From positions 248,001-312,000 of the forward strand of contig CACXOM010000002.1 of NCBI GenBank assembly GCA_902769255.1: a stretch of DNA of 64,000 nucleotides, read 5' to 3'. The position numbers and the translations under genes are program-made. Shown here in pieces: positions 1 to 64,000 of this stretch. Every line of letters begins with the position of its first letter. The first letter of the stretch is position 1. Under the pieces are notes generated by a model that was not told where the DNA came from, did no database searches, and worked only from the letters and a program-made list of their open reading frames with translations. This stretch comes from Oscillospiraceae bacterium. Its GTDB lineage: Bacteria > Bacillota > Clostridia > Oscillospirales > Acutalibacteraceae.

Positions 1-338
1 AAAACGAAATTAATAACAAAATTTACACGTTTTTAGGCTATAAAATTAATCAAAAAATTGTCGCTTATTTAAACTATTCTGTTGTTTTAGATGAAGTAAA
101 CATCGGCAATATCGGTGTTTTAAAAGAATACAGAAATAAAAAAATCGCATCTAAACTTTTAGAAAAATTAATTTGCGACAACGCTTTTTGTGATATTTTT
201 TTAGAAGTTAGAGAATCTAATCTTCCTGCAATAAACCTTTATAAAAAGTTTAAATTCAAGCAAATTGCCACAAGAAAGAATTATTATAAAAATCCAAGCG
301 AAAACGCTGTTATTTTTAAAAAGGAAAAGAATATATGA
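1..338 (+). CDS. rimI: Ribosomal-protein-alanine N-acetyltransferase RimI (5' part missing)
   Basis: The reading frame is already open at the left edge and ends with TGA at 336-338. The visible roughly 111 residues are the C-terminal part of a GNAT acetyltransferase: a beta strand with VNIGNIGV, the acetyl-CoA binding segment EYRNKKIASKLL, then LEVRESNLPAINLYKKFKF and the tail NYYKNPSENAVIF. This tail order is typical of RimI, which acetylates the N-terminal alanine of ribosomal protein S18. The stop overlaps the tsaD start (ATGA), giving the common tsaB-rimI-tsaD order. tsaB would be expected upstream, outside the window. The N-terminus cannot be judged. Confidence 0.88.
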   Translation, partial: NEINNKIYTFLGYKINQKIVAYLNYSVVLDEVNIGNIGVLKEYRNKKIASKLLEKLICDNAFCDIFLEVRESNLPAINLYKKFKFKQIATRKNYYKNPSENAVIFKKEKNI

Positions 339-1345
339 AAATACTTGCTATTGAATCTTCCTGCGACGACACAGCCGTTGCAATTGTAGAAAACAGAAAA
401 GTTTTATCTTCTCTAATCGCTTCACAAATAGATGAACATATCGTTTATGGCGGTGTTGTACCGGAAATTGCTTCAAGAATGCACATTGAGGCGATTTCCA
501 ATCTATACAAAGAGGCATTAAAACAGGCAAATCTTACAATTGATGATATTGATGCAATTGCGGTAACTTACGCACCGGGACTTGTCGGCTCATTACTTGT
601 AGGTGTAAGTTTTGCAAAGGGTTTGAGTTTTGCAACAGGTAAACCTCTTATACCTGTTCATCATTTACGCTCGCATATTGCAGCGAATTATTTAACTCAC
701 CCTGATTTAAAACCGCCGTTTATGGCGCTTGTAATTTCAGGCGGACATACTCATTTAATTAATGTGAAGGATTATTGCGACTTTGAAATAATCGGCAGAA
801 CAAGAGATGATGCCGCAGGCGAATGTTTTGACAAAAGTGCAAGAGCCTTGGGGCTTTCATACCCTGGCGGTGTTCATCTTGATAAATTGGCACAAAACGG
901 CGATAATTCGGCTTATATTTTGCCAAAACCAAAAGTAGATAACAATCCACTTGATTTTAGCTTCTCGGGCTTAAAAACTGCAGTTTTAAACACAATTAAC
1001 AATTCAAAACAAAAAGGTATTGAAATTGATGTGCCGAATATGTGCGCATCGCTTAGAAAAACCGTAACAGACATATTGCTTGAAAAAATAAAAAAAGCGG
1101 TTGAGTTATACCCTACTGAAAGATTTGTTTTAGCAGGCGGCGTTTCAGCAAATTCTGAAATAAGACAAAGAATTGAAGATTTTTGCAAAAATAATAATAT
1201 TTCCTTTTATGCGCCTGAATTAAAGTACTGCGGTGATAATGCTGCAATGGTAGCGGCGCAGGCTTTTTACGAATACGAAAATAAAAATATCGCCAAAAGC
1301 GACTTAAACGCTTATGCTACAATGGACATTGAAACATTAAAATAA
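335..1345 (+). CDS. tsaD: tRNA N6-adenosine threonylcarbamoyltransferase TsaD
   Basis: 336 residues, the normal length for TsaD (Gcp/Kae1). It transfers the threonylcarbamoyl group from TC-AMP to A37 of ANN-decoding tRNAs together with TsaB and TsaE. Visible marks are the ASKHA-type N-terminus (LAIESSCDDT, residues 4-13), the metal-binding HxxxH (H110 and H114 in HHLRSH), SGGHTH (135-140) and the C-terminal GGVSAN and CGDNAAM motifs. The start ATG overlaps the rimI stop by 4 bp, so translation is probably coupled. A strong hairpin terminator follows at 1381-1413. Confidence 0.97.
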   Translation: MKILAIESSCDDTAVAIVENRKVLSSLIASQIDEHIVYGGVVPEIASRMHIEAISNLYKEALKQANLTIDDIDAIAVTYAPGLVGSLLVGVSFAKGLSFATGKPLIPVHHLRSHIAANYLTHPDLKPPFMALVISGGHTHLINVKDYCDFEIIGRTRDDAAGECFDKSARALGLSYPGGVHLDKLAQNGDNSAYILPKPKVDNNPLDFSFSGLKTAVLNTINNSKQKGIEIDVPNMCASLRKTVTDILLEKIKKAVELYPTERFVLAGGVSANSEIRQRIEDFCKNNNISFYAPELKYCGDNAAMVAAQAFYEYENKNIAKSDLNAYATMDIETLK

Positions 1346-1380
1346 CCAAAAATGAATATTAAATTTTGTTATTTTTGAAC

Positions 1381-1413
1381 AAAGGGTTAAATTTTATAAA
1401 TTTAACCCTTTTT
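1381..1413 (+). terminator. Intrinsic terminator after tsaD
   Basis: A 14-bp perfect inverted repeat (arms 1381-1394 and 1398-1411, loop TAT) holds a GGG/CCC core and ends in a run of five T. It separates the rimI-tsaD unit from pckG. Confidence 0.85.
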
Positions 1414-1415
1414 GC

Positions 1416-1444
1416 TTGTAAAAGAAAAAAGATTGTAGTATAAT
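1416..1444 (+). promoter_or_regulatory. Predicted housekeeping promoter of pckG
   Basis: TTGTAA (1416-1421), a 17-bp spacer and TATAAT (1439-1444) lie directly behind the tsaD terminator. The leader to the pckG start is about 75 nt and carries AGGAGG at 1511-1516. Confidence 0.75.
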
Positions 1445-1526
1445 TAACACAATGATTATCATGGGGACAAATGGTAATTATATTATGATTAATTTTTGCA
1501 TTTAATGCAATTAGGAGGATAAAATT

Positions 1527-3308
1527 ATGGTTACAAACAAATCCGTTCTTTCATGGATTGAAGAGATGAAAACTCTCGTAAATCCTGACAATGTTGTTTT
1601 CATTGACGGTAGCGACTCACAACTTGAAGAACTTCGCGCACAAGCAGTTAAATCAGGCGAAATGATTAAACTCAACGAAGATTTACTTCCAGGTTGCTAT
1701 CTTCACAGAACTGCTGTAAACGATGTTGCCCGTGTTGAAGGCAGAACATTCATCTGCTCTAAAAAAGAAGAAGATGCAGGTCCTACAAATAACTGGATGG
1801 AACCTACAAAAGCTTATGATATGCTCTTTAACATAGCAAAAGGCTCATATGCAGGCAGAACTATGTATATTATCCCTTATTCAATGGGTCCTGTAGGTTC
1901 TGAATTCTCAAAAATCGGTTTTGAATTAACAGACTCAATCTATGTTGTACTTAATATGGCAATTATGACAAGAGTAGGTCAAGCAGTTGTTGACGCTTTA
2001 GGCGACAGCGAAGACTGGATTAAAGGTTTACATTGCAAATGCAACATTGAAGAAGAAAACAGATATATCTGCCACTTCCCTGAAGATAACTACATTATCT
2101 CAGTAAACTCAGGCTACGGCGGAAATGTACTTTTAGGTAAAAAATGTTTCGCGCTTCGTATTGCTTCATTCTTGGGCAAAAACGAAGGTTGGATGGCTGA
2201 ACATATGCTTATTCTCGGTCTTGAAAATCCACAAGGCGAAATTAAATACATTGCTGCAGCATTCCCTTCTGCTTGCGGTAAAACAAACCTCGCAATGCTT
2301 ATTCCTCCGGAGAAATATAGAAAACTCGGCTACAAAGTTTGGTGCGTAGGCGATGATATTGCTTGGATGAGAATAGGTGCAGACGGTCGTCTTTGGGCAG
2401 TAAACCCAGAAAACGGTTTCTTCGGTGTTGCACCGGGAACTAACGAAAACTCTAATCCTAACGCTTTAGCAGCAACAAGAAAGAACACAATCTTTACAAA
2501 CGTTGCTTTAAATCTTGACAACAACACAGTTTGGTGGGAAGGTCTTGACAACAATCCTCCGAAAAACGCTCTTAACTGGAAAGGCGAAAAATGGGATTAC
2601 ACCAAATATGACAAAGCCGACAAAGTTAATACAAGCGGTGCTCACCCCAACTCAAGATTTACTGCTCCTGCAGTTAACTGCCCTTGTATTTCTTCTGAAT
2701 TCAATTCAGGCAAAGGTGTGCCGATTTCTGCTATCGTATTCGGCGGTCGTCGTGCTAAAGCAGCTCCGCTCGTATATCAATCAAGAGATTGGCAAAACGG
2801 TGTATTCGTAGGCTCAATTATGGCTTCAGAAACAACTGCTGCTGCAACAGGTGCAGTAGGCGTTGTAAGAAACGACCCAATGGCTATGAAACCTTTCTGC
2901 GGTTATCATATGGCTGATTACTTTGCTCATTGGCTTGAAATGGGTAAAAAACTCGGCGATAAAGCACCTAAAATCTTTAATGTTAACTGGTTCAGAACTG
3001 ACGATGAAGGCAACTTCATTTGGCCTGGATTTGGTGATAACATGCGTGTTATTAACTGGATTCTTGCTCGTTGCGAGGGTAAAGTTGACGCTGTTGAAAC
3101 ACCAATCGGTTTTGTTCCTAATGCTGATGACCTTGACCTTGAAGGTGTTGATGTTACAAAAGAAACTTTAAAAGAGCTTCTTGATGTTGACAAAGATGTT
3201 TGGACTGCTGAAACTGAGAATATTGCTAAATTCTATGAACAGTTCGGCGAAAAACTCCCTCAAGAAATCAAAGATGAATTTGAAGGTCTTAAAAATCGCT
3301 TAAAATAA
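1527..3308 (+). CDS. pckG: Phosphoenolpyruvate carboxykinase (GTP)
   Basis: 593 residues, the size of GTP-dependent PEPCK (EC 4.1.1.32), which interconverts oxaloacetate plus GTP with PEP, GDP and CO2. The kinase-1a P-loop with its reactive cysteine is visible as FPSACGKTN (about 246-254, Cys250), followed by WCVGDDIAW (272-280) and GRRAKAAPLVYQ. In fermenting anaerobes the enzyme often runs in the CO2-fixing direction toward C4 acids; that is inference here. AGGAGG lies 10 nt before the ATG. The gene is monocistronic, with its own promoter and terminator. Codon use is biased to A/T-ending preferred codons, suggesting high expression. Confidence 0.97.
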   Translation: MVTNKSVLSWIEEMKTLVNPDNVVFIDGSDSQLEELRAQAVKSGEMIKLNEDLLPGCYLHRTAVNDVARVEGRTFICSKKEEDAGPTNNWMEPTKAYDMLFNIAKGSYAGRTMYIIPYSMGPVGSEFSKIGFELTDSIYVVLNMAIMTRVGQAVVDALGDSEDWIKGLHCKCNIEEENRYICHFPEDNYIISVNSGYGGNVLLGKKCFALRIASFLGKNEGWMAEHMLILGLENPQGEIKYIAAAFPSACGKTNLAMLIPPEKYRKLGYKVWCVGDDIAWMRIGADGRLWAVNPENGFFGVAPGTNENSNPNALAATRKNTIFTNVALNLDNNTVWWEGLDNNPPKNALNWKGEKWDYTKYDKADKVNTSGAHPNSRFTAPAVNCPCISSEFNSGKGVPISAIVFGGRRAKAAPLVYQSRDWQNGVFVGSIMASETTAAATGAVGVVRNDPMAMKPFCGYHMADYFAHWLEMGKKLGDKAPKIFNVNWFRTDDEGNFIWPGFGDNMRVINWILARCEGKVDAVETPIGFVPNADDLDLEGVDVTKETLKELLDVDKDVWTAETENIAKFYEQFGEKLPQEIKDEFEGLKNRLK

Positions 3309-3318
3309 TAACAATTTT

Positions 3319-3352
3319 AATAATGCCTGATTTTTTCAGGCATTATTTTTTT
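3319..3352 (+). terminator. Intrinsic terminator after pckG
   Basis: A 12-bp perfect stem (3319-3330 with 3336-3347, core ATGCCTGA/TCAGGCAT) is followed by T residues to about 3352. Confidence 0.85.
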
Positions 3353-3394
3353 GCTTTTTTCATATAGTTTATAAAAAACTGAAAAGGCGATTTT

Positions 3395-3664
3395 ATGACT
3401 GATAACAAACCAATCTCACACAATATTATTCTTGAAAATCGAAGTAAAATAAGTATGTCAGGAATTGAAAAAGTTGAAAGTTTTGATGACAATGAAATAG
3501 TTTTAATATCGAATCTTGGCGAACTTACAGTAAAAGGCAGCGGTTTACACATAACAAAAATGGACTTACAAACCGGCGAAGTGAATATTGACGGTAATAT
3601 AATAGGACTTGTTTACAACGAAACGCAAAAATCAAGCTCTATTATAAAAAGGATTTTTAAATGA
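3395..3664 (+). CDS. yabP: Sporulation protein YabP
   Basis: 89 residues, the length of YabP. The motif series NRSKISMSGIEKVESFDDNE followed by LGELTVKGSGLHI and LQTGEVNIDGNI is characteristic of the YabP/YqfC family. YabP is a SigE-controlled mother-cell protein needed for cortex formation in Bacillus. Its stop overlaps the yabQ start (ATGA), and the yabP-yabQ-divIC order matches that of Bacillus subtilis. It supports an endospore-forming host. Confidence 0.93.
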   Translation: MTDNKPISHNIILENRSKISMSGIEKVESFDDNEIVLISNLGELTVKGSGLHITKMDLQTGEVNIDGNIIGLVYNETQKSSSIIKRIFK

Positions 3665-4098
3665 GGATTGATTCAAACGCTGATTTTATAACCTTTTTAA
3701 TATCCATTATAGTTGGAATCGCTCTATCAATTCTTTACGATATTTTTAAATCTTTTAGAAAAGCGTTTAAATGCTCGGCTTTAAATATTGTTTTTCAAGA
3801 TATATTATTCTCATTTATTTCGGCTATAGTCACCTATACCCTGCTTTTTGTAAGAGTTTACGGCGAAATAAGATTGTTTGTGCTAATAGCTGTATTTTTC
3901 GGTGCGATTTTTGAGAGAAAAACCGTTTCAAAACACATTGTAAAATTCTTTTATAAAGTTTTAAGAATAATTAAAAGGATTTTATTTGTTTTAAACTCTT
4001 TATTTCGCAATTTATCTAATAGATTTTACTCTTTTACAGGCAAAATCAAAGAGAAATTTGTAAAAATATCTTGCAAGATAACAAAAAAGAGTGTATAA
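3661..4098 (+). CDS. yabQ: Spore cortex biosynthesis protein YabQ
   Basis: 145 residues, starting 4 bp inside yabP. The N-terminal half holds hydrophobic segments (about residues 9-27, 44-65 and 69-83); the rest is basic and probably cytosolic. YabQ is a membrane protein of the mother cell needed for cortex peptidoglycan synthesis. The family diverges strongly in sequence, so the call leans on position between yabP and divIC, length and topology. Confidence 0.88.
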   Translation: MRIDSNADFITFLISIIVGIALSILYDIFKSFRKAFKCSALNIVFQDILFSFISAIVTYTLLFVRVYGEIRLFVLIAVFFGAIFERKTVSKHIVKFFYKVLRIIKRILFVLNSLFRNLSNRFYSFTGKIKEKFVKISCKITKKSV

Positions 4099-4129
4099 TA
4101 TAGTAAAATATTAAAAAGGGAAAATAATT

Positions 4130-4429
4130 ATGGCTAAAATTAGAAATTCAAGCGGATTTCCAAAAAGAATAATTTTTAAGTTTTCTATACTTGCTTTAGC
4201 ATTATATTTAGTTTTTTCAATGATATCATTGCAAAGTGAATTGGTCGAACAAAGAAAAGTTTTAAAAGCAAGACAAAAACAAATATCAGAACTTCGTGTT
4301 TCAAATGAAGAACTTAAATCGTTGCTTAAAAACGGTTCACAAAAAGAACTTGTTGAAAGAGCAGCTCGTGATAAACTTGATTTTGTTTATATAAATGAAG
4401 AAATTTACGAAGATATTAAAGGTAATTAA
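4130..4429 (+). CDS. divIC: Septum formation initiator DivIC/FtsB
   Basis: 99 residues with a short basic cytoplasmic start, one membrane segment (about 15-32) and an extracellular coiled coil (about 33-66), ending in the family signature ERAARDKLDFVY. DivIC bridges FtsL and the late divisome. It sits in the classical place behind yabQ. A hairpin at 4428-4450 begins at its stop codon. Confidence 0.92.
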   Translation: MAKIRNSSGFPKRIIFKFSILALALYLVFSMISLQSELVEQRKVLKARQKQISELRVSNEELKSLLKNGSQKELVERAARDKLDFVYINEEIYEDIKGN

Positions 4430-4455
4430 AGTCGGTATTAAGCCGACTTTTATTT
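4428..4455 (+). terminator. Hairpin terminator after divIC
   Basis: AAAGTCGG (4428-4435) pairs with CCGACTTT (4443-4450), with a 7-nt loop and a short TATTTT tail. The 5' arm starts inside the divIC stop codon. It is short and only 18 nt before the next start, so partial readthrough is possible. Confidence 0.6.
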
Positions 4456-4468
4456 TGAGGGTGAAAAA

Positions 4469-5308
4469 ATGAGAGAAATTAGTTGTAAAGATATTTCAAC
4501 TGCAATTGAAAAACTTTGTATTGAAGCAAATAAAGAGTTGCCAAAAAGCGTATGCAATTTAATAAATGATGCTTATAAAGCTGAAGAAAAAGAAATTGCA
4601 AAATCCATTATGAAAGATATAAAAGATAATATAAGCGCTGCAAAACAACTTGATATTCCAATTTGTCAAGATACAGGTATGGCAGTTGTTTTTCTTGAAA
4701 TAGGGCAAGAAGTTCATATTACTGACGATTCATTGGAAAAAGCGGTAAACAAAGGCGTTGCAAACGGTTATACTAATGGTTTACTTAGAAAATCAATTGT
4801 AAAAGACCCGCTTAAAAGAGTTAACACCGAAGATAACACACCTGCAATAATTCACACAAAAATCGTTGAGGGCGATAAACTTAAAATTACAGTTGCGCCA
4901 AAAGGTTTCGGCTCTGAAAATATGAGTAAAATGAAAATGTTAACCCCAGCCGCAAATCGTGAAACAGTAATTAACAGCGTTGTTGAAATGATTGAAAGTG
5001 CCGGCGCAAACCCCTGCCCTCCTATGATTATCGGCGTAGGTATCGGCGGTGATTTTGAATATTGCGCATACCTTGCTAAAAAAGCGCTTTGTCGTGAAGA
5101 AGAATATAATTCTAATGAATATTATAAGGCAATGGAAATCGAATTGCTTGAAAAAATAAACAAATTAAACATCGGTCCGCAAGGTTTTGGTGGAAAAACC
5201 ACAGCGTTAAAAGTTAATATTGAGCAGTTCCCTACTCACATTGCTGGTTTACCGCTTGCGGTTAATGTCGGTTGCCATGTAACAAGGCACAAATCTTTAA
5301 CTTTATAA
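4469..5308 (+). CDS. Class I fumarate hydratase, alpha subunit (TtdA/FumA type)
   Basis: 279 residues, the length of the separate alpha subunit of two-component, 4Fe-4S class I fumarases and L(+)-tartrate dehydratases. Visible are CQDTGMAVVF (about 68-77), the segment APKGFGSENMSKMKML and the GIGGDFEYCA/IGPQGFGG stretch, with cysteines at the usual cluster positions. Fumarase and tartrate dehydratase alpha chains cannot be told apart by eye. The matching beta subunit normally follows directly, but here hpf follows with its own promoter, so the beta partner must lie elsewhere. Confidence 0.9.
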   Translation: MREISCKDISTAIEKLCIEANKELPKSVCNLINDAYKAEEKEIAKSIMKDIKDNISAAKQLDIPICQDTGMAVVFLEIGQEVHITDDSLEKAVNKGVANGYTNGLLRKSIVKDPLKRVNTEDNTPAIIHTKIVEGDKLKITVAPKGFGSENMSKMKMLTPAANRETVINSVVEMIESAGANPCPPMIIGVGIGGDFEYCAYLAKKALCREEEYNSNEYYKAMEIELLEKINKLNIGPQGFGGKTTALKVNIEQFPTHIAGLPLAVNVGCHVTRHKSLTL

Positions 5309-5335
5309 TTTTTTATACAAATTGCATAAAAACAC

Positions 5336-5364
5336 TTTACATTTTAAAATATTAATGATATAAT
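5336..5364 (+). promoter_or_regulatory. Predicted promoter of hpf
   Basis: TTTACA (5336-5341), a 17-bp spacer and TATAAT (5359-5364), about 50 nt before the hpf ATG, which has the ribosome binding site AAAGGAG. Confidence 0.75.
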
Positions 5365-5413
5365 ATAGACAGTATCAAAGATACTAACGCATTATTCACA
5401 AAGGAGTGTTTTT

Positions 5414-5935
5414 ATGAAAACAAATTATAACTTAAGAAAAGTTACCTTAAAAGACTCTTCAAAAGAGCATATTGAAAAGAAAATTGCCAAGTTAGACAAA
5501 TTCTTTTCTGATGATGCAGAGGTTACGCTCAAATTTATTTTAGAAAACGAAAGCATAACAGCTGAAATCACAATTAAAGATAAATCTATGGTTTATCGTG
5601 CCGAAGATAATCAGGTTGACTTGGTTGACGCTTTTGATAAAGCGTTTGACAATATAGTAAGAAGAATTAGAAAACAAAAAACAAAATTAAAAAGTCGTCT
5701 CCGCTCTACCTCTTTTGACGAGTTTTTTGCATCTGACGAAGGTTTTGCTGAAGAAGAATTTGAAGTTATTCGTTCGAAAAAATTCTATTTACAGGCAATT
5801 TCTGTTGACGAAGCAATTTTGCAAATGAACTTGTTAGGACATCAGTTCTTTATTTTCGAGAATATTGATGACGGCGCAATAAGCGTTGTTTATAAAAGAA
5901 AAGACGGAAAATACGGTTTAATAGTAACCGAATAA
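5414..5935 (+). CDS. hpf: Long-form ribosome hibernation promoting factor
   Basis: 173 residues, the long HPF of Firmicutes. The N-terminal YfiA/HPF domain (about 1-100) binds the 30S decoding region. The C-terminal domain (about 115-173, with VIRSKKFYLQAISVDEAILQMNLLGH) dimerises to form 100S ribosomes. Both domains are complete, so no separate RMF is needed. The gene stands alone between its own promoter and terminator. Confidence 0.96.
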   Translation: MKTNYNLRKVTLKDSSKEHIEKKIAKLDKFFSDDAEVTLKFILENESITAEITIKDKSMVYRAEDNQVDLVDAFDKAFDNIVRRIRKQKTKLKSRLRSTSFDEFFASDEGFAEEEFEVIRSKKFYLQAISVDEAILQMNLLGHQFFIFENIDDGAISVVYKRKDGKYGLIVTE

Positions 5936-5947
5936 TAAAAAACAACA

Positions 5948-5980
5948 AAGACGGCAGAAAAAACTGCCGTCTTATTTTAT
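5948..5980 (+). terminator. Intrinsic terminator after hpf
   Basis: AAGACGGCAG (5948-5957) pairs perfectly with CTGCCGTCTT (5964-5973) around an A6 loop and is followed by ATTTTAT. The next start codon is only 10 nt on, so the RluD-type gene may depend partly on readthrough. Confidence 0.75.
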
Positions 5981-5989
5981 GAGGAAAAA

Positions 5990-6943
5990 ATGAAATCATT
6001 TATTATCAATCAAAACGATTCAGGGCAAAGGCTTGATAAGTTTATTACAAAAACTGCACCAAAGTTGCCGAAAAGTTTACTTTACAAATATATTCGCTTA
6101 AAGCGAATAAAAATTAATCGAAAACGTGCCGAGATTTCAACTAAACTTAATGTCGGTGATGTTGTTGACATGTATATAAATGATGAATTTTTTGAAGAAA
6201 AACCTAAAACTTATGATTTTATGTTGGCTTCAAAAAAATTGAATATTATTTATGAAGATGAAAATATAATTTTAATCGACAAGCCCGAAGGCTTAATCGT
6301 TCACCCTGATAAAAATGAATATAATGACACTTTAATCACTCGTATTCAGCGTTATTTATTTGAAAAGGGTGAATACAATCCTGACGATGAAAACACTTTC
6401 ACGCCCTCTTTAGCAAACAGAATTGACAGAAACACTGGCGGAATTGTAATTGCGGCAAAAAACGCCGAAACGCTACGAATTCTTAACGAAAAAATCAAGC
6501 GCAGAGAAATTGATAAGTTTTATTTGTGTTTGGTACACGGCATTTTAGACAAAAAAGAAGACACACTTGTTGCTTATCACATAAAAGACAAAGAAAAAAA
6601 CACAGTTAAAATTTCAAATAAACCATTTGAAAATTCTAAAACTATTAAAACAAAGTATAAAGTTTTAAAAGAAAAAAACAACATTTCTTTACTTGAAATT
6701 GAACTTCTTACCGGCAGAACACATCAAATTAGAGCGCATTTTTCTCATATTGGTCACGCTCTTGTAGGTGACGGAAAGTACGGCAAAAATAAGTTTGACA
6801 GAAAAAAAGGGTTTGTTCATCAAGCACTTTATTCCTATAAACTTCGGTTTAATTTTAAAACCGATTCAGGTATTTTAGAGTATTTGAATCAAAAAGAGTT
6901 TCATGTTGAAAACGTTTGGTTTGCTACTCTAAAAGATATTTAG
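5990..6943 (+). CDS. RluC/RluD-family rRNA pseudouridine synthase
   Basis: 317 residues with an N-terminal S4 RNA-binding domain (about 11-70, QRLDKFITK...) and the pseudouridine synthase core. The catalytic aspartate lies in NRIDRNTGGIVIAAKN, followed by GRTHQIRAHF and VGDGKYG. The family isomerises uridines in 23S rRNA; the exact target cannot be read from the sequence. The start is supported by GAGG 7 nt upstream. The last 20 bp overlap the tail of ylmC on the opposite strand. Confidence 0.93.
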   Translation: MKSFIINQNDSGQRLDKFITKTAPKLPKSLLYKYIRLKRIKINRKRAEISTKLNVGDVVDMYINDEFFEEKPKTYDFMLASKKLNIIYEDENIILIDKPEGLIVHPDKNEYNDTLITRIQRYLFEKGEYNPDDENTFTPSLANRIDRNTGGIVIAAKNAETLRILNEKIKRREIDKFYLCLVHGILDKKEDTLVAYHIKDKEKNTVKISNKPFENSKTIKTKYKVLKEKNNISLLEIELLTGRTHQIRAHFSHIGHALVGDGKYGKNKFDRKKGFVHQALYSYKLRFNFKTDSGILEYLNQKEFHVENVWFATLKDI

Positions 6944-7184
6944 AATTATTGCTTTCAATATTCACCAAAATTGTTTCTTCACCAATAACGCTAACGCAAT
7001 GCCATGGTATAACTGTATTCTCTTTTCTGCCAAACAGCCCGAAAAACCGCAATTTTCCCCTTATTATAAGCGAATTAATTTTTCCGCTGTTTTCATCTAT
7101 TTCAACATCAAATATTTCGCCGAGAATTGAGGCGTTATTCACACTAATTACATCTTTATCAAATAAGCTGTTAAGGTTTAACAT
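6924..7184 (-). CDS. ylmC: PRC-barrel sporulation-associated protein YlmC/YmxH
   Basis: 86 residues of the YlmC/YmxH family: a single PRC-barrel fold with GEIFDVEIDENSGKI, LIIRG and VIPWHCVSVIGEETILV. Family members are small sporulation-linked proteins of unknown biochemical role. It is convergent with, and overlaps by 20 bp, the RluD-type gene. No Shine-Dalgarno sequence precedes the only possible ATG. A TATAAT-like box ends just 5-6 nt before it, and an in-frame TAA excludes a longer start, so the message may be leaderless. Confidence 0.88.
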   Translation of the reverse strand: MLNLNSLFDKDVISVNNASILGEIFDVEIDENSGKINSLIIRGKLRFFGLFGRKENTVIPWHCVSVIGEETILVNIESNNSKYLLE

Positions 7185-7208
7185 AATAAATTATATGCAA
7201 TTTTACAA

Positions 7209-7243
7209 ACAAAAATACCGATAGGCCTAACCTATCGGTATTT
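7209..7243 (-). terminator. Terminator of the tyrosine kinase/phosphatase operon
   Basis: A long perfect inverted repeat with core ACCGATAGG/CCTATCGGT is flanked by A and T runs, so it can work in both directions. On the minus strand it ends the CpsC-CpsD-CpsB operon directly behind the phosphatase stop at 7245. Confidence 0.85.
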
Positions 7244-7244
7244 T

Positions 7245-7916
7245 TTATAAATTTAAAACCGAATAAGAGTTTAATTCAAAATCATTAAACATCTTTGTAT
7301 ATTTAGCTTTATATTTTGCCATTTTTTCATAAGGATTTCTCTCACACCCGTGAATATCAGAACCAATAAAATGTGCATTGCCGTTTTTGTATAATGATAT
7401 TACATTTCTGCGAGAAGAAAAATATAAAAATGCTTCAATATTAATTTGAAAAAGAATATCTTTTTTAAATAACTTTTGAGTATAATAACTTGAATATCTA
7501 TTAATATGAGCAATTATAGGGTTAATGCCTAAAGCAATCAATTCGTCAATCGCTTCATAATGCCACGAAGACCAATTCAAATTCATAGGCATTTCGAGTA
7601 GCAAGAAATTTGTATCACCTATACACAATTTTTTTAAATCGTTTTTAAATAAATCAGTTTGCAAATTAACTTCAGCAGCTTTTATAATTTCAATATCATT
7701 ATTATAAGATGATAAAGCGTTTGTAAGATTTCTAAACCCCTCTTCCCTGCGGTCTAAAAACTCACTTAAACTTTCTTTGTTATCATAATAATGAGGTGTT
7801 GCAACAATTTTCTTTATACCGGCTCTTTTTGCCATTTTGATTTGTTTTAGCGAAGTTTCAATGCTGTCGCTGCCGTGGTCAACTTTTGGCAAAATATGAG
7901 CATGAAAATCTACCAT
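7245..7916 (-). CDS. PHP-type protein tyrosine phosphatase (CpsB/YwqE family)
   Basis: 223 residues. The N-terminal metal motif MVDFHAHILPKVDHG, then TPHYY, and the C-terminal GSDIHG mark a PHP-domain phosphohydrolase of the CpsB/CapC/YwqE type. These Mn-dependent enzymes dephosphorylate the tyrosine tail of the cognate bacterial tyrosine kinase. It is the last gene of a three-gene operon, 2 bp behind the kinase gene. No polysaccharide synthesis genes are near. Confidence 0.93.
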   Translation of the reverse strand: MVDFHAHILPKVDHGSDSIETSLKQIKMAKRAGIKKIVATPHYYDNKESLSEFLDRREEGFRNLTNALSSYNNDIEIIKAAEVNLQTDLFKNDLKKLCIGDTNFLLLEMPMNLNWSSWHYEAIDELIALGINPIIAHINRYSSYYTQKLFKKDILFQINIEAFLYFSSRRNVISLYKNGNAHFIGSDIHGCERNPYEKMAKYKAKYTKMFNDFELNSYSVLNL

Positions 7917-7918
7917 AA

Positions 7919-8581
7919 TTACTCGTTCTCGTTTTCTTCCTTATCTAAATTTTTAGCAACTCTATTATAATAAGTACCTGCTTGTTCAACGGTTTGCTTA
8001 ATGCTTTCAATCTCTTCGCTACGTGTATGCTCACAGTTGACAATATTAATAACGCCCATAGTTTTTGAAGCAACAATAGCAGCATCAGTAACCAAGCCAA
8101 GCGGTGGTGCATCAATAAAAATATAATCAAACAAAGGAGTGCAATCATTTAAAAGCTTCTCCATATTTTTGGAAATTAACAATTCGGTAGGGTTCGGCGG
8201 AATTGTGCCTGCCGGCAACACATAAAGATTAGAAACTTCAGTCTTATAAATGCTCGGGGTAATATCATCAATACTGCCCAAATAGTCAGAAAGACCCGGT
8301 TTAGACTGAATTTTCATATATCTGTGAATAGCCGGTTTTCTAAGGTCGGCATCAATTACAAGAATTTTAGCGCCTGTTTGAGCAAATGTAATAGCCAAAT
8401 TTAAACAAGTAGTAGTTTTACCGTCACGAGGTGCAAAACTTGTAAAAACAATAGAATTTTTTGTTTCATTTGAATCAAGCATAAACATTAAATTTGTTCT
8501 TGTTGCTTTGAAAGCTTCAATAACATTGAAAGGTGTTTTATCATTTATTATTGAATTTTTCATAAATCTGGAATTTTTCAT
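7919..8581 (-). CDS. BY-type tyrosine kinase (CpsD/CapB family)
   Basis: 220 residues of a MinD-like P-loop kinase. Walker A is APRDGKTTT (canonical family members have PGEGKS/T), Walker A' is ILVIDADLRKP, and Walker B is YIFIDAPP. The cytoplasmic kinase needs the membrane activator encoded directly upstream. The C-terminal tail is short and acidic (KEENENE) and holds only one YY pair instead of the usual tyrosine cluster. The gene sits 7 bp behind the activator and 2 bp before the phosphatase. Confidence 0.93.
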   Translation of the reverse strand: MKNSRFMKNSIINDKTPFNVIEAFKATRTNLMFMLDSNETKNSIVFTSFAPRDGKTTTCLNLAITFAQTGAKILVIDADLRKPAIHRYMKIQSKPGLSDYLGSIDDITPSIYKTEVSNLYVLPAGTIPPNPTELLISKNMEKLLNDCTPLFDYIFIDAPPLGLVTDAAIVASKTMGVINIVNCEHTRSEEIESIKQTVEQAGTYYNRVAKNLDKEENENE

Positions 8582-8588
8582 TATTATT

Positions 8589-9266
8589 TTACAACTCCTC
8601 TATATTTGGAATGATACCGATAATAGGAATATCAGGGAATGTTTCAGCGAAATCTTGCTCGGAATCAATCTTTGTATCAAGAATATCAATAACAACAACA
8701 GCTATTGAAGAAATAACAAGACCGGCGAGCAAACCTAAAATAATAAATGTTTTATTGTTAGGATAAGACTGCGAAGACGGTAAACTCGGTTCATCAACAG
8801 TTTCAACGCCCGATTTTTCAATAATCTTCTCAATTTGAACTTTTGAATTTTTTACAAAAGAAGCATTGATTCTTTGAGCATCAGTCGGGTCTTCACATTC
8901 AATATCTATTTGAACAATTACAGTATTCGTAACAACTGAAGAAGAAATCATATTTGTAAGTTCGCTCTCTGAATATTTTCTGTCAATATCGAGATAAACC
9001 ATATGAGTAACAGAACGGCTTTTAATAATCGCAACAACGTTGTTTACAAGAGATTCAGCAGCTGAAATATCAGAAGAAGAAATCTTATTCTCATAACCGC
9101 TAACCTGTGAGTTGTTAATATATAAAGTACTTGTCGAAGTGTAAAGCGGAGTTAAGCTGAAAAAGCTGTAACAAAAAGCCAAACCTGCACAAACAATGGC
9201 AGATAAAATCAAAATCCACAATTTTCTTATTAACAAATGGACAAGTTCAAAAATGTTTATTTCCAA
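8589..9266 (-). CDS. Wzz/CpsC-family membrane activator of the tyrosine kinase
   Basis: 225 residues with a membrane segment near the N-terminus (about 15-34), an extracellular Wzz-like loop and a second membrane segment (about 173-195), ending in a cytosolic tail that would touch the kinase. In capsule and exopolysaccharide systems such proteins set chain length and activate CpsD. The start is a TTG at 9264-9266, 7 nt behind GGAGG. It is the first gene of the operon and follows a good promoter. Confidence 0.9.
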   Translation of the reverse strand: MEINIFELVHLLIRKLWILILSAIVCAGLAFCYSFFSLTPLYTSTSTLYINNSQVSGYENKISSSDISAAESLVNNVVAIIKSRSVTHMVYLDIDRKYSESELTNMISSSVVTNTVIVQIDIECEDPTDAQRINASFVKNSKVQIEKIIEKSGVETVDEPSLPSSQSYPNNKTFIILGLLAGLVISSIAVVVIDILDTKIDSEQDFAETFPDIPIIGIIPNIEEL

Positions 9267-9298
9267 AATAAATCCTCCTACATAAATAATACAAAATA

Positions 9299-9327
9299 AT
9301 TATACAATAATACGCTTAAAAAGTCAA
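9299..9327 (-). promoter_or_regulatory. Predicted promoter of the tyrosine kinase operon
   Basis: On the minus strand TTGACT (9327-9322), a 17-bp spacer and TATAAT (9304-9299) lie between the ychF stop and the CpsC start. Confidence 0.8.
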
Positions 9328-9336
9328 CATTTTAAG

Positions 9337-10431
9337 TTAAACGTTAAACAAAAAGTGTACTACATCTCCGTCTTTCATAACATATTCTTTACCCTCGCTG
9401 CGAAGCAGTCCCTTTTCTCTTACAGCGTTCATTGTTCCGTATTTAACCAAGTCTTCAAAAGAAACAACCTCTGCTCTTATAAAGCCTTTTTCAAAGTCGG
9501 TGTGAATAACGCCGGCAGCTTGCGGCGCTTTGGTACCGTTTTTAATTGTCCAAGCACGTACTTCTGGCTTGCCTGCTGTTAAATATGAAATCAAACCAAG
9601 CAACGAGTAACATTCTTTTATCAATCTGTCAAGTCCCGAAGAGGTTAAATTAAGCTCTGATAAAAACATTTCCTTTTCGTCGCTCTCCATACCCGAAAGC
9701 TGTGCTTCTAATTCGGCACAAATCGGTAAAACGCCAGCCTTTTCATCTTTAGCAATCGCTTTTACCTCATTATAACGCTCATTGCTGTCAATGCCGGAAA
9801 TAAAATCATCTTCGCTCATATTGCAAGCGTAAATAACAGGTTTTGAAGAAAGAAGAGCTATTGTTTTTAATATTTCCTGTTCATCTTCGTCCATTTCAAT
9901 TGAACGAGCGGGTTTTCCATCTTCTAAATGAGCAATAAGTCTTGTTAAAAAGTCAACTTCTTTTTGTAAAGACTTGTCCCCTTTTAACATTTTTAACGCT
10001 TTTTCTTTTCTTCTTTCAACCATTTCAATATCAGAAAAAATCAATTCAAGGTTAATAGTTTCAATATCTCTTTTAGGGTCGATTGAGCCGTCAACGTGAA
10101 CAATATCGCTGTTTTCAAAGCATCTTACCACATGAACAACCGCATCGGTTTCTCTTATATGCGATAAGAATTTATTTCCGAGGCCCTCGCCTTTTGAAGC
10201 GCCTCTAACAAGACCTGCAATATCAACAAATTCTATAACCGCCGGTGTTACTTTATCAGGCTCAAACATCTGCGTCAACTTATCAAGTCGCTCATCGGGA
10301 ACGCAAACCATTCCAACGTTCGGCTCAATTGTGCAAAACGGATAGTTTGCAGCAGATGCGCCTGCATTAGTAATTGCGTTAAATAGTGTTGATTTTCCGA
10401 CATTCGGAAGTCCTACAATACCAAGTTTCAT
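9337..10431 (-). CDS. ychF: Redox-regulated ATPase YchF (Obg-like)
   Basis: 364 residues, full length. The P-loop is GLPNVGKST (7-15), switch II lies in DIAGLVRGA, the altered G4 is NMSED in place of NKxD (which gives YchF/OLA1 its ATP preference), and a C-terminal TGS domain ends in [10 protein letters not shown]. YchF binds ribosomes and modulates stress responses. It is the last gene of the run nucleotidyltransferase-CPBP-tadA-ychF, which is closely spaced on the minus strand. Confidence 0.97.
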
Positions 10432-10449
10432 AAATATTTTTCCTTCTCT

Positions 10450-10893
10450 TTATCTTAATTTTTTAAAAAATTCCTTTAAAATTTTACTACATTCTTCCTC
10501 CATTACGCCACTAACCACTTTGGGTCTGTGGCAAAAATCAAGGTCAAACATAGATATAACCGAACTAACAGCGCCCATTTGATTATCTTTAGCACCGTAA
10601 ATTACTTTATTAATTCGTGCATTAATGATTGCGCCTGCACACATAGGGCAAGGCTCAAGTGTTACATATAAATCACAATTATCAAGTCGCCAACTGTTTA
10701 AATTTTTACATGCATCGTTTATCGCTTCAATTTCAGCGTGAGAAATTACGCTTTTCTTGTTCTCACGCATATTTCTGCCGACACCGACAGTTTTACCGTC
10801 TAAAACGACAACAGCACCGACAGGCACTTCCATTTCATCAAAAGACTTTTTAGCAAGGCGCAAAGCCTCTTTCATATAAAAATCATAATCCAT
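10450..10893 (-). CDS. tadA: tRNA-specific adenosine deaminase TadA
   Basis: 147 residues, typical TadA length. It converts A34 of tRNA-Arg(ACG) to inosine. Zinc ligands and catalytic residues are visible in HAE (H52, E54) and PCPMC (C82, C85), with the basic C-terminal helix LKEFFKKL. It starts 4 bp after the CPBP protease stop. Confidence 0.95.
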   Translation of the reverse strand: MDYDFYMKEALRLAKKSFDEMEVPVGAVVVLDGKTVGVGRNMRENKKSVISHAEIEAINDACKNLNSWRLDNCDLYVTLEPCPMCAGAIINARINKVIYGAKDNQMGAVSSVISMFDLDFCHRPKVVSGVMEEECSKILKEFFKKLR

Positions 10894-10897
10894 TTTT

Positions 10898-11848
10898 TCA
10901 CGCCCTGTTTAAAAGTGCAACATAACACATTCCAGCTATAAAAATTACAATTGCCGGATTGAATAGCATTCTAAAAAACTTTGAAGTTTTCGACAAATAA
11001 GATACTTGTAGATTTAGCATTTTAAAAGCATTCGTTTTTTTCAAAAAAACAAAGCTGAATATGCCTATAATTAAAACTGAATACATAATTATTGCAGCAG
11101 TTAATACATAAGTTTTGCTAAGTTCATTAAGCAAAAGTGCTAAAGAGTTGTTTAAAAAATGAGCAATTATTCCTACCCAAATTGATTCTGTTACAACAAA
11201 AGCAATTCCAAGTGCAACACCCACAATAAAAGCAAACGGAATTTGAACAAAATTTTGATGAAAAAACGCAAAAAGCAATGCAGAAATCAAAATAGCTGGC
11301 ATGTCGCCATATTTTCGCAAACTGCCTAAAATCATTCCTCTAAAAGCAAATTCTTCAATAAGTGCAGGAATTAAGGCAGAATTTATAATAACAAAAAGCC
11401 ACTCAAAAGCGCTAAAATAATTAGAACTGCCAATTTCAGGCTGAACAGGAGTAAATTGAAAAACATTTTCTAAAATTTCATCAAAAACACCTGTTGCATA
11501 ATTTGCAATCATTGCCATTCCCAAAACAAAGAAAATTGTTAAAAACCAAAATTTATTCGGCTTGTTAAATCTTGCAGTAACATAAATCGGCTCTTTTGTT
11601 GCACACTTTATTAACAACAAAGGAAAAACAAATGAAATACTCATTATAAAAGAATTTATAAAATAACCGTAATAATTATCATTATAAATCGATAAAATTT
11701 TGTCTTTGTCAAATCCTAACGCATAGAATATTGACGATAATGAAATACTCAAAAGCAGCATAACAATATATGACAAAATCAAAGCAACGCCGACAAACAG
11801 ACTTCTTTTAAAAATATCTTGTTTTTCTCGTTTTAAAACCAAATTCAT
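10898..11848 (-). CDS. CPBP-family intramembrane metalloprotease
   Basis: 316 residues with about eight hydrophobic segments. The CPBP (CAAX protease/Rce1-like) motifs are complete: EEFAFR (E165, E166, R170), FAFFHQN (H197) and HFLNN (H230, N234). Substrates are unknown. Relatives in Firmicutes are linked to bacteriocin self-immunity and peptide processing, but there is no bacteriocin gene next to it. The start ATG lies 1 nt behind the stop of the nucleotidyltransferase gene. Confidence 0.92.
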   Translation of the reverse strand: MNLVLKREKQDIFKRSLFVGVALILSYIVMLLLSISLSSIFYALGFDKDKILSIYNDNYYGYFINSFIMSISFVFPLLLIKCATKEPIYVTARFNKPNKFWFLTIFFVLGMAMIANYATGVFDEILENVFQFTPVQPEIGSSNYFSAFEWLFVIINSALIPALIEEFAFRGMILGSLRKYGDMPAILISALLFAFFHQNFVQIPFAFIVGVALGIAFVVTESIWVGIIAHFLNNSLALLLNELSKTYVLTAAIIMYSVLIIGIFSFVFLKKTNAFKMLNLQVSYLSKTSKFFRMLFNPAIVIFIAGMCYVALLNRA

Positions 11849-11849
11849 A

Positions 11850-13049
11850 TTAATTTTCCTTAAAAAGCTCTAATTTTTTATATAAATCAACTCGTTCAAC
11901 ACTCGACTTTGTAAGTTTTATAGGGTTAATTTTCGGGCGTTTGCCACAAATTACTCTAAAAACATACCTAATTCCAATGTAAAACGGCGCAATTACCAAA
12001 AGAAAACTATGCTTTTCGCAAGGTTTCCAAGCAATTTTGCAAAAATTTGATAGACTCTTAAAAGCAGAGCCTTCTTGAGCGGTGTTCATAGTAAAAGCAG
12101 AACTGCCATATCTTGATTTTAAAGAATTCTTACCAAAATTACCGCTTGTTACAACATCTTTTAAAAGCAAATCGCAAAACTCGTCATCAATATCAGAAAA
12201 ATACCCGTAATCAGCTAAATCAAAGTATTTATTAGAAATTTTTGAAAGTACTTTTGCAGTTTTTAACAAACCCGCTTTTGAAAAAGTATCTAAAACTTTA
12301 TCAAGATTATTCTTATAATCATCGCTTGAAAAGTACGCGGAAAAGTCACATAAATGGCGAAGTCCTATACCGCCACGCTGAATGTGGTTTACAAAATGAA
12401 GCACAAGCAGTAAAGCGTGTGTAACTTCGTCAGGCCCATAAAAACAATACCCGTCAAAATTATATTTTTTTACGTTATTTATAGCATTTTTTAAAAAATC
12501 TTTAATAAAATTACCTGCATTGTTTTCAGGTAAATCCCAAAAATCGTGGTGCATTTCAAGAGTTACGCCGTCTAACTCATAACACCAATGCTTTTCGTCA
12601 TCGGTTGATATAAGTTTAATTCCGTTTTCAATCAAAGCATTATTAGCCGTTTCAAAATCAGAAAAATCAACATAAAAATCAATATCGCCTGTTTCACGAA
12701 ATTCTGCCTTTTTATAATAATAAGCGGAACAAAAGCCTTTAAAAACAAAATAATTTATATTATTCTTTTCAAGTAAAGCGGTAAGTTTTTTTTGAACGCT
12801 TAAAACATTTTCTCTAATAGTTAGTTTTCTGCTTGCCAAATAAAGCCATTTCATATAAACTTCTTCGTCTATTAATGACTTAAATTCAGGAATTTTATCA
12901 AAAACAAACATATTAACAGCGTTTCTATCAGCAATTTTCAAAAGATTATAAAAATCAACACCGGAAAAATCAACCTTTTTTTCATCACCGTTTAAACTGT
13001 TTTTAAGCAATTGAAAAATAATTTTTTCTTCTTTGCAAAACTCAACCAT
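11850..13049 (-). CDS. Nucleotidyltransferase-fold protein (NTP_transf_5 family)
   Basis: About 399 residues. FKGFCSAYYY followed by RETGDIDFYVD shows the Pol-beta superfamily pattern G...RxxxDID with its two metal-binding aspartates. The family (PF14907 type) has no settled function. Members occur in some lasso peptide clusters and next to PqqD and HPr-kinase-like genes, and such genes lie 7 kb away here. The start is the ATG at 13047-13049 with GGTGA upstream. A longer in-frame ATG at 13082 falls inside the promoter spacer and is excluded. Confidence 0.82.
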   Translation of the reverse strand: MVEFCKEEKIIFQLLKNSLNGDEKKVDFSGVDFYNLLKIADRNAVNMFVFDKIPEFKSLIDEEVYMKWLYLASRKLTIRENVLSVQKKLTALLEKNNINYFVFKGFCSAYYYKKAEFRETGDIDFYVDFSDFETANNALIENGIKLISTDDEKHWCYELDGVTLEMHHDFWDLPENNAGNFIKDFLKNAINNVKKYNFDGYCFYGPDEVTHALLLVLHFVNHIQRGGIGLRHLCDFSAYFSSDDYKNNLDKVLDTFSKAGLLKTAKVLSKISNKYFDLADYGYFSDIDDEFCDLLLKDVVTSGNFGKNSLKSRYGSSAFTMNTAQEGSAFKSLSNFCKIAWKPCEKHSFLLVIAPFYIGIRYVFRVICGKRPKINPIKLTKSSVERVDLYKKLELFKEN

Positions 13050-13070
13050 TTTTTCACCGCCTATTTTAAT

Positions 13071-13099
13071 ATAATAACACATTTATTGCTATTTTACAA
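13071..13099 (-). promoter_or_regulatory. Predicted promoter of the nucleotidyltransferase-CPBP-tadA-ychF unit
   Basis: On the minus strand TTGTAA (13099-13094), a 17-bp spacer and TATTAT (13076-13071). It is divergent from sigK. Its position fixes the downstream start codon at 13049. Confidence 0.75.
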
Positions 13100-13158
13100 C
13101 TAAAAATTGATATAAGTACAATCTTTATTTACATATATTTTTTCAAGGAGTGATATTT

Positions 13159-13842
13159 ATGTTTTTTGAATTTTTAAAATCAATTTTCGGTTCGATTTTT
13201 ATGATTTTACATATAAATCAATCAAATGAATTTCCAAAAGCTTTATCAAAAGAAAAAGAAGCAAAATATTTAGAAAAATATGAAAAAAACGGTGATATTG
13301 ATGCTAAAAACAAACTAATAGAGCACAATTTACGATTAGTTGCGCACATAATAAAAAAATATTATTCAGTCGGCTATGACCAAGACGATTTAATTTCAAT
13401 AGGCACAATAGGGCTTATAAAAGCTATTAACTCTTACACCAGCGACAAAGGTACAAGGCTTGCAACTTATGCCTCGAGGTGCATTGAAAACGAAATTCTT
13501 ATGTATTTTCGCTCAACTAAGAAAACCAATGCCGATGTTTATATGTCTGACCCTGTTGATATTGACAAAGACGGCAACACGCTTTCTTTAATCGATATTA
13601 TTTCTGATTCTAAAAACATTGACGATGAAATTGAATTAAGAATAAAAACACAAAAACTTTATAAAACAATTAATGACTTTTTAACAAAAAGAGAAAAAGA
13701 AATAATTTTTATGCGTTACGGTTTAATGGGCTACGAAGAACTGACCCAAAGAGAAATAGCAAAAAAACTTAAAATTTCCCGCTCATATGTTTCAAGAATT
13801 GAGAAAAAAGCACTAACAACCCTTTACAAAAATATGAAATAA
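13159..13842 (+). CDS. sigK: Sporulation sigma factor SigK
   Basis: 227 residues with the hydrophobic, probably cleaved pro-sequence at the N-terminus (about 1-20), NKLIEHNLRLVAHI, YDQDDLISIGTIGLIKAI (region 2), CIENEILMYFR, and region 4 ending TQREIAKKLKISRSYVSRIEKKAL. This is the SigK pattern of late mother-cell gene expression. The gene is uninterrupted, with no skin-type element. The start is the ATG at 13159, 8 nt behind AAGGAG; an upstream GTG at 13150 overlaps the ribosome binding site. A CATATATT box at about 13132-13139 could be a sporulation-type -10. Confidence 0.93.
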   Translation: MFFEFLKSIFGSIFMILHINQSNEFPKALSKEKEAKYLEKYEKNGDIDAKNKLIEHNLRLVAHIIKKYYSVGYDQDDLISIGTIGLIKAINSYTSDKGTRLATYASRCIENEILMYFRSTKKTNADVYMSDPVDIDKDGNTLSLIDIISDSKNIDDEIELRIKTQKLYKTINDFLTKREKEIIFMRYGLMGYEELTQREIAKKLKISRSYVSRIEKKALTTLYKNMK

Positions 13843-13849
13843 AATACTA

Positions 13850-13878
13850 TTGATATTTTTATAAAGTAATGGTAAAAT
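13850..13878 (+). promoter_or_regulatory. Predicted promoter of the 13909 membrane protein operon
   Basis: TTGATA (13850-13855), a 17-bp spacer and TAAAAT (13873-13878), 30 nt before the next start, which has AAGGAG. Confidence 0.7.
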
Positions 13879-13908
13879 AATGTATAAATAAACATTAAGG
13901 AGTTAATA

Positions 13909-14556
13909 ATGAGTAGCATAATTTTAATTTTAACACTTATTTCCTGCGTTTTGGCGCTAATTTCAATATTTTTCAAAAAAGATTTTAAAGCTTTGCAAAA
14001 AACAAACGCTATTATCTATATTCTTATTACAACAACGTTTATTTGTTTTTTGTCGACAATAATAAACTATTTAAAAATAACTTTTCTCGCTGATTATTCA
14101 TATATAGATATTTTAAATAATTTATTTTTATTATCAACATTTATCGGCGCAGTATTAATTATAATCGGCGTGTTTTTTACAAACGAAAACTATCAAAAAT
14201 ATGCTTATAGACTATATGATATAGGTATTGTTGTTTTTACAATTATTATGGCTATCAACATTTTATATTCAAATTCGCAATTTGCATTTATGGCAGTTCC
14301 GCTTATAATGACGTCATTATTAAACATTTCAATGATGGTAAATGCAAGCGAACAGTTAAAGAATAACGCCTCAAAAGGCATATATTTTAGCATAAACGCT
14401 GTTATTGGTGCATTTTGGATTATTTGTATGGTTTTATTTATAAACAAAATCACAACTGTATCTGCAAGTATTGCTATTATTATTGTTACAACGCTTATTT
14501 TATCATTTAGCGGATTGATTTTCGGACTAATAAATTCTAAAAAAGAGAGCAAATAA
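13909..14556 (+). CDS. Polytopic membrane protein of unknown function
   Basis: 215 residues, almost entirely hydrophobic, with about seven membrane segments (roughly 3-22, 32-54, 64-88, 102-121, 124-143, 157-176, 182-205). Charged residues cluster between segments. No catalytic motif is visible and I do not recognise the family. AAGGAG precedes the ATG. It lies 1 bp upstream of the flavoprotein gene at 14558 and shares its transcript, which gives no clear hint of function. Confidence 0.8.
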   Translation: MSSIILILTLISCVLALISIFFKKDFKALQKTNAIIYILITTTFICFLSTIINYLKITFLADYSYIDILNNLFLLSTFIGAVLIIIGVFFTNENYQKYAYRLYDIGIVVFTIIMAINILYSNSQFAFMAVPLIMTSLLNISMMVNASEQLKNNASKGIYFSINAVIGAFWIICMVLFINKITTVSASIAIIIVTTLILSFSGLIFGLINSKKESK

Positions 14557-14557
14557 A

Positions 14558-15784
14558 ATGAAAAGAATTGCAATTATAGGTGGCGGCGTTTCGGGACTTT
14601 TTTGCGCAATAACACTTTTACAAAGCGAAAATGCACCACAGGTCACTATTTTTGAAAAAATGAATAGGGTCGGCAAAAAAATTCTTGTAACAGGCAACGG
14701 AAGATGCAATATTACCAACGAAAACGCCGATAAAATAGAAAGATTTTACGGTGAAAACCCTACATTTCCAAAATATGTTTTAGAGAGTTTTACACCTAAT
14801 AATCTAATTGATTATTTAGCTGAAAATGGCTTGATTTTGCGAAAAGAAAATGATAAATACTACCCTTTTTCAGAGCAAGCAGGAACAGTTTTAGATTTTT
14901 TACGATTAAAATGCGAAATTTTAGGCGCAAATATTTTGGTTGATAAAAAAATCGAAAAAATAATACAAAGAAACGGCAGATTTATTGTAAATAATCAAGA
15001 ATTTGATTGTGTAGTAATCGCATGTGGCGGCAAATCAAGCCCACATTTAGGTTCAGATGGCAGCGGTTATGAACTTTTTAAAAGTTTTAATCACACAATT
15101 ACACCGCTGTTGCCTGCTATTACGCAAATAAAAACAGAAAATCAGTTTACTAAACAGTTAAAAGGCATTAAAGCAGACGCTAACCTTTCTATTTTTGTGA
15201 ACAATAAACTAATTCGCAGAGATTTCGGGCAAATTTTATTTGCCGATTACGGCATTTCGGGTCCTCCTGCTTTTCAGCTTTCAGCAATTGCTGCAAAAAA
15301 CTATAACAACAACTGCTATGTAAGTTTAGATTTTATGCCCAAATTTTCGGTTGAACAAGTAAAAAAGCAAATACAAAAAATAATCGCTAACCCTTTTACT
15401 TACCCGTTAAAAGCGGAAAATCTTTTAACGCTTTTGCTTAATAAAAGATTAGGTCAGGTAATAGTAAAATCTTGCGAAATAAACATTAATCAAGATGTTT
15501 ATGAGTTAAGTGAAGCAAAAATTGCCCAAATTGCAGAAAAAATCAAAGATTTTAAATTAAAAGTTACAGGCGTAAACGGATTTAACAACGCTCAAATAAC
15601 CTTTGGCGGTGCAAAAACAGATGAATTTGATTCTAAAACTTTACAATCAAAAATTGTAAAAAATCTCTACGCTTGCGGTGAAATTCTTGATGTAAACGGC
15701 GACTGTGGCGGATTTAATTTGCAATGGGCTTTTTCCTCTGCAGTTGCAGTTGCAAGAGCGATAAACGGTGAAAATAATGATTAA
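14558..15784 (+). CDS. HI0933/BaiN-like NAD(P)/FAD-dependent oxidoreductase
   Basis: 408 residues, the normal length of the HI0933 (YhiN/BaiN-like) flavoprotein family. The FAD-binding GGGVSGLFCAI (about 8-18), KILVTGNGRCNITN (about 43-56) and the C-terminal ACGEILDVNGDCGGFNLQWA are signature segments. The true substrate of most members is unknown; some reduce bile-acid intermediates, but that cannot be assigned here. It overlaps the next flavoprotein gene by 8 bp. Confidence 0.9.
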   Translation: MKRIAIIGGGVSGLFCAITLLQSENAPQVTIFEKMNRVGKKILVTGNGRCNITNENADKIERFYGENPTFPKYVLESFTPNNLIDYLAENGLILRKENDKYYPFSEQAGTVLDFLRLKCEILGANILVDKKIEKIIQRNGRFIVNNQEFDCVVIACGGKSSPHLGSDGSGYELFKSFNHTITPLLPAITQIKTENQFTKQLKGIKADANLSIFVNNKLIRRDFGQILFADYGISGPPAFQLSAIAAKNYNNNCYVSLDFMPKFSVEQVKKQIQKIIANPFTYPLKAENLLTLLLNKRLGQVIVKSCEININQDVYELSEAKIAQIAEKIKDFKLKVTGVNGFNNAQITFGGAKTDEFDSKTLQSKIVKNLYACGEILDVNGDCGGFNLQWAFSSAVAVARAINGENND

Positions 15785-17357
15785 AATTAGCAATATTAAA
15801 CTGCCAATTAATTACAACGATAGCGATATAGTAAAAAGCATTTGTAAAAAAGCGAAAATTAACGCTGATGTCATTCGCTCTTTCACGCTTTTAAAACGCT
15901 CGTTAGATGCAAGGCACAAAAACGATATTAAATACATATTATCAGTAAAAGTCGAATTAAATACTGACGAAAAAGCGGTATTTAATCACGCAAAATCAAA
16001 CGAAATTTCGGAATATTTTGAAGAAAAATATAATTTTTTTAAAGCTGAAAACAAAGACAAAAAAGTAGTTGTTGTCGGTAGCGGTCCTGCTGGTCTTTTT
16101 TGCGCTTATACGCTTATTAAATGCGGTATTAAACCTTTGATTATTGAGCGAGGCGAAAAAATTGAAGAAAGAGTAAAATCGGTAAACAATTTCTTTGAAA
16201 ACGGCGTTTTGAATACTAAGTCAAATATTCAATTCGGCGAAGGTGGAGCTGGCACTTTTTCTGACGGAAAACTTAATACCGGAATTAAAGACAAGCGAAT
16301 TAAACTTGTTTTAGAAACATTTGTTTCTTTTGGTGCACCGAAAGAGATTTTATATGAGCAAAAACCGCACATTGGCACTGATATTTTGCGAAAAGTTATT
16401 ATAAATTTTAGAAATTATATTGAAAAAAACGGCGGAAAATTCTTGTTTAACACGCAATTTACTGACTTTTGCGCTGATAAAGGCAAAATTAAATCAATAA
16501 CTGTTTTAAGAGGAAATACAAGCGAAAAAATCGAATGTGATTATCTTATTTTAGCAATCGGCCACAGCGCAAGAGATACTTTTTATTCGCTTTATGATAA
16601 CAAATTAAATTTACAGCAAAAACCTTTTGCAGTCGGCGTTAGAATTGAGCATAAACAAGAATTAATTAATAAAATTCAATTCGGTAACGAATATAAAAAT
16701 CCTCATCTTCCCGTTGCCGACTACAAAACCGCAGTTCACCTGCCGAATGGGCGTTCAGTTTATACTTTTTGTATGTGCCCCGGCGGTTATGTAGTTGCTG
16801 CTGCAAGCGAGCAAAACCGTGTTGTAGTAAACGGAATGAGCAATTACAAGCGTGATAATGAAAACGCTAACAGCGCATTGTTGGTAAATGTTTTACCACA
16901 GGATTTTAATTCTGATTTTGCGCTTGCAGGTGTTGAATTTCAGCGAAAAATTGAGGAAAAAGCGTTTAATATTTCAAAAAACTACTCTGCCCCCTGCCAA
17001 ACAGTCGGAAGTTTTGTTTTCGGGAATAATACTATTTCAAACATTACCCCGACTTACAAACCGAGCGTTACGCATTGTGATTTAGGCAAAATTTTTCCTG
17101 AATTTATAACAAACTCGCTTAAACAAGGCATTTTGCTTATTGATAAAAAATTAAAAGGATTTGCTGATGAAAATGCAATTTTGACTGCGCCTGAAACTCG
17201 CAGTTCCTCACCTGTCAGAATTGTAAGAAATGCTGAATTCATGAGCGATGATATTTTCGGCATTTTCCCTTGCGGTGAAGGTGCAGGCTATGCCGGCGGA
17301 ATAACATCTGCCGCTGTTGACGGTATTAAAGTTGCTGAAGCAGTAATAAAAGCATAA
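15777..17357 (+). CDS. FAD-dependent dehydrogenase (COG2509 type)
   Basis: 526 residues. An N-terminal ferredoxin-like domain (about 1-90) precedes the FAD Rossmann motif VVGSGPAGLFCAY. Further family marks are ERGEKIEERV, FGEGGAGTFSDGKL and the C-terminal FPCGEGAGYAGGI. The start is the ATG at 15777 with GGTGA upstream, overlapping the previous gene; a GTG at 15768 lies within that ribosome binding site. Members are uncharacterised oxidoreductases that often accompany HI0933 proteins. A bidirectional terminator follows at the stop codon. Confidence 0.9.
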   Translation: MIKISNIKLPINYNDSDIVKSICKKAKINADVIRSFTLLKRSLDARHKNDIKYILSVKVELNTDEKAVFNHAKSNEISEYFEEKYNFFKAENKDKKVVVVGSGPAGLFCAYTLIKCGIKPLIIERGEKIEERVKSVNNFFENGVLNTKSNIQFGEGGAGTFSDGKLNTGIKDKRIKLVLETFVSFGAPKEILYEQKPHIGTDILRKVIINFRNYIEKNGGKFLFNTQFTDFCADKGKIKSITVLRGNTSEKIECDYLILAIGHSARDTFYSLYDNKLNLQQKPFAVGVRIEHKQELINKIQFGNEYKNPHLPVADYKTAVHLPNGRSVYTFCMCPGGYVVAAASEQNRVVVNGMSNYKRDNENANSALLVNVLPQDFNSDFALAGVEFQRKIEEKAFNISKNYSAPCQTVGSFVFGNNTISNITPTYKPSVTHCDLGKIFPEFITNSLKQGILLIDKKLKGFADENAILTAPETRSSSPVRIVRNAEFMSDDIFGIFPCGEGAGYAGGITSAAVDGIKVAEAVIKA

Positions 17358-17390
17358 AAAAAGAACTTCTCAAAAGAGAAGTTCTTTTTT
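17357..17390. terminator. Bidirectional terminator between the flavoprotein gene and tRNA-Leu
   Basis: GAACTTCTC (17363-17371) pairs with GAGAAGTTC (17376-17384) around AAAA, flanked by six A on one side and six T on the other. It serves the convergent flavoprotein gene and tRNA-Leu. Confidence 0.88.
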
Positions 17391-17476
17391 GGTGCCGGAA
17401 GCGGGGGTCGAACCCGCACGGTATCGCTACCACTGGATTTTGAGTCCAGCACGTCTGCCAATTCCATCATTCCGGC
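17390..17476 (-). tRNA. tRNA-Leu (CAA anticodon)
   Basis: Reading the minus strand, the acceptor arms GCCGGAA/TTCCGGC close a class II tRNA with a long variable arm. The anticodon stem CTGGA/TCCAG encloses the loop CTCAAAA, giving anticodon CAA (codon UUG). The T arm is GCGGGTTCGACCCCCGC, and the CCA end is encoded at 17392-17390. It has its own promoter at 17509-17537. Confidence 0.96.
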
Positions 17477-17482
17477 TTGAAT

Positions 17483-17506
17483 TTAGGCGCTTTTACAAGC
17501 GCCTAA
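17483..17506 (-). other. Perfect hairpin with GTAA loop ahead of tRNA-Leu
   Basis: A 10-bp perfect stem (TTAGGCGCTT/AAGCGCCTAA) with a GNRA-type GTAA loop on the minus strand lies 6 nt upstream of the tRNA and 2 nt downstream of the -10 box. There is no T-run, so it is not a normal terminator of the ABC gene. It could be a processing signal or an operator. Confidence 0.5.
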
Positions 17507-17508
17507 TT

Positions 17509-17537
17509 ATTATACTATATTTGTTAAATAAAATCAA
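17509..17537 (-). promoter_or_regulatory. Predicted promoter of tRNA-Leu
   Basis: On the minus strand TTGATT (17537-17532), a 17-bp spacer and TATAAT (17514-17509), between the ABC exporter stop and the tRNA. Confidence 0.75.
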
Positions 17538-17552
17538 GAGTTTTTTTAAACT

Positions 17553-19214
17553 TTATTCTTTTATTTCCCATTTTTTATTACAAACTTTTAGAGCTTGTTT
17601 TCTGTGTGTAACAATTATACAGGTTTTTGTTTTTAATTGCATAAGATTTTCAAGCACTTTCGCCTCTGTTACAGCATCTAACGCACTTGTAGCCTCGTCT
17701 AAAAGTACAATTGGCGCATCGCTTAAAAGTGCTCTTGCAATCGCAATTCGCTGAACTTGACCTTCCGAAAGACCCAAGCCTTTTTCGCCAATTAAAGTAT
17801 CAATGCCGTCAGGCAATTTATCAATAAATTCATTAGCACAAGAAAGTCGCAAAACCTCTTTCACCTGCTCATCGGTAACGTCATCATTCACGAAAGTAAC
17901 ATTATCTTTAATTGAGCCTGAAAAAATCAAATTACCTTGCGGTACAAACGAAAACAGTTTTCGAGTAGCACAAGAGCATTTATAGGTTTTGTCATCACAA
18001 ATAATATCAATTGAACCGCCTTGCGGTGTATAAACGCCAAGCATTATTTTAAACAAGGTGCTTTTACCTATACCAGAATGTCCAACAATTGCAGCAAAAT
18101 CGCCTTTGTTTATCTCAAAATTGACATTTTCAAACACATGATTGTCTTTTTTATAAGAAAATGTAAGATTGTTAATTTTGATTGATTTCATACGGTCATA
18201 GACAGATTTTATATCAAAATCAGGCATTTCGTTTACTTCATCATCAATATCTTCAATTTCCATAATTCGCTCGGCAGAGGCCATTGCATTATAATATTGC
18301 GGAATAATGCCAGAAATCGAAGAAAAAGGTTGCTGAACTTGTCCTATAAGTTGCATTATAGAAGTAAATGTACCGTAGGTAAATGATTTAACTTTAATTA
18401 ACAGCTTTGTACTGCACCAAAGAAAAGCAAAAATATAACCTAATGCCATTCCGCTATGATAACCTGCACCGGTAAACACATTAAATTTAGCTTTTTTCAA
18501 TTTTGCTTTAAATAATTTTCGTTGCAATTTATCAGATTTTTCAGCCATATTTCCCTCATTAGAGAATACTTTTACAGCCAAAAGGTTTGATAAAGACTCT
18601 TGCCAGAAAGAACGAACCTTATCATCTTCAGCCTGAACATTTTTATGAAGCCTTTTCATATGTTTGCGTAAAAGTTTGGTGCCGAAGAATACAATCAGTC
18701 CGCCGACACCGAAAACAAGTGCAAACCAAGGCTCATAAGTAACTACAACCAAAAATGCAAAAGTTAATTTAATAATAAGCGCAAAGAAATTTGGAAAAAC
18801 GCTTGTTACGCAACTTACTATTAGAGAAACATCAGAAGTAAGCCTGTTAAGCAAAGTTCCGCTGTGATAGGCGCTTATTTCATCATATTGCTTGCGAGTT
18901 ATTTTTTCAAAAAAGTTTGCTTTAATATTCATTTCAATAGTTGCTTTGCAACGCTCTGTAACATAATTTGAAACCGCATTAAAAACTATATTAAAAGCAA
19001 AGTTTGCAATAAAAAGCAAAGCAAAAATAAGAAACATTTTTTTGTTACCGTCAATCGCATTATCAATAATATATTTAGAGATTATTGCGCCGACAGTACT
19101 GCAACAAGCAAGCAATGAATTTAAAATAACAATAAAAATAATAACAGGAAGTTGTTTTTTTATTGATTTTAAAATCCATTTTAAAGGCGTTCCGGTTTTT
19201 TTAACGCTTTTCAC
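17553..19214 (-). CDS. ABC exporter, fused membrane and ATPase domains
   Basis: 553 residues: six membrane segments (about 18-310) and a C-terminal nucleotide-binding domain with Walker A GHSGIGKST, signature LSEGQ and Walker B IVLLDEATSAL. There is no N-terminal C39 peptidase domain, so leader removal would need another protease, such as the S26 peptidase encoded just upstream. The start is a GTG at 19212-19214 behind GGAGG, overlapping the peptidase gene by 14 bp. It is the last gene of the dockerin-lipoprotein-kinase-PqqD-peptidase operon. The substrate is unknown; the context suggests a modified peptide. Confidence 0.9.
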   Translation of the reverse strand: MKSVKKTGTPLKWILKSIKKQLPVIIFIVILNSLLACCSTVGAIISKYIIDNAIDGNKKMFLIFALLFIANFAFNIVFNAVSNYVTERCKATIEMNIKANFFEKITRKQYDEISAYHSGTLLNRLTSDVSLIVSCVTSVFPNFFALIIKLTFAFLVVVTYEPWFALVFGVGGLIVFFGTKLLRKHMKRLHKNVQAEDDKVRSFWQESLSNLLAVKVFSNEGNMAEKSDKLQRKLFKAKLKKAKFNVFTGAGYHSGMALGYIFAFLWCSTKLLIKVKSFTYGTFTSIMQLIGQVQQPFSSISGIIPQYYNAMASAERIMEIEDIDDEVNEMPDFDIKSVYDRMKSIKINNLTFSYKKDNHVFENVNFEINKGDFAAIVGHSGIGKSTLFKIMLGVYTPQGGSIDIICDDKTYKCSCATRKLFSFVPQGNLIFSGSIKDNVTFVNDDVTDEQVKEVLRLSCANEFIDKLPDGIDTLIGEKGLGLSEGQVQRIAIARALLSDAPIVLLDEATSALDAVTEAKVLENLMQLKTKTCIIVTHRKQALKVCNKKWEIKE

Positions 19215-19677
19215 CTTTTATTTTCCTCCAAAGTTTTTTAGGGTCAGTAAATAATGTTTTTATTCTGCGACAAAAAGTTTTAAAATTTCTGCGCAAAAAC
19301 AACTCTAAATAATACAATTTTCTGTTACCTTTATCGCCCTCATAATAAACATTATCTAAATAAACGCCTTTGACTTTTGCAATAACCATATCAACAGTTA
19401 TGCCTGTTTCAATTACATTTTGGTTATCACCGCACAAAAATAAATCATTACCGTTTATTTTAATAATTCTATGTAAAACATATTTGCCGTTTTTTCGGCG
19501 ATACAAAACAATATCCCTTTTTGATAAAAGACCCGGTTTAACCAAAACAACCGAGTCTTTTCCTTGTCTTATAAGTGGTAACATACTTGTACCGCGAGGA
19601 TAAAGTCTAAACTCGCCGTCATTAGAAATGACATCTTCGATTAATAATACCATTTCATTCATTGGAAGACTAATCAA
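19201..19677 (-). CDS. Soluble S24/S26-family (signal-peptidase-like) protein
   Basis: About 158 residues. RGTSMLPLI carries the predicted nucleophilic serine and KYVLHRII a histidine where bacterial signal peptidase I has lysine, followed by FLCGDNQ. There is no N-terminal membrane anchor, unlike SPase I. GGAGG lies 9 nt before a TTG at 19677 and no such site precedes the ATG at 19662, so the TTG is the likelier start. The gene overlaps pqqD-like and ABC genes at its two ends. It may process a peptide carried by the RRE protein; this is inferred from context only. Confidence 0.82.
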   Translation of the reverse strand: MISLPMNEMVLLIEDVISNDGEFRLYPRGTSMLPLIRQGKDSVVLVKPGLLSKRDIVLYRRKNGKYVLHRIIKINGNDLFLCGDNQNVIETGITVDMVIAKVKGVYLDNVYYEGDKGNRKLYYLELFLRRNFKTFCRRIKTLFTDPKKLWRKIKGEKR

Positions 19678-19936
19678 GTAAATTTTCCTCCTTGAGTTTA
19701 GATACAAATTTATCAACTGCGTTTGAAGCGGTTTCTTCATCTAAATCATCATAATATTCGAGCATTTTATGTACAACTTCTTCTTTAGTCGTATCCTGTT
19801 GCATACAGTCAAACAAAAACTTTGCAGAAGCATTCAAGGTCAATGAGCCGTTATAAATCTTGCTCAATTTCCCTGTTGCGAGTGCAAGATATGAACCTGC
19901 AACCTCTCTTATGATAAAACCGCTTTTAATTCTCAT
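19670..19936 (-). CDS. PqqD-family peptide-recognition protein
   Basis: 88 residues. The pattern VAGSYLALATGKLSKIYNGSLTLNASA followed by an alpha-helical half rich in acidic residues (TTKEEVVHKMLEYYDDLDEETASNAVDKFV, split here only for reading) is that of PqqD-like RiPP recognition elements, which bind leader peptides and present them to modifying enzymes. It overlaps the kinase gene by 11 bp and the peptidase gene by 8 bp, so the three proteins are probably made in fixed ratio. No radical-SAM, asparagine synthetase-like or transglutaminase-like partner is next to it. Confidence 0.88.
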   Translation of the reverse strand: MRIKSGFIIREVAGSYLALATGKLSKIYNGSLTLNASAKFLFDCMQQDTTKEEVVHKMLEYYDDLDEETASNAVDKFVSKLKEENLLD

Positions 19937-20648
19937 TATTTATACCATCTTTCATTATATTATAACTCAATTCAGCTGCTGAAATATCCATATTACACTT
20001 CAAATTCCAAACATCAACCTGTTTTAATGTAACATCTAATAATTCAAGCAATTTTGCAACTGTTTCTGGCCTGTCCGGAATAATCAATTGATTAATAATC
20101 TTTTGAACAGCAAGTTGCATTTTGAATGGTTCGATTATGTTTTTATCGCCTCTTTCAATAAAGCAAATTGCTTTAAGTGGCGCATAATCGTTAATGTTAT
20201 ACCCCTCTTTACCGCACCAAGGAGTGCCGTAAATATAAGGTTTTCCTTCAATAATTCTTATAATCGGCTTGTCACCGTTAATAACTGAAACTTTTTCGCC
20301 TAAAAGCTTTTTCCAAAGCTTGATATGTGTTGTTTTTCCGGTGCCACTGCTTGCAGTAAATGCATAAGCAAAACCGTCAATTTTAACAACCGCAGAATGA
20401 AGCAAGAAAGCATTATAATCAGGAATTATTTTACATATTTTACGATAAATACAAGTACTTTCAATATAACCGTTAGAAAAGTTTCCGTTAGCTACCTTTT
20501 TCTCATCATCAATTTCTTTTTTTGAAACAGCGACAGAAAAAGACGCATCAAAACTATTATCTACAATATAATCTTTGCAAACACGTTTAACAAAATCATA
20601 TTGATTGTCAATCGAAATAACTAACTCAGCAATTTTAATTTTAAACAT
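19926..20648 (-). CDS. HPr-kinase/PEPCK-like P-loop kinase
   Basis: 240 residues. AFTASSGTGKTTHIKLW is the Walker A and following helix typical of HPrK-like kinases, with NGDKPIIRI and YGTPWCGKEGYN behind it. The HPrK regulatory N-terminal domain is absent. Related stand-alone kinases occur in lasso peptide clusters, where they phosphorylate a C-terminal serine of the peptide (paeninodin type). Here it follows the lipoprotein gene by 5 bp and overlaps the PqqD gene. Its substrate cannot be seen from the sequence. Confidence 0.85.
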   Translation of the reverse strand: MFKIKIAELVISIDNQYDFVKRVCKDYIVDNSFDASFSVAVSKKEIDDEKKVANGNFSNGYIESTCIYRKICKIIPDYNAFLLHSAVVKIDGFAYAFTASSGTGKTTHIKLWKKLLGEKVSVINGDKPIIRIIEGKPYIYGTPWCGKEGYNINDYAPLKAICFIERGDKNIIEPFKMQLAVQKIINQLIIPDRPETVAKLLELLDVTLKQVDVWNLKCNMDISAAELSYNIMKDGINNEN

Positions 20649-20653
20649 ACAAA

Positions 20654-21046
20654 TTAAAATGGATCTTCAACAGCCGGATCGTTAGTATCGCCACCGATTA
20701 TTTTATAGGTAAAAGTTGTTTTCTTTTCTTTTTTGTCTTTTTTATCTTTAGCTTTTTCTTTGCTGTCTTTATTATCTTTTTTGTCGTTTTTTGAATTTTT
20801 ATCAGCCTTGTTATCAGCTTTTTCTACTTGAGTCTGTTTGTTACCATCTTTATCGGTAACTTGTTCGCCTTTTTTATTTGTAACGTAAACTACAACTGTT
20901 TGCGCATCATCTTCAACAGTTGTTGTTTGAGCGTTAGTAACTTTTTTAACAGTATCTTTATTATCATCGCCGCCGCAAGCAGAAAAACTTAACAAAATTC
21001 CGCAAAGAATTGCAACAGAAACCAAATAAACTAAAACATTTTTCAT
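20654..21046 (-). CDS. Highly charged Lys/Asp-rich lipoprotein
   Basis: 130 residues. A basic start and hydrophobic segment (about 3-22) lead to SFSAC, a plausible lipobox with the lipidated cysteine at about 24, then GGDD. The middle (about 65-108) is almost only Lys, Asp, Asn, Glu and Ser and must be extended and disordered. The C-terminus TFTYKIIGGDTNDPAVEDPF is conserved-looking and ordered by comparison. I do not recognise a family. It is the second gene of the operon, 24 bp behind the dockerin gene, and might be the anchor or the substrate of the system. Confidence 0.8.
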   Translation of the reverse strand: MKNVLVYLVSVAILCGILLSFSACGGDDNKDTVKKVTNAQTTTVEDDAQTVVVYVTNKKGEQVTDKDGNKQTQVEKADNKADKNSKNDKKDNKDSKEKAKDKKDKKEKKTTFTYKIIGGDTNDPAVEDPF

Positions 21047-21070
21047 TATAGCAAAAATCCTTTCAAATTA

Positions 21071-21373
21071 TTAATAGTTTGGAGAATACATTCCCATATC
21101 GGTTGCATTATGACCGATTAACAATAAATCTTGCAAATCAACCACACTATCACCGTTGTAATCAAGTTTAGTCGTATCAAATACACTAATTCGAGTAGTA
21201 TCATAACCTGCTAAATATTTTTCAAGCAAATGATAATCGGCAGAAGTAAGTTTGTTATCACAATTAATATCGCCTACAACCGAAGTACTTGCAGCAGAAA
21301 CACTGGAAATACTTGCAATTAAAACAGATATAATCATAAACACGCTAACAAATAAAATTTTAAATCTATTCAT
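21071..21373 (-). CDS. Small secreted protein with a single type I dockerin domain
   Basis: 100 residues. A signal peptide (about 1-28, ending SSVSAA) is followed directly by two dockerin calcium-binding repeats: GDINCDNKLTSADYHLLEKYL and LDYNGDSVVDLQDLLLIG. Nothing else is present: no enzyme or binding module. Dockerins bind cohesin modules of scaffoldins or surface proteins. AAGGAG lies before a GTG/ATG pair; the ATG at 21373 is used here. It is the first gene of the operon that ends with the ABC exporter. No cohesin gene is visible in the window. Confidence 0.87.
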   Translation of the reverse strand: MNRFKILFVSVFMIISVLIASISSVSAASTSVVGDINCDNKLTSADYHLLEKYLAGYDTTRISVFDTTKLDYNGDSVVDLQDLLLIGHNATDMGMYSPNY

Positions 21374-21404
21374 CACTATTAACTCCTTAATTATTCTATA
21401 TATA

Positions 21405-21433
21405 ATTTTAACATAGAATTAAATTAATTGCAA
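21405..21433 (-). promoter_or_regulatory. Predicted promoter of the dockerin-exporter operon
   Basis: On the minus strand TTGCAA (21433-21428), a 17-bp spacer and TAAAAT (21410-21405). It lies just behind the acpP terminator, so the six-gene operon has its own start. Confidence 0.7.
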
Positions 21434-21445
21434 GTAAAAATACAA

Positions 21446-21473
21446 AATACCCGTCAAAAAACTGTCGGGTATT
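21446..21473 (-). terminator. Hairpin terminator after acpP
   Basis: AATACCCG/CGGGTATT arms (21473-21466 and 21453-21446 on the minus strand) enclose a 12-nt loop. The minus strand continues with TTGTATTTTT. It is modest in strength. Confidence 0.65.
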
Positions 21474-21491
21474 GCAAATTTTTTGCTTGTT

Positions 21492-21719
21492 TTATGAATT
21501 TTTTTCGATATATTCCACAATATCGCCGACTGTTTTCAAAGAATCAGCCAATTCTTCTGGAAACTCCATTGAAAACTCATCTTCAAATGCCATAATTAAA
21601 TCAACAAAATCTAAACTGTCGGCATTAAGGTCATTTACCAAATCTGTATCTAACGATATATCTTCTTCATTAATATCAAACTGACCAGCTAAAATACCTG
21701 CAACTTTTTCAAAAACCAT
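21492..21719 (-). CDS. acpP: Acyl carrier protein
   Basis: 75 residues, acidic, with the phosphopantetheine attachment serine in NADSLDFVDLIMAFEDEF (Ser about 35). It carries acyl chains in type II fatty acid synthesis. GGAGG precedes the ATG. The gene is monocistronic with its own promoter and terminator, not next to the fab cluster. Confidence 0.96.
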   Translation of the reverse strand: MVFEKVAGILAGQFDINEEDISLDTDLVNDLNADSLDFVDLIMAFEDEFSMEFPEELADSLKTVGDIVEYIEKNS

Positions 21720-21803
21720 ATAAATTTCCTCCGAAAATAGATTTACGGTTTACAAATCAATAAAAATCTGTTATATTTATTAATAATGTAACCTTACAAA
21801 TAA

Positions 21804-21832
21804 ATAATATGAGAAAAGTATTAATTTGTCAA
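21804..21832 (-). promoter_or_regulatory. Predicted promoter of acpP
   Basis: On the minus strand TTGACA (21832-21827), a 17-bp spacer and TATTAT (21809-21804). The leader is about 80 nt. Confidence 0.8.
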
Positions 21833-21874
21833 TATATTTTTTGAAATTTTTTAAAATAATTTTAGGAGTAAGTT

Positions 21875-22375
21875 ATGAATATATTTTTATGCGGATTTAT
21901 GGGAAGCGGTAAATCAACTGTTGGCAAGGCTTTATCTGCCGAATTAAACTATGATTTTGTTGATTTAGACGATAAAATAGAAACTGAAAACAAAATGAGC
22001 ATTAACGAAATTTTTAAAAACTTTTCTGAAGAATATTTTAGAAATTTAGAAACAAAAACGCTCAAAAATGTTTGCAAAAGTGATAAACAAGTAATTTCGC
22101 TCGGTGGCGGAACTGCTATAAAGCAAGAAAATGTTGATATTATTAAATCAAGCGGAATATTAATTTATTTAGAAGTCAACGAAAATACAGTTTTTAATAG
22201 ATTAAAAGATGATAATACACGTCCGCTTTTAAATGTTGACGATAAATTAAGCGTTATTAAAGAAATGATGAGTAAAAGAACCCCTGTTTACCAAAAAAAT
22301 GCCGATTTTATTGTAAACGGCAACCAAAATGCAGAAAAAATTACAGATTTTATTAAAAAAATAGTAAAAAAATAA
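21875..22375 (+). CDS. aroK: Shikimate kinase
   Basis: 166 residues. Walker A is GFMGSGKSTVG (about 7-17), followed by DFVDLDDKIE (shikimate-binding acidic pair), SLGGGTAI and the LID arginine region DNTRPLL. It phosphorylates shikimate at the 3-hydroxyl in aromatic amino acid synthesis. AGGAG lies 7 nt before the ATG. It is divergent from acpP and separate from other aro genes. Confidence 0.95.
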   Translation: MNIFLCGFMGSGKSTVGKALSAELNYDFVDLDDKIETENKMSINEIFKNFSEEYFRNLETKTLKNVCKSDKQVISLGGGTAIKQENVDIIKSSGILIYLEVNENTVFNRLKDDNTRPLLNVDDKLSVIKEMMSKRTPVYQKNADFIVNGNQNAEKITDFIKKIVKK

Positions 22376-22384
22376 AAAAACTAA

Positions 22385-22413
22385 TTTACATTACAAAAAA
22401 AGTATGTTATACT
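22385..22413 (+). promoter_or_regulatory. Predicted promoter of ireB
   Basis: TTTACA (22385-22390), a 17-bp spacer and TATACT (22408-22413), 30 nt before the ireB ATG, which has GGAGAG. Confidence 0.7.
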
Positions 22414-22443
22414 ACAAATAACAAGCAAAAGGAGAGAAGATAA

Positions 22444-22692
22444 ATGGACGACAAGACAATACCGTTTTCACTCGGTGACGAGAAAGATGTGCAGATTAGA
22501 ATGGTACTTAATCAGGTTTATGAAGCGTTGAAAGAAAAAGGCTATAACCCGATAAATCAGCTTGTCGGTTATATTCTTTCCGAAGACCCGACTTATATTA
22601 CCACTCACAAAGGGGCTCGTTCGCTTATTTGCAAAATTGACCGTGATGATATTTTGCATAGTTTGTTTAAGTATTATTTAACTGACAAATAG
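22444..22692 (+). CDS. ireB: IreB-family regulatory phosphoprotein
   Basis: 82 residues of the IreB/YrzL (DUF965) family: [25 protein letters not shown], then [19 protein letters not shown] and the ending [14 protein letters not shown], written here in pieces. In enterococci IreB is phosphorylated on threonines by the PASTA kinase IreK and reduces cephalosporin resistance. No PASTA kinase gene is in this window. It stands alone between promoter and terminator instead of in the usual ireB-ruvX-DUF1292 cluster; a DUF1292 gene is 5.4 kb away. Confidence 0.92.
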
Positions 22693-22701
22693 TGAAAAAT
22701 T

Positions 22702-22736
22702 AAAACGCTCAAATCGTTAAGATTTGAGCGTTTTTT
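22702..22736. terminator. Bidirectional terminator between ireB and ktrA
   Basis: AAAACGCTCAAATC pairs perfectly with GATTTGAGCGTTTT around a 5-nt loop, with six T on the plus strand. The ktrA stop codon (22717-22719) lies inside the hairpin. Confidence 0.85.
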
Positions 22737-23385
22737 GTTGTTCTTTTATAAATTTTTGAATATCTTCATTGTTTCCCGCAACCATTAAATGTTCGCTTTC
22801 TGTGAAAACGTGGTCGGCAGAAAATACCGGATTTAAAGCGTTTTCTGTCTTTATTCCGAGAATATTCAATTGATACTTTGCTCTAACATCAATTTCTCTG
22901 ATAGTTTTCCCTATCCAGTTAAAAGGCACTTGAATTTCAGTAGCAAAATACTCTTCAGTTAACTCAATATAATCATAAACAGTGTCCGCATTATATTTTA
23001 CTGCAACTTTTTCAGCCATATCTTTTTCGGGGTAAACGATTATATCAGCACCGATTTTTTTCAGAAATTTAGCGTGCGACTGCTCTCTTGCCATTGAAAT
23101 AAGCTTTTTTGCACCGAGTTCGCTTGCCATTGCGGTAATTTCCATAGAAGATTTAAAATCTTCGCCTATGCAAACAAAAACATAATCAAAATCTTTAATG
23201 CCAATATCTTCCAAAACCTGTGCTTTTGAGCAATCGCCAATAACGCAGTTGCTTACCATATCAGAAACATCTCTGATTGCCTCTTCATCTTTATCTATTA
23301 TCATAACTTCGTTTCCGAGTTCACAGAGTTTTATGCTCAAATATTTACCGAATTTACCTGCGCCAATAATCAAATAACTTTTCAT
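22717..23385 (-). CDS. ktrA: Potassium uptake regulatory subunit KtrA (TrkA family)
   Basis: 222 residues: an RCK_N Rossmann domain (IIGAGKFGKYLS, about 5-16, then MIIDKDEEAIRDVS) and an RCK_C domain (about 135-215). KtrA forms a cytosolic ring that gates KtrB in response to ATP/ADP; the RCK_C domain binds c-di-AMP in some species. It follows ktrB by 10 bp. Confidence 0.94.
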   Translation of the reverse strand: MKSYLIIGAGKFGKYLSIKLCELGNEVMIIDKDEEAIRDVSDMVSNCVIGDCSKAQVLEDIGIKDFDYVFVCIGEDFKSSMEITAMASELGAKKLISMAREQSHAKFLKKIGADIIVYPEKDMAEKVAVKYNADTVYDYIELTEEYFATEIQVPFNWIGKTIREIDVRAKYQLNILGIKTENALNPVFSADHVFTESEHLMVAGNNEDIQKFIKEQQKTLKS

Positions 23386-23395
23386 TACTTCTCAC

Positions 23396-24736
23396 CTATC
23401 CTATACTAATTTTCGATTCCGGTCGTCTTAACATATAAACTTTGCTCTTTGCAAATGATATTGCAAAAGAAAGACCGCCTACACGACCGCAATACATCAA
23501 AATCATAAGAAGAAATTTTTCCACGCCATTTAAACTTCTTGTTATTCCTGCAGTAATTCCCACAGTATCAACCGCCGAAAATGTTTCAATTAAAACATCA
23601 CCCAAATCAAAATTGTGACAAATTGAAATTACTACAGTAACAACCATAGCAAGAGAAAAATTCACAAAAAAAACCGCAAGTGCTTTTCTTGTTGCATCTG
23701 GCTCAAGCCTTCTTTTAAATATATTAAGGTCAGGCGTGCCTTTAAAAGTTGCAATAAAACTTAAAATAATAACAAAAAATGTCGTTGTTTTAATACCGCC
23801 TGCAGTAGAGCCGGGGCTACCGCCTATAAACATTAAAATAACGCTTATAAGTTTCGAGCCTGTATCTAATTTGCCAATATCACAGGTGTTAAACCCTGCT
23901 GTTCTGGTTGTAACCGATTGAAAAAACGACTGTAAAAGTTTTGATAAACTTCCCTCGTTTTCAAGAAGTCTTCCTGGCAAAGTTTCTATTACAAAAAACG
24001 AGATAGTACCTGCAATTAGCAAAAACAAAGTTACACAAAGAACAATTTTAGAATGAAGCGAATATTTTTTAAAATTAAACTTATGTTTAACTAAATCGCT
24101 CCACACCAAAAAGCCGATACCGCCTATAATTATCAATGCGGAAATAGTTAAATTCACCGTTATATCGCTTTTATAATGCGTAAGCGAACTATATTTGCCA
24201 AAATCTGCGCCAAATAAGTCAAAACCTGCGTTACAAAACGCCGAAATCGAGTGAAATACACCGTAATAAATGCCTTTTAAAACACCAAAATCAAATGAAA
24301 AGCGAACAGCAAGTACCACAGCACCAATCAATTCAATTAATATTGTGCCTTTTATTATTCTTTTTGTAAGTCCTATAATTCCGCCGGGGTGGTCAATATT
24401 TACCGACTCTTGCAAAACGCCTTTTTGTTTAAGCGAAATCTTTTTGCCAAAAGCAATGGAAAACAGCGTTGCTATCGTCATAAACCCAATACCGCCGATT
24501 TGAATTAGCAAAAGAATTACCAATTGACCAAAACTGCTCCAATAACTTCCTGTGTCATGCACAACCAAACCCGTAACGCAAGTAGCGGAAGTTGAAGTAA
24601 ACATACTGTCAAAAAACGAAGTCCATTGCCCTGTTTTTGAACAAATCGGCAAACACAAAACGATTGTACCAAGCATTATTATAGTAAAAAATCCTATTGC
24701 CAATACCTGAACAGGTTTTAATTTAATATTTTTCAT
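23396..24736 (-). CDS. ktrB: Potassium/sodium-coupled transporter subunit KtrB (TrkH family)
   Basis: 446 residues with the fourfold pore repeat of the TrkH/KtrB family. Selectivity-type segments are visible as STSATCVTGL, SAFCNAGFDL, SVTTRTAGFNT and SAVDTVGITAG, and GSPGSTAGGIKTT lies between. It begins only 15 nt behind the groEL terminator (GGTGA ribosome binding site), with no room for a separate promoter, so transcription may come partly through that terminator. Confidence 0.94.
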   Translation of the reverse strand: MKNIKLKPVQVLAIGFFTIIMLGTIVLCLPICSKTGQWTSFFDSMFTSTSATCVTGLVVHDTGSYWSSFGQLVILLLIQIGGIGFMTIATLFSIAFGKKISLKQKGVLQESVNIDHPGGIIGLTKRIIKGTILIELIGAVVLAVRFSFDFGVLKGIYYGVFHSISAFCNAGFDLFGADFGKYSSLTHYKSDITVNLTISALIIIGGIGFLVWSDLVKHKFNFKKYSLHSKIVLCVTLFLLIAGTISFFVIETLPGRLLENEGSLSKLLQSFFQSVTTRTAGFNTCDIGKLDTGSKLISVILMFIGGSPGSTAGGIKTTTFFVIILSFIATFKGTPDLNIFKRRLEPDATRKALAVFFVNFSLAMVVTVVISICHNFDLGDVLIETFSAVDTVGITAGITRSLNGVEKFLLMILMYCGRVGGLSFAISFAKSKVYMLRRPESKISIG

Positions 24737-24751
24737 TTTTCACCATTCTAA

Positions 24752-24783
24752 AATAAGGTCGGACACATAAAGCCGACCTTATT
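24752..24783 (-). terminator. Terminator or attenuator after groEL
   Basis: On the minus strand AATAAGGTCGG (24783-24773) pairs with CCGACCTTATT (24762-24752) around a 10-nt loop. The trailing T-run is short (TTATTTTAG). ktrB starts 15 nt further on. Confidence 0.65.
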
Positions 24784-24792
24784 AGTTTTTTA

Positions 24793-26439
<1,647 letters not shown>

Positions 26440-26452
26440 TTAAAAAACTCCT

Positions 26453-26761
<309 letters not shown>

Positions 26762-26781
26762 TTAATTTTTTACATAAATAC

Positions 26782-26810
26782 ATTTTAATACTTTTTTTAT
26801 AAAAAATCAA
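26782..26810 (-). promoter_or_regulatory. Predicted promoter of groESL
   Basis: On the minus strand TTGATT (26810-26805), a 17-bp spacer and TAAAAT (26787-26782), about 45 nt before groES. No CIRCE element (TTAGCACTC-N9-GAGTGCTAA) is present between the upstream gene and groES. Confidence 0.7.
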
Positions 26811-26827
26811 GAGCAAAAACGCAAAAA

Positions 26828-26844
26828 GGTCAAAAAAAGTCAAA
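26828..26844 (+). promoter_or_regulatory. CtsR-type heat-shock operator ahead of groESL
   Basis: GGTCAAA (26828-26834), three A and AGTCAAA (26838-26844) match the CtsR box (GGTCAAA-N3-GGTCAAA) with one mismatch. It ends 18 bp upstream of the -35 box of the groESL promoter, in the gap behind the methyltransferase stop. ctsR itself is not in the window. Confidence 0.7.
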
Positions 26845-26852
26845 GAATAGAT

Positions 26853-27965
26853 TTAACCTCTAAAATACATATATAATTGACACTTGATATTGCCGTTATA
26901 AAGTTTTCTGCGTTTATCGGCTGTTCTGCCGAAAATGCTTTCAAAACTTTCATCGGGTGTAATAATATAATATTTCTTTCCTTTTTCTTTTATGAATTTT
27001 TCGCCCATAATTTTATAAAGTGCTTGTGCCTGCTTAATGTCAAGTAAACGCTCGCCGTAAGGCGGATTTGTTATAATCAGGCAACGCTCATTCGGCAAAG
27101 AAAAATCTTTAATATCGCATTTTTGCAATTTTATTTGCTTTTCAACACCTGCTTTTTTAGCATTTTGAGCGGCAACCGACAGCGCTTTTTCATCAATATC
27201 GCTACCAAACGCACAAAAATCTTGCTGACGGTTAATTAAATCAATTGCCCGTTCACGCTCTAATCGAAAAACTTTTTGGTCAATAAAATCAAAACTTTCC
27301 GAAATAAAGCCTCGCTTAAGCCCCGGCGCAATGTTATTTGCAATCATTGCCGATTCAATCAAAATCGTTCCCGAACCGCAAAATGTATCATAAAGTTTGG
27401 TGTCAGGGTAAATTCTTGCGAGCAAAGCAAACGAAGCGGCAAGCGTTTCTTTAATTGGTGCATCATTCGCAACCGCTCTGTACCCTCTTTTGTGTAGCCC
27501 CTCGCCCGAAGTATCAATCATAATTGTAACTTCATCTTTTAAAATCGAAAATTGAATTTGATATTTTTTGCCCGTTTCTTCAAACCAACTTAGAGAGTAT
27601 TTAGATTTAAGTCTTTCAACAATTGCTTTTTTTATGATTTTTTGGCAATCAGGTATTGAATGTAATGCAGAGTTTAATGACCAACCTTTTACAGGAAAAG
27701 CGTCATTTTTACATATAAAATTTTCAAAAGGTAAGTTTTTTACATTTTCAAACAATTCCGTAAAATTTTTTGCTTTAAATCTGCCGACTGAAATTAAAAC
27801 TCTTTCGGCAGTTCTTAAATTTATATTCGCTCTGGCTAAAATGCTTTCATCGCCCGAAAACAAAACCCTGCCGTTTTCGGCAACAACATTTTTTGCCTGA
27901 ATATTTTTAAGTTCATTGGCTAAAATACTTTCAACACCAAATAAACAAGGCGCAACAAAATTCAT
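26853..27965 (-). CDS. THUMP-domain RNA methyltransferase (RlmL N-terminal/YpsC type)
   Basis: About 370 residues. A THUMP domain (about 40-150) precedes a Rossmann methyltransferase with DTFCGSGTILIE, FGSDIDEKAL and the N2-guanine motif TNPPYGERL. Relatives methylate a guanine of 23S rRNA. The start is set at the ATG 27963-27965, 7 nt behind GGAAG; a second ATG six bases upstream touches that site. The upstream region holds a perfect 21-bp tandem duplication. Confidence 0.92.
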   Translation of the reverse strand: MNFVAPCLFGVESILANELKNIQAKNVVAENGRVLFSGDESILARANINLRTAERVLISVGRFKAKNFTELFENVKNLPFENFICKNDAFPVKGWSLNSALHSIPDCQKIIKKAIVERLKSKYSLSWFEETGKKYQIQFSILKDEVTIMIDTSGEGLHKRGYRAVANDAPIKETLAASFALLARIYPDTKLYDTFCGSGTILIESAMIANNIAPGLKRGFISESFDFIDQKVFRLERERAIDLINRQQDFCAFGSDIDEKALSVAAQNAKKAGVEKQIKLQKCDIKDFSLPNERCLIITNPPYGERLLDIKQAQALYKIMGEKFIKEKGKKYYIITPDESFESIFGRTADKRRKLYNGNIKCQLYMYFRG

Positions 27966-27972
27966 TACCATT

Positions 27973-28014
27973 CTTCCTTTTTATAAACTATTACTTCCTT
28001 TTTATAAACTATTA
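27973..28014. repeat. Perfect 21-bp tandem duplication upstream of the RNA methyltransferase
   Basis: Positions 27973-27993 and 27994-28014 are identical. Each copy carries an AAGGAAG ribosome-binding-site-like segment on the minus strand, so the gene has a spare Shine-Dalgarno copy 21 bp upstream of the working one. Confidence 0.9.
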
Positions 28015-28066
28015 TATATAATACATTAAAACTAAAATAAAATCAATTCTATTTTTCAAATTTTTA

Positions 28067-28095
28067 TTGACTATAATAAATTTTCATAGTAAAAT
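28067..28095 (+). promoter_or_regulatory. Predicted promoter of the DUF1292 gene and possibly 6S RNA
   Basis: TTGACT (28067-28072), a 17-bp spacer and TAAAAT (28090-28095). The DUF1292 start follows 30 nt later with AAGGAG. Confidence 0.78.
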
Positions 28096-28125
28096 ATAGT
28101 TAGAGAATATTTAAGGAGAAACTTT

Positions 28126-28413
28126 ATGAACGAAGAATACACACCTGATTTAGTTGAACTTACTGACGACGAGGGCAACACTTATAATTTTGAGGTTATT
28201 GACTCTATTGAAGATGAGGGCAACCATTATGTAGCCCTTACCCCTTGCGATAAAAACGGCAACCCTACTGATGATGACTCGCTTATTATTATGAAAGAGG
28301 TTTTAGAGGGCGAAGAAATTTTTTATGAAGAAATTGAAGATGATAATGAATATGAAACAATTTCTGACGCTTTTATAAACCGACTTGAAGATTATTTTGA
28401 AATAAAAGACTAA
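28126..28413 (+). CDS. DUF1292 (YrzB-family) acidic protein
   Basis: 95 residues, very acidic. The pattern VELTDDEGNTYNFEVIDSIE, then YVALTPCD and an acidic end is DUF1292. The function is unknown. In many Firmicutes it follows ireB and ruvX; here it stands alone and is followed 9 bp later by the predicted 6S RNA, which may be cut from the same transcript. Confidence 0.88.
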   Translation: MNEEYTPDLVELTDDEGNTYNFEVIDSIEDEGNHYVALTPCDKNGNPTDDDSLIIMKEVLEGEEIFYEEIEDDNEYETISDAFINRLEDYFEIKD

Positions 28414-28419
28414 ACTTTT

Positions 28420-28615
28420 TTCCTGCCCTGTTCGTGTACATTTAGGTTACTATAACCCTACACTTTTATTTAGGGAGTTTTGACTCGGGTGGCGGGACCT
28501 GCAGGCCTCCCCGTTTTTACGGGACGTTGGAAGCGCAAAAACCACTCGGCGGACACCCACCTGTTATTTTTACAGGTTATATCTATATACTTGAATGATT
28601 ACGGCAGGGCGGGTA
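28420..28615 (+). ncRNA. ssrS: 6S RNA (SsrS) candidate
   Basis: A GC-rich, about 190-nt non-coding block inside AT-rich DNA. The ends pair: CCTGCCCTG (28422-28430) with CAGGGCGGG (28605-28613), directly followed by TTCGTGTA as in the conserved 5' side of 6S RNAs. The interior folds into a long interrupted rod with arms such as CCTGTT/AACAGG and CCCCGT/ACGGG. This is the architecture of 6S RNA, which mimics an open promoter and binds the housekeeping RNA polymerase holoenzyme. The signal recognition particle motif GGAAGGAAGCA is absent. The call rests on recall of the family and pairing by eye. Confidence 0.7.
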
Positions 28616-28736
28616 CTATAATTTTATTAATATATCTTTAATTTAAGTTTTATACTCTGTTCAAGATTTATTAATAACTTTTTGTTATTATATACTTGCA
28701 AGATAAATATTCCCCCTAAAAATATTAAATACTTGC

Positions 28737-28766
28737 GTTGTTTCACCGCTTTTGCGGTGAAACAAC
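28737..28766. other. Perfect 13-bp hairpin without T-run
   Basis: GTTGTTTCACCGC (28737-28749) and GCGGTGAAACAAC (28754-28766) pair perfectly around TTTT. Neither strand has a following T-run, so it is not a standard terminator. It could be a repeat-type palindrome or an RNA stabiliser. The rest of the 28616-28813 stretch is AT-rich and shows nothing else. Confidence 0.6.
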
Positions 28767-28813
28767 AATAAAACAGATTACTTCTTAATTGTACTTTTTC
28801 ATATTTCCCCTTT

Positions 28814-28851
28814 AAAAAGGAAAAACACCCGCAAGGGTGTTTTTCCTTTTT
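28814..28851 (+). terminator. Strong 17-bp GNRA hairpin
   Basis: Arms 28814-28830 and 28835-28851 pair perfectly around GCAA, a GNRA loop. The 3' arm ends in TTTTT on the plus strand, and the 5' arm gives T on the minus strand, so it can terminate in both directions, toward and from the zinc-ribbon gene. Confidence 0.7.
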
Positions 28852-28861
28852 AAATATAAAT

Positions 28862-28882
28862 CCACCCGCTAAAAGCGAGTGG
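28862..28882 (-). terminator. Hairpin behind the zinc-ribbon gene
   Basis: On the minus strand CCACTCGCT and AGCGGGTGG pair (one T-G wobble that would be a C-A mismatch on the plus strand), so it is meant for the minus transcript. It lies 19 nt behind the stop at 28901 and is backed up by the hairpin at 28814-28851. Confidence 0.6.
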
Positions 28883-28900
28883 AAATTTTTATAATTTATT

Positions 28901-29899
28901 TTATTGTTGCCAAGAGATATCGGTAAATATTCTCCAGCTGCCGTTTTCTTTAACACAAATAACATTACCTGTTTCAGCACCTTTTGAGGTAGTTGCTTTG
29001 GTAGTTGTAGTTGTGTTTTTAGCGGTTGTGGTAGTTGTGGTTGTAGTGGTTTTACCTTTTGATTCAGCTTTTTTAGCATCTTTTTTAGCAGTTGTGGTAA
29101 CTGTTTCTTTTGTTGTGGTTTGCTCAACCGGCACAATAGAATAACTCATTTCAAAAGTTACTTTTGCAAACATTGTAGCATTTTTAGAATATTTTGTAAC
29201 GCCCTCAACGCCTGTTGTTTTATAACTGTTCATATAGTTTTTATATTCATCTGAACCGCTTTTATAATATTCAACTTCTTTTGCATTAACGCCTGCAATT
29301 TTAAATTTATAAGAAGCGTTGCCCTGCAACCAGAATTTTGCAATTTTTTCAAAGTTAGCGTCTTTAGTAATATCTAAAGAAGTGTCAACTTTTATCGGAT
29401 AGCCTTGTGATTCATATTGTTTTAACTGATTAACAATAGAATTTCTGTAGTAAATCGAACATTCATTGGTATATTCTTTTGTGTCAAAAGTTACAAAACT
29501 TGTTTTTAAGAAATTGTTTACAACATCATTTGGGTTGCCGTTTACAGTTTTATCAAAGAAAGACATAAATGTGCCGTTTATACAACTAACAACAATAAGA
29601 CAAGCCAATGCGCCGGCAATGAAAGAAACTAAAGATACAAGCCAAGTGCCTGAACTTTTCTTTTCTTTTTTTGTGTCGACTTCATCGATTTGGTTAAAAT
29701 CAACAGTCATATCTTCATCAGTAGCGTTGATTTCGTCTTCAACTTCTGTTTCCACATTTTCGGCTTTATCAAAATCAACCGAAATATCTTCTAAAACCTC
29801 TGTTTTTTCAACAGTTTCTTCTGCGCTTTTTACATCAAAACCGCATTTTTCGCAAGTAGTATTTTCTTGCATATCATATCCGCATTTTGGACAAAACAT
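28901..29899 (-). CDS. Zinc-ribbon membrane protein with Thr-rich linker
   Basis: 332 residues. It begins with a zinc ribbon (MFCPKCGYD...TCEKCGFD, four cysteines), then an acidic linker, one membrane segment (about 83-108) and an extracellular domain (about 115-245) of unknown fold. A run of nine threonines and further T-rich blocks (about 265-310) lead to a short C-terminal strand, NVICVKENGSWRIF. Zinc-ribbon-plus-TM proteins are common in Clostridia and mostly uncharacterised. It is monocistronic. The poly-Thr region is coded by near-repetitive ACN codons. Confidence 0.78.
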   Translation of the reverse strand: MFCPKCGYDMQENTTCEKCGFDVKSAEETVEKTEVLEDISVDFDKAENVETEVEDEINATDEDMTVDFNQIDEVDTKKEKKSSGTWLVSLVSFIAGALACLIVVSCINGTFMSFFDKTVNGNPNDVVNNFLKTSFVTFDTKEYTNECSIYYRNSIVNQLKQYESQGYPIKVDTSLDITKDANFEKIAKFWLQGNASYKFKIAGVNAKEVEYYKSGSDEYKNYMNSYKTTGVEGVTKYSKNATMFAKVTFEMSYSIVPVEQTTTKETVTTTAKKDAKKAESKGKTTTTTTTTTAKNTTTTTKATTSKGAETGNVICVKENGSWRIFTDISWQQ

Positions 29900-29964
29900 A
29901 AATAATATCTCCTAACTAAATATAGTAATTATATTTTAACAAAGAATAGTTAATAAGTCAATAC

Positions 29965-31929
29965 CTAATCTAATTCTTTAACGCCTGTGTATAACTCATA
30001 ATATCTGCCTTTTTGTTTAAGCAAATCTTCGTGGTCGCCACGCTCGATTATTTCGCCGTGTTCAAGCACCATAATAGCGTTTGAATTTCTAACGGTGGAA
30101 AGCCTGTGAGCAATAACAAAAGTGGTACGGTTTTTCATCAAACGGTCCATACCGTGCTCAATATGTCGTTCTGTTCGGGTATCAACCGAACTTGTCGCCT
30201 CGTCAAGCACCAAAATAGGCGCTTTTGAAACAGCGGCTCGAGCAATATTAAGCAACTGCCTTTGACCTTGCGATAAATTTGCACCATCGCCCGAAAGTTT
30301 TGTTTGATAGCCGTTTTCAAGTCGCATTATAAATGAGTGCGCCGAAGCGAGTTTAGCAGCCTCAATTACCTCTTCATCAGTAGCGTCAAGCCTGCCGTAG
30401 CGTATGTTTTCCATAACCGTGCCTGTAAACAAATGCGTATCTTGCAAAACCATTGCAATGTTTTTGCGCAAAAAATCTCTTTTATAATTCTTAATATCAA
30501 CGCCGTCAATTTTAATGCTTCCTTGGTTAATGTCATAAAAACGGTTTAGCAGATTTGTTATGGTAGTTTTGCCAGCACCTGTTGAGCCGACAAAGGCGAT
30601 TTTTTGACCGGGGTGAGCATATAACGAAATGTTTTTCAAAATCGTTTTATCCTCGTTATAGCCGAATGTTACATTTTCAAAAGTAACATCGCCTTTAATT
30701 TCAGTAGCGTTTATCGCATCAAAAGCATCAGGCGATTCAGGGTCTAAATCGATAATATTAAAAACCCTTTCTGCGCCTGCAAGCGCTGAAAAAACGGTAG
30801 ACATTTGTTGTGAAATTTCGTTAATAGGTCGTGAAAACTGCCTTGAATATTGCGCAAAAACGGTAAGTCCGCCCGGTGTAAAACCTGTTGTGCACATTAA
30901 CACGCCACCAATTCCGACAGTAGCCGCATAACTGATTTGGCTGGTATTTCCCATAATAGGACCAAAAATACCTCCGTAAAACTGCGCTTTAAACTGCTTA
31001 TCTCTTAAATCGTCGTTAAGCATATCAAATTCTTCAACGCAATCTTGCTCGTGGTTAAACACTTTAACGACTTTTTGACCTGTTACAGTTTCCTCAATAT
31101 AGCCGTTTACTGCACCAAGCGAGGACTGCTGACCTTTATAGTATTTACCCGATTTTTTAGCCATAATTGCGCCTAATTTAATAAAAATCGGAATAAAAAC
31201 TACTGTTATCATCGTTAAAATCCAACTTGTAGTTATCATAAACACAAAAGTACCTACAAGAGTTATAAAGCCCGAAAGCATTGATACTAATGACTGGTCG
31301 AACATAACACCGATATTGTCAACATCGTTTGTAAAACGGCTCATAATTTCACCTGTCGGGTGATTATCATGAAATCTTACAGATAACGACTGAACTTTTA
31401 CAAACAAATCGTTTCTAATTTTTTCAATTGCGCCTTGCGATACTGAAAGCATTAAGCGTGATTGCAAATATGTTGAAGCAACCGTTACCAAATAAACCGA
31501 AATTAAAATAATTAATGCCGCTACAATATAAGCAATAGTTTCGCAGAATTTTTCGTTTAAAAACATATTTTTAAACGTATTTGATAATGATGATATAATA
31601 TTATCTGAAAGATTTTCAAAAAAACTTAATTTCATATTGCTTTTAAAATTGACCGCTACAGCCAATTTATTAATAATCGGCGCCAACATAAACGAGCCTA
31701 TTAATTGCGAAACTGTACTAATAAGCATACAAATCGCAACAAACAAAAGCCTTAATTTTTGGTTGCTTACATAACTTAAAATACGCTTAATTGTCGCTTT
31801 TGTATTTTTAGGTTTTCCTGTTGCACGAGCGCCTCGGGGTCCCCTTCCTCTTGGTCTTGCAGGACCGCCTTTTATGTTAGAAGTCGCCGAATTATATCTT
31901 TTTTGTAACTCTTTTAAATCTCTTGCCAT
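29965..31929 (-). CDS. ABC exporter subunit 2 (heterodimeric multidrug type)
   Basis: 654 residues: a basic, Gly/Arg/Pro-rich N-terminal extension (about 16-42, GPARPRGRGPRGARA), six membrane segments and an ATPase domain with GSTGAGKTT, LSQGQ and ILVLDEATSSVD. It pairs with the product of the gene 6 bp upstream, as in LmrCD/YheHI-type heterodimers, and keeps the catalytic glutamate in DEATS. Expression is likely under the MarR regulator at the head of the operon. Confidence 0.92.
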   Translation of the reverse strand: MARDLKELQKRYNSATSNIKGGPARPRGRGPRGARATGKPKNTKATIKRILSYVSNQKLRLLFVAICMLISTVSQLIGSFMLAPIINKLAVAVNFKSNMKLSFFENLSDNIISSLSNTFKNMFLNEKFCETIAYIVAALIILISVYLVTVASTYLQSRLMLSVSQGAIEKIRNDLFVKVQSLSVRFHDNHPTGEIMSRFTNDVDNIGVMFDQSLVSMLSGFITLVGTFVFMITTSWILTMITVVFIPIFIKLGAIMAKKSGKYYKGQQSSLGAVNGYIEETVTGQKVVKVFNHEQDCVEEFDMLNDDLRDKQFKAQFYGGIFGPIMGNTSQISYAATVGIGGVLMCTTGFTPGGLTVFAQYSRQFSRPINEISQQMSTVFSALAGAERVFNIIDLDPESPDAFDAINATEIKGDVTFENVTFGYNEDKTILKNISLYAHPGQKIAFVGSTGAGKTTITNLLNRFYDINQGSIKIDGVDIKNYKRDFLRKNIAMVLQDTHLFTGTVMENIRYGRLDATDEEVIEAAKLASAHSFIMRLENGYQTKLSGDGANLSQGQRQLLNIARAAVSKAPILVLDEATSSVDTRTERHIEHGMDRLMKNRTTFVIAHRLSTVRNSNAIMVLEHGEIIERGDHEDLLKQKGRYYELYTGVKELD

Positions 31930-31935
31930 AATTCA

Positions 31936-33669
31936 TCACGCCTCCTTTTTTCCGTTTTGCGAATAATAAATTTCCTGATATTCGGTATTATTCTTCAAAA
32001 GTTCATCGTGCGAACCGACACCTGTAATTGTGCCTTCGTTCATAACAATAATTGTATCAGCCTCTTGAATTGAACTAATTCTCTGTGCAATTATTATTTT
32101 TGTTGAATCGGCAAGGTCGGTTTTAAAGCTTTTTCTAATATTCGCCTCTGTTGCGGTGTCTACCGCCGAAGTCGAATCGTCTAAAATCAATATTTTAGGC
32201 TTTTTGAGCAACGCTCTCGCAATGCAAAGGCGTTGTTTTTGACCGCCTGATACATTTGCACCGCCTTGGTCGATTGTGTAATCATACTTTTCTTGGAAAG
32301 TATCGATAAACTTGTTTGCCTGCGCGCTTTCGGCTGATTTTTTTATTTGCTCGTCAGTTGCATTTTCATCGCCCCAACGCAAATTATCGGCAATTGTTCC
32401 CGAAAACAAAATGTTCTTTTGAAGAACCATTCCAACGCCCTCACGAAGATTATATAAACTGTAATCTTTAACATTAACGCCGTCAACAAAAACCTCGCCC
32501 TCGTCAACATCATAAAGTCGTGGAATCATCGAAACAAGCGTTGATTTACCGCAACCGGTTGAACCAATTATTCCGACGGTTGAGCCTGCTTTAATTTTTA
32601 AATTAACATTATTTAAAACTTTCTCTTTACTGTTTTTGTAATAGCGGAACGATACATTTTTAAACTCAACTTCGCCTTTTGTAACTTCTTTTTCTTTTTG
32701 CAAAGAAAATTCATCGCTTAAATCAAGTTTTTCATCTAAAACCTGCGAAATTCTGCGAGCACTCGCAAGCGCACGAGAAGATGTCATAAGTACGAAAGTT
32801 AGCATAACAAGCGACATTAAAATTTGGTTTACATAGGAAATAAATGCCGATAAATCGCCAGTTGCCATTGAACCGCCAAGCACAATTTTTGAGCCGAACC
32901 AAATAACAGCGGCGATGGTAAAATTCATAAACAAATTCATAACAGGGTGCATAAAAATCATAACTTTATATGCAGAAATACCCGCTTTTTTCAAGTCAGC
33001 GTTTGCTGTTGTGAATTTATTTATTTCATAATCCTCTCTTACAAAACTTTTTACAACCCTGACATTAGTAACGCTTTCCTGAACAGTTGAGTTTAAGCCG
33101 TCAACCTTTTCTTGTACCCTTGTAAATCGTGGAAAGCCCACTCTGATAATGCTGATAATTGTTAAAATCATAAGCGGAATTGTTACCGCCAAAACAGTTG
33201 CTAACGAGGGTTGCAGTTTAATTGCCATTATTAGTGCGCCTATTATCATTCCCGGCGCTCTAAGACACATTCTAAGCAACATATTAACAAAGTTTTGAAT
33301 TTGAGTAACATCGTTTGTAAGCCTTGTTACAAGCGAACCTGTCGAAAACTTATCAATATTAGCAAAAGAAAACTGTTGAACTTTTTTGTAAACGTCAAAT
33401 CTAATATCGGTAGCAAAATTTACCGAGGCTTTTGCACCGAAATATGCACCGCCTACACCGCCTAACATCATTAAAACTGCGGTTAATACCATAAGTCCCG
33501 CATAAATTAAACTCTTTTCGGGAGTAAGCGACTTGTCGTTGGCAACGTTAATAATTGCCGCTAAAAACATTGGCATTAAAACTTCGCCTATTACCTCAAC
33601 AATCATACAAATAGGACCTAAAATGAAAGAGAGTTTATAAGGCTTTGCATATTTAAACCATCTTTTCAA
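31936..33669 (-). CDS. ABC exporter subunit 1 (heterodimeric multidrug type)
   Basis: About 577 residues with six membrane segments and an ATPase domain: GSTGCGKST, VSGGQKQRLCIARAL and ILILDDSTSAVD. The aspartate in DDSTS replaces the catalytic glutamate, so this is the degenerate half of an asymmetric transporter. The likely start is a TTG at 33667-33669, behind GGGGAG and 1 nt after the MarR stop; an upstream in-frame TTG at 33714 lies inside marR and lacks a ribosome binding site. Confidence 0.92.
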   Translation of the reverse strand: MKRWFKYAKPYKLSFILGPICMIVEVIGEVLMPMFLAAIINVANDKSLTPEKSLIYAGLMVLTAVLMMLGGVGGAYFGAKASVNFATDIRFDVYKKVQQFSFANIDKFSTGSLVTRLTNDVTQIQNFVNMLLRMCLRAPGMIIGALIMAIKLQPSLATVLAVTIPLMILTIISIIRVGFPRFTRVQEKVDGLNSTVQESVTNVRVVKSFVREDYEINKFTTANADLKKAGISAYKVMIFMHPVMNLFMNFTIAAVIWFGSKIVLGGSMATGDLSAFISYVNQILMSLVMLTFVLMTSSRALASARRISQVLDEKLDLSDEFSLQKEKEVTKGEVEFKNVSFRYYKNSKEKVLNNVNLKIKAGSTVGIIGSTGCGKSTLVSMIPRLYDVDEGEVFVDGVNVKDYSLYNLREGVGMVLQKNILFSGTIADNLRWGDENATDEQIKKSAESAQANKFIDTFQEKYDYTIDQGGANVSGGQKQRLCIARALLKKPKILILDDSTSAVDTATEANIRKSFKTDLADSTKIIIAQRISSIQEADTIIVMNEGTITGVGSHDELLKNNTEYQEIYYSQNGKKEA

Positions 33670-33670
33670 A

Positions 33671-34117
33671 TTAATCACACTCCCCTTCACATAAAGATTT
33701 TTTAATTTTTTCAAGTAAAGTCATAAATTGCTCTATTTCTTCATCAGAAAAGTTTTCAAAAGTCTTTTTATCAATTCTTTTGAAAACTTCACTTGATTTT
33801 TTTATAATTTCTTCACCTTTTTCGGTAATTTTTAACTCATTAAAACGATTATCATCTTTTGAACAATTTCTCACAATATAACCGTTGTTTTCAAGTTTTT
33901 TAATAGTTACCGCAACTGCTGCAGGACTAATTTCAAACTTTTCGGCAATTTCCCTTTGACAAGGGTTTCCGCCGTGCCTTGAAATATACAAAAGCATACC
34001 GTGTTGCGAACGGTGAATACCCATTGATTTTACTTCTTTTTCAATATATTTTCTTCTTAAACGGTCTGTTTTCATAAGCAAATGAATACAATCTCTTGCT
34101 TTTTGCTCCGTAATCAT
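33671..34117 (-). CDS. MarR-family transcriptional regulator
   Basis: 148 residues: a winged helix with CQREIAEKFEISPAAVAVTIKKLENNGYIVR and DDNRFNELKITEKG (wing), written here as pieces of the recognition region at about 55-105, plus dimerisation helices. It heads the operon with the two exporter genes, so it most likely represses them and itself through the repeat overlapping its promoter at 34141-34194. The ligand is unknown. Confidence 0.93.
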   Translation of the reverse strand: MITEQKARDCIHLLMKTDRLRRKYIEKEVKSMGIHRSQHGMLLYISRHGGNPCQREIAEKFEISPAAVAVTIKKLENNGYIVRNCSKDDNRFNELKITEKGEEIIKKSSEVFKRIDKKTFENFSDEEIEQFMTLLEKIKKSLCEGECD

Positions 34118-34140
34118 AAAAACACCTCTTTTTCAAAAAC

Positions 34141-34194
34141 TTAACTAATTAACAATTAACGAGTTAATTATATCACTATTTTTAAATTTGTCAA
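34141..34194 (-). promoter_or_regulatory. Promoter and predicted MarR operator of the exporter operon
   Basis: On the minus strand TTGACA (34194-34189), a 16-bp spacer and TATAAT (34172-34167). Directly behind lies a run of GTTAA/TTAAC half-sites (34141-34167), including TTAAC-TC-GTTAA, which could bind a dimeric MarR protein and block the start point. Confidence 0.7.
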
Positions 34195-34215
34195 GTATTT
34201 TTTATTAAAAAGCAA

Positions 34216-34243
34216 TTAAAAACGCCCGACAATTTGTCAGGCG
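34216..34243 (-). terminator. Terminator of galM
   Basis: On the minus strand CGCCTGACA (34243-34235) pairs with TGTCGGGCG (34231-34223; one T-G wobble) and is followed by TTTTTAAT. It lies 13 nt behind the galM stop. Confidence 0.78.
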
Positions 34244-34256
34244 CATTTTTTTAAAA

Positions 34257-35309
34257 TTAACTGTTATAAGTTTTAAATTGATATATTGTTCTTTGCTCGT
34301 AAATTTCACCCGGACGCAATAAAGTGCTTGGGAAGTTTGGGTGATTAATTGAATCAGGATAATGTTGTGCTTCTAAGCATATTCCGCCGTTTTTAGGAAA
34401 ATCGATACCATTTTTACCATATAATACAGTATCTCTATGAATAAAGTTTGCTGAATAAAGTTGTATTGCAGGTTCAGTAGTAAAAGTGTCCATAGAAATT
34501 CCTGTTTTGTCGCTTTTTACAGTACCTACTTTTCTTAATTCGCCGTTCTTTCCGTCAACAATCATATTGTGGTCATAGCCGGAACAGAGTCTTAATTGCG
34601 GATAATCGTCTTTAATACGCTCACCGATAGTATGTTCCTCTCTAAAATCAAGAGGTGTATTTTCAGTAGATATTATTTTTCCTGTCTGTGCAATTGTTTC
34701 ATCAATTTCAGTATAACTACCGCAATTAAGCTGTAATTTATGTTCAAGAACTCTTGAACCGTCTTGGCCGTTAAGGTTAAAATAACTGTGATTAGTAAGA
34801 TTTACAACGGTTGGCGCATCAGTTTCAGCCTTGTACAATATTTCAAGTGCATTGTCATCACGCAAACGATATCTCACTTCAACTTTAAGATTTCCAGGAA
34901 AACCTTCTTCCATATCGGTGCTATAGTATTGCAAAACCAAGTCATCGCCATCAATTTGCGCGTCAAAAATCTTCTTGCTAAATACACCGTGATTATGGTT
35001 TTCACCATTATTAATTTCAAGATTATACTCTTTTCCATCAATAACAAAGTGACCTTTTTTAATTCTGTTTGCACATCTGCCTACAATTGCTCCGAGAAAA
35101 CTTGCTCCTTTCTCATAAGATTCTAAATCGTCATAACCAAGAACAACATCAGTCGGCATCCCCTTATTGTCCGGAACTGTAATACTCTGGACTGTACCAC
35201 CAAAATCGAGTACATTAACACTCATGTTGTTTGCATTACTAATTTTAAATGCAGTTACCTTTTCGCCGTTTTTTGTTCGGCCGAATTCTTTAGTTTGAAT
35301 AGTGACCAT
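34257..35309 (-). CDS. galM: Aldose 1-epimerase (galactose mutarotase)
   Basis: 350 residues, typical for GalM. Visible are GRCANRIKKG (about 70-79), the catalytic histidine in NLTNHSYFNLNG, SGYDHNMIVDG and the C-terminal ICLEAQHYPDSINHP with the active-site glutamate. It interconverts alpha- and beta-anomers of hexoses in galactose use. AGGAGG 7 nt upstream sets the start at 35309, not at the upstream ATG at 35327. galE is 11 kb away, so the Leloir genes are scattered. Confidence 0.95.
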   Translation of the reverse strand: MVTIQTKEFGRTKNGEKVTAFKISNANNMSVNVLDFGGTVQSITVPDNKGMPTDVVLGYDDLESYEKGASFLGAIVGRCANRIKKGHFVIDGKEYNLEINNGENHNHGVFSKKIFDAQIDGDDLVLQYYSTDMEEGFPGNLKVEVRYRLRDDNALEILYKAETDAPTVVNLTNHSYFNLNGQDGSRVLEHKLQLNCGSYTEIDETIAQTGKIISTENTPLDFREEHTIGERIKDDYPQLRLCSGYDHNMIVDGKNGELRKVGTVKSDKTGISMDTFTTEPAIQLYSANFIHRDTVLYGKNGIDFPKNGGICLEAQHYPDSINHPNFPSTLLRPGEIYEQRTIYQFKTYNS

Positions 35310-35327
35310 AATTCTCCTCCTACACAA

Positions 35328-35671
35328 TTCAATTTAATATATAGTTAAATAACTAAAGGCATCTTTAAAAATTCATTTTAAAATCGGCAAAAAGACAATT
35401 GTAAAATGAACGCGACAAACCGCCCCAAGAAAAATGGGGCGTCAGCACAATAAAGCAGTTCTCGCCTATTTAGGCAAAAAAACAATTCTCATATGCTTTT
35501 TGTGAATCAAATGATTAAAAGCCGAACAACTCCAACAATTCTTAAAAAATATATACTCTAAAAATCTTTCAGACAGGTGTTATAAAGCGAGCCATTACTC
35601 ATTTATTTCTTTTTTAAAAAATAATTCTGTTGTGCAATATATAATAAATGCTATTGCATTTTAATTAATCA
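35328..35671 (-). other. Intergenic region without a recognisable gene
   Basis: 344 bp between the membrane-protein gene and galM. It holds a GC-rich hairpin (CGCCCCA/TGGGGCG, 35421-35441), a smaller GCCTATTTAGGC palindrome at about 35465-35476 and an AT palindrome at about 35343-35356. On the minus strand this could be a structured galM leader or a terminator of the upstream operon, but I cannot match it to a known riboswitch. Confidence 0.4.
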
Positions 35672-36358
35672 TCATTCTCCAATGTCAGCAGGAGTCTTAG
35701 CAATAAGTTTACCATCTTCATCATAAAGCATTAAAACGGCAGTGTTATCATCATTCCATTTCCATTCAACCGAAGCAACACTTGATGGTTTTGCCTCTTC
35801 TTCAGATGAAGAATTAGTGTCTTCCACAGATGAAGAATTATAATCTTCATTTAATGATGAATCAGAATCTTCATCTATTAACGAATCGTTTACCTCTTCT
35901 TCTGCATCAGTAACATCTTGAACAGCATCATCAACAGATGAATTATTGCTATTGTCAATTTCAGACGCAACTGCAGTCGGTTGTGAAGACGCTTTAACTT
36001 TAATTTGCTCAGAATTCATATACTGATATGTTGAAACAATAATCGTAGAACCTGCAACAATACAAACAACTTGTTTAATTAAACGGCGCAATTTATTAGC
36101 TGAGTTTGTTTTACGAAGCATAGCTCCAAACTGCAATGCACTGCCTGTAGCACTAAACTCTTGTTGTTTGTCATCGTCCGATGTCATATCTTTATATTCA
36201 GGATAATGATTATACTCTTTGACATTGCGACAAGCATACTCTTCGGCACTTTTATACCTAACTTTTTTATACTCCCTGTTATATTCGTCATAGGAGTATC
36301 GCTGTCCGCCTGAAAGAACATTACGTGTTGGCCACGCTCCATATTCTTTTGCTTTCAT
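35672..36358 (-). CDS. Single-pass membrane protein with acidic Ser-rich extracellular part
   Basis: 228 residues. A Tyr/Lys-rich cytosolic part (about 1-88, several YNREYKK and EYNHYPEYK stretches) is followed by one membrane segment (about 93-113), then a disordered Ser/Asp/Glu region (about 125-195) and a small C-terminal strand unit, VEWKWNDDNTAVLMLYDEDG. I do not recognise the family. It is the last gene of the regulator-surface protein-MscS run, 17 bp behind mscS, which suggests a role at the same surface or membrane system. Confidence 0.75.
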   Translation of the reverse strand: MKAKEYGAWPTRNVLSGGQRYSYDEYNREYKKVRYKSAEEYACRNVKEYNHYPEYKDMTSDDDKQQEFSATGSALQFGAMLRKTNSANKLRRLIKQVVCIVAGSTIIVSTYQYMNSEQIKVKASSQPTAVASEIDNSNNSSVDDAVQDVTDAEEEVNDSLIDEDSDSSLNEDYNSSSVEDTNSSSEEEAKPSSVASVEWKWNDDNTAVLMLYDEDGKLIAKTPADIGE

Positions 36359-36375
36359 GGCGTTGCCTCCACTCT

Positions 36376-37379
36376 TTAATCATCAAATCCGGGCGCACCA
36401 AGTTGTATATTATTATCATCAAACATAGTTTTAACTTCGTGATAAAGGGCACGCTCGACATCGTATTTATCTTCCTCTTTACAACCTGCAATAAACAAAA
36501 GCATCTGAACACCTTTTTTAGTGATTTCACAAAGGCCGAGATATAAAGGTTCAGCCTGCATTTTGTCACATTTGCTCTTGATTTCAGCTGTATTGAAACT
36601 ATTTTTAATAACTTCTTCAACATGCTCAAGCGACTCCTGTGGCGCAATTGGAAATGTAAGCGCTGCACATGACATACGGTCGGTTAAGTTAACCAACGAG
36701 CCGATTGAAGAGTTGCGAACGGTCAAAATATCGCCGCCAATATCTGCAAATTTTGTTGAACGAATACCAATTGAAACTACTGTGCCACGGAATCCGTCAA
36801 TGTTAACAATGTCACCAACATCAAAAAGATGCTCTGCAATAATGAAAATACCTGCAACAATGTCCTCAACCAGCGAGGTAACACCAAGACCGATTATAAG
36901 GCTTAAAATACCAAGACCTGCAAGAAGTTCGGTGGTGTTAACGCCAAGTGCGCTAAGAATAAGAAAAATAAGCACTAAATACGACACATATTTTACTGTA
37001 TTGCCAAGAAGCTCTATAATTGCAATACCCAAGCGCTTTGTAATCTTTTTGTTTTTCACCATTCTGCCAATAAAGAAACGCAGAACAAAGCTTATAGTTA
37101 GTGTCATAATACAAAGGCTTAGAATTCTAATCCATTGATTTGGATTGCTTGCACCTGAAAACGGGTCAAGACTTTTAAGAAACCAGCCTTCTTTTTCGAT
37201 AAAGAATCTGCCAAAGATAAGCAATCCAAAATATGCAATTGAAATAGTAGCTGCAACTATACGAAAAATTATAGTGCCAACAGACAGTTTTTCCTTTACC
37301 CTCTTTTTCGTTTTGGTTTTGTTTAAGGCGTTCTATATCCTCTTTACTTATTTTTAGCTTGAACATGATTTTCAGCCAT
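36376..37379 (-). pseudogene. MscS-type mechanosensitive channel gene with two A-run frameshifts
   Basis: The open part (36376-37224, 282 residues from an internal TTG) holds the MscS core: pore helix LAGLGILSLIIGLGVTSL, VEDIVAGIFII and the beta domain FDVGDIVNIDGFRGTV. Its first membrane helix is cut off. Upstream, in two other frames, lie the missing parts: an ATG at 37379 with GAGG, a frame change in the A5 run at 37351-37355, and another in the A5 run at 37288-37292. Removing one A from each joins everything into a normal channel of about 334 residues that begins MAENHVQAKISKED. Either the gene is decaying or these are sequence errors. Confidence 0.75.
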
Positions 37380-37405
37380 TTTTATTCCTCTTTAAGTTTA
37401 TCAAT

Positions 37406-40400
37406 TTAAGATACCGTAATCGGTACCGTTAATTCATTTTCAACTCCGTCTTCCCAAGTAATAGTCATTTCATAATGACCTTTTGAGATATCATCAAAAC
37501 TGATTTCTTCCAAAGATACGTCGTCAAGATTATATACACTCTCGCCGTTTTTGTTTTTAACATCAACCGAAACATTTCCAGTAAAATCTCCAAGTGAAAC
37601 AGAAGAAGTTACTTTGTAATGAGGTGTGTAGCCTATAGCAAAAGTAGCAAATCTATTAGAATAAATATAAATACATTTGTTTTCCTTATCAATTCTAAAT
37701 GTACCATTCTCTTTGCTTGTGATTTCACTAAATTTTTCAATATCTGCACCTTCGCAGTAATAAACAGCAAGGTCTCTTCTGCTTATCTTTTCGTAAGGAA
37801 CTACAATTTCCAAAACATTTTCAGATGAATTAAGCACAGTTGTATTTGAGTCAACCTTTTTTTCAAGTTGAGTATCAAAGAACATAAACGAACTGTTTGT
37901 AACAAGTTCATTAAATGGACTTGAATTTTTTGCAGTTTCCTGCGTTTTTGCTTCAACTGTCATTAAAACAGAAAGGCTTTTTTCTGCTTCAAGGTTATCA
38001 GATTTTCTAATAGCCAATGCTTCTTTATCAAGACCGCCTACAACAGCCGAGAAGTCGTTATCATTTGAATTGACTGTAAGCAATGACTCTGTTTTGCCGT
38101 CAGGCATTATAATATCAAATATTTTATTATCTTCATAAACCTCAATTATTTCAGTTTTTTTGGTCGACTGATAAGTAGCAACAATATTATAAACGCCTGT
38201 TGGAACAGTAAACTCATACTTACCGTCGCTTTGGGTAATTTCATAATCAATTTTTTCGTTACCCTTCATTAATGTAATATTTGCCTTGCTAATCGGGGTG
38301 CTTTCGTCACTTTGATATAAAACACCTTTAAAGGTTACCCATTTTTCATCAGCCAAAACTACTTTAACATAAGAAGGAGAAATGTCTGTATGGTTCTTAT
38401 CAGCCACTACTCTATACCAAACATAATAACTGCCGATATTTTTTGCAATAGGGATTTCGGTATCAAAACTAATTTCGTTTGGCACATTATCAGGATTGTC
38501 TCCTAAAGCATATTGAAGCGTTCCGCCATCTACTGTTCCTTGAGAGACTAAAGGTTGTCCAGAGTCATTATATATCGGTCTTGTTGATTCGGGCTTATTT
38601 GTTACCACAGCGCTTATTTTGCTGATTTGAACTTTTGCCGAACCTGTTACAATTACATAATTCTTTTTAGTAACACTATAGTAAACCGTATATTCGCCAG
38701 CATCTGTATAAGTAGGATTGTCTTCGAGTGTATAACTTCCCTCTTGTGTGCCAAATTTGATTTCAGCACCTTCCGGAATACCAACACTAACACTATGCTC
38801 AATAGAGTCGTAACTTACAGAGCAATCCTCAACACTAACGCCTTCCATTTGTGCCTTTGAAATTTTAAATTCTGCATTAGCAGTTTGTCCATCAATTATA
38901 ATACTTGCTGTGTAATCACCTGCATCGGTATTACCCGAATAAGATATTTCCGGAATTTGCAAGCCGTTTTCTTTTGCCCAGCCTTCACTATATGTTAACT
39001 CGGCTGTAACCGGCTGTCCGTCATACACTTTATCATCAGCGCTTATTTTAACTGTTTGGTCGGTTAATTCGCAAACACCATCACCTGTGCATTTTGCGGT
39101 GATAGTATCTTCGCTTGCTAAATAACTCCATGTATGTGTGAGGAGGACCAATATATGCTTCGTTAGTTGAAATACGAACTTCATATGCATTATTATCGCT
39201 TATAAAATAGTCAGCAGGGTTCTTACCAGACATATATGTATTCCAGCCACTTTTGAATATTGCGGTTTCATTCCTCTGCCTTATACCAATATTCGTGCCA
39301 TCTGTCAACGCACCCTCAACTATAACTATGCTATCTTGGTCGTTAGTTCGGAACAGATAAAGATTGTTTTGTTCATTTTCGTATTTATTGTCATAAATAA
39401 TAGGATTTCCGCTTACCTTAACATTAGCATTACCCGCGAGGAATACTGCATATTGACCTCTGTTCTTGATTTCGTTTTCGGTGAATGTGCCACCTTCAAG
39501 AATCAGAGTACCGCTACCTTCCGCGTAAATACCCGAACCGCCGAAACCTTCAGTAGCTGAATTATTTTTAATAACCGTTCCATCTTTTATGGTAATTGTA
39601 CCATTTTTTAGATATAGACCGCCACCATAGTGACCTGTGTTTCCACTAATTTCGCATTTATTAAGAACTATGGAACTGTTTCCTTCAACGTGAATTCCAC
39701 CGCCATGGAAACCGCTACCGCCAGTTACCTTACCAGGTCCGAAGACCGAAAGATTTGCCCCGTCACCAACTGTGATTGCCAAACCTGAATTATCAGCACC
39801 GGTAGCACCTGTTCTTTTGATTTGGAATCCGTTAAGACAAATATTTGTTGTACCTGAAGGTACATTCCAAGTACTTGAGATAGTTACATCTGTTTCAAGA
39901 CGATAGTTGCCCGATTCTGTTGGCAGACTATCTGTTGCAGTCCACTTCTTAAAAGCCATATCGTCGTGAATGTGGTCATCTGCTCCAATAACACCCGAAA
40001 GTCCAAAAACATTGAAAACGCAAGAAGAATTATTGCTTGTATCCCAAGTAAACTGAACAGCCTTAACCTTCTTGTTTGTATCAATTCCGCTTACTACAGT
40101 TTCGTACATACCCGAATAACTGCCTCTGTCAAGTGAACCGCGGGGGGCTACACCGATTCGCATTCTGTACAACGAACCGTAAACTTCGCTGGAATGGTGC
40201 GAATACCAGTCACAAGCAGTAACAGTATTTTGCGCCGATTCTGTGTTGTCAGTATAAATTACTTTTACCTTTGCTTTGCTTGCTCCGCCACCACCTGTAA
40301 CAAGAATAGCAATTTTTGAGAAAATATTAGGAGTTTCAAGTGTCAAAGTTCCATTTTGGTTCCTCGATGTAATTTGAAGAGCATTGGTTTCTGTTGATTT

Positions 40401-40756
40401 TCTAAAGGTAAACTTCTTTCCCGTGTTGGTAGTAATTGTACTGCCTGATGGAAAAGCGCCTTGCGACTGAACAGACGATGAAAAATACGAGTGGTCTCCA
40501 CCATCAACACAGCCAACACTCAACACAGCCAACACTCAACACAGCCAACACTCAACACAGCCAACACTCAACACAGCCAACACTTGATAATTCCTGTATG
40601 TTAGTGCTGTCAGCAACAATATCAGCATTAAATCCGGATACCACAAGCGGAAAATACTGGTCTGCTGCAGCAGTAACTAAATATGTAGGTATAATGTTTA
40701 AAAGCAACGCAAACGACATTAAAATCGCCAAAATAATTCTAAACTTTGTTTTTTCA
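37406..40756 (-). pseudogene. Very large beta-helix/MBG-domain surface protein, frame broken in three places
   Basis: The parts, in order, are: a signal peptide (from the ATG at 40756, FRIILAILMSFALLLNI); a five-copy 16-bp repeat that brings a stop; a carbohydrate-binding-like N-terminal domain; a right-handed beta-helix with GGGIHVEG and GGGLYLKNGTITIKDG turns; MBG-type repeats (DDKVYDGQPVTAELTY, AGDYTASI); a carboxypeptidase-regulatory-like domain (ISKANITLMKG...SDGKYEFTVPTG); and a C-terminal unit. No LPXTG or SLH anchor is seen. Frame changes lie at the A6 run 40748-40753, at the repeat 40505-40584 and at about 39131-39140 (CACACATACATGG). The longest open parts are 39081-40535 and 37406-39190. 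A single 16-bp copy, one more A and one more CA would give about 1,090 residues. Confidence 0.75.
40505..40584. repeat. Five perfect copies of a 16-bp tandem repeat inside the surface protein gene
   Basis: The unit on the coding (minus) strand is AGTGTTGGCTGTGTTG, five times without a mismatch. Because 16 is not a multiple of three, each copy shifts the frame, and one frame contains TGA. With a single copy the signal-peptide part reads straight into the domain that follows (...SSVGCVDGGDHSY). With two or more copies translation stops inside the repeat. Confidence 0.97.
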
Positions 40757-40827
40757 TTATGTACTCTCTCCTTATATTTTTTTCTAAAATATCGGAAATT
40801 TTATACAATTCTACTATATTTATCTTA

Positions 40828-40859
40828 ATACTATCACATTATGTCCAATAATTGTCCAA
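40828..40859 (-). promoter_or_regulatory. SARP-type direct repeats and promoter ahead of the surface protein gene
   Basis: On the minus strand two perfect TTGGACA heptamers (40859-40853 and 40848-40842) are 11 bp apart, start to start. The second ends exactly 8 bp before TAGTAT (40833-40828), a -10 box. Repeats of 11-bp period, 8 bp from the -10 box and replacing the -35 box, are the known layout of SARP-activated promoters. The surface gene starts about 70 nt further on with AGGAGAG. Confidence 0.72.
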
Positions 40860-40869
40860 TGGTTTGTTA

Positions 40870-41688
40870 TTATTTTATTAGTCCTAAAAAAGAATTATTC
40901 TGATGAGAATAAAGCGTTCCCTCCGTTATGCTCGCCCAAGAATATGCTCGCATATATTCACCTCGATATTCTTTTACCGCATCGGCATCTCCTAAAAAGA
41001 ATTTGTAAACATCACACTCAAATTTTTCAGGAATAATGCGAAGCGTTGCGCGTTTCATTTCAAAAATGTCAGCAATTCCGTATTCTTCAAGCGTTTTACG
41101 CAATGAGCGAATATAAACATCAAGTTGCTTCTGCAGTTTTCTGTCATATATTCTGTCTTCCCATAAGACAGCTGCAATTTCTGCTCTCGTTGCGCTATCG
41201 CCTTGTATATCAACTAAATAAGCCAAAATCTCTTTGCATTTTGCCATATGAAACTTAACCTGTTTTTCGTTTACATAAACTTCAAAAGAGCCGAAAGTTT
41301 TAATCTTAACCTTTTTTTCTTTATTAACCGGTTTTCTTGATAAAACATAGTTTATTTCGTTTTCAAGCGCCTCTTTTGAAACAGGTTTTAGCAAATACCC
41401 TAAAGCGCGAACAGAAAACGCTTCAAAAGCAAATTTTTCACTTTCTGCTAAAAAGATAATGTCGGTATTTGGCGATATATCTTTAACTTTTTTTGCCAAA
41501 TCCAACCCGTTAATTTCAGCCATTTCAATATCAATCAAAGCGATATCAACACTATTTTCATTTAACCATTCAAGCATTTCTTTTGAACTTGTAAAGCCTT
41601 TTACATCAGTAATGTTTGGAATATCAAGGCACATAGAAATAGTATTTTCCATCAATATTTTTTCATCATCAACGCAAACTACATTCAT
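40870..41688 (-). CDS. Response regulator with SARP-type (OmpR winged helix plus BTAD) output
   Basis: 272 residues. A receiver domain (about 1-120) has the acid pair DDE (7-9), the phospho-acceptor Asp in ALIDIEMAEINGLDLA and the lysine in YLLKPVS. A winged helix follows (about 125-215, KIKTFGSFEVYVNEKQV, RAEIAAVLWED, YIRSLRKTLEEYG) and a BTAD-like C-terminal helical part. No histidine kinase gene is adjacent. The gene sits directly upstream of the surface protein gene, whose promoter carries the expected SARP direct repeats, so it is probably its activator. Confidence 0.88.
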   Translation of the reverse strand: MNVVCVDDEKILMENTISMCLDIPNITDVKGFTSSKEMLEWLNENSVDIALIDIEMAEINGLDLAKKVKDISPNTDIIFLAESEKFAFEAFSVRALGYLLKPVSKEALENEINYVLSRKPVNKEKKVKIKTFGSFEVYVNEKQVKFHMAKCKEILAYLVDIQGDSATRAEIAAVLWEDRIYDRKLQKQLDVYIRSLRKTLEEYGIADIFEMKRATLRIIPEKFECDVYKFFLGDADAVKEYRGEYMRAYSWASITEGTLYSHQNNSFLGLIK

Positions 41689-41749
41689 TTTTGTTCTCTC
41701 CGTTTAGAAAAGTTAATGGCATTTTTAATAAACAAAAATTTAAATTTAA

Positions 41750-43426
41750 TTAGAATAATCCTGAAATAACGCCGTTTTCATCAACATCGATTTTTTCTGC
41801 CGAAGGTACTTTCGGCAAGCCCGGCATAGTCATAATATCGCCTGTAAGACAGACTACAAATTTTGCACCGGCCGAAACTTTAACCTTTTTAACAGTTATT
41901 CTAAAACCTGTCGGTCTGCCGAGTAATTTTTGATTATCTGATAAAGAATACTGTGTTTTTGCTAAACAAACCGGGTATGAAGAAAATCCTAATTCTTCTA
42001 ATTTTGCAAGTTCTTTTTTGGCACTTGCGGTAAAATCAACCCCGTCTGCACCATAAATTCTTGTTGCAACAGCGTTAATTTTTTCTTGTAATGAAAACCC
42101 ATCATAATAAGAATATGTAAAATCATTGTCTTTTTCGCAAAGGTTTAAAACCTCGTTTGCAAGAGCAATTCCGCCCTCACCGCCTTTGCCCCAAACTTCG
42201 CAAAGTGAAACATTAATGCCATATTCTTTACATTTATCTTCAACTTTTTTAAGTTCCGCTTCTGTATCGGTCGGAAATCTGTTAATTGCAACAACGCAAG
42301 GCAATTTGTAAACATTTGAAATGTTTTCAATGTGCTTGTAAAGGTTAGGAAGTCCCTTTTCAAGCGCTTGCAAATTCTCTTCGCCAAGATTTTCCTTTGC
42401 AACACCACCGTGCGATTTTAAAGCACGAACAGTAGCAACAATTACTACCGCCGAAGGTTTAAGCGAAGCCGCACGACATTTTATATCAAGGAATTTTTCA
42501 GCACCGAGGTCAGCGCCGAAACCTGCCTCTGTTACAACATAATCACCAAATTTAAGCGCCATTTTTGTTGCCATAACCGAGTTACAACCGTGTGCAATGT
42601 TAGCAAAAGGACCGCCGTGAACAAACGCCGGAGTATGTTCAAGAGTTTGAACAAGATTAGGTTTTAATGCATCTTTCAAAAGCGCTGTCATTGCGCCTTG
42701 AGCGTTTAAATCACCTGCGGTAACAGGCTCACCCTTGCGATTATAACCTACAATTATAGATTTTATTCTTTCTTTTAAATCAACAATATCTGTTGCAAGA
42801 CAAAGAATAGCCATAATCTCCGAAGCAACGGTAATATCAAAGCCATCTTCACGGGGTACGCCCTGCATTTTACCGCCGATACCGTCAATAACATTGCGAA
42901 GTTGACGGTCGTTCATATCAACGCAACGCTTCCAAGTGATGTTTTTCACATCAATATCAAGTTCGTTGCCCTGTTGAATGTGGTTATCGAGCATAGCCGC
43001 CAAAAGATTGTTTGCCGCACCGATTGCGTGCATATCGCCTGTGAAGTGCAAATTAATATCTTCCATAGGTACAACTTGAGCGTAGCCACCGCCTGCGGCA
43101 CCGCCTTTAATGCCAAAAACAGGACCTAAAGAAGGCTCTCTTAAAGCAATTACAACATTTTTATTTAATTTGTTTAAAGCGTCGCCCAAACCAACGGTTA
43201 CGGTTGTTTTACCCTCACCTGCAGGAGTCGGGTTAATAGCAGTAACCAAAATAAGTTTGCCGTTTGGCTCATCTTTTTTTGCTTTTAAAATATTGTAATC
43301 AACTTTTGCTTTATATTTGCCGTAATATTCGATATCATCTTCTTTAAGACCTAACTTTAAAGCGATATCTTTAATCGGCAACATTTTATTTTCTTGTGCA
43401 ATTTCAATATCGGATTTATACCCCAT
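41750..43426 (-). CDS. fhs: Formate-tetrahydrofolate ligase
   Basis: 558 residues, normal length. It couples ATP, formate and THF to 10-formyl-THF. Signature segments are the ATP-binding [18 protein letters not shown] (about 67-84), [19 protein letters not shown] and [13 protein letters not shown]. It is the entry of formate carbon into one-carbon metabolism. It lies 11 bp downstream of thrS without an obvious promoter, so it may share the T-box controlled transcript. Confidence 0.97.
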
Positions 43427-43437
43427 AACTACTCTCC

Positions 43438-45378
43438 TTATCTTGCTTTTGATTCAATTTCTTCTTGCGCTGATTTAATAAACTCTTCAACGCTTACTGC
43501 GCCTTTGTCGCCCTCTTTTCTCGAACGAACAGAAACAGTATTACTTTCTACCTCTTTTTCGCCGACAATAAGCATATAAGGTATTTTTTGCATTTGTGCT
43601 TCTCTGATTTTATAGCCAATTTTCTCTGCTCTGTCATCGAGTTCAACTCGAATACCAGCGTCAAACAATTTGTTTTTAACCTCATAAGCCTTATCAAGAT
43701 ATTTATCAGAAATAGGCAAAATACGCACTTGTTCAGGTGCTAACCACATTGGAAAAGCACCGGCATATTTTTCAATAAGCAAAGCGAGTGTTCTTTCGTA
43801 ACAGCCGATTGAAGTTCTGTGAATAATATACGGATTTTTAAGTTTTCCGTCTTTATCAACATATTCCATACCGAATTTTTCAGCGAGCATTTGGTCAATT
43901 TGAATTGTAATAAGCGTGTCTTCCTTGCCGAAAACATTTTTGATTTGAATGTCAAGTTTCGGACCATAGAAAGCGGCCTCGCCTACACCGATTGCATAAG
44001 GAATTTCAAGGTGGTCAAGAATTTTTTTCATCATACCTTGTGCTTCATTCCATTGCTCGTCTGTGCCGATATATTTTTCTCTGTTTTCAGGGTCCCATTG
44101 CGAAAATCTGTAAGAAACATCTTCGTAAAGGCCTAATGTTTTCAACATATAAATTGCAAGTTCAAGGCAAGATTTAAACTCGCCTTCAAGTTGCTCGGGA
44201 GTGCACATTAAATGACCTTCAGAAATTGTGAATTGACGAACTCGAATAAGTCCGTGCATTTCGCCCGAAGCCTCATTTCTGAAAAGAGTTGAAGTTTCGT
44301 TTAAACGCATAGGCAAATCTCTATAAGAGCGTTTGCGATTTAAATACGCTTGGTATTGGAAAGGACAAGTCATTGGGCGAAGCGCAAAAACTTCATCTTC
44401 GCTTTCAGGGTCGCCCAAAACGAACATACCGTCACGATAGTGGTCCCAATGTCCCGAAACTTTATACAAATCAGATTTAGCCATAAAAGGTGTTTTAGTT
44501 AATTGCCAACCTCTTTTAGCCTCTTCATCTTCAACAAATCTTTGTAAAGTCTGCAAAATTTTAGCACCTTTTGGAAGCATAATAGGCAAACCTTGACCGA
44601 TAATATCGGAAGTAGTGAAAATTTCAAGCTCTCTGCCTAATTTGTTGTGGTCACGCTTTTTAGCCTCTTCAAGTGCAGTTAAATGCTCTTCAAGCATTGA
44701 GGCTTTCGGGAAAGAAACGCCGTAAATTCTGCAAAGCATTTTGTTTTTCTCGTTACCGCGCCAATAAGCGCCTGTTACTGACAAAAGTTTAATCGCTTTA
44801 ATATTTGCAACGCTCATAAGGTGCGGACCTGCACAAAGGTCGTAAAATTCGCCTTGTTCATAAAAACTTAACTGCTCGCCTTTGCCTGCGTGTTCACGAA
44901 TTAACTCTTCTTTATAAATTTCACCGTCAGCGCTTACTTTTGCAATAGCCTCTTCGGGTGATAAATAATATCTTTTAATTTCAGGATTTTCTTTAACGAT
45001 TTTTTTCATTTCAGCCTGAATTTTTTCAAGGTCTTCATCAGTAAAAGGAGTTTCAACGTCCATATCATAATAAAAACCGTTGTCAACAGCAGGACCGATT
45101 GCAAGTTTAGTATCAGGATACAATCTCAAAATCGCCTGTGCCATTAAGTGAGAGGTTGTGTGCCAAAACGCTTTTTTGCCCATTTCATCGTCAAAAGTTA
45201 AAATATTAACTTTGCAATCATTATTAAGTTCGGTTCGCAAATCTTTTAACTCCCCGTCAACTGTGCAAGCACAAGCGGCTTTGTAAAGCCCCATACTTAT
45301 TGATTTTGCGATTTCGGCGACAGTAATACCGTTTTCATATTCGTTTACAACTCCGCCTTTTAAAGTTACTTTAATCAT
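43438..45378 (-). CDS. thrS: Threonine-tRNA ligase
   Basis: 646 residues: TGS domain (about 1-62), the SAD editing domain with [10 protein letters not shown] and the zinc/editing cysteines ([10 protein letters not shown]), the class II core with [33 protein letters not shown] (motif 2 region) and [19 protein letters not shown] (motif 3), and the anticodon-binding domain. It charges tRNA-Thr. It is the second gene behind the T-box leader at 46172-46415, 16 bp after a methyltransferase gene. Confidence 0.98.
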
Positions 45379-45394
45379 TTTAAAAATCCTTTCT

Positions 45395-46159
45395 CTATTT
45401 TTTAATTTTATAAGAAACTATAAAAACTTTATGCTTTATTAAAAATTCTTTCGGATAATTCTCAAGAATTTTTGTATGTTCATTTTCAAATACTTTTATT
45501 GTATTTTCATTCATTGAACCTTTAACACCACGACAAGTTAGCATTCTGCCATGCCAGGTTTCCCTTGTAAAAGGAATTGCAACATCAAATGTTCTAAATA
45601 ACGGGTTATCAAAATAATGCTTTTTCAAATCTTCAATAGCAGCCTTGCCACTATTCCAATCAGGATTTAGTTTTTTAATTAGTGAAGTTGACGCAGTTGC
45701 TATTTCGTCATCTTCTGCCCAATCCATATAGATTTTAACAAAAACACCATTGTTTTTAATCATTCTTTTAATTTCAGGCACTATCAATTCAGGCTTAAAA
45801 TACCAAAAGCATTGACAAGCGGTAATTGAATCAAAATAATTACTATTCAGCCCGGTATTTTCGGCAGAACAGACTTTATATTCAATATTATCAAAATTTT
45901 TTGATAATTCTCTCGCCTGAGAAATTTGATTTTCTGAAATATCGGTAGCAATTATATTTGCTCCGCTTTTTGCTAATGCACGAGGTAAAACACCTGTTCC
46001 CGTTCCGAGATCAAGCCAATTTGAATTTTTAACACCAACACCATACGAAAGCAGTTTTTCAAACAACTCATTAGGGTAAATATCACGATATTTTGCATAG
46101 TATTTTGAAGTTTTTCCAAAATCAAATGCTTGATTATTATCGACATATATATTTCTCAT
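45395..46159 (-). CDS. Class I SAM-dependent methyltransferase
   Basis: 254 residues with motif I WLDLGTGTGVLPRAL (about 49-63), NIIATDISENQI (motif II) and SITACQCFWYF. This is the Methyltransf_11/UbiE-like fold; the substrate is unknown. Its odd placement is the main information: it is the first gene behind a threonine T-box and directly upstream of thrS, so it should be induced when tRNA-Thr is uncharged. It might act on tRNA, or it may be a chance insertion in the thrS operon. Confidence 0.85.
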   Translation of the reverse strand: MRNIYVDNNQAFDFGKTSKYYAKYRDIYPNELFEKLLSYGVGVKNSNWLDLGTGTGVLPRALAKSGANIIATDISENQISQARELSKNFDNIEYKVCSAENTGLNSNYFDSITACQCFWYFKPELIVPEIKRMIKNNGVFVKIYMDWAEDDEIATASTSLIKKLNPDWNSGKAAIEDLKKHYFDNPLFRTFDVAIPFTRETWHGRMLTCRGVKGSMNENTIKVFENEHTKILENYPKEFLIKHKVFIVSYKIKK

Positions 46160-46171
46160 AAAAACTCACAA

Positions 46172-46415
46172 TAAAATAAAAAACCTGACAGCCCGTAAAA
46201 ACACGGGGTGTCAAGTTAAAATTCAACACGGTTCCACCCGATTTTGCTTGATATAACAAGCCTTATCTTTCTTTTAACGCAAGAGTTACGGCACACCTTA
46301 ATTCAGCGGCAGTTCAAGAAGCGGTACTTTTGCTTTAATCACTAAATCTCTTTCAGCCTTAGAAGATTCTCTCTAAAATGATATTTTAAGCAAAAGCTTT
46401 TCTATCATCACTTTT
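46172..46415 (-). ncRNA. T-box leader (threonine type) of the methyltransferase-thrS operon
   Basis: On the minus strand a Stem I with distal AGAGAG and GGCTGAAAG elements is followed by the T-box core GGGTGGAACCGTG (46239-46227) and a terminator (GACACCCCGTG/ACGGGCTGTC, then TTTTTTATTTTATT; 46172-46215). The upper Stem I helix CTTTTGCTT/AAGCAAAAG opens onto ACC (46325-46323), a Thr codon, as the likely specifier; ACT at 46313-46311 is a second Thr candidate. Uncharged tRNA-Thr would favour the antiterminator. Confidence 0.88.
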
Positions 46416-46420
46416 AAATT

Positions 46421-46449
46421 ATTTTATCAAATTTTTTATAATTTGTCAA
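46421..46449 (-). promoter_or_regulatory. Promoter of the thrS T-box operon
   Basis: On the minus strand TTGACA (46449-46444), a 17-bp spacer and TAAAAT (46426-46421). The -35 box begins only 4 nt behind the galE stop, and no galE terminator is visible in between, so galE transcripts may run into the leader. Confidence 0.8.
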
Positions 46450-46452
46450 CTT

Positions 46453-47442
46453 TTATTTTGCAAATCCGTTCGGGTGATTTTTATGCCAATTCCATGCGGT
46501 AGCAATAATCTCTTCCAAATCGTCGTGTTGCGGTTTCCAACCCAAAACACTTTTTGCTTTTTCGCTTGATGCAATAAGTTTTGCAGGGTCACCGCTTCTG
46601 CGAGGAGAAACAACAGCAGGAATCGGGTGGCCTGTTACTTTTCTTGCGGTTTCAATAACCTCTTTAACAGTAAAGCCAACGCCGTTACCGAGATTGAAAA
46701 CATTACTTTCATTGCCGGCTGCTAAATATTTCATCGCTAAAATATGTGCTTGTGCCAAATCAGTTACATGTATGTAATCACGAACACAGGTTCCGTCTTT
46801 AGTGTCATAATCGTCACCGAAAATACTAATTGCTTCACGCTGGCCGTTCGGCACTTGCAAAATAAGCGGAATAAGATGAGTTTCAGGATTATGAGCCTCA
46901 CCTATATGACCGTTTACATGAGCACCGCAAGCGTTAAAATAGCGAAGTGCAACATATTTTAAGCCGTGAGCAACACCGGTCCATTTCATCATTTTTTCCA
47001 TAGAAAGTTTTGTTTCACCGTAAGCATTTGTAGGCTCGGTTTTATCAGTTTCCAAAATTGGAATACTCTCTGGCTCGCCATAAGTGGCGGCGGTCGACGA
47101 GAACACTATTTTATCAACACCGTGAGCAACCATGCTTTGAAGCAAAACTTTTGTGCCGTTTAAATTATTGTCATAATATTTAAGAGGGTTAGTCATACTC
47201 TCGCCTACAAGTGAATTTGCGGCAAAATGAATAACACCGTCAATTTTTTCATTTTCAAAAACGCTGTCAACAAACTCTCTGTCACGAATATCGCCCTTAT
47301 AAAACTTTGCTTTTTCGTGAACAGCCTCAATATGACCTGTTTCAAGATTATCAACAATAACAACCTGCTCGCCTGCGTCAATAAGTTCGCTAACAGTATG
47401 AGAGCCGATATAACCTGCTCCGCCTAAAACTAAAATTTTCAT
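46453..47442 (-). CDS. galE: UDP-glucose 4-epimerase
   Basis: 329 residues. The NAD-binding GGAGYIGSH (about 7-15), DNLETGH, the catalytic [11 protein letters not shown] (Ser) and [11 protein letters not shown] (YxxxK) and the C-terminal [13 protein letters not shown] are all present. It interconverts UDP-glucose and UDP-galactose. AAGGAG lies before the ATG at 47442; a longer frame to 47499 overlaps the promoter and is excluded. No glycan genes surround it. Confidence 0.97.
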
Positions 47443-47470
47443 AACAATCTCCTTAATACTTAATATATTT

Positions 47471-47499
47471 ATTTTATTACTAATTTTTTGTTTTGTCAA
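47471..47499 (-). promoter_or_regulatory. Promoter of galE
   Basis: On the minus strand TTGACA (47499-47494), a 17-bp spacer and TAAAAT (47476-47471), about 30 nt before the galE ATG. Confidence 0.8.
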
Positions 47500-47555
47500 T
47501 AGTATAAAATCTGATTTTTTTGAAAAAATATTAACAAAAATAAAAAGGTGATATT

Positions 47556-48212
47556 ATGCAAAAATATTTTAAAACAATTTTATGTTTTTTACTCTTATTC
47601 ATTATTCCGATAAGCATTACTAATTCGGCTTATTCTCTTTCAAAATCTGGCTCTAAAGGCGCTCAAGTGAGAGAAATTCAAACAAGACTTAAAAAATGGA
47701 AATACTATGACGGTAAAATTGACGGCATTTACGGCGAAAAAACTAAAAAAGCGGTTATAAAATTTCAAAAAAACAATAATCTTTACGCAGACGGTATTTG
47801 CGGTAAAAAAACGCTTGCAAAAATGGGCATTTACGGGCTTAGTAACGACAGTTCAAGCAGTAACGCCGACCAAAATTTAATAGCAAAATTCATCTCAGCA
47901 GAAGCTCGAGGTGAAAGTTACAAAGGGCAAGTTGCAGTTGGTGCGGTAATATTAAACCGAGTAAAACACGCTTCTTTTCCCGATACAGTTTCAGGTGTAG
48001 TATACCAAAACGGCGCATTTGACTGTGTTTATAACGGGCAAATTAATCAACCGACATCAGAAAGCGCAAAAAAAGCAGCAAAAGAAGCAATAAACGGCTG
48101 GGACCCCACCGGAGGAGCAATTTATTATTATAACCCTAAAACCGCAAAATCAGATTGGATAAAATCAAGACCTGTTGTAGCAGTAATTGGAAATCATGTT
48201 TTCTGCAAATAA
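47556..48212 (+). CDS. Spore cortex-lytic enzyme-like hydrolase (SleB type)
   Basis: 218 residues: signal peptide (about 1-27), a PG_binding_1 domain (about 34-92, GAQVREIQTRLKKWKYYDG, GEKTKKAVIKFQ) and a Hydrolase_2 domain (about 106-218, ISAEARGESYKGQVAVGAVILNRV, FDCVYNGQ, split here at family motifs). The E in SAEARGE is the expected catalytic glutamate. SleB depolymerises muramic-lactam cortex during germination; vegetative relatives also exist. A shared hairpin follows at its stop. Confidence 0.88.
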   Translation: MQKYFKTILCFLLLFIIPISITNSAYSLSKSGSKGAQVREIQTRLKKWKYYDGKIDGIYGEKTKKAVIKFQKNNNLYADGICGKKTLAKMGIYGLSNDSSSSNADQNLIAKFISAEARGESYKGQVAVGAVILNRVKHASFPDTVSGVVYQNGAFDCVYNGQINQPTSESAKKAAKEAINGWDPTGGAIYYYNPKTAKSDWIKSRPVVAVIGNHVFCK

Positions 48213-48237
48213 AAAACCCGCTTTAAGCGGGTTTTTT
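48211..48237. terminator. Bidirectional terminator between the SleB-type gene and the class A PBP gene
   Basis: Six A, CCCGCTT, one T, AAGCGGG and six T form a perfect palindrome that works on both strands. The PBP stop codon (48223) lies inside it. Confidence 0.85.
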
Positions 48238-50865
48238 GTTCTTTTTTGTAGCTGCTTGTGTACCTTTTGTTTTTTCAGGCGGTGCAATTGTAGTATTTTG
48301 CCTTGTTTTTTCAGCCGCCTGCGTCGTCACCTTAGCAGTAGCCGAATTATCTTGAGCGTTAGTTGTATTGTTTCCGTTGTTTTCATTTTCATTCGTTTTT
48401 TCTTCTGAATTTTCAGAAGCTTTAGTGGTTGTTGTAGATTTAGTAGTTGTTGCTTTAGTTGTATTACGATTATCTCTTGAATTTGTATCATAATAACCAG
48501 ATAACACACCTGTTTCATAACCGCCATGAATATTACAAAACGGAGTATACGATTTTTTAAAGTAACCGTAAGCATATGAATAACAACGTGTTCTTGCGCA
48601 CAAACCGCTTGACAAGCAGTATTTTCTAAGCTGACAATCACTCGAAACTTTAAAGTTTTCAGCTTTTAAGTTTTCGTGAATAGAGCTCATAGCCGCTCTC
48701 CAAATTACCATTGCAGGGTTAGGACTCAAGTGGCTCATAACTTTATTATCGTCCATACCGTACCAGCAAGCAGCCATATATTTTGATGTACCGCCAACAA
48801 ACCAACGGTCTTTGTTGTTTGAGGTTGTACCTGTTTTACACATTATCTGCCAATTGCCAAATGTAGCACCTTCACCGGTACCGTGAGTTGCAACAGATTG
48901 CAACATTTTGCACATAATACCTGCTGTGCCGGCAGAAATCGCTCTGTGTTTATTGTCTGTTTCATCTAAAACAACCTGACCGCCTTGGTCAAGCACTTTT
49001 GTAAATGTTTTCGGCTCATAATATATACCGCCGTTACCGAACGTTGAATAAGCAGCCGCCAACTCAACAGTAGTAATACCGTAAACTGAACCGCCAAGTG
49101 CTAACGAAGATTCCGTTAAATCAGAATGTCCGCTTCCGTCATTTTTGGTAAATGTTGAAATGCCCATTTTTTCGGTAACAAATTTATAAGTGGTATTTAA
49201 AGACATTTTTTGAACCAATTTTACAGGAATTGTGTTAAGCGACTGTTGAACAGCATAAGAAATTGATGTGTTGCTGAAAGAATAGCTGTTGCTAAAGTTT
49301 TTAGGCCAGTTTTCAGTTAAATGAACGCCATTTTCAAGTGTTCTTACAGGGCTGTCTTCAACAGTAGAACCCCAAGTAATTATATTATATTCAAATGCAG
49401 GCGCATAAGCCGAAATAGGCTTAATAGCAGAACCCGTAGGTCTTGGCGTTTGTGTTGCACGGTTTAATACACGATTTCCCTTTTTCTCGCCTCTGCCGCC
49501 GACAATTGCTTTAATGTTACCGCTGTAATCCATAATTGTCATTGCAGATTGAGGGCGTTTTCCGTTTTGCAAAGAAAAATAGTAATCGGTGTTATAAACC
49601 TTTTCCAGTTTTTTCTGCATATCAAGGTCAACAGTTGTGTAGATTTTGTAACCGCCTTTATAAAGCTGTTCTGTTGCGTATTCTTTTGTATAACCTTTTT
49701 CTTTAACTAATTTTTTAACTACATCTTCGATAACTGCATCTACAAAATATGAATTATATTCTTCTTCAACGGTATTTGTTGTCGAAAGAGTGGTAGAAGG
49801 ATTCTTTCTGAGTTTAAGTTCGGCATTTTTAGCCTTTTCACATTCTTGTTTTGTGATATAACCGTTATTATACATCTCGTCAATAACCCAATTGCGACGT
49901 GTTTTATTTGTTTCAGGGTTTTTATAAGGCTCGTTTTCCGAAGGGTTATTTGTAATAGCTGCAAGACAAGCAGATTGAGTTATATTAAGTTGTGATGCAT
50001 TTTTATCAAAATAATAGTTAGAAGCAACCTCAACGCCGTCAACACCGTTGCCGAGGTGAATTGTGTTCAAATAACATTCAAGAATTGTATCTTTATCATA
50101 GTTTTCTTCAACATATAAAGCGTCTTTAATTTCCTGAATTTTTCTTGAACTTGTTTTTTGGTCGTTACCTGTGATATTTTTTATCAACTGTTGTGTTATT
50201 GTTGAACCGCCCTGTTCCGAACTATAAAAATGGAAAACCAAGTTTAAAGCGGCTGAAGAAGTTCTTTTCCAGTCAACACCGGAATGTTCTCTAAATCTCT
50301 TATCTTCGCAAGAAATAAAAGCGTTTTTCAAACATTTTGGAATATCTTTATTATCAACCCACAAACGATTTTGGTCGCCGTGAAGTCTTTTTAATTCAAC
50401 ATCATTTCCTTTGCTGTCTTTCGCATAGAGAATAGATGTGTATTGCAATTTTAAATTATAGAGGTTATTGCTTGGGTCTTGAATTTCATCACTCGGGCTC
50501 ATAATGCAAATAAAATAGAATACAGCAGAACCCACAACAAGACAACCTGTAATAATTAAAACAAGGAATATTGATAAAAGCGCCGACAAAAACGGGTGTC
50601 TTTTTTTCTTTTTGGCGTTTTTATTATTTCTATTTCTGTTAACAGACTGCTTTTTTATATTTTTACTTCTGTTATCAGCCGATTGCGCTTCATCTTTATC
50701 AACAATTAAATAATCGTCATTTAAAGGAATTTCAAATCCATTATTTACCTCTACATTTCTGCGAGTGCCGTTTCTTTTTGACACTGCTCGATTCTTCCTG
50801 TTTGGACTTGAATTTCGCGCACTTCTCTTATCAAAATAATTGTTTTCGTTATTATTTCTTGACAT
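48223..50865 (-). CDS. Class A penicillin-binding protein (PBP1A type)
   Basis: 880 residues: a basic, Asn/Arg-rich cytosolic part (about 1-88), one membrane segment (about 92-118), a glycosyltransferase domain (SCEDKRFREHSGVDWKRT with the catalytic Glu, GGSTITQQLIKN) and a transpeptidase domain with TGSAIKP (SxxK), SYAVQQSLN (SxN) and KTGTTSN (KTG). Behind it lies a Cys-rich patch (about 725-775, seven cysteines) and a long Thr/Asn/Lys-rich tail. It polymerises and crosslinks peptidoglycan. It is downstream of the U32 gene, 26 bp away. Confidence 0.95.
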   Translation of the reverse strand: MSRNNNENNYFDKRSARNSSPNRKNRAVSKRNGTRRNVEVNNGFEIPLNDDYLIVDKDEAQSADNRSKNIKKQSVNRNRNNKNAKKKKRHPFLSALLSIFLVLIITGCLVVGSAVFYFICIMSPSDEIQDPSNNLYNLKLQYTSILYAKDSKGNDVELKRLHGDQNRLWVDNKDIPKCLKNAFISCEDKRFREHSGVDWKRTSSAALNLVFHFYSSEQGGSTITQQLIKNITGNDQKTSSRKIQEIKDALYVEENYDKDTILECYLNTIHLGNGVDGVEVASNYYFDKNASQLNITQSACLAAITNNPSENEPYKNPETNKTRRNWVIDEMYNNGYITKQECEKAKNAELKLRKNPSTTLSTTNTVEEEYNSYFVDAVIEDVVKKLVKEKGYTKEYATEQLYKGGYKIYTTVDLDMQKKLEKVYNTDYYFSLQNGKRPQSAMTIMDYSGNIKAIVGGRGEKKGNRVLNRATQTPRPTGSAIKPISAYAPAFEYNIITWGSTVEDSPVRTLENGVHLTENWPKNFSNSYSFSNTSISYAVQQSLNTIPVKLVQKMSLNTTYKFVTEKMGISTFTKNDGSGHSDLTESSLALGGSVYGITTVELAAAYSTFGNGGIYYEPKTFTKVLDQGGQVVLDETDNKHRAISAGTAGIMCKMLQSVATHGTGEGATFGNWQIMCKTGTTSNNKDRWFVGGTSKYMAACWYGMDDNKVMSHLSPNPAMVIWRAAMSSIHENLKAENFKVSSDCQLRKYCLSSGLCARTRCYSYAYGYFKKSYTPFCNIHGGYETGVLSGYYDTNSRDNRNTTKATTTKSTTTTKASENSEEKTNENENNGNNTTNAQDNSATAKVTTQAAEKTRQNTTIAPPEKTKGTQAATKKNKKPA

Positions 50866-50891
50866 AGTTTTTCCTCACTATAATTTGAAAT

Positions 50892-52166
50892 TTATTTTTT
50901 TATTCTGATAAATGAACCTTTTTTAAGCGGTTCCGAATAAAATTTCACAACATCAGCAGCAAATTTAGCTGATTCTAACTCATTCATATCTTTATCAAAA
51001 AGTTTATCAACAGTAATCTCAAAACTACCTCGTTTTGGCTCTAAAACATCATAAGTACCGGGGTAAAATTTATTTCTTTGCATTACTGTTGCAAGCCCAT
51101 CTTGATAATCATCAACAACAGCAATTAATTCATAATCACGAATGTAGCCTGCATTATCATAAACTTGCCCTTGCGTTTCGTTTGGTTTACCAAAATAAAA
51201 ACCGCAAGAATAATCTCTGTGAGATATTTTATAAACTTCTTTTAAAATACTTTCGGGCAATTTAAAATCATCGCTAAAGCCGGATTTTTCAAAAGCCTCA
51301 ACCGCTTTTGCATAAGCGTTTGTAACAGCGGCTGTGTAATATTCGGTTTTGGCTCTGCCCTCAATTTTAAAACTTGTTATTCCTGCATTATAAAGTTGTG
51401 GAATATGCTCAATCAAACACATATCTTTTGCATTTAAAATATATGTTCCCTGCTCATCTTCATAAATCGGCATATATTCGCCGGGGCGTTTTTCTTCAAC
51501 CAATCTGTAATTCCAGCGGCAAGGTTGTGCGCAATCACCATGGTTTGAATCTCTACCCGTCATATAATTTGAAAGCAAACATCTGCCCGACACCGACATG
51601 CAAATAGCACCGTGAACAAACGCCTCAATCTCTAAATCATCAGGTGTTTTTTCTCTAATCTCGGCAATTTCTTTCAAGGTAAGTTCTCTTGCAACTACAA
51701 TTCTTTTTGCGCCTAATTTATAATAAAAATTTGCGGTTTCATAGTTTACTATTCCCGTTTGAACCGAAATATGCACTTCAGCATCTGGAGCAAATTCTTT
51801 TACCTTTTCAATAGCCGATAAATCAGTTACTATAAACGCATCAGGATTATATTTTGCCACTTCTATAATAAACTCGTCAATAACAGCGATTTCATTATTT
51901 CTCGGCAAAGTGTTTAGCGTTATATATGCTCGGCAATCGTTTTTATGAGCATATTCTATTCCCTCTTTTAACTCATCAAAAGTAAAATTACCGGGTGCAG
52001 AGCGCATACCAAATTCTTTGCCAGCAAAATATACTGCATTTGCGCCGAAATCAACCGCCGCTTTTAATCTTGTCAAATCGCCTGCAGGAGATAAAACCTC
52101 AATCGGCGGTATTTTTTTTACATATTTAGTATTAATTCCAAAGTCCCTCCGATTGTAATTTTTCAA
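50892..52166 (-). CDS. U32-family peptidase-like protein (TrhP/YrrO type)
   Basis: About 414-424 residues. EVLSPAGDLTRLKAAVDFGANAVYF, AFVHGAICMSVSGRC and DCAQPCRWNY carry the conserved Cys-rich signature of U32 proteins, whose bacterial members take part in 5-hydroxyuridine formation in tRNA (TrhP) rather than proteolysis. The start is doubtful: the TTG at 52166 has no ribosome binding site, while GGAGG lies about 9 nt before an ATT (52136-52134) that overlaps the mltG stop. Confidence 0.9.
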   Translation of the reverse strand: MKNYNRRDFGINTKYVKKIPPIEVLSPAGDLTRLKAAVDFGANAVYFAGKEFGMRSAPGNFTFDELKEGIEYAHKNDCRAYITLNTLPRNNEIAVIDEFIIEVAKYNPDAFIVTDLSAIEKVKEFAPDAEVHISVQTGIVNYETANFYYKLGAKRIVVARELTLKEIAEIREKTPDDLEIEAFVHGAICMSVSGRCLLSNYMTGRDSNHGDCAQPCRWNYRLVEEKRPGEYMPIYEDEQGTYILNAKDMCLIEHIPQLYNAGITSFKIEGRAKTEYYTAAVTNAYAKAVEAFEKSGFSDDFKLPESILKEVYKISHRDYSCGFYFGKPNETQGQVYDNAGYIRDYELIAVVDDYQDGLATVMQRNKFYPGTYDVLEPKRGSFEITVDKLFDKDMNELESAKFAADVVKFYSEPLKKGSFIRIKK

Positions 52167-53376
52167 TCAAAGCGTTATGCTCCGAAAGCGAATTTGTATA
52201 ATAGAACTTCATATTTCTGTCAGTTACGAAATAATCTGCTTTAAGCGATGTATTAGGATTTAAAGCCGCTTGAATCGCACTTGTTGACGGACTGCAAATA
52301 GGTCCAGGAGGTAAACCAATATTACTATTGGTGTTATATCTTGAATCAGGGTAATTTGCCGTAGGCGAAGAGCCGAGTCTTGCAGGCTGGTCAGTCCAAC
52401 GAAGTCTGTTGTAAAATACTTGCGCAACATTTTTCATTTCCTTTGGATAACCGCTTGCCTCTGCCTCAACTATTGATGCCATTGTGAGAATTTCGTGAAC
52501 GGAATAGCCGTTTTTATCAGCGGTGTTTTTAACATCGTCAGTTAATTCTTCGTCCATTCTTTGAAGCATTTTATTTACCGCTTTATAAGCGTTATCATCG
52601 CCCTTATTCTTATCAGGATTTACATAAAAACTATAAGTTGCAGGGAAAAGATAACCCTCTAAACGATAATAGCATTTACCTTCGGGAATTTCTTTTACAA
52701 AATCATAATCATAATCTTTATATTTTACAGCCATAATGAATTCTTTTTCAGAACAAATATTATTCTTCTTCATAAGCTTGGCAATTTTTTTAACAGAATA
52801 TCCTTCTGGAATTGTAACCTTAACGGAATTTGCAGGGTCGGCATTTTGTGATAATGTATCAATCAAAGAACTATAACTTTGATTGCTTTTTACTTCGTGA
52901 ACGCCAAATTTAAAATCATTTCCGCCTTTGATTTTTACATATAATCTAAATAACAAAGTTGAATTAATGATTTTATTATCTTTAAGTACTTGCGCAATAT
53001 CTTCCGCAGTAGAACCTTGCTCTAAAACTACTTCTGCAGTTACAGGTTTACTTAAAGCAATTCCTTCTACCTCAACTGCAGTTAAAATAATGCAAGCCGC
53101 AAAGAAAAATGAAACAAGTAAAATAATAAGTATTCTTAATCCTACAGGCATTCTTTTCTTTTGCTTTTTAATTTTTTTATTATATTCTTTTGGAAACACT
53201 TCTTCTTGCTCTTCTTGGGCGATTTCATCATTGTTTTCTGAAGAATTACTGTATAAGTCTTCAAAAACATCTTCTTTGCCACTTAACATTTCTTCAATAT
53301 TTTTATCAAAAATTTTGGTAGCAGTGTCAATATCGTTATTATTCACTTCTTTTATTGTTTCTTTGTGTTCAATCAT
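52132..53376 (-). CDS. mltG: Endolytic transglycosylase MltG
   Basis: 414 residues: a long acidic cytosolic part (about 1-75), one membrane segment (about 80-102), a LysM-like region (about 115-190) and the YceG domain with EAEASGYPKEM (catalytic Glu), FYNRL and NTNSNIGLPPGPICSPS. It cuts nascent glycan strands near the membrane and ends their elongation. It lies between the 5-FTHF cyclo-ligase and U32 genes on the minus strand. Confidence 0.96.
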   Translation of the reverse strand: MIEHKETIKEVNNNDIDTATKIFDKNIEEMLSGKEDVFEDLYSNSSENNDEIAQEEQEEVFPKEYNKKIKKQKKRMPVGLRILIILLVSFFFAACIILTAVEVEGIALSKPVTAEVVLEQGSTAEDIAQVLKDNKIINSTLLFRLYVKIKGGNDFKFGVHEVKSNQSYSSLIDTLSQNADPANSVKVTIPEGYSVKKIAKLMKKNNICSEKEFIMAVKYKDYDYDFVKEIPEGKCYYRLEGYLFPATYSFYVNPDKNKGDDNAYKAVNKMLQRMDEELTDDVKNTADKNGYSVHEILTMASIVEAEASGYPKEMKNVAQVFYNRLRWTDQPARLGSSPTANYPDSRYNTNSNIGLPPGPICSPSTSAIQAALNPNTSLKADYFVTDRNMKFYYTNSLSEHNALIEKLQSEGLWN

Positions 53377-53392
53377 AACTTACTCCTGTTTT

Positions 53393-53935
53393 TTAGTCGG
53401 TTACCAACAAATCCGCTTTAACATCAAAACTGTTTATCGGCAATTTTTCAACCATATTTTCTTTATAACAAACAACGCATTTTGCGCCGTTGTATCCCTT
53501 TAAAAATCTGTCATAAAATCCGCCGCCGTAACCTAATCGGTTTAAATCGCTATCTACCAACAACGCCGGTACAATACAAAGCGAATTTTCGAAATTTTCA
53601 CATAATTTTGCGTTATTATTCGGCTCTAAAATTCCAAATTTACCCGTTTTTAAATCATTTAACGAAGAAATATAATAAAACTTCATTATATTTTTTTCAA
53701 AACATTTTGGAACGGCAATTTTTTTACCGATTTTTAACGAATAATCTATTAGTCTTTTTGTATCGATTTCATTTTCAGTCGATACATAACAAAGCAAAAC
53801 TTCAGCGTTTTCATACTCTTTTAATGCGGTAATTTTTTTAAAAATAGTTTCATCTTTTTTTGATTTTTCCGCATTATTTAGTGTTTTTCTAAATTTTTTT
53901 GCTTTTATTCTAAATTTATTTTTTAATTCTTGCAT
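53393..53935 (-). CDS. 5-formyltetrahydrofolate cyclo-ligase
   Basis: 180 residues. The C-terminal GYGGGFYDRFL signature and the basic N-terminal ATP-binding helix (KFRIKAKKFRKTL) mark the family. It recycles 5-formyl-THF to methenyl-THF with ATP. It overlaps the DJ-1 gene by 13 bp, and tmk and thyX are upstream in the same run, so it is part of a thymidylate/folate operon. Confidence 0.94.
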   Translation of the reverse strand: MQELKNKFRIKAKKFRKTLNNAEKSKKDETIFKKITALKEYENAEVLLCYVSTENEIDTKRLIDYSLKIGKKIAVPKCFEKNIMKFYYISSLNDLKTGKFGILEPNNNAKLCENFENSLCIVPALLVDSDLNRLGYGGGFYDRFLKGYNGAKCVVCYKENMVEKLPINSFDVKADLLVTD

Positions 53936-54468
53936 TGAATTGAATTTTTAATATGTTGTGCTTTATCTTTTCCTACAATTTTTTCGGCAATTGCATAAGC
54001 AAAATCAATCGTTACGCCAGCACCTTTAGCGGTAATAATATTGCCGTCAACCTCAACAAAGTTTCCTGTAAATTCTGCTTTGCCCAATTGTTCCTCAAAA
54101 CCCGGAAAACAAGTTGCTTTTTTGCCGTCAAGCAAACCTTTTTCACCTAAAATGGAGGGAGCTGCACAAATAGCAGCTATTATTTTACCGTTTTTAGCAG
54201 CAAAATTTAACATATCATCAACTAAATCAGATTTTTTTAAATTGAGCGTTCCGGGCATTCCGCCGGGCAAAATTACCGCTTGTACATCATCGCTTTTTTC
54301 AAGCATTAAATCAATAGTATCAGCCAAAACAGTAATATTATGCGCACCTGTAATATCTTGCGAGCCTACACCTGCGGTTACTACATCAATGTCGCAACGA
54401 CGAAGAAAATCAACCGTTGCAAGTGCCTCAACCTCTTCAAAACCTTGCGCTAAATACAAATATACCAA
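53923..54468 (-). CDS. DJ-1/PfpI-family protein (YajL-like)
   Basis: 181 residues with the nucleophile elbow AAICAAPSIL (Cys about 98) and EVEALATVDFLRR near the start. The family includes chaperones, glyoxalases and deglycases, and is sometimes annotated as ThiJ. The exact role cannot be assigned. It overlaps the cyclo-ligase gene and lies 1 bp after tmk. Confidence 0.92.
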   Translation of the reverse strand: MVYLYLAQGFEEVEALATVDFLRRCDIDVVTAGVGSQDITGAHNITVLADTIDLMLEKSDDVQAVILPGGMPGTLNLKKSDLVDDMLNFAAKNGKIIAAICAAPSILGEKGLLDGKKATCFPGFEEQLGKAEFTGNFVEVDGNIITAKGAGVTIDFAYAIAEKIVGKDKAQHIKNSIQCKN

Positions 54469-54469
54469 T

Positions 54470-55132
54470 TTATAACACCTCGTTTACGTGTTTTTCAATT
54501 ATTTTTGCAATTGTTTCTATTTTCAAAGGCTCTTCGCCCTCATAGCATTTAACAACTTTCCAACCTAATTTTTCAGCCGAATAAAAAGCCGCTTTTCTGC
54601 ATTTTTGAAGATAAACAGTATCTTTTTCGTGAATATCTTTCTTGTTTTCATCGCCGTTATAGCGTGAACTCATAAGTTTTTGCGAAATTTTGGGGTCCAT
54701 ATCAAGAAAAACAACTAAATCCGGCTTTGGTATTTTTAACTGATTAAACTCAAAATTATAAAGCCAATCAATATAAGAATCCCACTCTTTTTCATCTAAC
54801 TTTGAACATTGATGAACGCAGTTTGATGTTGTATACCTGTCAGCCAAAATCACAAAATCATTGTCATATTCTGCTTTCCAATGACGCTTGAAATTAGCAT
54901 ATCTATCAACTGCATAAAACGAAGATGCAGCAAAAGCGTTCACATCATCAGGTTTATCGCCAAAATCACCGTTTAAATACATTCTTACAAGCGTACTTGA
55001 AGGGTCAGCGTAATCAGGCAGTTTAATTTGTTTATAGTTAATGCTTTTTTCAGCAAAATATTTTTTAATTAATTCTATTTGAGTAGACTTTCCGCTGCCG
55101 TCAAGTCCCTCAATAACAATAAGTTTACCCAT
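54470..55132 (-). CDS. tmk: Thymidylate kinase
   Basis: 220 residues. P-loop IEGLDGSGKST (about 7-17), DRYTTSNCVHQ (DR motif) and FLDMDPKISQKLM. It phosphorylates dTMP to dTDP, acting after ThyX, which is encoded 9 bp upstream. Confidence 0.94.
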   Translation of the reverse strand: MGKLIVIEGLDGSGKSTQIELIKKYFAEKSINYKQIKLPDYADPSSTLVRMYLNGDFGDKPDDVNAFAASSFYAVDRYANFKRHWKAEYDNDFVILADRYTTSNCVHQCSKLDEKEWDSYIDWLYNFEFNQLKIPKPDLVVFLDMDPKISQKLMSSRYNGDENKKDIHEKDTVYLQKCRKAAFYSAEKLGWKVVKCYEGEEPLKIETIAKIIEKHVNEVL

Positions 55133-55141
55133 ATTATTCCT

Positions 55142-55900
55142 TTACATATTCAAAAACTTTTCTTTCATTTCAACCATTTTACCGCAACTCATTTTGCCTT
55201 CGGGACATTTACCGAAAACGCACGGCGGACCGGCTTTTTTAAACAAATTAGGCGCAACTTGTTTAACAAGTTTTAACATTTCTGTTGATAGTTCTCTAAT
55301 TTCCCATTGCGCACGGTTGCAACAACGGTGTTTAAAAAAGTTTTGCAAACTTCTTGCGTTAAAAGTTGCAATCATTTTTGTATCGCAAGCGTTTGGCAAA
55401 ACAAAACGAGCGTCTTCAATAGCCTTTTTCTGCGCTTTTCTTTTAGCGGTTTTTTCGTCATCACCATTTGCTGTAAACTCGCCAAAATATTTTTCGCTTA
55501 AAATTTCAGAAATTTTTAAATAATCTTCATGTGATTTTGCCATATTATTTAAAAAGATTTCTTTTGCCTGCGGTACTTTTTCAATTTCAGGAGGCAAAAC
55601 ATATTCAAATTCTTTTTCAGAAACATAACGCTGGCTTTGTACCGAATAAGAGGCAATTCTATGTCTTGTAATCTGCGCTAACAACGCTCTTGAAACACCC
55701 TCAATAGCAAATGTAAACGAAGCGTGTTCAATAGGACTTTCATGACCTATTTCAGAAAGCATTTCTACAAAATTTGCAACCTTTTCATCATCAAGCCCTT
55801 CCATAACCGTATCAACATCAGCGGCGGCATAACACATTTTAGCGGCTGCGGCAACTGTTTTTTCGGGATTGGGCGTATATGCAATCAAAGAAACTTTCAC
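55142..55900 (-). CDS. thyX: FAD-dependent thymidylate synthase ThyX
   Basis: About 252 residues. The ThyX signature RHRIASYSVQSQRY (RHRxxSxxxxSxR) is intact, with IEHASFTFAIEGVSRAL ahead and HRCCNRAQWEIREL behind. It makes dTMP with methylene-THF and NADPH and releases THF without oxidation. AGGAGAG sits 8 nt before a GTG at 55900, which is preferred over an ATG at 55921 that overlaps that site. It heads the thyX-tmk-DJ-1-cyclo-ligase run. Confidence 0.95.
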   Translation of the reverse strand: MKVSLIAYTPNPEKTVAAAAKMCYAAADVDTVMEGLDDEKVANFVEMLSEIGHESPIEHASFTFAIEGVSRALLAQITRHRIASYSVQSQRYVSEKEFEYVLPPEIEKVPQAKEIFLNNMAKSHEDYLKISEILSEKYFGEFTANGDDEKTAKRKAQKKAIEDARFVLPNACDTKMIATFNARSLQNFFKHRCCNRAQWEIRELSTEMLKLVKQVAPNLFKKAGPPCVFGKCPEGKMSCGKMVEMKEKFLNM

Positions 55901-55998
55901 TCTTTTTTCTCTCCTAAACATAATTACTTATTTTATATTATAGCAGATTGAATTTGTTTTTTCAATATCTTTTTAATAATTATAATGTATCTTTTTGC

Positions 55999-56027
55999 TT
56001 GCTTTTTTTAATAGTTTATAGTATAAT
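55999..56027 (+). promoter_or_regulatory. Predicted promoter of the site-2 protease-scpAB operon
   Basis: TTGCTT (55999-56004), a 17-bp spacer and TATAAT (56022-56027), 22 nt before the ATG at 56050. It excludes the longer upstream reading frame start at 55948. Confidence 0.72.
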
Positions 56028-56049
56028 TTTTATATTAGGAGTTGAGGTA

Positions 56050-56784
56050 ATGTTAAGAAATCTTTTTACCGCCGTTCAAAATGGCGATGTATATTCTCTT
56101 ATTGCAATTATAATTACTTCGGTAATTCTTATATTTTTGTGTTTGCCCTCTCACGAATTTGCTCACGCTTGGGCTGCTACTAAATTAGGCGACAACACGG
56201 CAAAATATCAGGGCAGGCTTACTTTAAACCCCTTAAAACATCTTGATTTAATCGGCACCGCTATGATGCTTTTAATCGGCGTGGGTTACGCAAAACCTGT
56301 TCCGGTTAATATGTTTAATTTAAAAAATCGCAAAAAAGATATGGCGCTAATTGCCCTTGCAGGTCCTATGATGAATTTGGCGTTTGGAATTGTTTTTGCG
56401 TTTTTTAACATTTTGTTTGTAAAATTTGTTTGTATTCCCGCTATGCTTCGGGGTTATATCAACATTTCATTGCTTAATTTATATTCTGTGATTCAGTTTG
56501 CACTTTCAACAACAGCTCAAATCAGCATTTCGCTTGCAATTTTTAACCTTATTCCTATACCGCCGTTTGACGGCTCAAGAATTTTAGGTTTCTTTTTGCC
56601 TGACAGAGTTTATTACAAAATAATGCAATATGAACAAATAATCTTTATTGTTGTTATGGTATTGCTTTTGGGCGGGTTTTTAAGCGGTCCGCTTGCTAAT
56701 ATGATGGACAATGTTTTAAACGGCATTTATTGGCTGTTATGCCTGCCTTTCGGGGGTATTTCTTCTTTTGGAGGAATGTTATAA
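56050..56784 (+). CDS. Site-2 protease family (M50) membrane metalloprotease
   Basis: 244 residues with about six membrane segments. HEFAHAW (HExxH, about 36-42) gives the zinc site, and NLIPIPPFDGSRIL (about 172-185) supplies the third ligand. Such short, PDZ-less members precede scpA in many Firmicutes; substrates are unknown. TAGGAG lies before the ATG. Its stop is 1 nt before the scpA ATG. Confidence 0.92.
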   Translation: MLRNLFTAVQNGDVYSLIAIIITSVILIFLCLPSHEFAHAWAATKLGDNTAKYQGRLTLNPLKHLDLIGTAMMLLIGVGYAKPVPVNMFNLKNRKKDMALIALAGPMMNLAFGIVFAFFNILFVKFVCIPAMLRGYINISLLNLYSVIQFALSTTAQISISLAIFNLIPIPPFDGSRILGFFLPDRVYYKIMQYEQIIFIVVMVLLLGGFLSGPLANMMDNVLNGIYWLLCLPFGGISSFGGML

Positions 56785-56785
56785 A

Positions 56786-57490
56786 ATGGAATTTAAACTT
56801 ACTTCAAATGATTTTGAGGGTCCTCTTGACCTTTTACTTCATTTAATTGCGAAAAATAAGTTAGATATTAAAGATATTGAAATTTCGGTTTTGGTTGACC
56901 AATATATCGAGCAAATTAACCAATTCAAAGAATATGATATTGATATTGCCAGCGAGTTTATGGAAATGGCAGCAAGACTTATTTATTTAAAAACCGTTTC
57001 CCTGTTGCCGAAAAATGAAGAGGCAGAAGAGTTAAAAGCCGAACTCACAGGCGAACTTATTGAATATCAAATTTGTAGAGAAATGGCGAAAAAGCTCGCT
57101 GAAAACACAGAAGGTTTTAAAACACTTATTCGCGAGCCTGTGAAGGTTGATATTGATAAATCTTATAAAAGAACTCACGAAAAAGAAATTTTAATGAAGT
57201 ATTATTTTGAGGCGGTCGGCAGAGGTCTTAGAAAACTGCCTCCTCCGGTTGAAGCTTTTAACGGAATTGTTCATAAAAAAATTGTTTCGGTTTCAAGCAA
57301 AATTGTTGTTGTTTTGCGCAGTTTAAAGCGAAAAAGCAAGGTTACTTTTAAATCTCTTTTTGAAAAATCCGAAACACGCTCTGATGTTGTTGCAACATTT
57401 TTAGCAGTGCTTGAACTGCTTAAAGACAAGCGAATTAAAGCCGATGATAAAGACGGCGAAACTATTATTACTATTGATAAGGCAGGTTAA
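56786..57490 (+). CDS. scpA: Segregation and condensation protein ScpA
   Basis: 234 residues. FEGPLDLLLHLIAKNKLDIKDI at the N-terminus (about 10-31, kleisin contact with Smc), a middle helix rich in Glu/Lys and a C-terminal winged helix (about 165-230, SLFEKSETRSDVVATFLAVLELLK; pieces shortened here). It is the kleisin of the Smc-ScpA-ScpB condensin. GGAGG within the previous gene serves this ATG. Confidence 0.95.
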   Translation: MEFKLTSNDFEGPLDLLLHLIAKNKLDIKDIEISVLVDQYIEQINQFKEYDIDIASEFMEMAARLIYLKTVSLLPKNEEAEELKAELTGELIEYQICREMAKKLAENTEGFKTLIREPVKVDIDKSYKRTHEKEILMKYYFEAVGRGLRKLPPPVEAFNGIVHKKIVSVSSKIVVVLRSLKRKSKVTFKSLFEKSETRSDVVATFLAVLELLKDKRIKADDKDGETIITIDKAG

Positions 57491-57492
57491 AA

Positions 57493-58038
57493 ATGAGTGA
57501 ATTAAACAATGTTAATATTTTAGAGGCATTGCTTTTTGCCTGTGGCGAGCCTGTTGAAATCGAGCGAATTGCCGAAGTTATGGAACTTGATGAAAGCGTG
57601 GTTATTGCGCTTAGTGAAACGCTTGGTGAAAAATATGACGAAAACAAGTCTGGAATGAAACTTTTAAGACTTGATAATAAATTGCAACTTTGCACCCGAC
57701 CTGATTATTTTGATTATGCAAGAAAACTGCTTGAATTAAAGCGTAACTCTCCCCTTTCTCAAGCGGCTTTTGAAGTTTTGGCGGTGGTTGCTTACAACCA
57801 GCCTGTTACTAAAAGCTTTATTGAACAAGTCAGAGGCGTTGACTGCTCAGGCGTAATTTATTCGCTTTGCGAAAAAGGGCTTATTGAAGATAAGGGCAGG
57901 TTAGAATTGCCCGGCAGGCCACTGGTTTATGGCACTACCGACTCGTTTTTGCGTTGTTTTTCAATGCGCTCGTTAAGCGAATTGCCCGAACTGCCTAAGG
58001 AAGAAGAACAAAAAGAAGAAACTCAAACAGAGGTATAA
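57493..58038 (+). CDS. scpB: Segregation and condensation protein ScpB
   Basis: 181 residues with two winged helices. NILEALLFACGEPVEIERIAEVM at the start and VLAVVAYNQPVTKSFIEQVRG in the second domain are typical (shortened pieces). It dimerises on ScpA. It lies 2 bp behind scpA. Confidence 0.95.
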   Translation: MSELNNVNILEALLFACGEPVEIERIAEVMELDESVVIALSETLGEKYDENKSGMKLLRLDNKLQLCTRPDYFDYARKLLELKRNSPLSQAAFEVLAVVAYNQPVTKSFIEQVRGVDCSGVIYSLCEKGLIEDKGRLELPGRPLVYGTTDSFLRCFSMRSLSELPELPKEEEQKEETQTEV

Positions 58039-58043
58039 TTCAA

Positions 58044-58667
58044 GTGATTTTTCTGTATATTCTGCTTGGAATTTTCGCTTTAATTGCTTTAATTTTATTT
58101 TCGTGTATAAGAGTAAAAATCTTGTTTGACGGCGATTTACAATTTAAAATTTATTTAGGTATAATAAAAATACCCGAATCTTTATTTAATAAAGACAAAG
58201 AAAAAGAAAAAAAGCCTAAAAAAGACAAGAAAAAAGAAGTAAAAAAAGCAAAAATAGCCGATAAAAAGAAAGAAAACAAACTTTTTAAAGACATTAAAAA
58301 TAAAGGTTTTTATAATTCTTTTGTAATATTTACCGATTTTTTAAAACCTGTTTTAAAAACTTTGAAAAGCTTTGCTTCAAAAATTCATATTAATCCGTTA
58401 ATAATAAAAATTAAAATGACGGGTGATGACGCTGCAAAACTTGCGGTTGATTACGGCAAATTCTGCGCAGTTTACTACCCTGCTTTAGAATTGCTTTCTT
58501 ATAACACAAAATGTAAAAATATAGATTCCGATGTTTTTGTAAATTATATTGATGAAAATACGGAATTTTATATAAAAACACAAATTAAAATTAGGCTTAT
58601 TCATTGCGTAACACACGCTTTGAAAATTATTAAAGAATTTTTTAAACTTAAATCTAAATTAAACTAA
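58044..58667 (+). CDS. DUF2953 membrane-anchored protein
   Basis: 207 residues: N-terminal membrane segment (about 2-22), a short beta region (VKILFDGDLQFKIYLGIIKIP), a very basic Lys-rich stretch (about 52-82) and a C-terminal DUF2953 part (about 110-207). DUF2953 proteins precede gerW (ytfJ) in sporulating Firmicutes (YtfI position). The function is unknown. The start is a GTG at 58044. Confidence 0.85.
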   Translation: MIFLYILLGIFALIALILFSCIRVKILFDGDLQFKIYLGIIKIPESLFNKDKEKEKKPKKDKKKEVKKAKIADKKKENKLFKDIKNKGFYNSFVIFTDFLKPVLKTLKSFASKIHINPLIIKIKMTGDDAAKLAVDYGKFCAVYYPALELLSYNTKCKNIDSDVFVNYIDENTEFYIKTQIKIRLIHCVTHALKIIKEFFKLKSKLN

Positions 58668-58685
58668 GAGAGGAAGTTTTTAATT

Positions 58686-59087
58686 ATGAGTCAAAACATA
58701 AAAGAAATTTTAGGCGAAACAATGGAAAAAGTTAAATCTATGGCTTCAGCCGATACTATTATCGGCGACCCTATTGTTATGTCTGCCGATGTAACCTGTG
58801 TGCCGATTTCAAAAGTTTCTTACGGATTTGCTTCAGGCGGTTCGGATTTTGGCGGCAAAAAAGTTGAGGGAAAATCAGCCTCTGCAGTAAAATTCGGCGG
58901 TGGCGGCGGTGCCGGTATGTCGATTACTCCTGTTGCTTTTTTGGTTTTGCAAAACGGCAAAGTTAGCATTATGAACATTAATCAAGAAACTTCTTCGGCC
59001 GAAAAGGCGATTGAAATGATACCTGATGTTTTTGAAAAAATCAAAAAAATGGTTAAAAAAGATAAATCGGAAGAAGTTACAGAATAA
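58686..59087 (+). CDS. gerW: Spore protein GerW (YtfJ)
   Basis: 133 residues: IKEILGETMEKVKSM, then GDPIVMSADVTCVPISKVSYGFASGG, a Gly-rich loop FGGGGGAGMSITPVAFLV and an acidic/basic tail (shortened pieces). This is the YtfJ/GerW family, a spore protein needed for response to some germinants. Its neighbours DUF2953 and DacF match the Bacillus order. Confidence 0.93.
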   Translation: MSQNIKEILGETMEKVKSMASADTIIGDPIVMSADVTCVPISKVSYGFASGGSDFGGKKVEGKSASAVKFGGGGGAGMSITPVAFLVLQNGKVSIMNINQETSSAEKAIEMIPDVFEKIKKMVKKDKSEEVTE

Positions 59088-59101
59088 AAAGTATTTTTCA
59101 G

Positions 59102-59133
59102 TTCACCTGTCGCATATAATTTTGACAGGTGAA
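59102..59133 (+). promoter_or_regulatory. Inverted repeat that covers the dacF ribosome binding site
   Basis: TTCACCTGTC (59102-59111) pairs perfectly with GACAGGTGAA (59124-59133). The 3' arm contains AGGTGAA, the Shine-Dalgarno sequence of the TTG-started dacF. The loop contains CATATAAT, which could be a sporulation-type -10 box. There is no T-run. It is either an RNA lid on the ribosome binding site or a DNA operator. Confidence 0.6.
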
Positions 59134-59138
59134 TTGCT

Positions 59139-60254
59139 TTGAAAAAAAGTATTTTTATTATTTTTATTTGTTTAACTTTAATTTTTCCGCTAAATAATTA
59201 TAAAGTTTTTGCTTATTCTGCAAGCGCTTATTGCCTTTTTGACCCTGTTTTAAAAAAGGTTTTGGCTTCTTCTAATATGAACAAGCGCATGGCAATGGCA
59301 AGCACTACCAAAATTATGACCGCATTTATTGCGTGTGAAATTTGCGATTTAGAAACGCAAGTTGAAATAACTTCTGAAATGATAGCGGTTGAAGGCTCCT
59401 CAATAGGACTTCAAGTAGGCGACAAAATCAGTTTAAAGTGCCTGCTTTACGGGCTTATGCTCGAATCTGGTAACGACGCCGCTTTGAGCATTGCTGTTGC
59501 AATTTCGGACAGCGCAAAAGATTTTTCTTATTTAATGAACCAAAAGGCGAAAAAACTTGGCTTAAAAAACACAAATTTTGTAACACCTAACGGACTTGAT
59601 GATAAAAATCACTACTCTTGCGCTTATGATATGGCAAAATTAAGCGCTTACGCTATGCAAAATGATATTTTCAAAGCAATTGTCGCAACTAAAACCTATA
59701 TTGCAATTTATAACAACGGTGAAACAAAGCGCACTTATTATAATCATAACAGATTATTAACTATGCTTGAAGGCGCAGACGGCATTAAAACAGGCTTTAC
59801 TAAAAAAGCAGGAAGATGTTTAGTATCAAGTTGCATAAAAAACGGTGTCAGGTTAATAGCGGTTACGCTAAAAGCCGGTGACGACTGGAACGACCACAAA
59901 GCGCTCTATAATTACGGATTTAAGCAATATCAAGAGGTAAAACTTCCTGTTTACAACAAGTTTTTAACGCTTTTGGGCGGCAAAATACCGCAAGTTCAAA
60001 TTAAAAGCGAAACTAAAACAATTTATTTTTATAAAGGACTTTCAAGTTATATTAAGAAAAAAGTTTATTTGCCGAATTTTATTTATGCGCCGACAAATAA
60101 GAATAAAAAAATAGGCTATGTCGAATATTATTACAACAAATCTTTAATCGCTATTTGCGATATTTATGCAACAAAAAACATTAAAACTAAAAAAATCGAA
60201 AAGAAAAAATGCAGTTTTTTAAATATATTTTTACAAATGTTTAAATACATTTGA
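59139..60254 (+). CDS. dacF: D-alanyl-D-alanine carboxypeptidase (DacF type)
   Basis: 371 residues: signal peptide (about 1-25), then the penicillin-binding motifs ASTTKIM (SxxK), ESGNDAA (SxN) and KTGFTKKAGR (KTG), and a C-terminal beta domain plus basic end. It trims the terminal D-Ala of stem peptides. In Bacillus dacF acts in cortex making. The start is a TTG at 59139 with AGGTGAA just upstream, inside the hairpin at 59102-59133. It sits behind gerW and before rluB. Confidence 0.9.
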   Translation: MKKSIFIIFICLTLIFPLNNYKVFAYSASAYCLFDPVLKKVLASSNMNKRMAMASTTKIMTAFIACEICDLETQVEITSEMIAVEGSSIGLQVGDKISLKCLLYGLMLESGNDAALSIAVAISDSAKDFSYLMNQKAKKLGLKNTNFVTPNGLDDKNHYSCAYDMAKLSAYAMQNDIFKAIVATKTYIAIYNNGETKRTYYNHNRLLTMLEGADGIKTGFTKKAGRCLVSSCIKNGVRLIAVTLKAGDDWNDHKALYNYGFKQYQEVKLPVYNKFLTLLGGKIPQVQIKSETKTIYFYKGLSSYIKKKVYLPNFIYAPTNKNKKIGYVEYYYNKSLIAICDIYATKNIKTKKIEKKKCSFLNIFLQMFKYI

Positions 60255-60268
60255 GATGAGGATTTTTA

Positions 60269-61069
60269 ATGAATAATGAAAATATAAGAATACAAAAATT
60301 TATGTCGGAATGTGGTGTTTGCTCTCGCAGAAAGGCCGAAGAATTGGTTTTGCAAGGAAAAGTTAAAATAAACGGCAACCTCGCTAATATCGGCGACAAA
60401 ATCAACCCTTACAGCGATAAAGTCACCGTAAACGGCAAATTAATTAAAAGGCAAAAAGAAAAGCGTTATATTATGCTTCACAAACCACGAGGCTTTATTA
60501 CCACAATGTCTGACGATTTTGACAGAAAATGTATTACAATGCTAACTGACGATATTGACGAGCGTGTTTACCCTGTCGGCAGGCTTGATAAAAACTCGGA
60601 AGGCTTACTTTTGCTTACGAATGACGGCGAATTTGCCAATATGATTACTCACCCGAAAACTCATATTCCTAAAACTTACAGGGTAACTGTGCGACCGCCT
60701 TTTAATGATGAGGCTTTAAACGCTTTTATGAACGGTGTTAAATTAGATGACGGTTATATAACCAAACCTGCTGATGTCAGCGTTGTAACGCAAGAAGAAA
60801 ACAGAATTGTATTACTTATAACGATTTATGAGGGCAAAAACAGGCAGATAAGAAGAATGTGCGAAGCGCTATCAATCGAACTTATAAGGCTTAAAAGAAT
60901 AGCAATAGGCGATGTTCGACTCGGAATGTTGCCACAAGGCAAATGGCGTGATTTATCAGAAACAGAAATACGCTCGCTTTATTCTTTTGCAAAAAGACAA
61001 GCCACAAACAATCAAAATAAAGGAAGAAAACAAAATGATTCAAATAACAAAAGCAGACGAAAGTTTTAA
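60269..61069 (+). CDS. rluB: RsuA/RluB-family 23S rRNA pseudouridine synthase
   Basis: 266 residues: S4 domain (about 4-55, RIQKFMSECGVCSRRKAEELV), then the catalytic VGRLDKNSEGLLLLTNDGEF (Asp about 111) and the ending EGKNRQIRRMCEAL, with a basic Asn/Lys/Arg tail. It modifies U2605-type positions of 23S rRNA. GATGAGG precedes the ATG. It overlaps the next small gene by 35 bp. Confidence 0.94.
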   Translation: MNNENIRIQKFMSECGVCSRRKAEELVLQGKVKINGNLANIGDKINPYSDKVTVNGKLIKRQKEKRYIMLHKPRGFITTMSDDFDRKCITMLTDDIDERVYPVGRLDKNSEGLLLLTNDGEFANMITHPKTHIPKTYRVTVRPPFNDEALNAFMNGVKLDDGYITKPADVSVVTQEENRIVLLITIYEGKNRQIRRMCEALSIELIRLKRIAIGDVRLGMLPQGKWRDLSETEIRSLYSFAKRQATNNQNKGRKQNDSNNKSRRKF

Positions 61070-61370
61070 AAAAGAACACAAAATCGAAAACGAGGCTTAT
61101 ATTTGCGTTGATAATGACGATATTTTGGGAATACTTAAATATAGAAAAGAAAATGATACTCTTTTATTAGAAAATATTGAATATTCGGAAAAAATGCTCG
61201 CAGACGGACTTATAAGACAAACTATGAGCAATGCTCTTGATGAGGGTTGCAAAATCTGCAAATTCTCAAATGATGTAAAAAAAGTTATGTATTCTTTAAG
61301 AATTATTAAAGATGAGGGCTGTGAAAGCCTTGATATACTGGACTTTTTTCTCAAAATAAACCACTTATAA
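61035..61370 (+). CDS. Small GNAT-like protein of unknown role
   Basis: About 111 residues. The start is the ATG at 61035 with AGGAAG upstream, inside the end of rluB. The pattern of strands (AYICVDNDDILGILKYRKENDTLLLENIEYSE in order of beta strands 2-4, shortened) and the helix MLADGLIRQTMSNALDEGC resemble an acetyltransferase fold without a clear acetyl-CoA loop. It may be a degenerate N-acetyltransferase. Confidence 0.65.
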   Translation: MIQITKADESFKKEHKIENEAYICVDNDDILGILKYRKENDTLLLENIEYSEKMLADGLIRQTMSNALDEGCKICKFSNDVKKVMYSLRIIKDEGCESLDILDFFLKINHL

Positions 61371-61398
61371 AAAAGTTTAAAAAATTATAAAAAAAGTC

Positions 61399-61427
61399 TT
61401 GACATTTATTGTCGGTTTTGATATAAT
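61399..61427 (+). promoter_or_regulatory. Promoter of tRNA-Lys
   Basis: TTGACA (61399-61404), a 17-bp spacer and TATAAT (61422-61427): a perfect consensus promoter, 14 nt before the tRNA. Confidence 0.9.
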
Positions 61428-61441
61428 AGACAACGTTGTAC

Positions 61442-61517
61442 GAGTTATTAGCTCAGTTGGCAGAGCACCTGACTTTTAATCAGGGTGTCCGGGGTTCAAA
61501 TCCCCGATAGCTCACCA
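61442..61517 (+). tRNA. tRNA-Lys (TTT anticodon)
   Basis: 76 nt with encoded CCA. Acceptor arms GAGTTAT/ATAGCTC, D arm AGCTCAGTTGGCAGAGC, anticodon stem CCTGA/TCAGG around CTTTTAA (anticodon TTT), T arm CGGGGTTCAAATCCCCG. Confidence 0.97.
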
Positions 61518-61556
61518 AAAACCTCTAAAACTACTCGTTTTAGAGGTTTTTATTTT
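61517..61556 (+). terminator. Terminator of tRNA-Lys
   Basis: A 15-bp perfect stem (61517-61531 with 61537-61551, core CCTCTAAAAC/GTTTTAGAGG, loop TACTC) is followed by ATTTTT. It begins on the last A of the tRNA CCA. Confidence 0.88.
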
Positions 61557-61565
61557 TCAAAAAAA

Positions 61566-61661
61566 TTCAGAGTAGATTTGCGCGCGTTAAGTGTCTTTTG
61601 AACGGGGAGTTGTCAAAAGAACGAAAAGTTTTCTTGCGGTGTGCAAATCGCATCCCGCTGG
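61566..61661 (+). ncRNA. Tetrahydrofolate (THF) riboswitch
   Basis: The block contains the conserved elements AGAGTAGA, GCGCGTTAAGTG, ACGGGGAGTTGTC, GCGGTGTGCAAAT and GCATCCCGCTG in the order of the THF aptamer. ATTTGC (61576-61581) pairs with GCAAAT (61643-61648). It lies directly upstream of a folate-type ECF transporter gene. THF binding is known to switch such genes off. Confidence 0.9.
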
Positions 61662-61675
61662 TAAATAAGAAGATT

Positions 61676-61713
61676 AACCTCCTTATTTCGTATAACGGGA
61701 AAAGGAGGTTTTT
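61676..61713 (+). promoter_or_regulatory. Expression platform of the THF riboswitch (RBS-covering hairpin)
   Basis: AACCTCCTT (61676-61684) pairs perfectly with AAGGAGGTT (61702-61710), which is the ribosome binding site of folT. The 3' arm is followed by TTTATTT. The hairpin can therefore hide the Shine-Dalgarno sequence and may also end transcription. Confidence 0.78.
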
Positions 61714-61717
61714 ATTT

Positions 61718-62257
61718 ATGGATTATTCAAACACAAGAAAACACACAATAACAGCGACAAGAACAGTAACAACAATCGCTATTTTAACAGCACTTTCAAT
61801 TGTTTGCTCTTTATTCTTAACGTTTAGAGCAGGTACGTTTTTGAAATTTTCGCCTGCGTTTATAGTAATAGCGCTTGCCGCAAGGGCTTACGGCATTTAT
61901 GGCGGTGTGCTTGTTGCATTTTTTACCGATTTTATTCAATACCTTATGTTCCCTGCAAACGGTTTTAGTTTCGGTATTTGCCTTTCAAATGTACTTACAG
62001 GATTGATTTTCGGCTTATTTTTATACAAAAAAGTTGATTTAAAAAGAATTGTTGGCGCAACTTTGATTTCACAAATAGTTTGCTCATTATTTATCACAAC
62101 AATAACAATGGTTTATATTGAAAGATGGTTTCCGCTTTTTCCGCTTGCTTACTGGCGTTTAGGACAAGTAGTAATTATGAGTGTTGCAAGCATTATAGTA
62201 TTATATTTTTTACTTGTTAAAATAAATTTTTCAAATAAAATTAAACTAATTAAGTAA
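61718..62257 (+). CDS. folT: Folate-type ECF transporter substrate-binding subunit FolT
   Basis: 179 residues with five to six membrane segments (about 17-37, 44-65, 72-88, 97-112, 122-142, 150-172) and TRTVTTIAILTALSIV near the start, as in ECF S components. The substrate, folate, is inferred from the THF riboswitch just upstream. AAGGAGG lies before the ATG at 61718; a longer frame from 61598 runs through the aptamer and is excluded. The energising EcfA/A'/T module is not in the window. Confidence 0.9.
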   Translation: MDYSNTRKHTITATRTVTTIAILTALSIVCSLFLTFRAGTFLKFSPAFIVIALAARAYGIYGGVLVAFFTDFIQYLMFPANGFSFGICLSNVLTGLIFGLFLYKKVDLKRIVGATLISQIVCSLFITTITMVYIERWFPLFPLAYWRLGQVVIMSVASIIVLYFLLVKINFSNKIKLIK

Positions 62258-62294
62258 CAACGAAATTTATCAGAAAATAACAGTAAAAATATTA

Positions 62295-62323
62295 TTGACA
62301 AAACTATTAATTTGTGATAGAAT
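62295..62323 (+). promoter_or_regulatory. Promoter of the ileS T-box transcript
   Basis: TTGACA (62295-62300), a 17-bp spacer and TAGAAT (62318-62323). Confidence 0.82.
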
Positions 62324-62329
62324 TAGTTA

Positions 62330-62582
62330 TATTTGTGAAATACATTGATGAAGACAGGCAGTTAATACAAAATGAGTTTTCAGCGAGTCGGTGACGGTGC
62401 AAGACCGATAAATTCTAATTTTCTGCAAATCACTTCGGAGTAGCGTTGTTGAAATTTTAGTAAACGGCGACGGCTTTTCACCGTTAAATGAAACTTTTAT
62501 CAAATGCAAAATTTGCATTTCGTAATAGGTGGTTTATAAACAAAGAAGTTTTCCTTTGTCCTATTAGGGCGAAGGTTTTTTT
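62330..62582 (+). ncRNA. T-box leader (isoleucine type) of ileS
   Basis: Stem I begins near GATGAAGACAG (62347), with AGCGAGTCGGTGACGG in the distal part and ATC (62429-62431, Ile codon, followed by A) as the likely specifier. Stem II/III elements include the palindrome AAATGCAAAATTTGCATTT. The T-box core is AATAGGTGG (62524-62532), and AATAGG can pair with CCTATT (62561-62566) as the antiterminator. The competing terminator is CCTTTGTCCT-ATT-AGGGCGAAGG with T7 (62553-62582). The bases after GGTGG (TTTATAAAC) depart from the usual ACCGCG. Confidence 0.87.
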
Positions 62583-62607
62583 ATTTTTTCAAAAGGAGAA
62601 AAAGTTT

Positions 62608-64000
62608 ATGTACGAGAAAGTATCTACAAACTTAAATTTTACCGAGCGTGAGAAAAAGGTCGGTCAGTTTTGGAGAAACGAGCAAATTTTTGAAAAATCT
62701 ATCGAAGAAAGAAAAGGTGCAAAACCTTATGTTTTCTATGACGGTCCGCCGACTGCAAACGGCAAACCGCATATTGGCCATGTTTTAACCCGTGTTATTA
62801 AAGATATGATACCAAGATACCGCACTATGAAAGGTTATATGGTACCTCGAAAAGCAGGTTGGGACACTCACGGACTTCCTGTTGAACTTGAAGTTGAAAA
62901 GCTTTTAGGACTTGACGGCAAAGAGCAAATTGAAGAATACGGTCTTGACCCTTTTATTACTAAATGTAAAGAATCTGTTTGGAAATACAAAGGTATGTGG
63001 GAAGATTTTTCAAATACCGTTGGTTTCTGGGCTGATATGGATAACCCTTATGTTACTTATCACAACGACTTTATCGAGTCGGAATGGTGGGCTCTTAAAA
63101 AGATTTTTGAGAAAAATCTTTTATATAAAGGCTTTAAAATTGTGCCTTACTGCCCTCGCTGCGGTACTCCTCTTTCATCTCACGAGGTTGCACAAGGCTA
63201 CAAGGCTGTTAAAGAGCGTTCCGCAATTGTTCGCTTTAAAGTTAAAGGCGAAGACTCTTATTTCCTCGCTTGGACAACAACACCTTGGACTTTGCCTTCA
63301 AATGTCGCTCTTTGTGTAAATCCTAACGAAACATATTGCAAAGTAAACGCTAATGACGGTTACACTTATTATATGGCTGAGGCTTTGCTTGACAAGGTGC
63401 TTGGCAAATTAGCAAGTGATGACAAACCTGCTTATGAAGTTTTAGAAAAATACAAAGGCGTTGACCTTGAAAACAAAGAATATGAGCCTTTGTTTAAATG
63501 CGCAGGCGATGTTGCTGAAAAACAGAATAAAAAAGCGCATTTTGTAACTGCTGATAATTATGTAACAATGACAGACGGTACAGGTATTGTTCATATTGCG
63601 CCTGCTTTTGGTGAAGATGATGCAAGAATCGGCAGAAACTACGATTTACCTTTTGTTCAGTTTGTTGATGAAAAAGGTAATATGACAGCCGAAACTGATT
63701 ATGCAGGCATTTTTGTAAAAGATGCAGATAAACCAATTTTAATTGACCTTGAAAAGAACGGTTTACTCTATGATGCACCAAAATTTGAGCATGATTACCC
63801 GTTCTGCTGGCGTTGCGATACACCGCTTATCTATTATGCAAGAGAGTCTTGGTTTATTAAAATGACAGCGGTTAAAGACAATCTTATTATAAATAACAAC
63901 ACAATTAATTGGATTCCTGAATCTATCGGCAAAGGAAGATTTGGCGACTGGCTCGAAAATGTGCAGGATTGGGGCGTTTCTCGTAACAGATATTGGGGTA
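62608..64000 (+). CDS. ileS: Isoleucine-tRNA ligase (3' part beyond the window)
   Basis: At least 464 residues, open to the right edge. The class I motif is PHIGH (HIGH), after FYDGPPTANGK; then GWDTHGLPVELEVE, CPRCGTPLSSHEV (Cys pair), the CP1 editing domain with AWTTTPWTLPSNVAL and GTGIVHIAPAFGEDD, and ESWFIKMT. The order and spacing fit IleRS. GGAGA precedes the ATG at 62608. It is controlled by the Ile T-box. Confidence 0.97.
   Translation, partial: MYEKVSTNLNFTEREKKVGQFWRNEQIFEKSIEERKGAKPYVFYDGPPTANGKPHIGHVLTRVIKDMIPRYRTMKGYMVPRKAGWDTHGLPVELEVEKLLGLDGKEQIEEYGLDPFITKCKESVWKYKGMWEDFSNTVGFWADMDNPYVTYHNDFIESEWWALKKIFEKNLLYKGFKIVPYCPRCGTPLSSHEVAQGYKAVKERSAIVRFKVKGEDSYFLAWTTTPWTLPSNVALCVNPNETYCKVNANDGYTYYMAEALLDKVLGKLASDDKPAYEVLEKYKGVDLENKEYEPLFKCAGDVAEKQNKKAHFVTADNYVTMTDGTGIVHIAPAFGEDDARIGRNYDLPFVQFVDEKGNMTAETDYAGIFVKDADKPILIDLEKNGLLYDAPKFEHDYPFCWRCDTPLIYYARESWFIKMTAVKDNLIINNNTINWIPESIGKGRFGDWLENVQDWGVSRNRYWG

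Follow-up and report, generated by a model that had tools for sequence, protein, structure and literature searches.

Linear polyphosphorylated peptides (LPPs) are encoded by the lppA-K-B-S-D-N genes of Paenibacillus alginolyticus (Popov et al. 2026, PMC13381572). In that 2026 description they are restricted to Bacillota and mapped on Bacilli genomes, the final product was not identified and the role was unknown; words that start with "clostridi", "lipoprotein", "secreted" or "dockerin" are absent from the paper's main text. Here we analyze a window of 64,000 nucleotides from an Oscillospiraceae bacterium (genome G000), whose operon, judged from its sequence, is probably an LPP-type RiPP pathway with precursors spread over the genome. 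It would be a variant of the LPP system not previously described in this form.

Organization of the operon

Gene calls in the window place six genes on the minus strand, for a dockerin protein, a lipoprotein, a kinase, a PqqD protein, a peptidase and an exporter, just as a first-pass annotation of this DNA had read them. The overlaps it gave for kinase and PqqD (11 nt), PqqD and peptidase (8 nt) and peptidase and exporter (14 nt) are likewise correct. The features are as follows.

21405..21433, minus strand: promoter-like site before the dockerin gene (9/12, TG before the -10)
21071..21376, minus strand: small dockerin protein with a single type I domain, secreted (signal peptide identified by eye)
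20654..21046, minus strand: lipoprotein (lipobox, Lys/Asp-rich linker, conserved tail)
20654..20683, minus strand: tail codons NDPAVEDPF plus stop, common to trans-encoded peptides and a GH5 cellulase
19926..20648, minus strand: HPrK-like kinase, LppK type (SSGTGKTTH P-loop, NGDKP and GTPWCGKEG motifs)
19670..19936, minus strand: PqqD-type RiPP recognition element, LppB type (Pfam PqqD, E 1.1e-12)
19201..19677, minus strand: soluble SipW-like S26 peptidase, LppS type (Ser31, His69 and Asp84 invariant)
17553..19214, minus strand: MsbA-like ABC exporter, LppD type (ABC_membrane and ABC_tran over the Pfam cut-off)
11850..13082, minus strand: NTP_transf_5 nucleotidyltransferase, LppN candidate (PF14907, E 3.7e-36)
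7245..9266, minus strand: capsule/EPS genes as context (CpsB, polysaccharide tyrosine autokinase, Wzz-type chain length protein)

The promoter proposed at the head of the operon exists as a site, but such sites are no more common in the window than in shuffles (25 against 22.4 +/- 4.8) and so it is no evidence by itself. Translation of the dockerin protein would start at the GTG at 21376 or the ATG at 21373; its domain scores 31.4 bits against Dockerin_1 (E 2.1e-7; cut-off 22.9), and its C-terminus, DMGMYSPNY, is conserved, being identical in genomes G002 and G003. For the peptidase, the TTG at 19677, preceded by AAGGAGG, is the most plausible start, within a longest reading frame that opens at 19740. 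The NTP_transf_5 gene is separated from the operon by 4.5 kb on the downstream side, with four opposite-strand genes in between, and a second copy is found on contig C4 among genes resembling EPS genes by eye.

The six-gene order recurs in the near relatives G002 and G003, but only there among the loci examined. Between these two and G000, the lipoprotein tail, with the consensus FTYKII[GD]G[DN][TS]NDPAV[EV]DPF, has 16-19 of 21 residues identical and no gaps, and the linker has 25-32 identities per 56-77 aligned residues plus 12-33 gap columns. The residue before the tail is Thr in G000 and G002, and Ser only in G003.

Operon enzymes against known families and structures

The first-pass annotation had proposed a separate system. 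Four of the enzymes match the published LPP core, so that they do not form a wholly separate system; one part of the proposal that stands is that this is not a lasso cluster. The label "HPrK-like" rests on the kinase motifs, in which most residues are invariant among 19 aligned sequences. The kinase has no Pfam match and, in NCBIfam, only a weak match to ScmC (E 0.007); its profile gave weak matches around the P-loop in the PDB (TsaE, E 0.007; PEP carboxykinase, 0.08). No protein of the genome other than the PqqD protein matches its family. The PqqD profile, built from 21 sequences, aligns with LppB (9x8z, E 6.4e-5), and counterparts of LppB N33, Y60, D70 and F74 (our own numbering) are present; D70 of LppB bonds the leader Tyr (PMC13381572). 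The same profile favors lasso RREs (TbiB1, 4e-11; TfuB1, 2e-9; PbaB1, 6e-8) over LppB (6e-5).

For the peptidase, the matches to Peptidase_S24 of Pfam (E 0.001) and to the archaeal-type signal peptidase I of NCBIfam (sigpep_I_arch, E 4.3e-7) are each below the cut-off of the family. The Ser, His and Asp are invariant among 20 aligned sequences, with a His-Asp spacing of 15 residues compared to 25 in LppS (S29, H68, D93; PMC13381572). MsbA_lipidA is the best of 193 NCBIfam matches of the exporter (E 7.7e-75, below its cut-off). Profiles were needed for the structural comparisons, since the kinase, peptidase and PqqD sequences, searched one by one against the PDB, returned nothing useful.

Leader peptides encoded in trans

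The short precursor, which had been read as missing, is probably encoded elsewhere in the genome. Nine leader-type peptides, one of them degenerate, are encoded in G000, all outside the operon, and these are likely to be its precursors, acting in trans. None of the eight matches to our leader models in G000, a search that is partly circular given that model A2 includes two G000 leaders, lies inside the window, where a stricter leader-motif scan returned two unrelated reading frames only. Seven of the nine have FEEI, FEDI or FRDI in place of YxxP; the peptide on contig C5 is the only one with YLEP, and the degenerate copy has no clear leader motif.

Among the 79 distinct leader peptides from all genomes, a set selected by the leader model itself, Y or F occupies the leader position in 78, with P three residues further in 55, and Ser is found at D+5 in 71 of the 76 that could be aligned. 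The small peptides belong to no family in the searches made (seven peptides in NCBIfam; three plus one in Pfam).

The neighbors of these peptides were identified with simple ORF heuristics, as were gene order and kinase loci, and some of the upstream reading frames counted for 66 of the 79 are spurious, for example those of 122 and 153 aa. Six of the nine G000 peptides are located directly behind genes whose products have a C-terminal domain in common, and several of the likely precursors follow genes for secreted proteins. A Pfam search of ten proteins encoded near leader peptides found a GH5 domain in one, repeat and Ig-like domains in another and nothing in eight, and no family covers the shared C-terminal domain.

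Distribution and the lasso alternative

Across 394 genomes of the order, the kinase was detected in 117 and leader peptides in 92, with both in 77 (Fisher P 2e-36), although leader models A1 and A2 were built largely on peptides from genomes with the kinase, and this favors co-occurrence somewhat. At the cut-off used, 15 genomes have a leader without a kinase and 40 a kinase without a leader match. Counting by genus corrects for the kinship of the sampled genomes only in part and gives, among 168 genera, 45 with both, 4 with the leader only, 15 with the kinase only and 104 with neither (P 4e-23). NTP_transf_5 is present in 24 of 26 kinase genomes compared to 4 of 34 without the kinase.

The gene neighborhood was inspected at 106 kinase loci from the genomes with G handles (at seven further loci retrieved, no kinase gene was called). 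At 51 of these, PqqD and S26 genes are both within four genes of the kinase; the remaining 55 lack one or the other at that distance, some from contig ends. The operon of G001, from the same genus, has no dockerin, lipoprotein or recognized S26 gene, and the G001 peptides carry another tail. In G019 and G023, small dockerin proteins are encoded close to LPP-type genes.

Could the operon be a degenerate paeninodin-type lasso cluster that has lost its cyclase and B2 protease? Its kinase, PqqD protein and exporter are paeninodin parts too, and the better scores of the PqqD profile with lasso RREs in the PDB fit such an origin. However, a SipW-like peptidase gene accompanies the kinase at 56 of the 106 loci, and the gene set matches LPP. 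PF13471, the B2 protease family, is absent from G000, so that no lasso cluster elsewhere in the genome was found to supply it, and the search for a cyclase, which covered G000, found its sole Asn synthase on contig C17. The first-pass annotation was thus right that this is not a lasso cluster, and we consider a lasso remnant very unlikely.

A shared C-terminal tail

Eight of the G000 peptides end in DPxxxD[KP]F and the ninth in DPYVDDPFDD. The tails of the operon lipoprotein (NDPAVEDPF) and of a secreted GH5 cellulase (DPSGYDKF) are of the same type. At the DNA level, the tail pattern has 10 matches in G000, 10 in G003 and 2 in G002 (87% complete). All 22, which include three copies whose leader is degenerate, missing or cut off by a contig end, are in peptides, lipoprotein or GH5 cellulase, against none for the reversed pattern; in 10 further genomes there were no matches, compared to two for the reversed control.

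Tails of the adjacent surface proteins were compared to leader peptides in 10 lineages, matched by own genome or genus. The lineage's own peptides beat all 61-77 foreign ones in four: g1 (the pooled peptides of G000, G002 and G003), G019, G309 and G208, with a shuffled-tail P of 0.002 or less. G288 was borderline, and tail sharing was not seen in the other five (G346, G027, G054, G110 and G052). This larger peptide set supersedes an earlier test of eight lineages, in which the own genome came first in five. Against G000 peptides alone, the window tail still matches better than against all 51 foreign ones. Tail sequences differ in other genera.

It is hardly credible that the similarity in G000 reflects chance or a recent, functionless duplication. 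A common tail among the seven MKFEE peptides proves little by itself, as these are paralogues, and half of the lineages gave no tail sharing. However, the lipoprotein, the GH5 cellulase and the C5 peptide differ from the MKFEE peptides outside the tail, every pattern match in the three genomes fell in one of these classes, and four lineages repeat the theme, three of them with other tails.

Another reading is that the ABC protein recognizes the tail as a C-terminal signal for export or sorting. Type I ABC exporters read C-terminal signals, and the G000 leader peptides do share the tail. However, the lipoprotein and the cellulase have, by sequence, a lipobox and a Sec signal of their own, and the tail is therefore expected to work extracellularly or on the cell surface, not just as an ABC export signal. 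In addition, of 13 kinase loci where a leader peptide is also encoded, 8 show no ABC gene at a distance of up to five genes, although the exporter may be elsewhere. A role in export alone is improbable.

The annotation had also suggested that a surface protein is what the enzymes tailor. Peptide-tailoring genes do sit with genes for cell-surface proteins, and the lipoprotein or dockerin protein could itself be the substrate, with kinase and peptidase modifying its tail around secretion and the trans-encoded peptides as a side branch. Both genes head the operon in three genomes, and the conservation of the lipoprotein tail over a variable linker would suit this role. We nevertheless regard it as unlikely. 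No leader motif was seen in either protein, YxxP included in the case of the lipoprotein; the Thr before the lipoprotein tail in G000 and G002 is a residue that LppK did not phosphorylate in a Thr variant (PMC13381572); and related loci lacking such a lipoprotein do carry leader peptides. With the tail of the peptides but not their leader, the lipoprotein would more probably be a partner that displays the tail than a substrate.

Proposed pathway

Going by homology to the LPP system as published, the PqqD protein would bind the N-terminal leader and the kinase would add (poly)phosphate to the conserved Ser that ends the motif D[IV]I[TA]xS. The S26 peptidase would cleave two or three positions ahead of this Ser and the ABC protein would export the core peptide; further modification of the phosphate may fall to the NTP transferase. 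The lipoprotein may display at the membrane the same tag as the exported phosphopeptides, soluble or glycan-bound. That this tag serves in docking or recognition is a tentative reading of the sequences.

A wider scheme, which we rate as rather unlikely in full, would be a peptide-tag docking system of Clostridia with a tag specific to species or genus. In this scheme, LPP enzymes would make tagged phosphopeptides from precursors encoded together with secreted surface proteins, phosphate and NTP transferase would join them to a surface glycan, a wall-spanning lipoprotein and some enzymes would bear the tag directly, and the C-terminal domain shared by the large proteins, or some other receptor, would read it. 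If docking is the correct reading, RiPP chemistry would provide a cohesin-dockerin-like means of holding enzymes on the cell.

With the kinase in 117 of 394 sampled genomes of the order, likely precursors in trans and a shared surface tail, the question of LPP function becomes testable. A tail common to peptides, a surface lipoprotein and a cellulase is a clue to the role of the peptides in a gut-type bacterium, and ties the question to a tag on the surface, its binder, polysaccharide and fiber-degrading enzymes. Mining for a precursor beside the enzymes would presumably miss such peptides.

Comparison with known systems

The literature searched, on lasso peptides, RREs, other RiPPs and LPP (including the parts consulted of PMC7533575 and PMC12710340), yielded no shared-tail theme and no match joining three of lipoprotein, HPr kinase, PqqD and dockerin. 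Cellulosomes are akin in that the operon opens with a small, single-dockerin protein, but the tail motif is not a dockerin. The SynChlorMet cassette is weakly similar through ScmC (kinase, as above) and ScmD (PqqD, E 0.14), but none of the six operon proteins has a radical SAM match. Paeninodin-type lasso clusters share the HPrK-like kinase, the PqqD protein (B1), the ABC exporter and the NTP transferase, whereas here a SipW-like peptidase stands in place of cyclase and B2 protease.

The closest relative is the LPP system. As far as its published description goes, both have a discrete RRE, a SipW-like leader peptidase and an MsbA-like exporter, both are without a cyclase, and both have capsule genes not far off. 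The kinase, HPrK-like by its motifs, and the NTP transferase, here outside the operon, are candidate counterparts of those of LPP, as may be the leader, with its Y..P motif (in G000 in the C5 peptide) and a conserved Ser that follows shortly after the predicted cleavage site. By the same description, the present system differs in that the likely precursors of G000 lie outside the cluster at nine distant sites, that their leader reads Y/FxxP/I..E[IV]..F...D[IV]I[TA]xS instead of YxxPxVLxHQxIxFETxxS, that a dockerin protein and a tail-bearing lipoprotein head the operon, and that one C-terminal tail is common to peptides, lipoprotein and cellulase.

Operon structure and start signals

The first-pass annotation had proposed a six-gene operon at this locus, and all six genes lie on the minus strand as it had described, with the claimed overlaps of 11, 8 and 14 nt all reproduced:

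17553-21433, minus strand, operon encoding, 5' to 3', a dockerin protein, a lipoprotein, an HPrK-like kinase, PqqD, an S26 peptidase and an ABC exporter
17390-17476, tRNA-Leu, after the operon

For the S26 peptidase, a TTG start at 19677 is preferred, with AAGGAGG ahead of it. The promoter that had been assigned to the operon is matched by a promoter-like sequence (21433-21405), although the window has no more of these than expected by chance (25, against 22.4 +/- 4.8 in shuffles). The dockerin, PqqD and ABC exporter assignments are backed by Pfam and NCBIfam, and that of the SipW-like S26 peptidase more weakly; in a set of 20 S26 sequences, Ser31, His69 and Asp84 are invariant. The kinase had zero Pfam matches and is named HPrK-like because of its P-loop and other conserved motifs. 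Elsewhere in the window, two overlapping long minus-strand frames (37406-40535) could belong to a single secreted protein rich in repeats.

Lasso and LPP enzyme sets

The view that this is not a lasso peptide cluster was borne out, and that candidate was rejected: PF13471 had no match anywhere in the genome in a profile search, and the only Asn synthase lies on a different contig from the operon. The genome has a single PqqD, the operon's own. The set of enzymes described for linear polyphosphorylated peptides (LPP) comprises, in Popov et al. (2026, PMC13381572), the HprK-like kinase LppK, the RRE protein LppB, the SipW-like leader peptidase LppS, the MsbA-like LppD and the NTP transferase LppN, acting with a YxxP precursor; several phosphates are placed on core Ser3, and the leader is cleaved after T-1. 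Our PqqD profile aligns with LppB (9x8z) at E 6e-5. Lasso RREs outscore LppB against this profile, which makes placement in the LPP clade of RREs tentative. LppB residues N33, Y60, D70 and F74, in our own numbering, which agrees with eleven LppB residues named in the same paper, have matching residues in the window's PqqD; the crystal structure shows D70 bonded to the leader Tyr (PMC13381572).

Likely precursors

It had been noted that a short precursor was missing. This holds for the operon, which has no leader-type peptide, but probably not for the genome, where nine such peptides, one degenerate, are encoded elsewhere. At relatives' loci, ORFs of 32-54 aa with a leader-like start lie upstream of the kinase, and 14 such peptides formed our first precursor model, which found a 40-aa peptide on contig C5 (E 1e-4) and a 45-aa peptide on contig C16 (E 0.03) of the window's genome. 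A leader-only model of 28 sequences gave six matches there at E 0.001 and eight at E 0.1, a search that is partly circular, since the model includes the C5 and C16 peptides. The ninth, degenerate peptide came from the tail pattern.

Across all loci, the model picked 79 different leader peptides at E < 0.02. The leader position is Y or F in 78 of these, and P is found in 55. Five residues after the conserved Asp, 71 of the 76 alignable peptides have a Ser, which by its spacing from the proline coincides with LPP Ser3 to within one residue; we infer that this Ser is the phosphorylation site. Leader peptides were found in 92 genomes and the kinase in 117, with both in 77 of 394 (P 2e-36). Counted by genus (168), 45 had both, four the leader only and 15 the kinase only (P 4e-23). 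Fifteen genomes had leader peptides and no kinase at the kinase cut-off used.

Neighbors of the likely precursors

Of the 79 leader peptides, 66 have, no more than 400 nt upstream, an ORF of 120 aa or longer on the same strand, although some of these ORFs are spurious. In the window's genome, six of the nine peptides are encoded behind proteins that have a C-terminal domain of ~150 aa in common, and four of these six proteins (contigs C7, C12, C14 and C16) have a signal peptide by eye; the gene of the C24 copy is cut by the contig end, and the N-terminus of the C15 copy was not seen. The peptides on C3, C5 and C2 have no neighbor with this domain. Over all loci, it scored in 21 of the 66 upstream ORFs, and no Pfam or NCBIfam family covered it in the proteins scanned. 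Large proteins of the window's genome (L329:1142-3445, L315:123-1871 and L318:345-1427, on fetched stretches) carry the domain, with motifs GIRF..., ...ARGYV.L....T.YYA and RSLK....

A tail shared by peptides and surface proteins

DPxxxD[KP]F is the C-terminus of eight of the nine peptides; the exception, on C5, ends in DPYVDDPFDD. The operon's lipoprotein ends in NDPAVEDPF. A GH5 cellulase that bears both a signal peptide and the shared domain has the ending DPSGYDKF (DPSGDDKF in the near relative G003). The DNA pattern D-P-x3-D-[KNTHQP]-F-stop had 10 matches in the window's genome (reversed control, 0), 10 in G003 and two in the near relative G002. Ten other genomes gave no match, with two hits in their reversed control. 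Each of the 22 matches is a leader peptide, the lipoprotein or GH5; this count takes in one degenerate copy (the window's genome), a remnant of 11 codons (G003) and a copy at a contig edge (G002). Across the three genomes, the lipoprotein tail is identical at 16-19 of 21 positions, gap-free, and the linker at 25-32 of 56-77 aligned positions, where gaps take up a further 12-33 columns.

The tail test covered ten lineages with known leader peptides in which a lipoprotein of the linker type, or an SLH-like protein, adjoins the kinase, and scored the surface-protein tail against own and foreign peptides. Own peptides scored best, with no foreign peptide as good, in four lineages: that of the window's genome pooled with G002 and G003 (0/61; 0/51 with the window's genome alone), and the sampled genomes G019 (0/73; tails DNVIDFSELLG and DNPLDFSALMG), G309 (0/77; ELPII) and G208 (0/77; EDYDPNAPLILPEDVL and EDYNPSKPYETPEDTL). 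G288 was borderline, with 2/78 foreign peptides equally good and a shuffled-tail P of 0.02, and among the ten G346, G027, G054, G110 and G052 gave no significant tail match. In G001, of the same genus as the window's genome, three leader peptides end in another common tail, GDDIF or KDDIF.

Distribution and gene order

The window's genome is 1.79 Mb and 99.7% complete. Of 60 genomes (this one and relatives), 26 carry the kinase, as do 117 of 394 in the order at a cut-off of E 1e-20. An earlier rumen genome screen gives frequencies of ~58% for HPr kinase, ~46% for PqqD and ~30% for a nucleotidyltransferase without a characterised role (PMC7533575). We fetched 113 kinase neighborhoods from the sampled genomes, contig ends included, of which 106 show the kinase by our own gene calls. 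Within four genes of it were PqqD in 61 of the 106 and S26 in 56, with both together in 51; an ABC gene was that close in 25 and NTP_transf_5 in nine. The full gene order, whose conservation had been put forward as a check, is complete in G002 and G003, but in no further locus among those examined. In G019 the kinase gene comes after those for a dockerin protein and a lipoprotein; in G346, after those for a lipoprotein and a dockerin-looking protein (by eye). The G001 operon (L053, contig C12) has kinase, PqqD and exporter, without dockerin, lipoprotein or recognised S26 gene.

A C-terminus resembling D.(D/E)GW..QVVKP marks small dockerin proteins, one adjoining an NTP_transf_5 gene in G019 (L354:2292-2717) and one four genes upstream of the kinase in G023 (L060:3732-4166). 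Stretches L075-L082 from relatives hold a second cluster type (e.g., L080:6423-6668 and L082:6735-6983). Its precursors, of 75-93 aa, have a YxKP-like start and in many cases Cys; with them are an HPrK-like kinase of greater length (259-297 aa) and a radical SAM enzyme, together with PqqD in most and EPS-like genes in some (by eye).

Proposed pathway and comparison with known systems

By homology, PqqD would bind the leader, the Ser would be phosphorylated, S26 would cut off the leader and the core would then be exported; an NTP transferase might join the core to something. Two further loci of the window are:

7245-9266, capsule genes CpsB, tyrosine autokinase and Wzz, near the NTP_transf_5 gene
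11850-13082, NTP_transf_5 gene, same strand as the capsule genes

Between them (within 7245-13082) are YchF-, tRNA-type deaminase- and CAAX protease-looking genes, all by eye. A second NTP_transf_5 gene lies on contig C4 amid EPS-looking genes (by eye). NTP_transf_5 occurs in 24 of the 26 kinase genomes versus four of the 34 kinase-free ones (60 genomes).

The lipoprotein and the cellulase that bear the tail should exit by their own signals, so the tail should act outside the cell. Our best guess is that it serves as a species-specific surface tag, which the lipoprotein would show on a flexible linker, with the shared C-terminal domain as a candidate reader. Neither trans-encoded precursors, several of them behind secreted-protein genes, nor a tail common to peptides and a surface lipoprotein was met in the literature found by our searches.

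From sequence comparison, we consider it quite probable that the operon is an LPP-type pathway with likely precursors encoded in trans; our confidence was lowered slightly because some kinase loci are without a nearby PqqD or S26 and the leader model is partly circular in the window's genome. Likely counterparts of the LPP kinase, RRE, SipW-like peptidase and MsbA-like exporter all lie in one operon here, and the enzymes as a set are of the LPP type already described.
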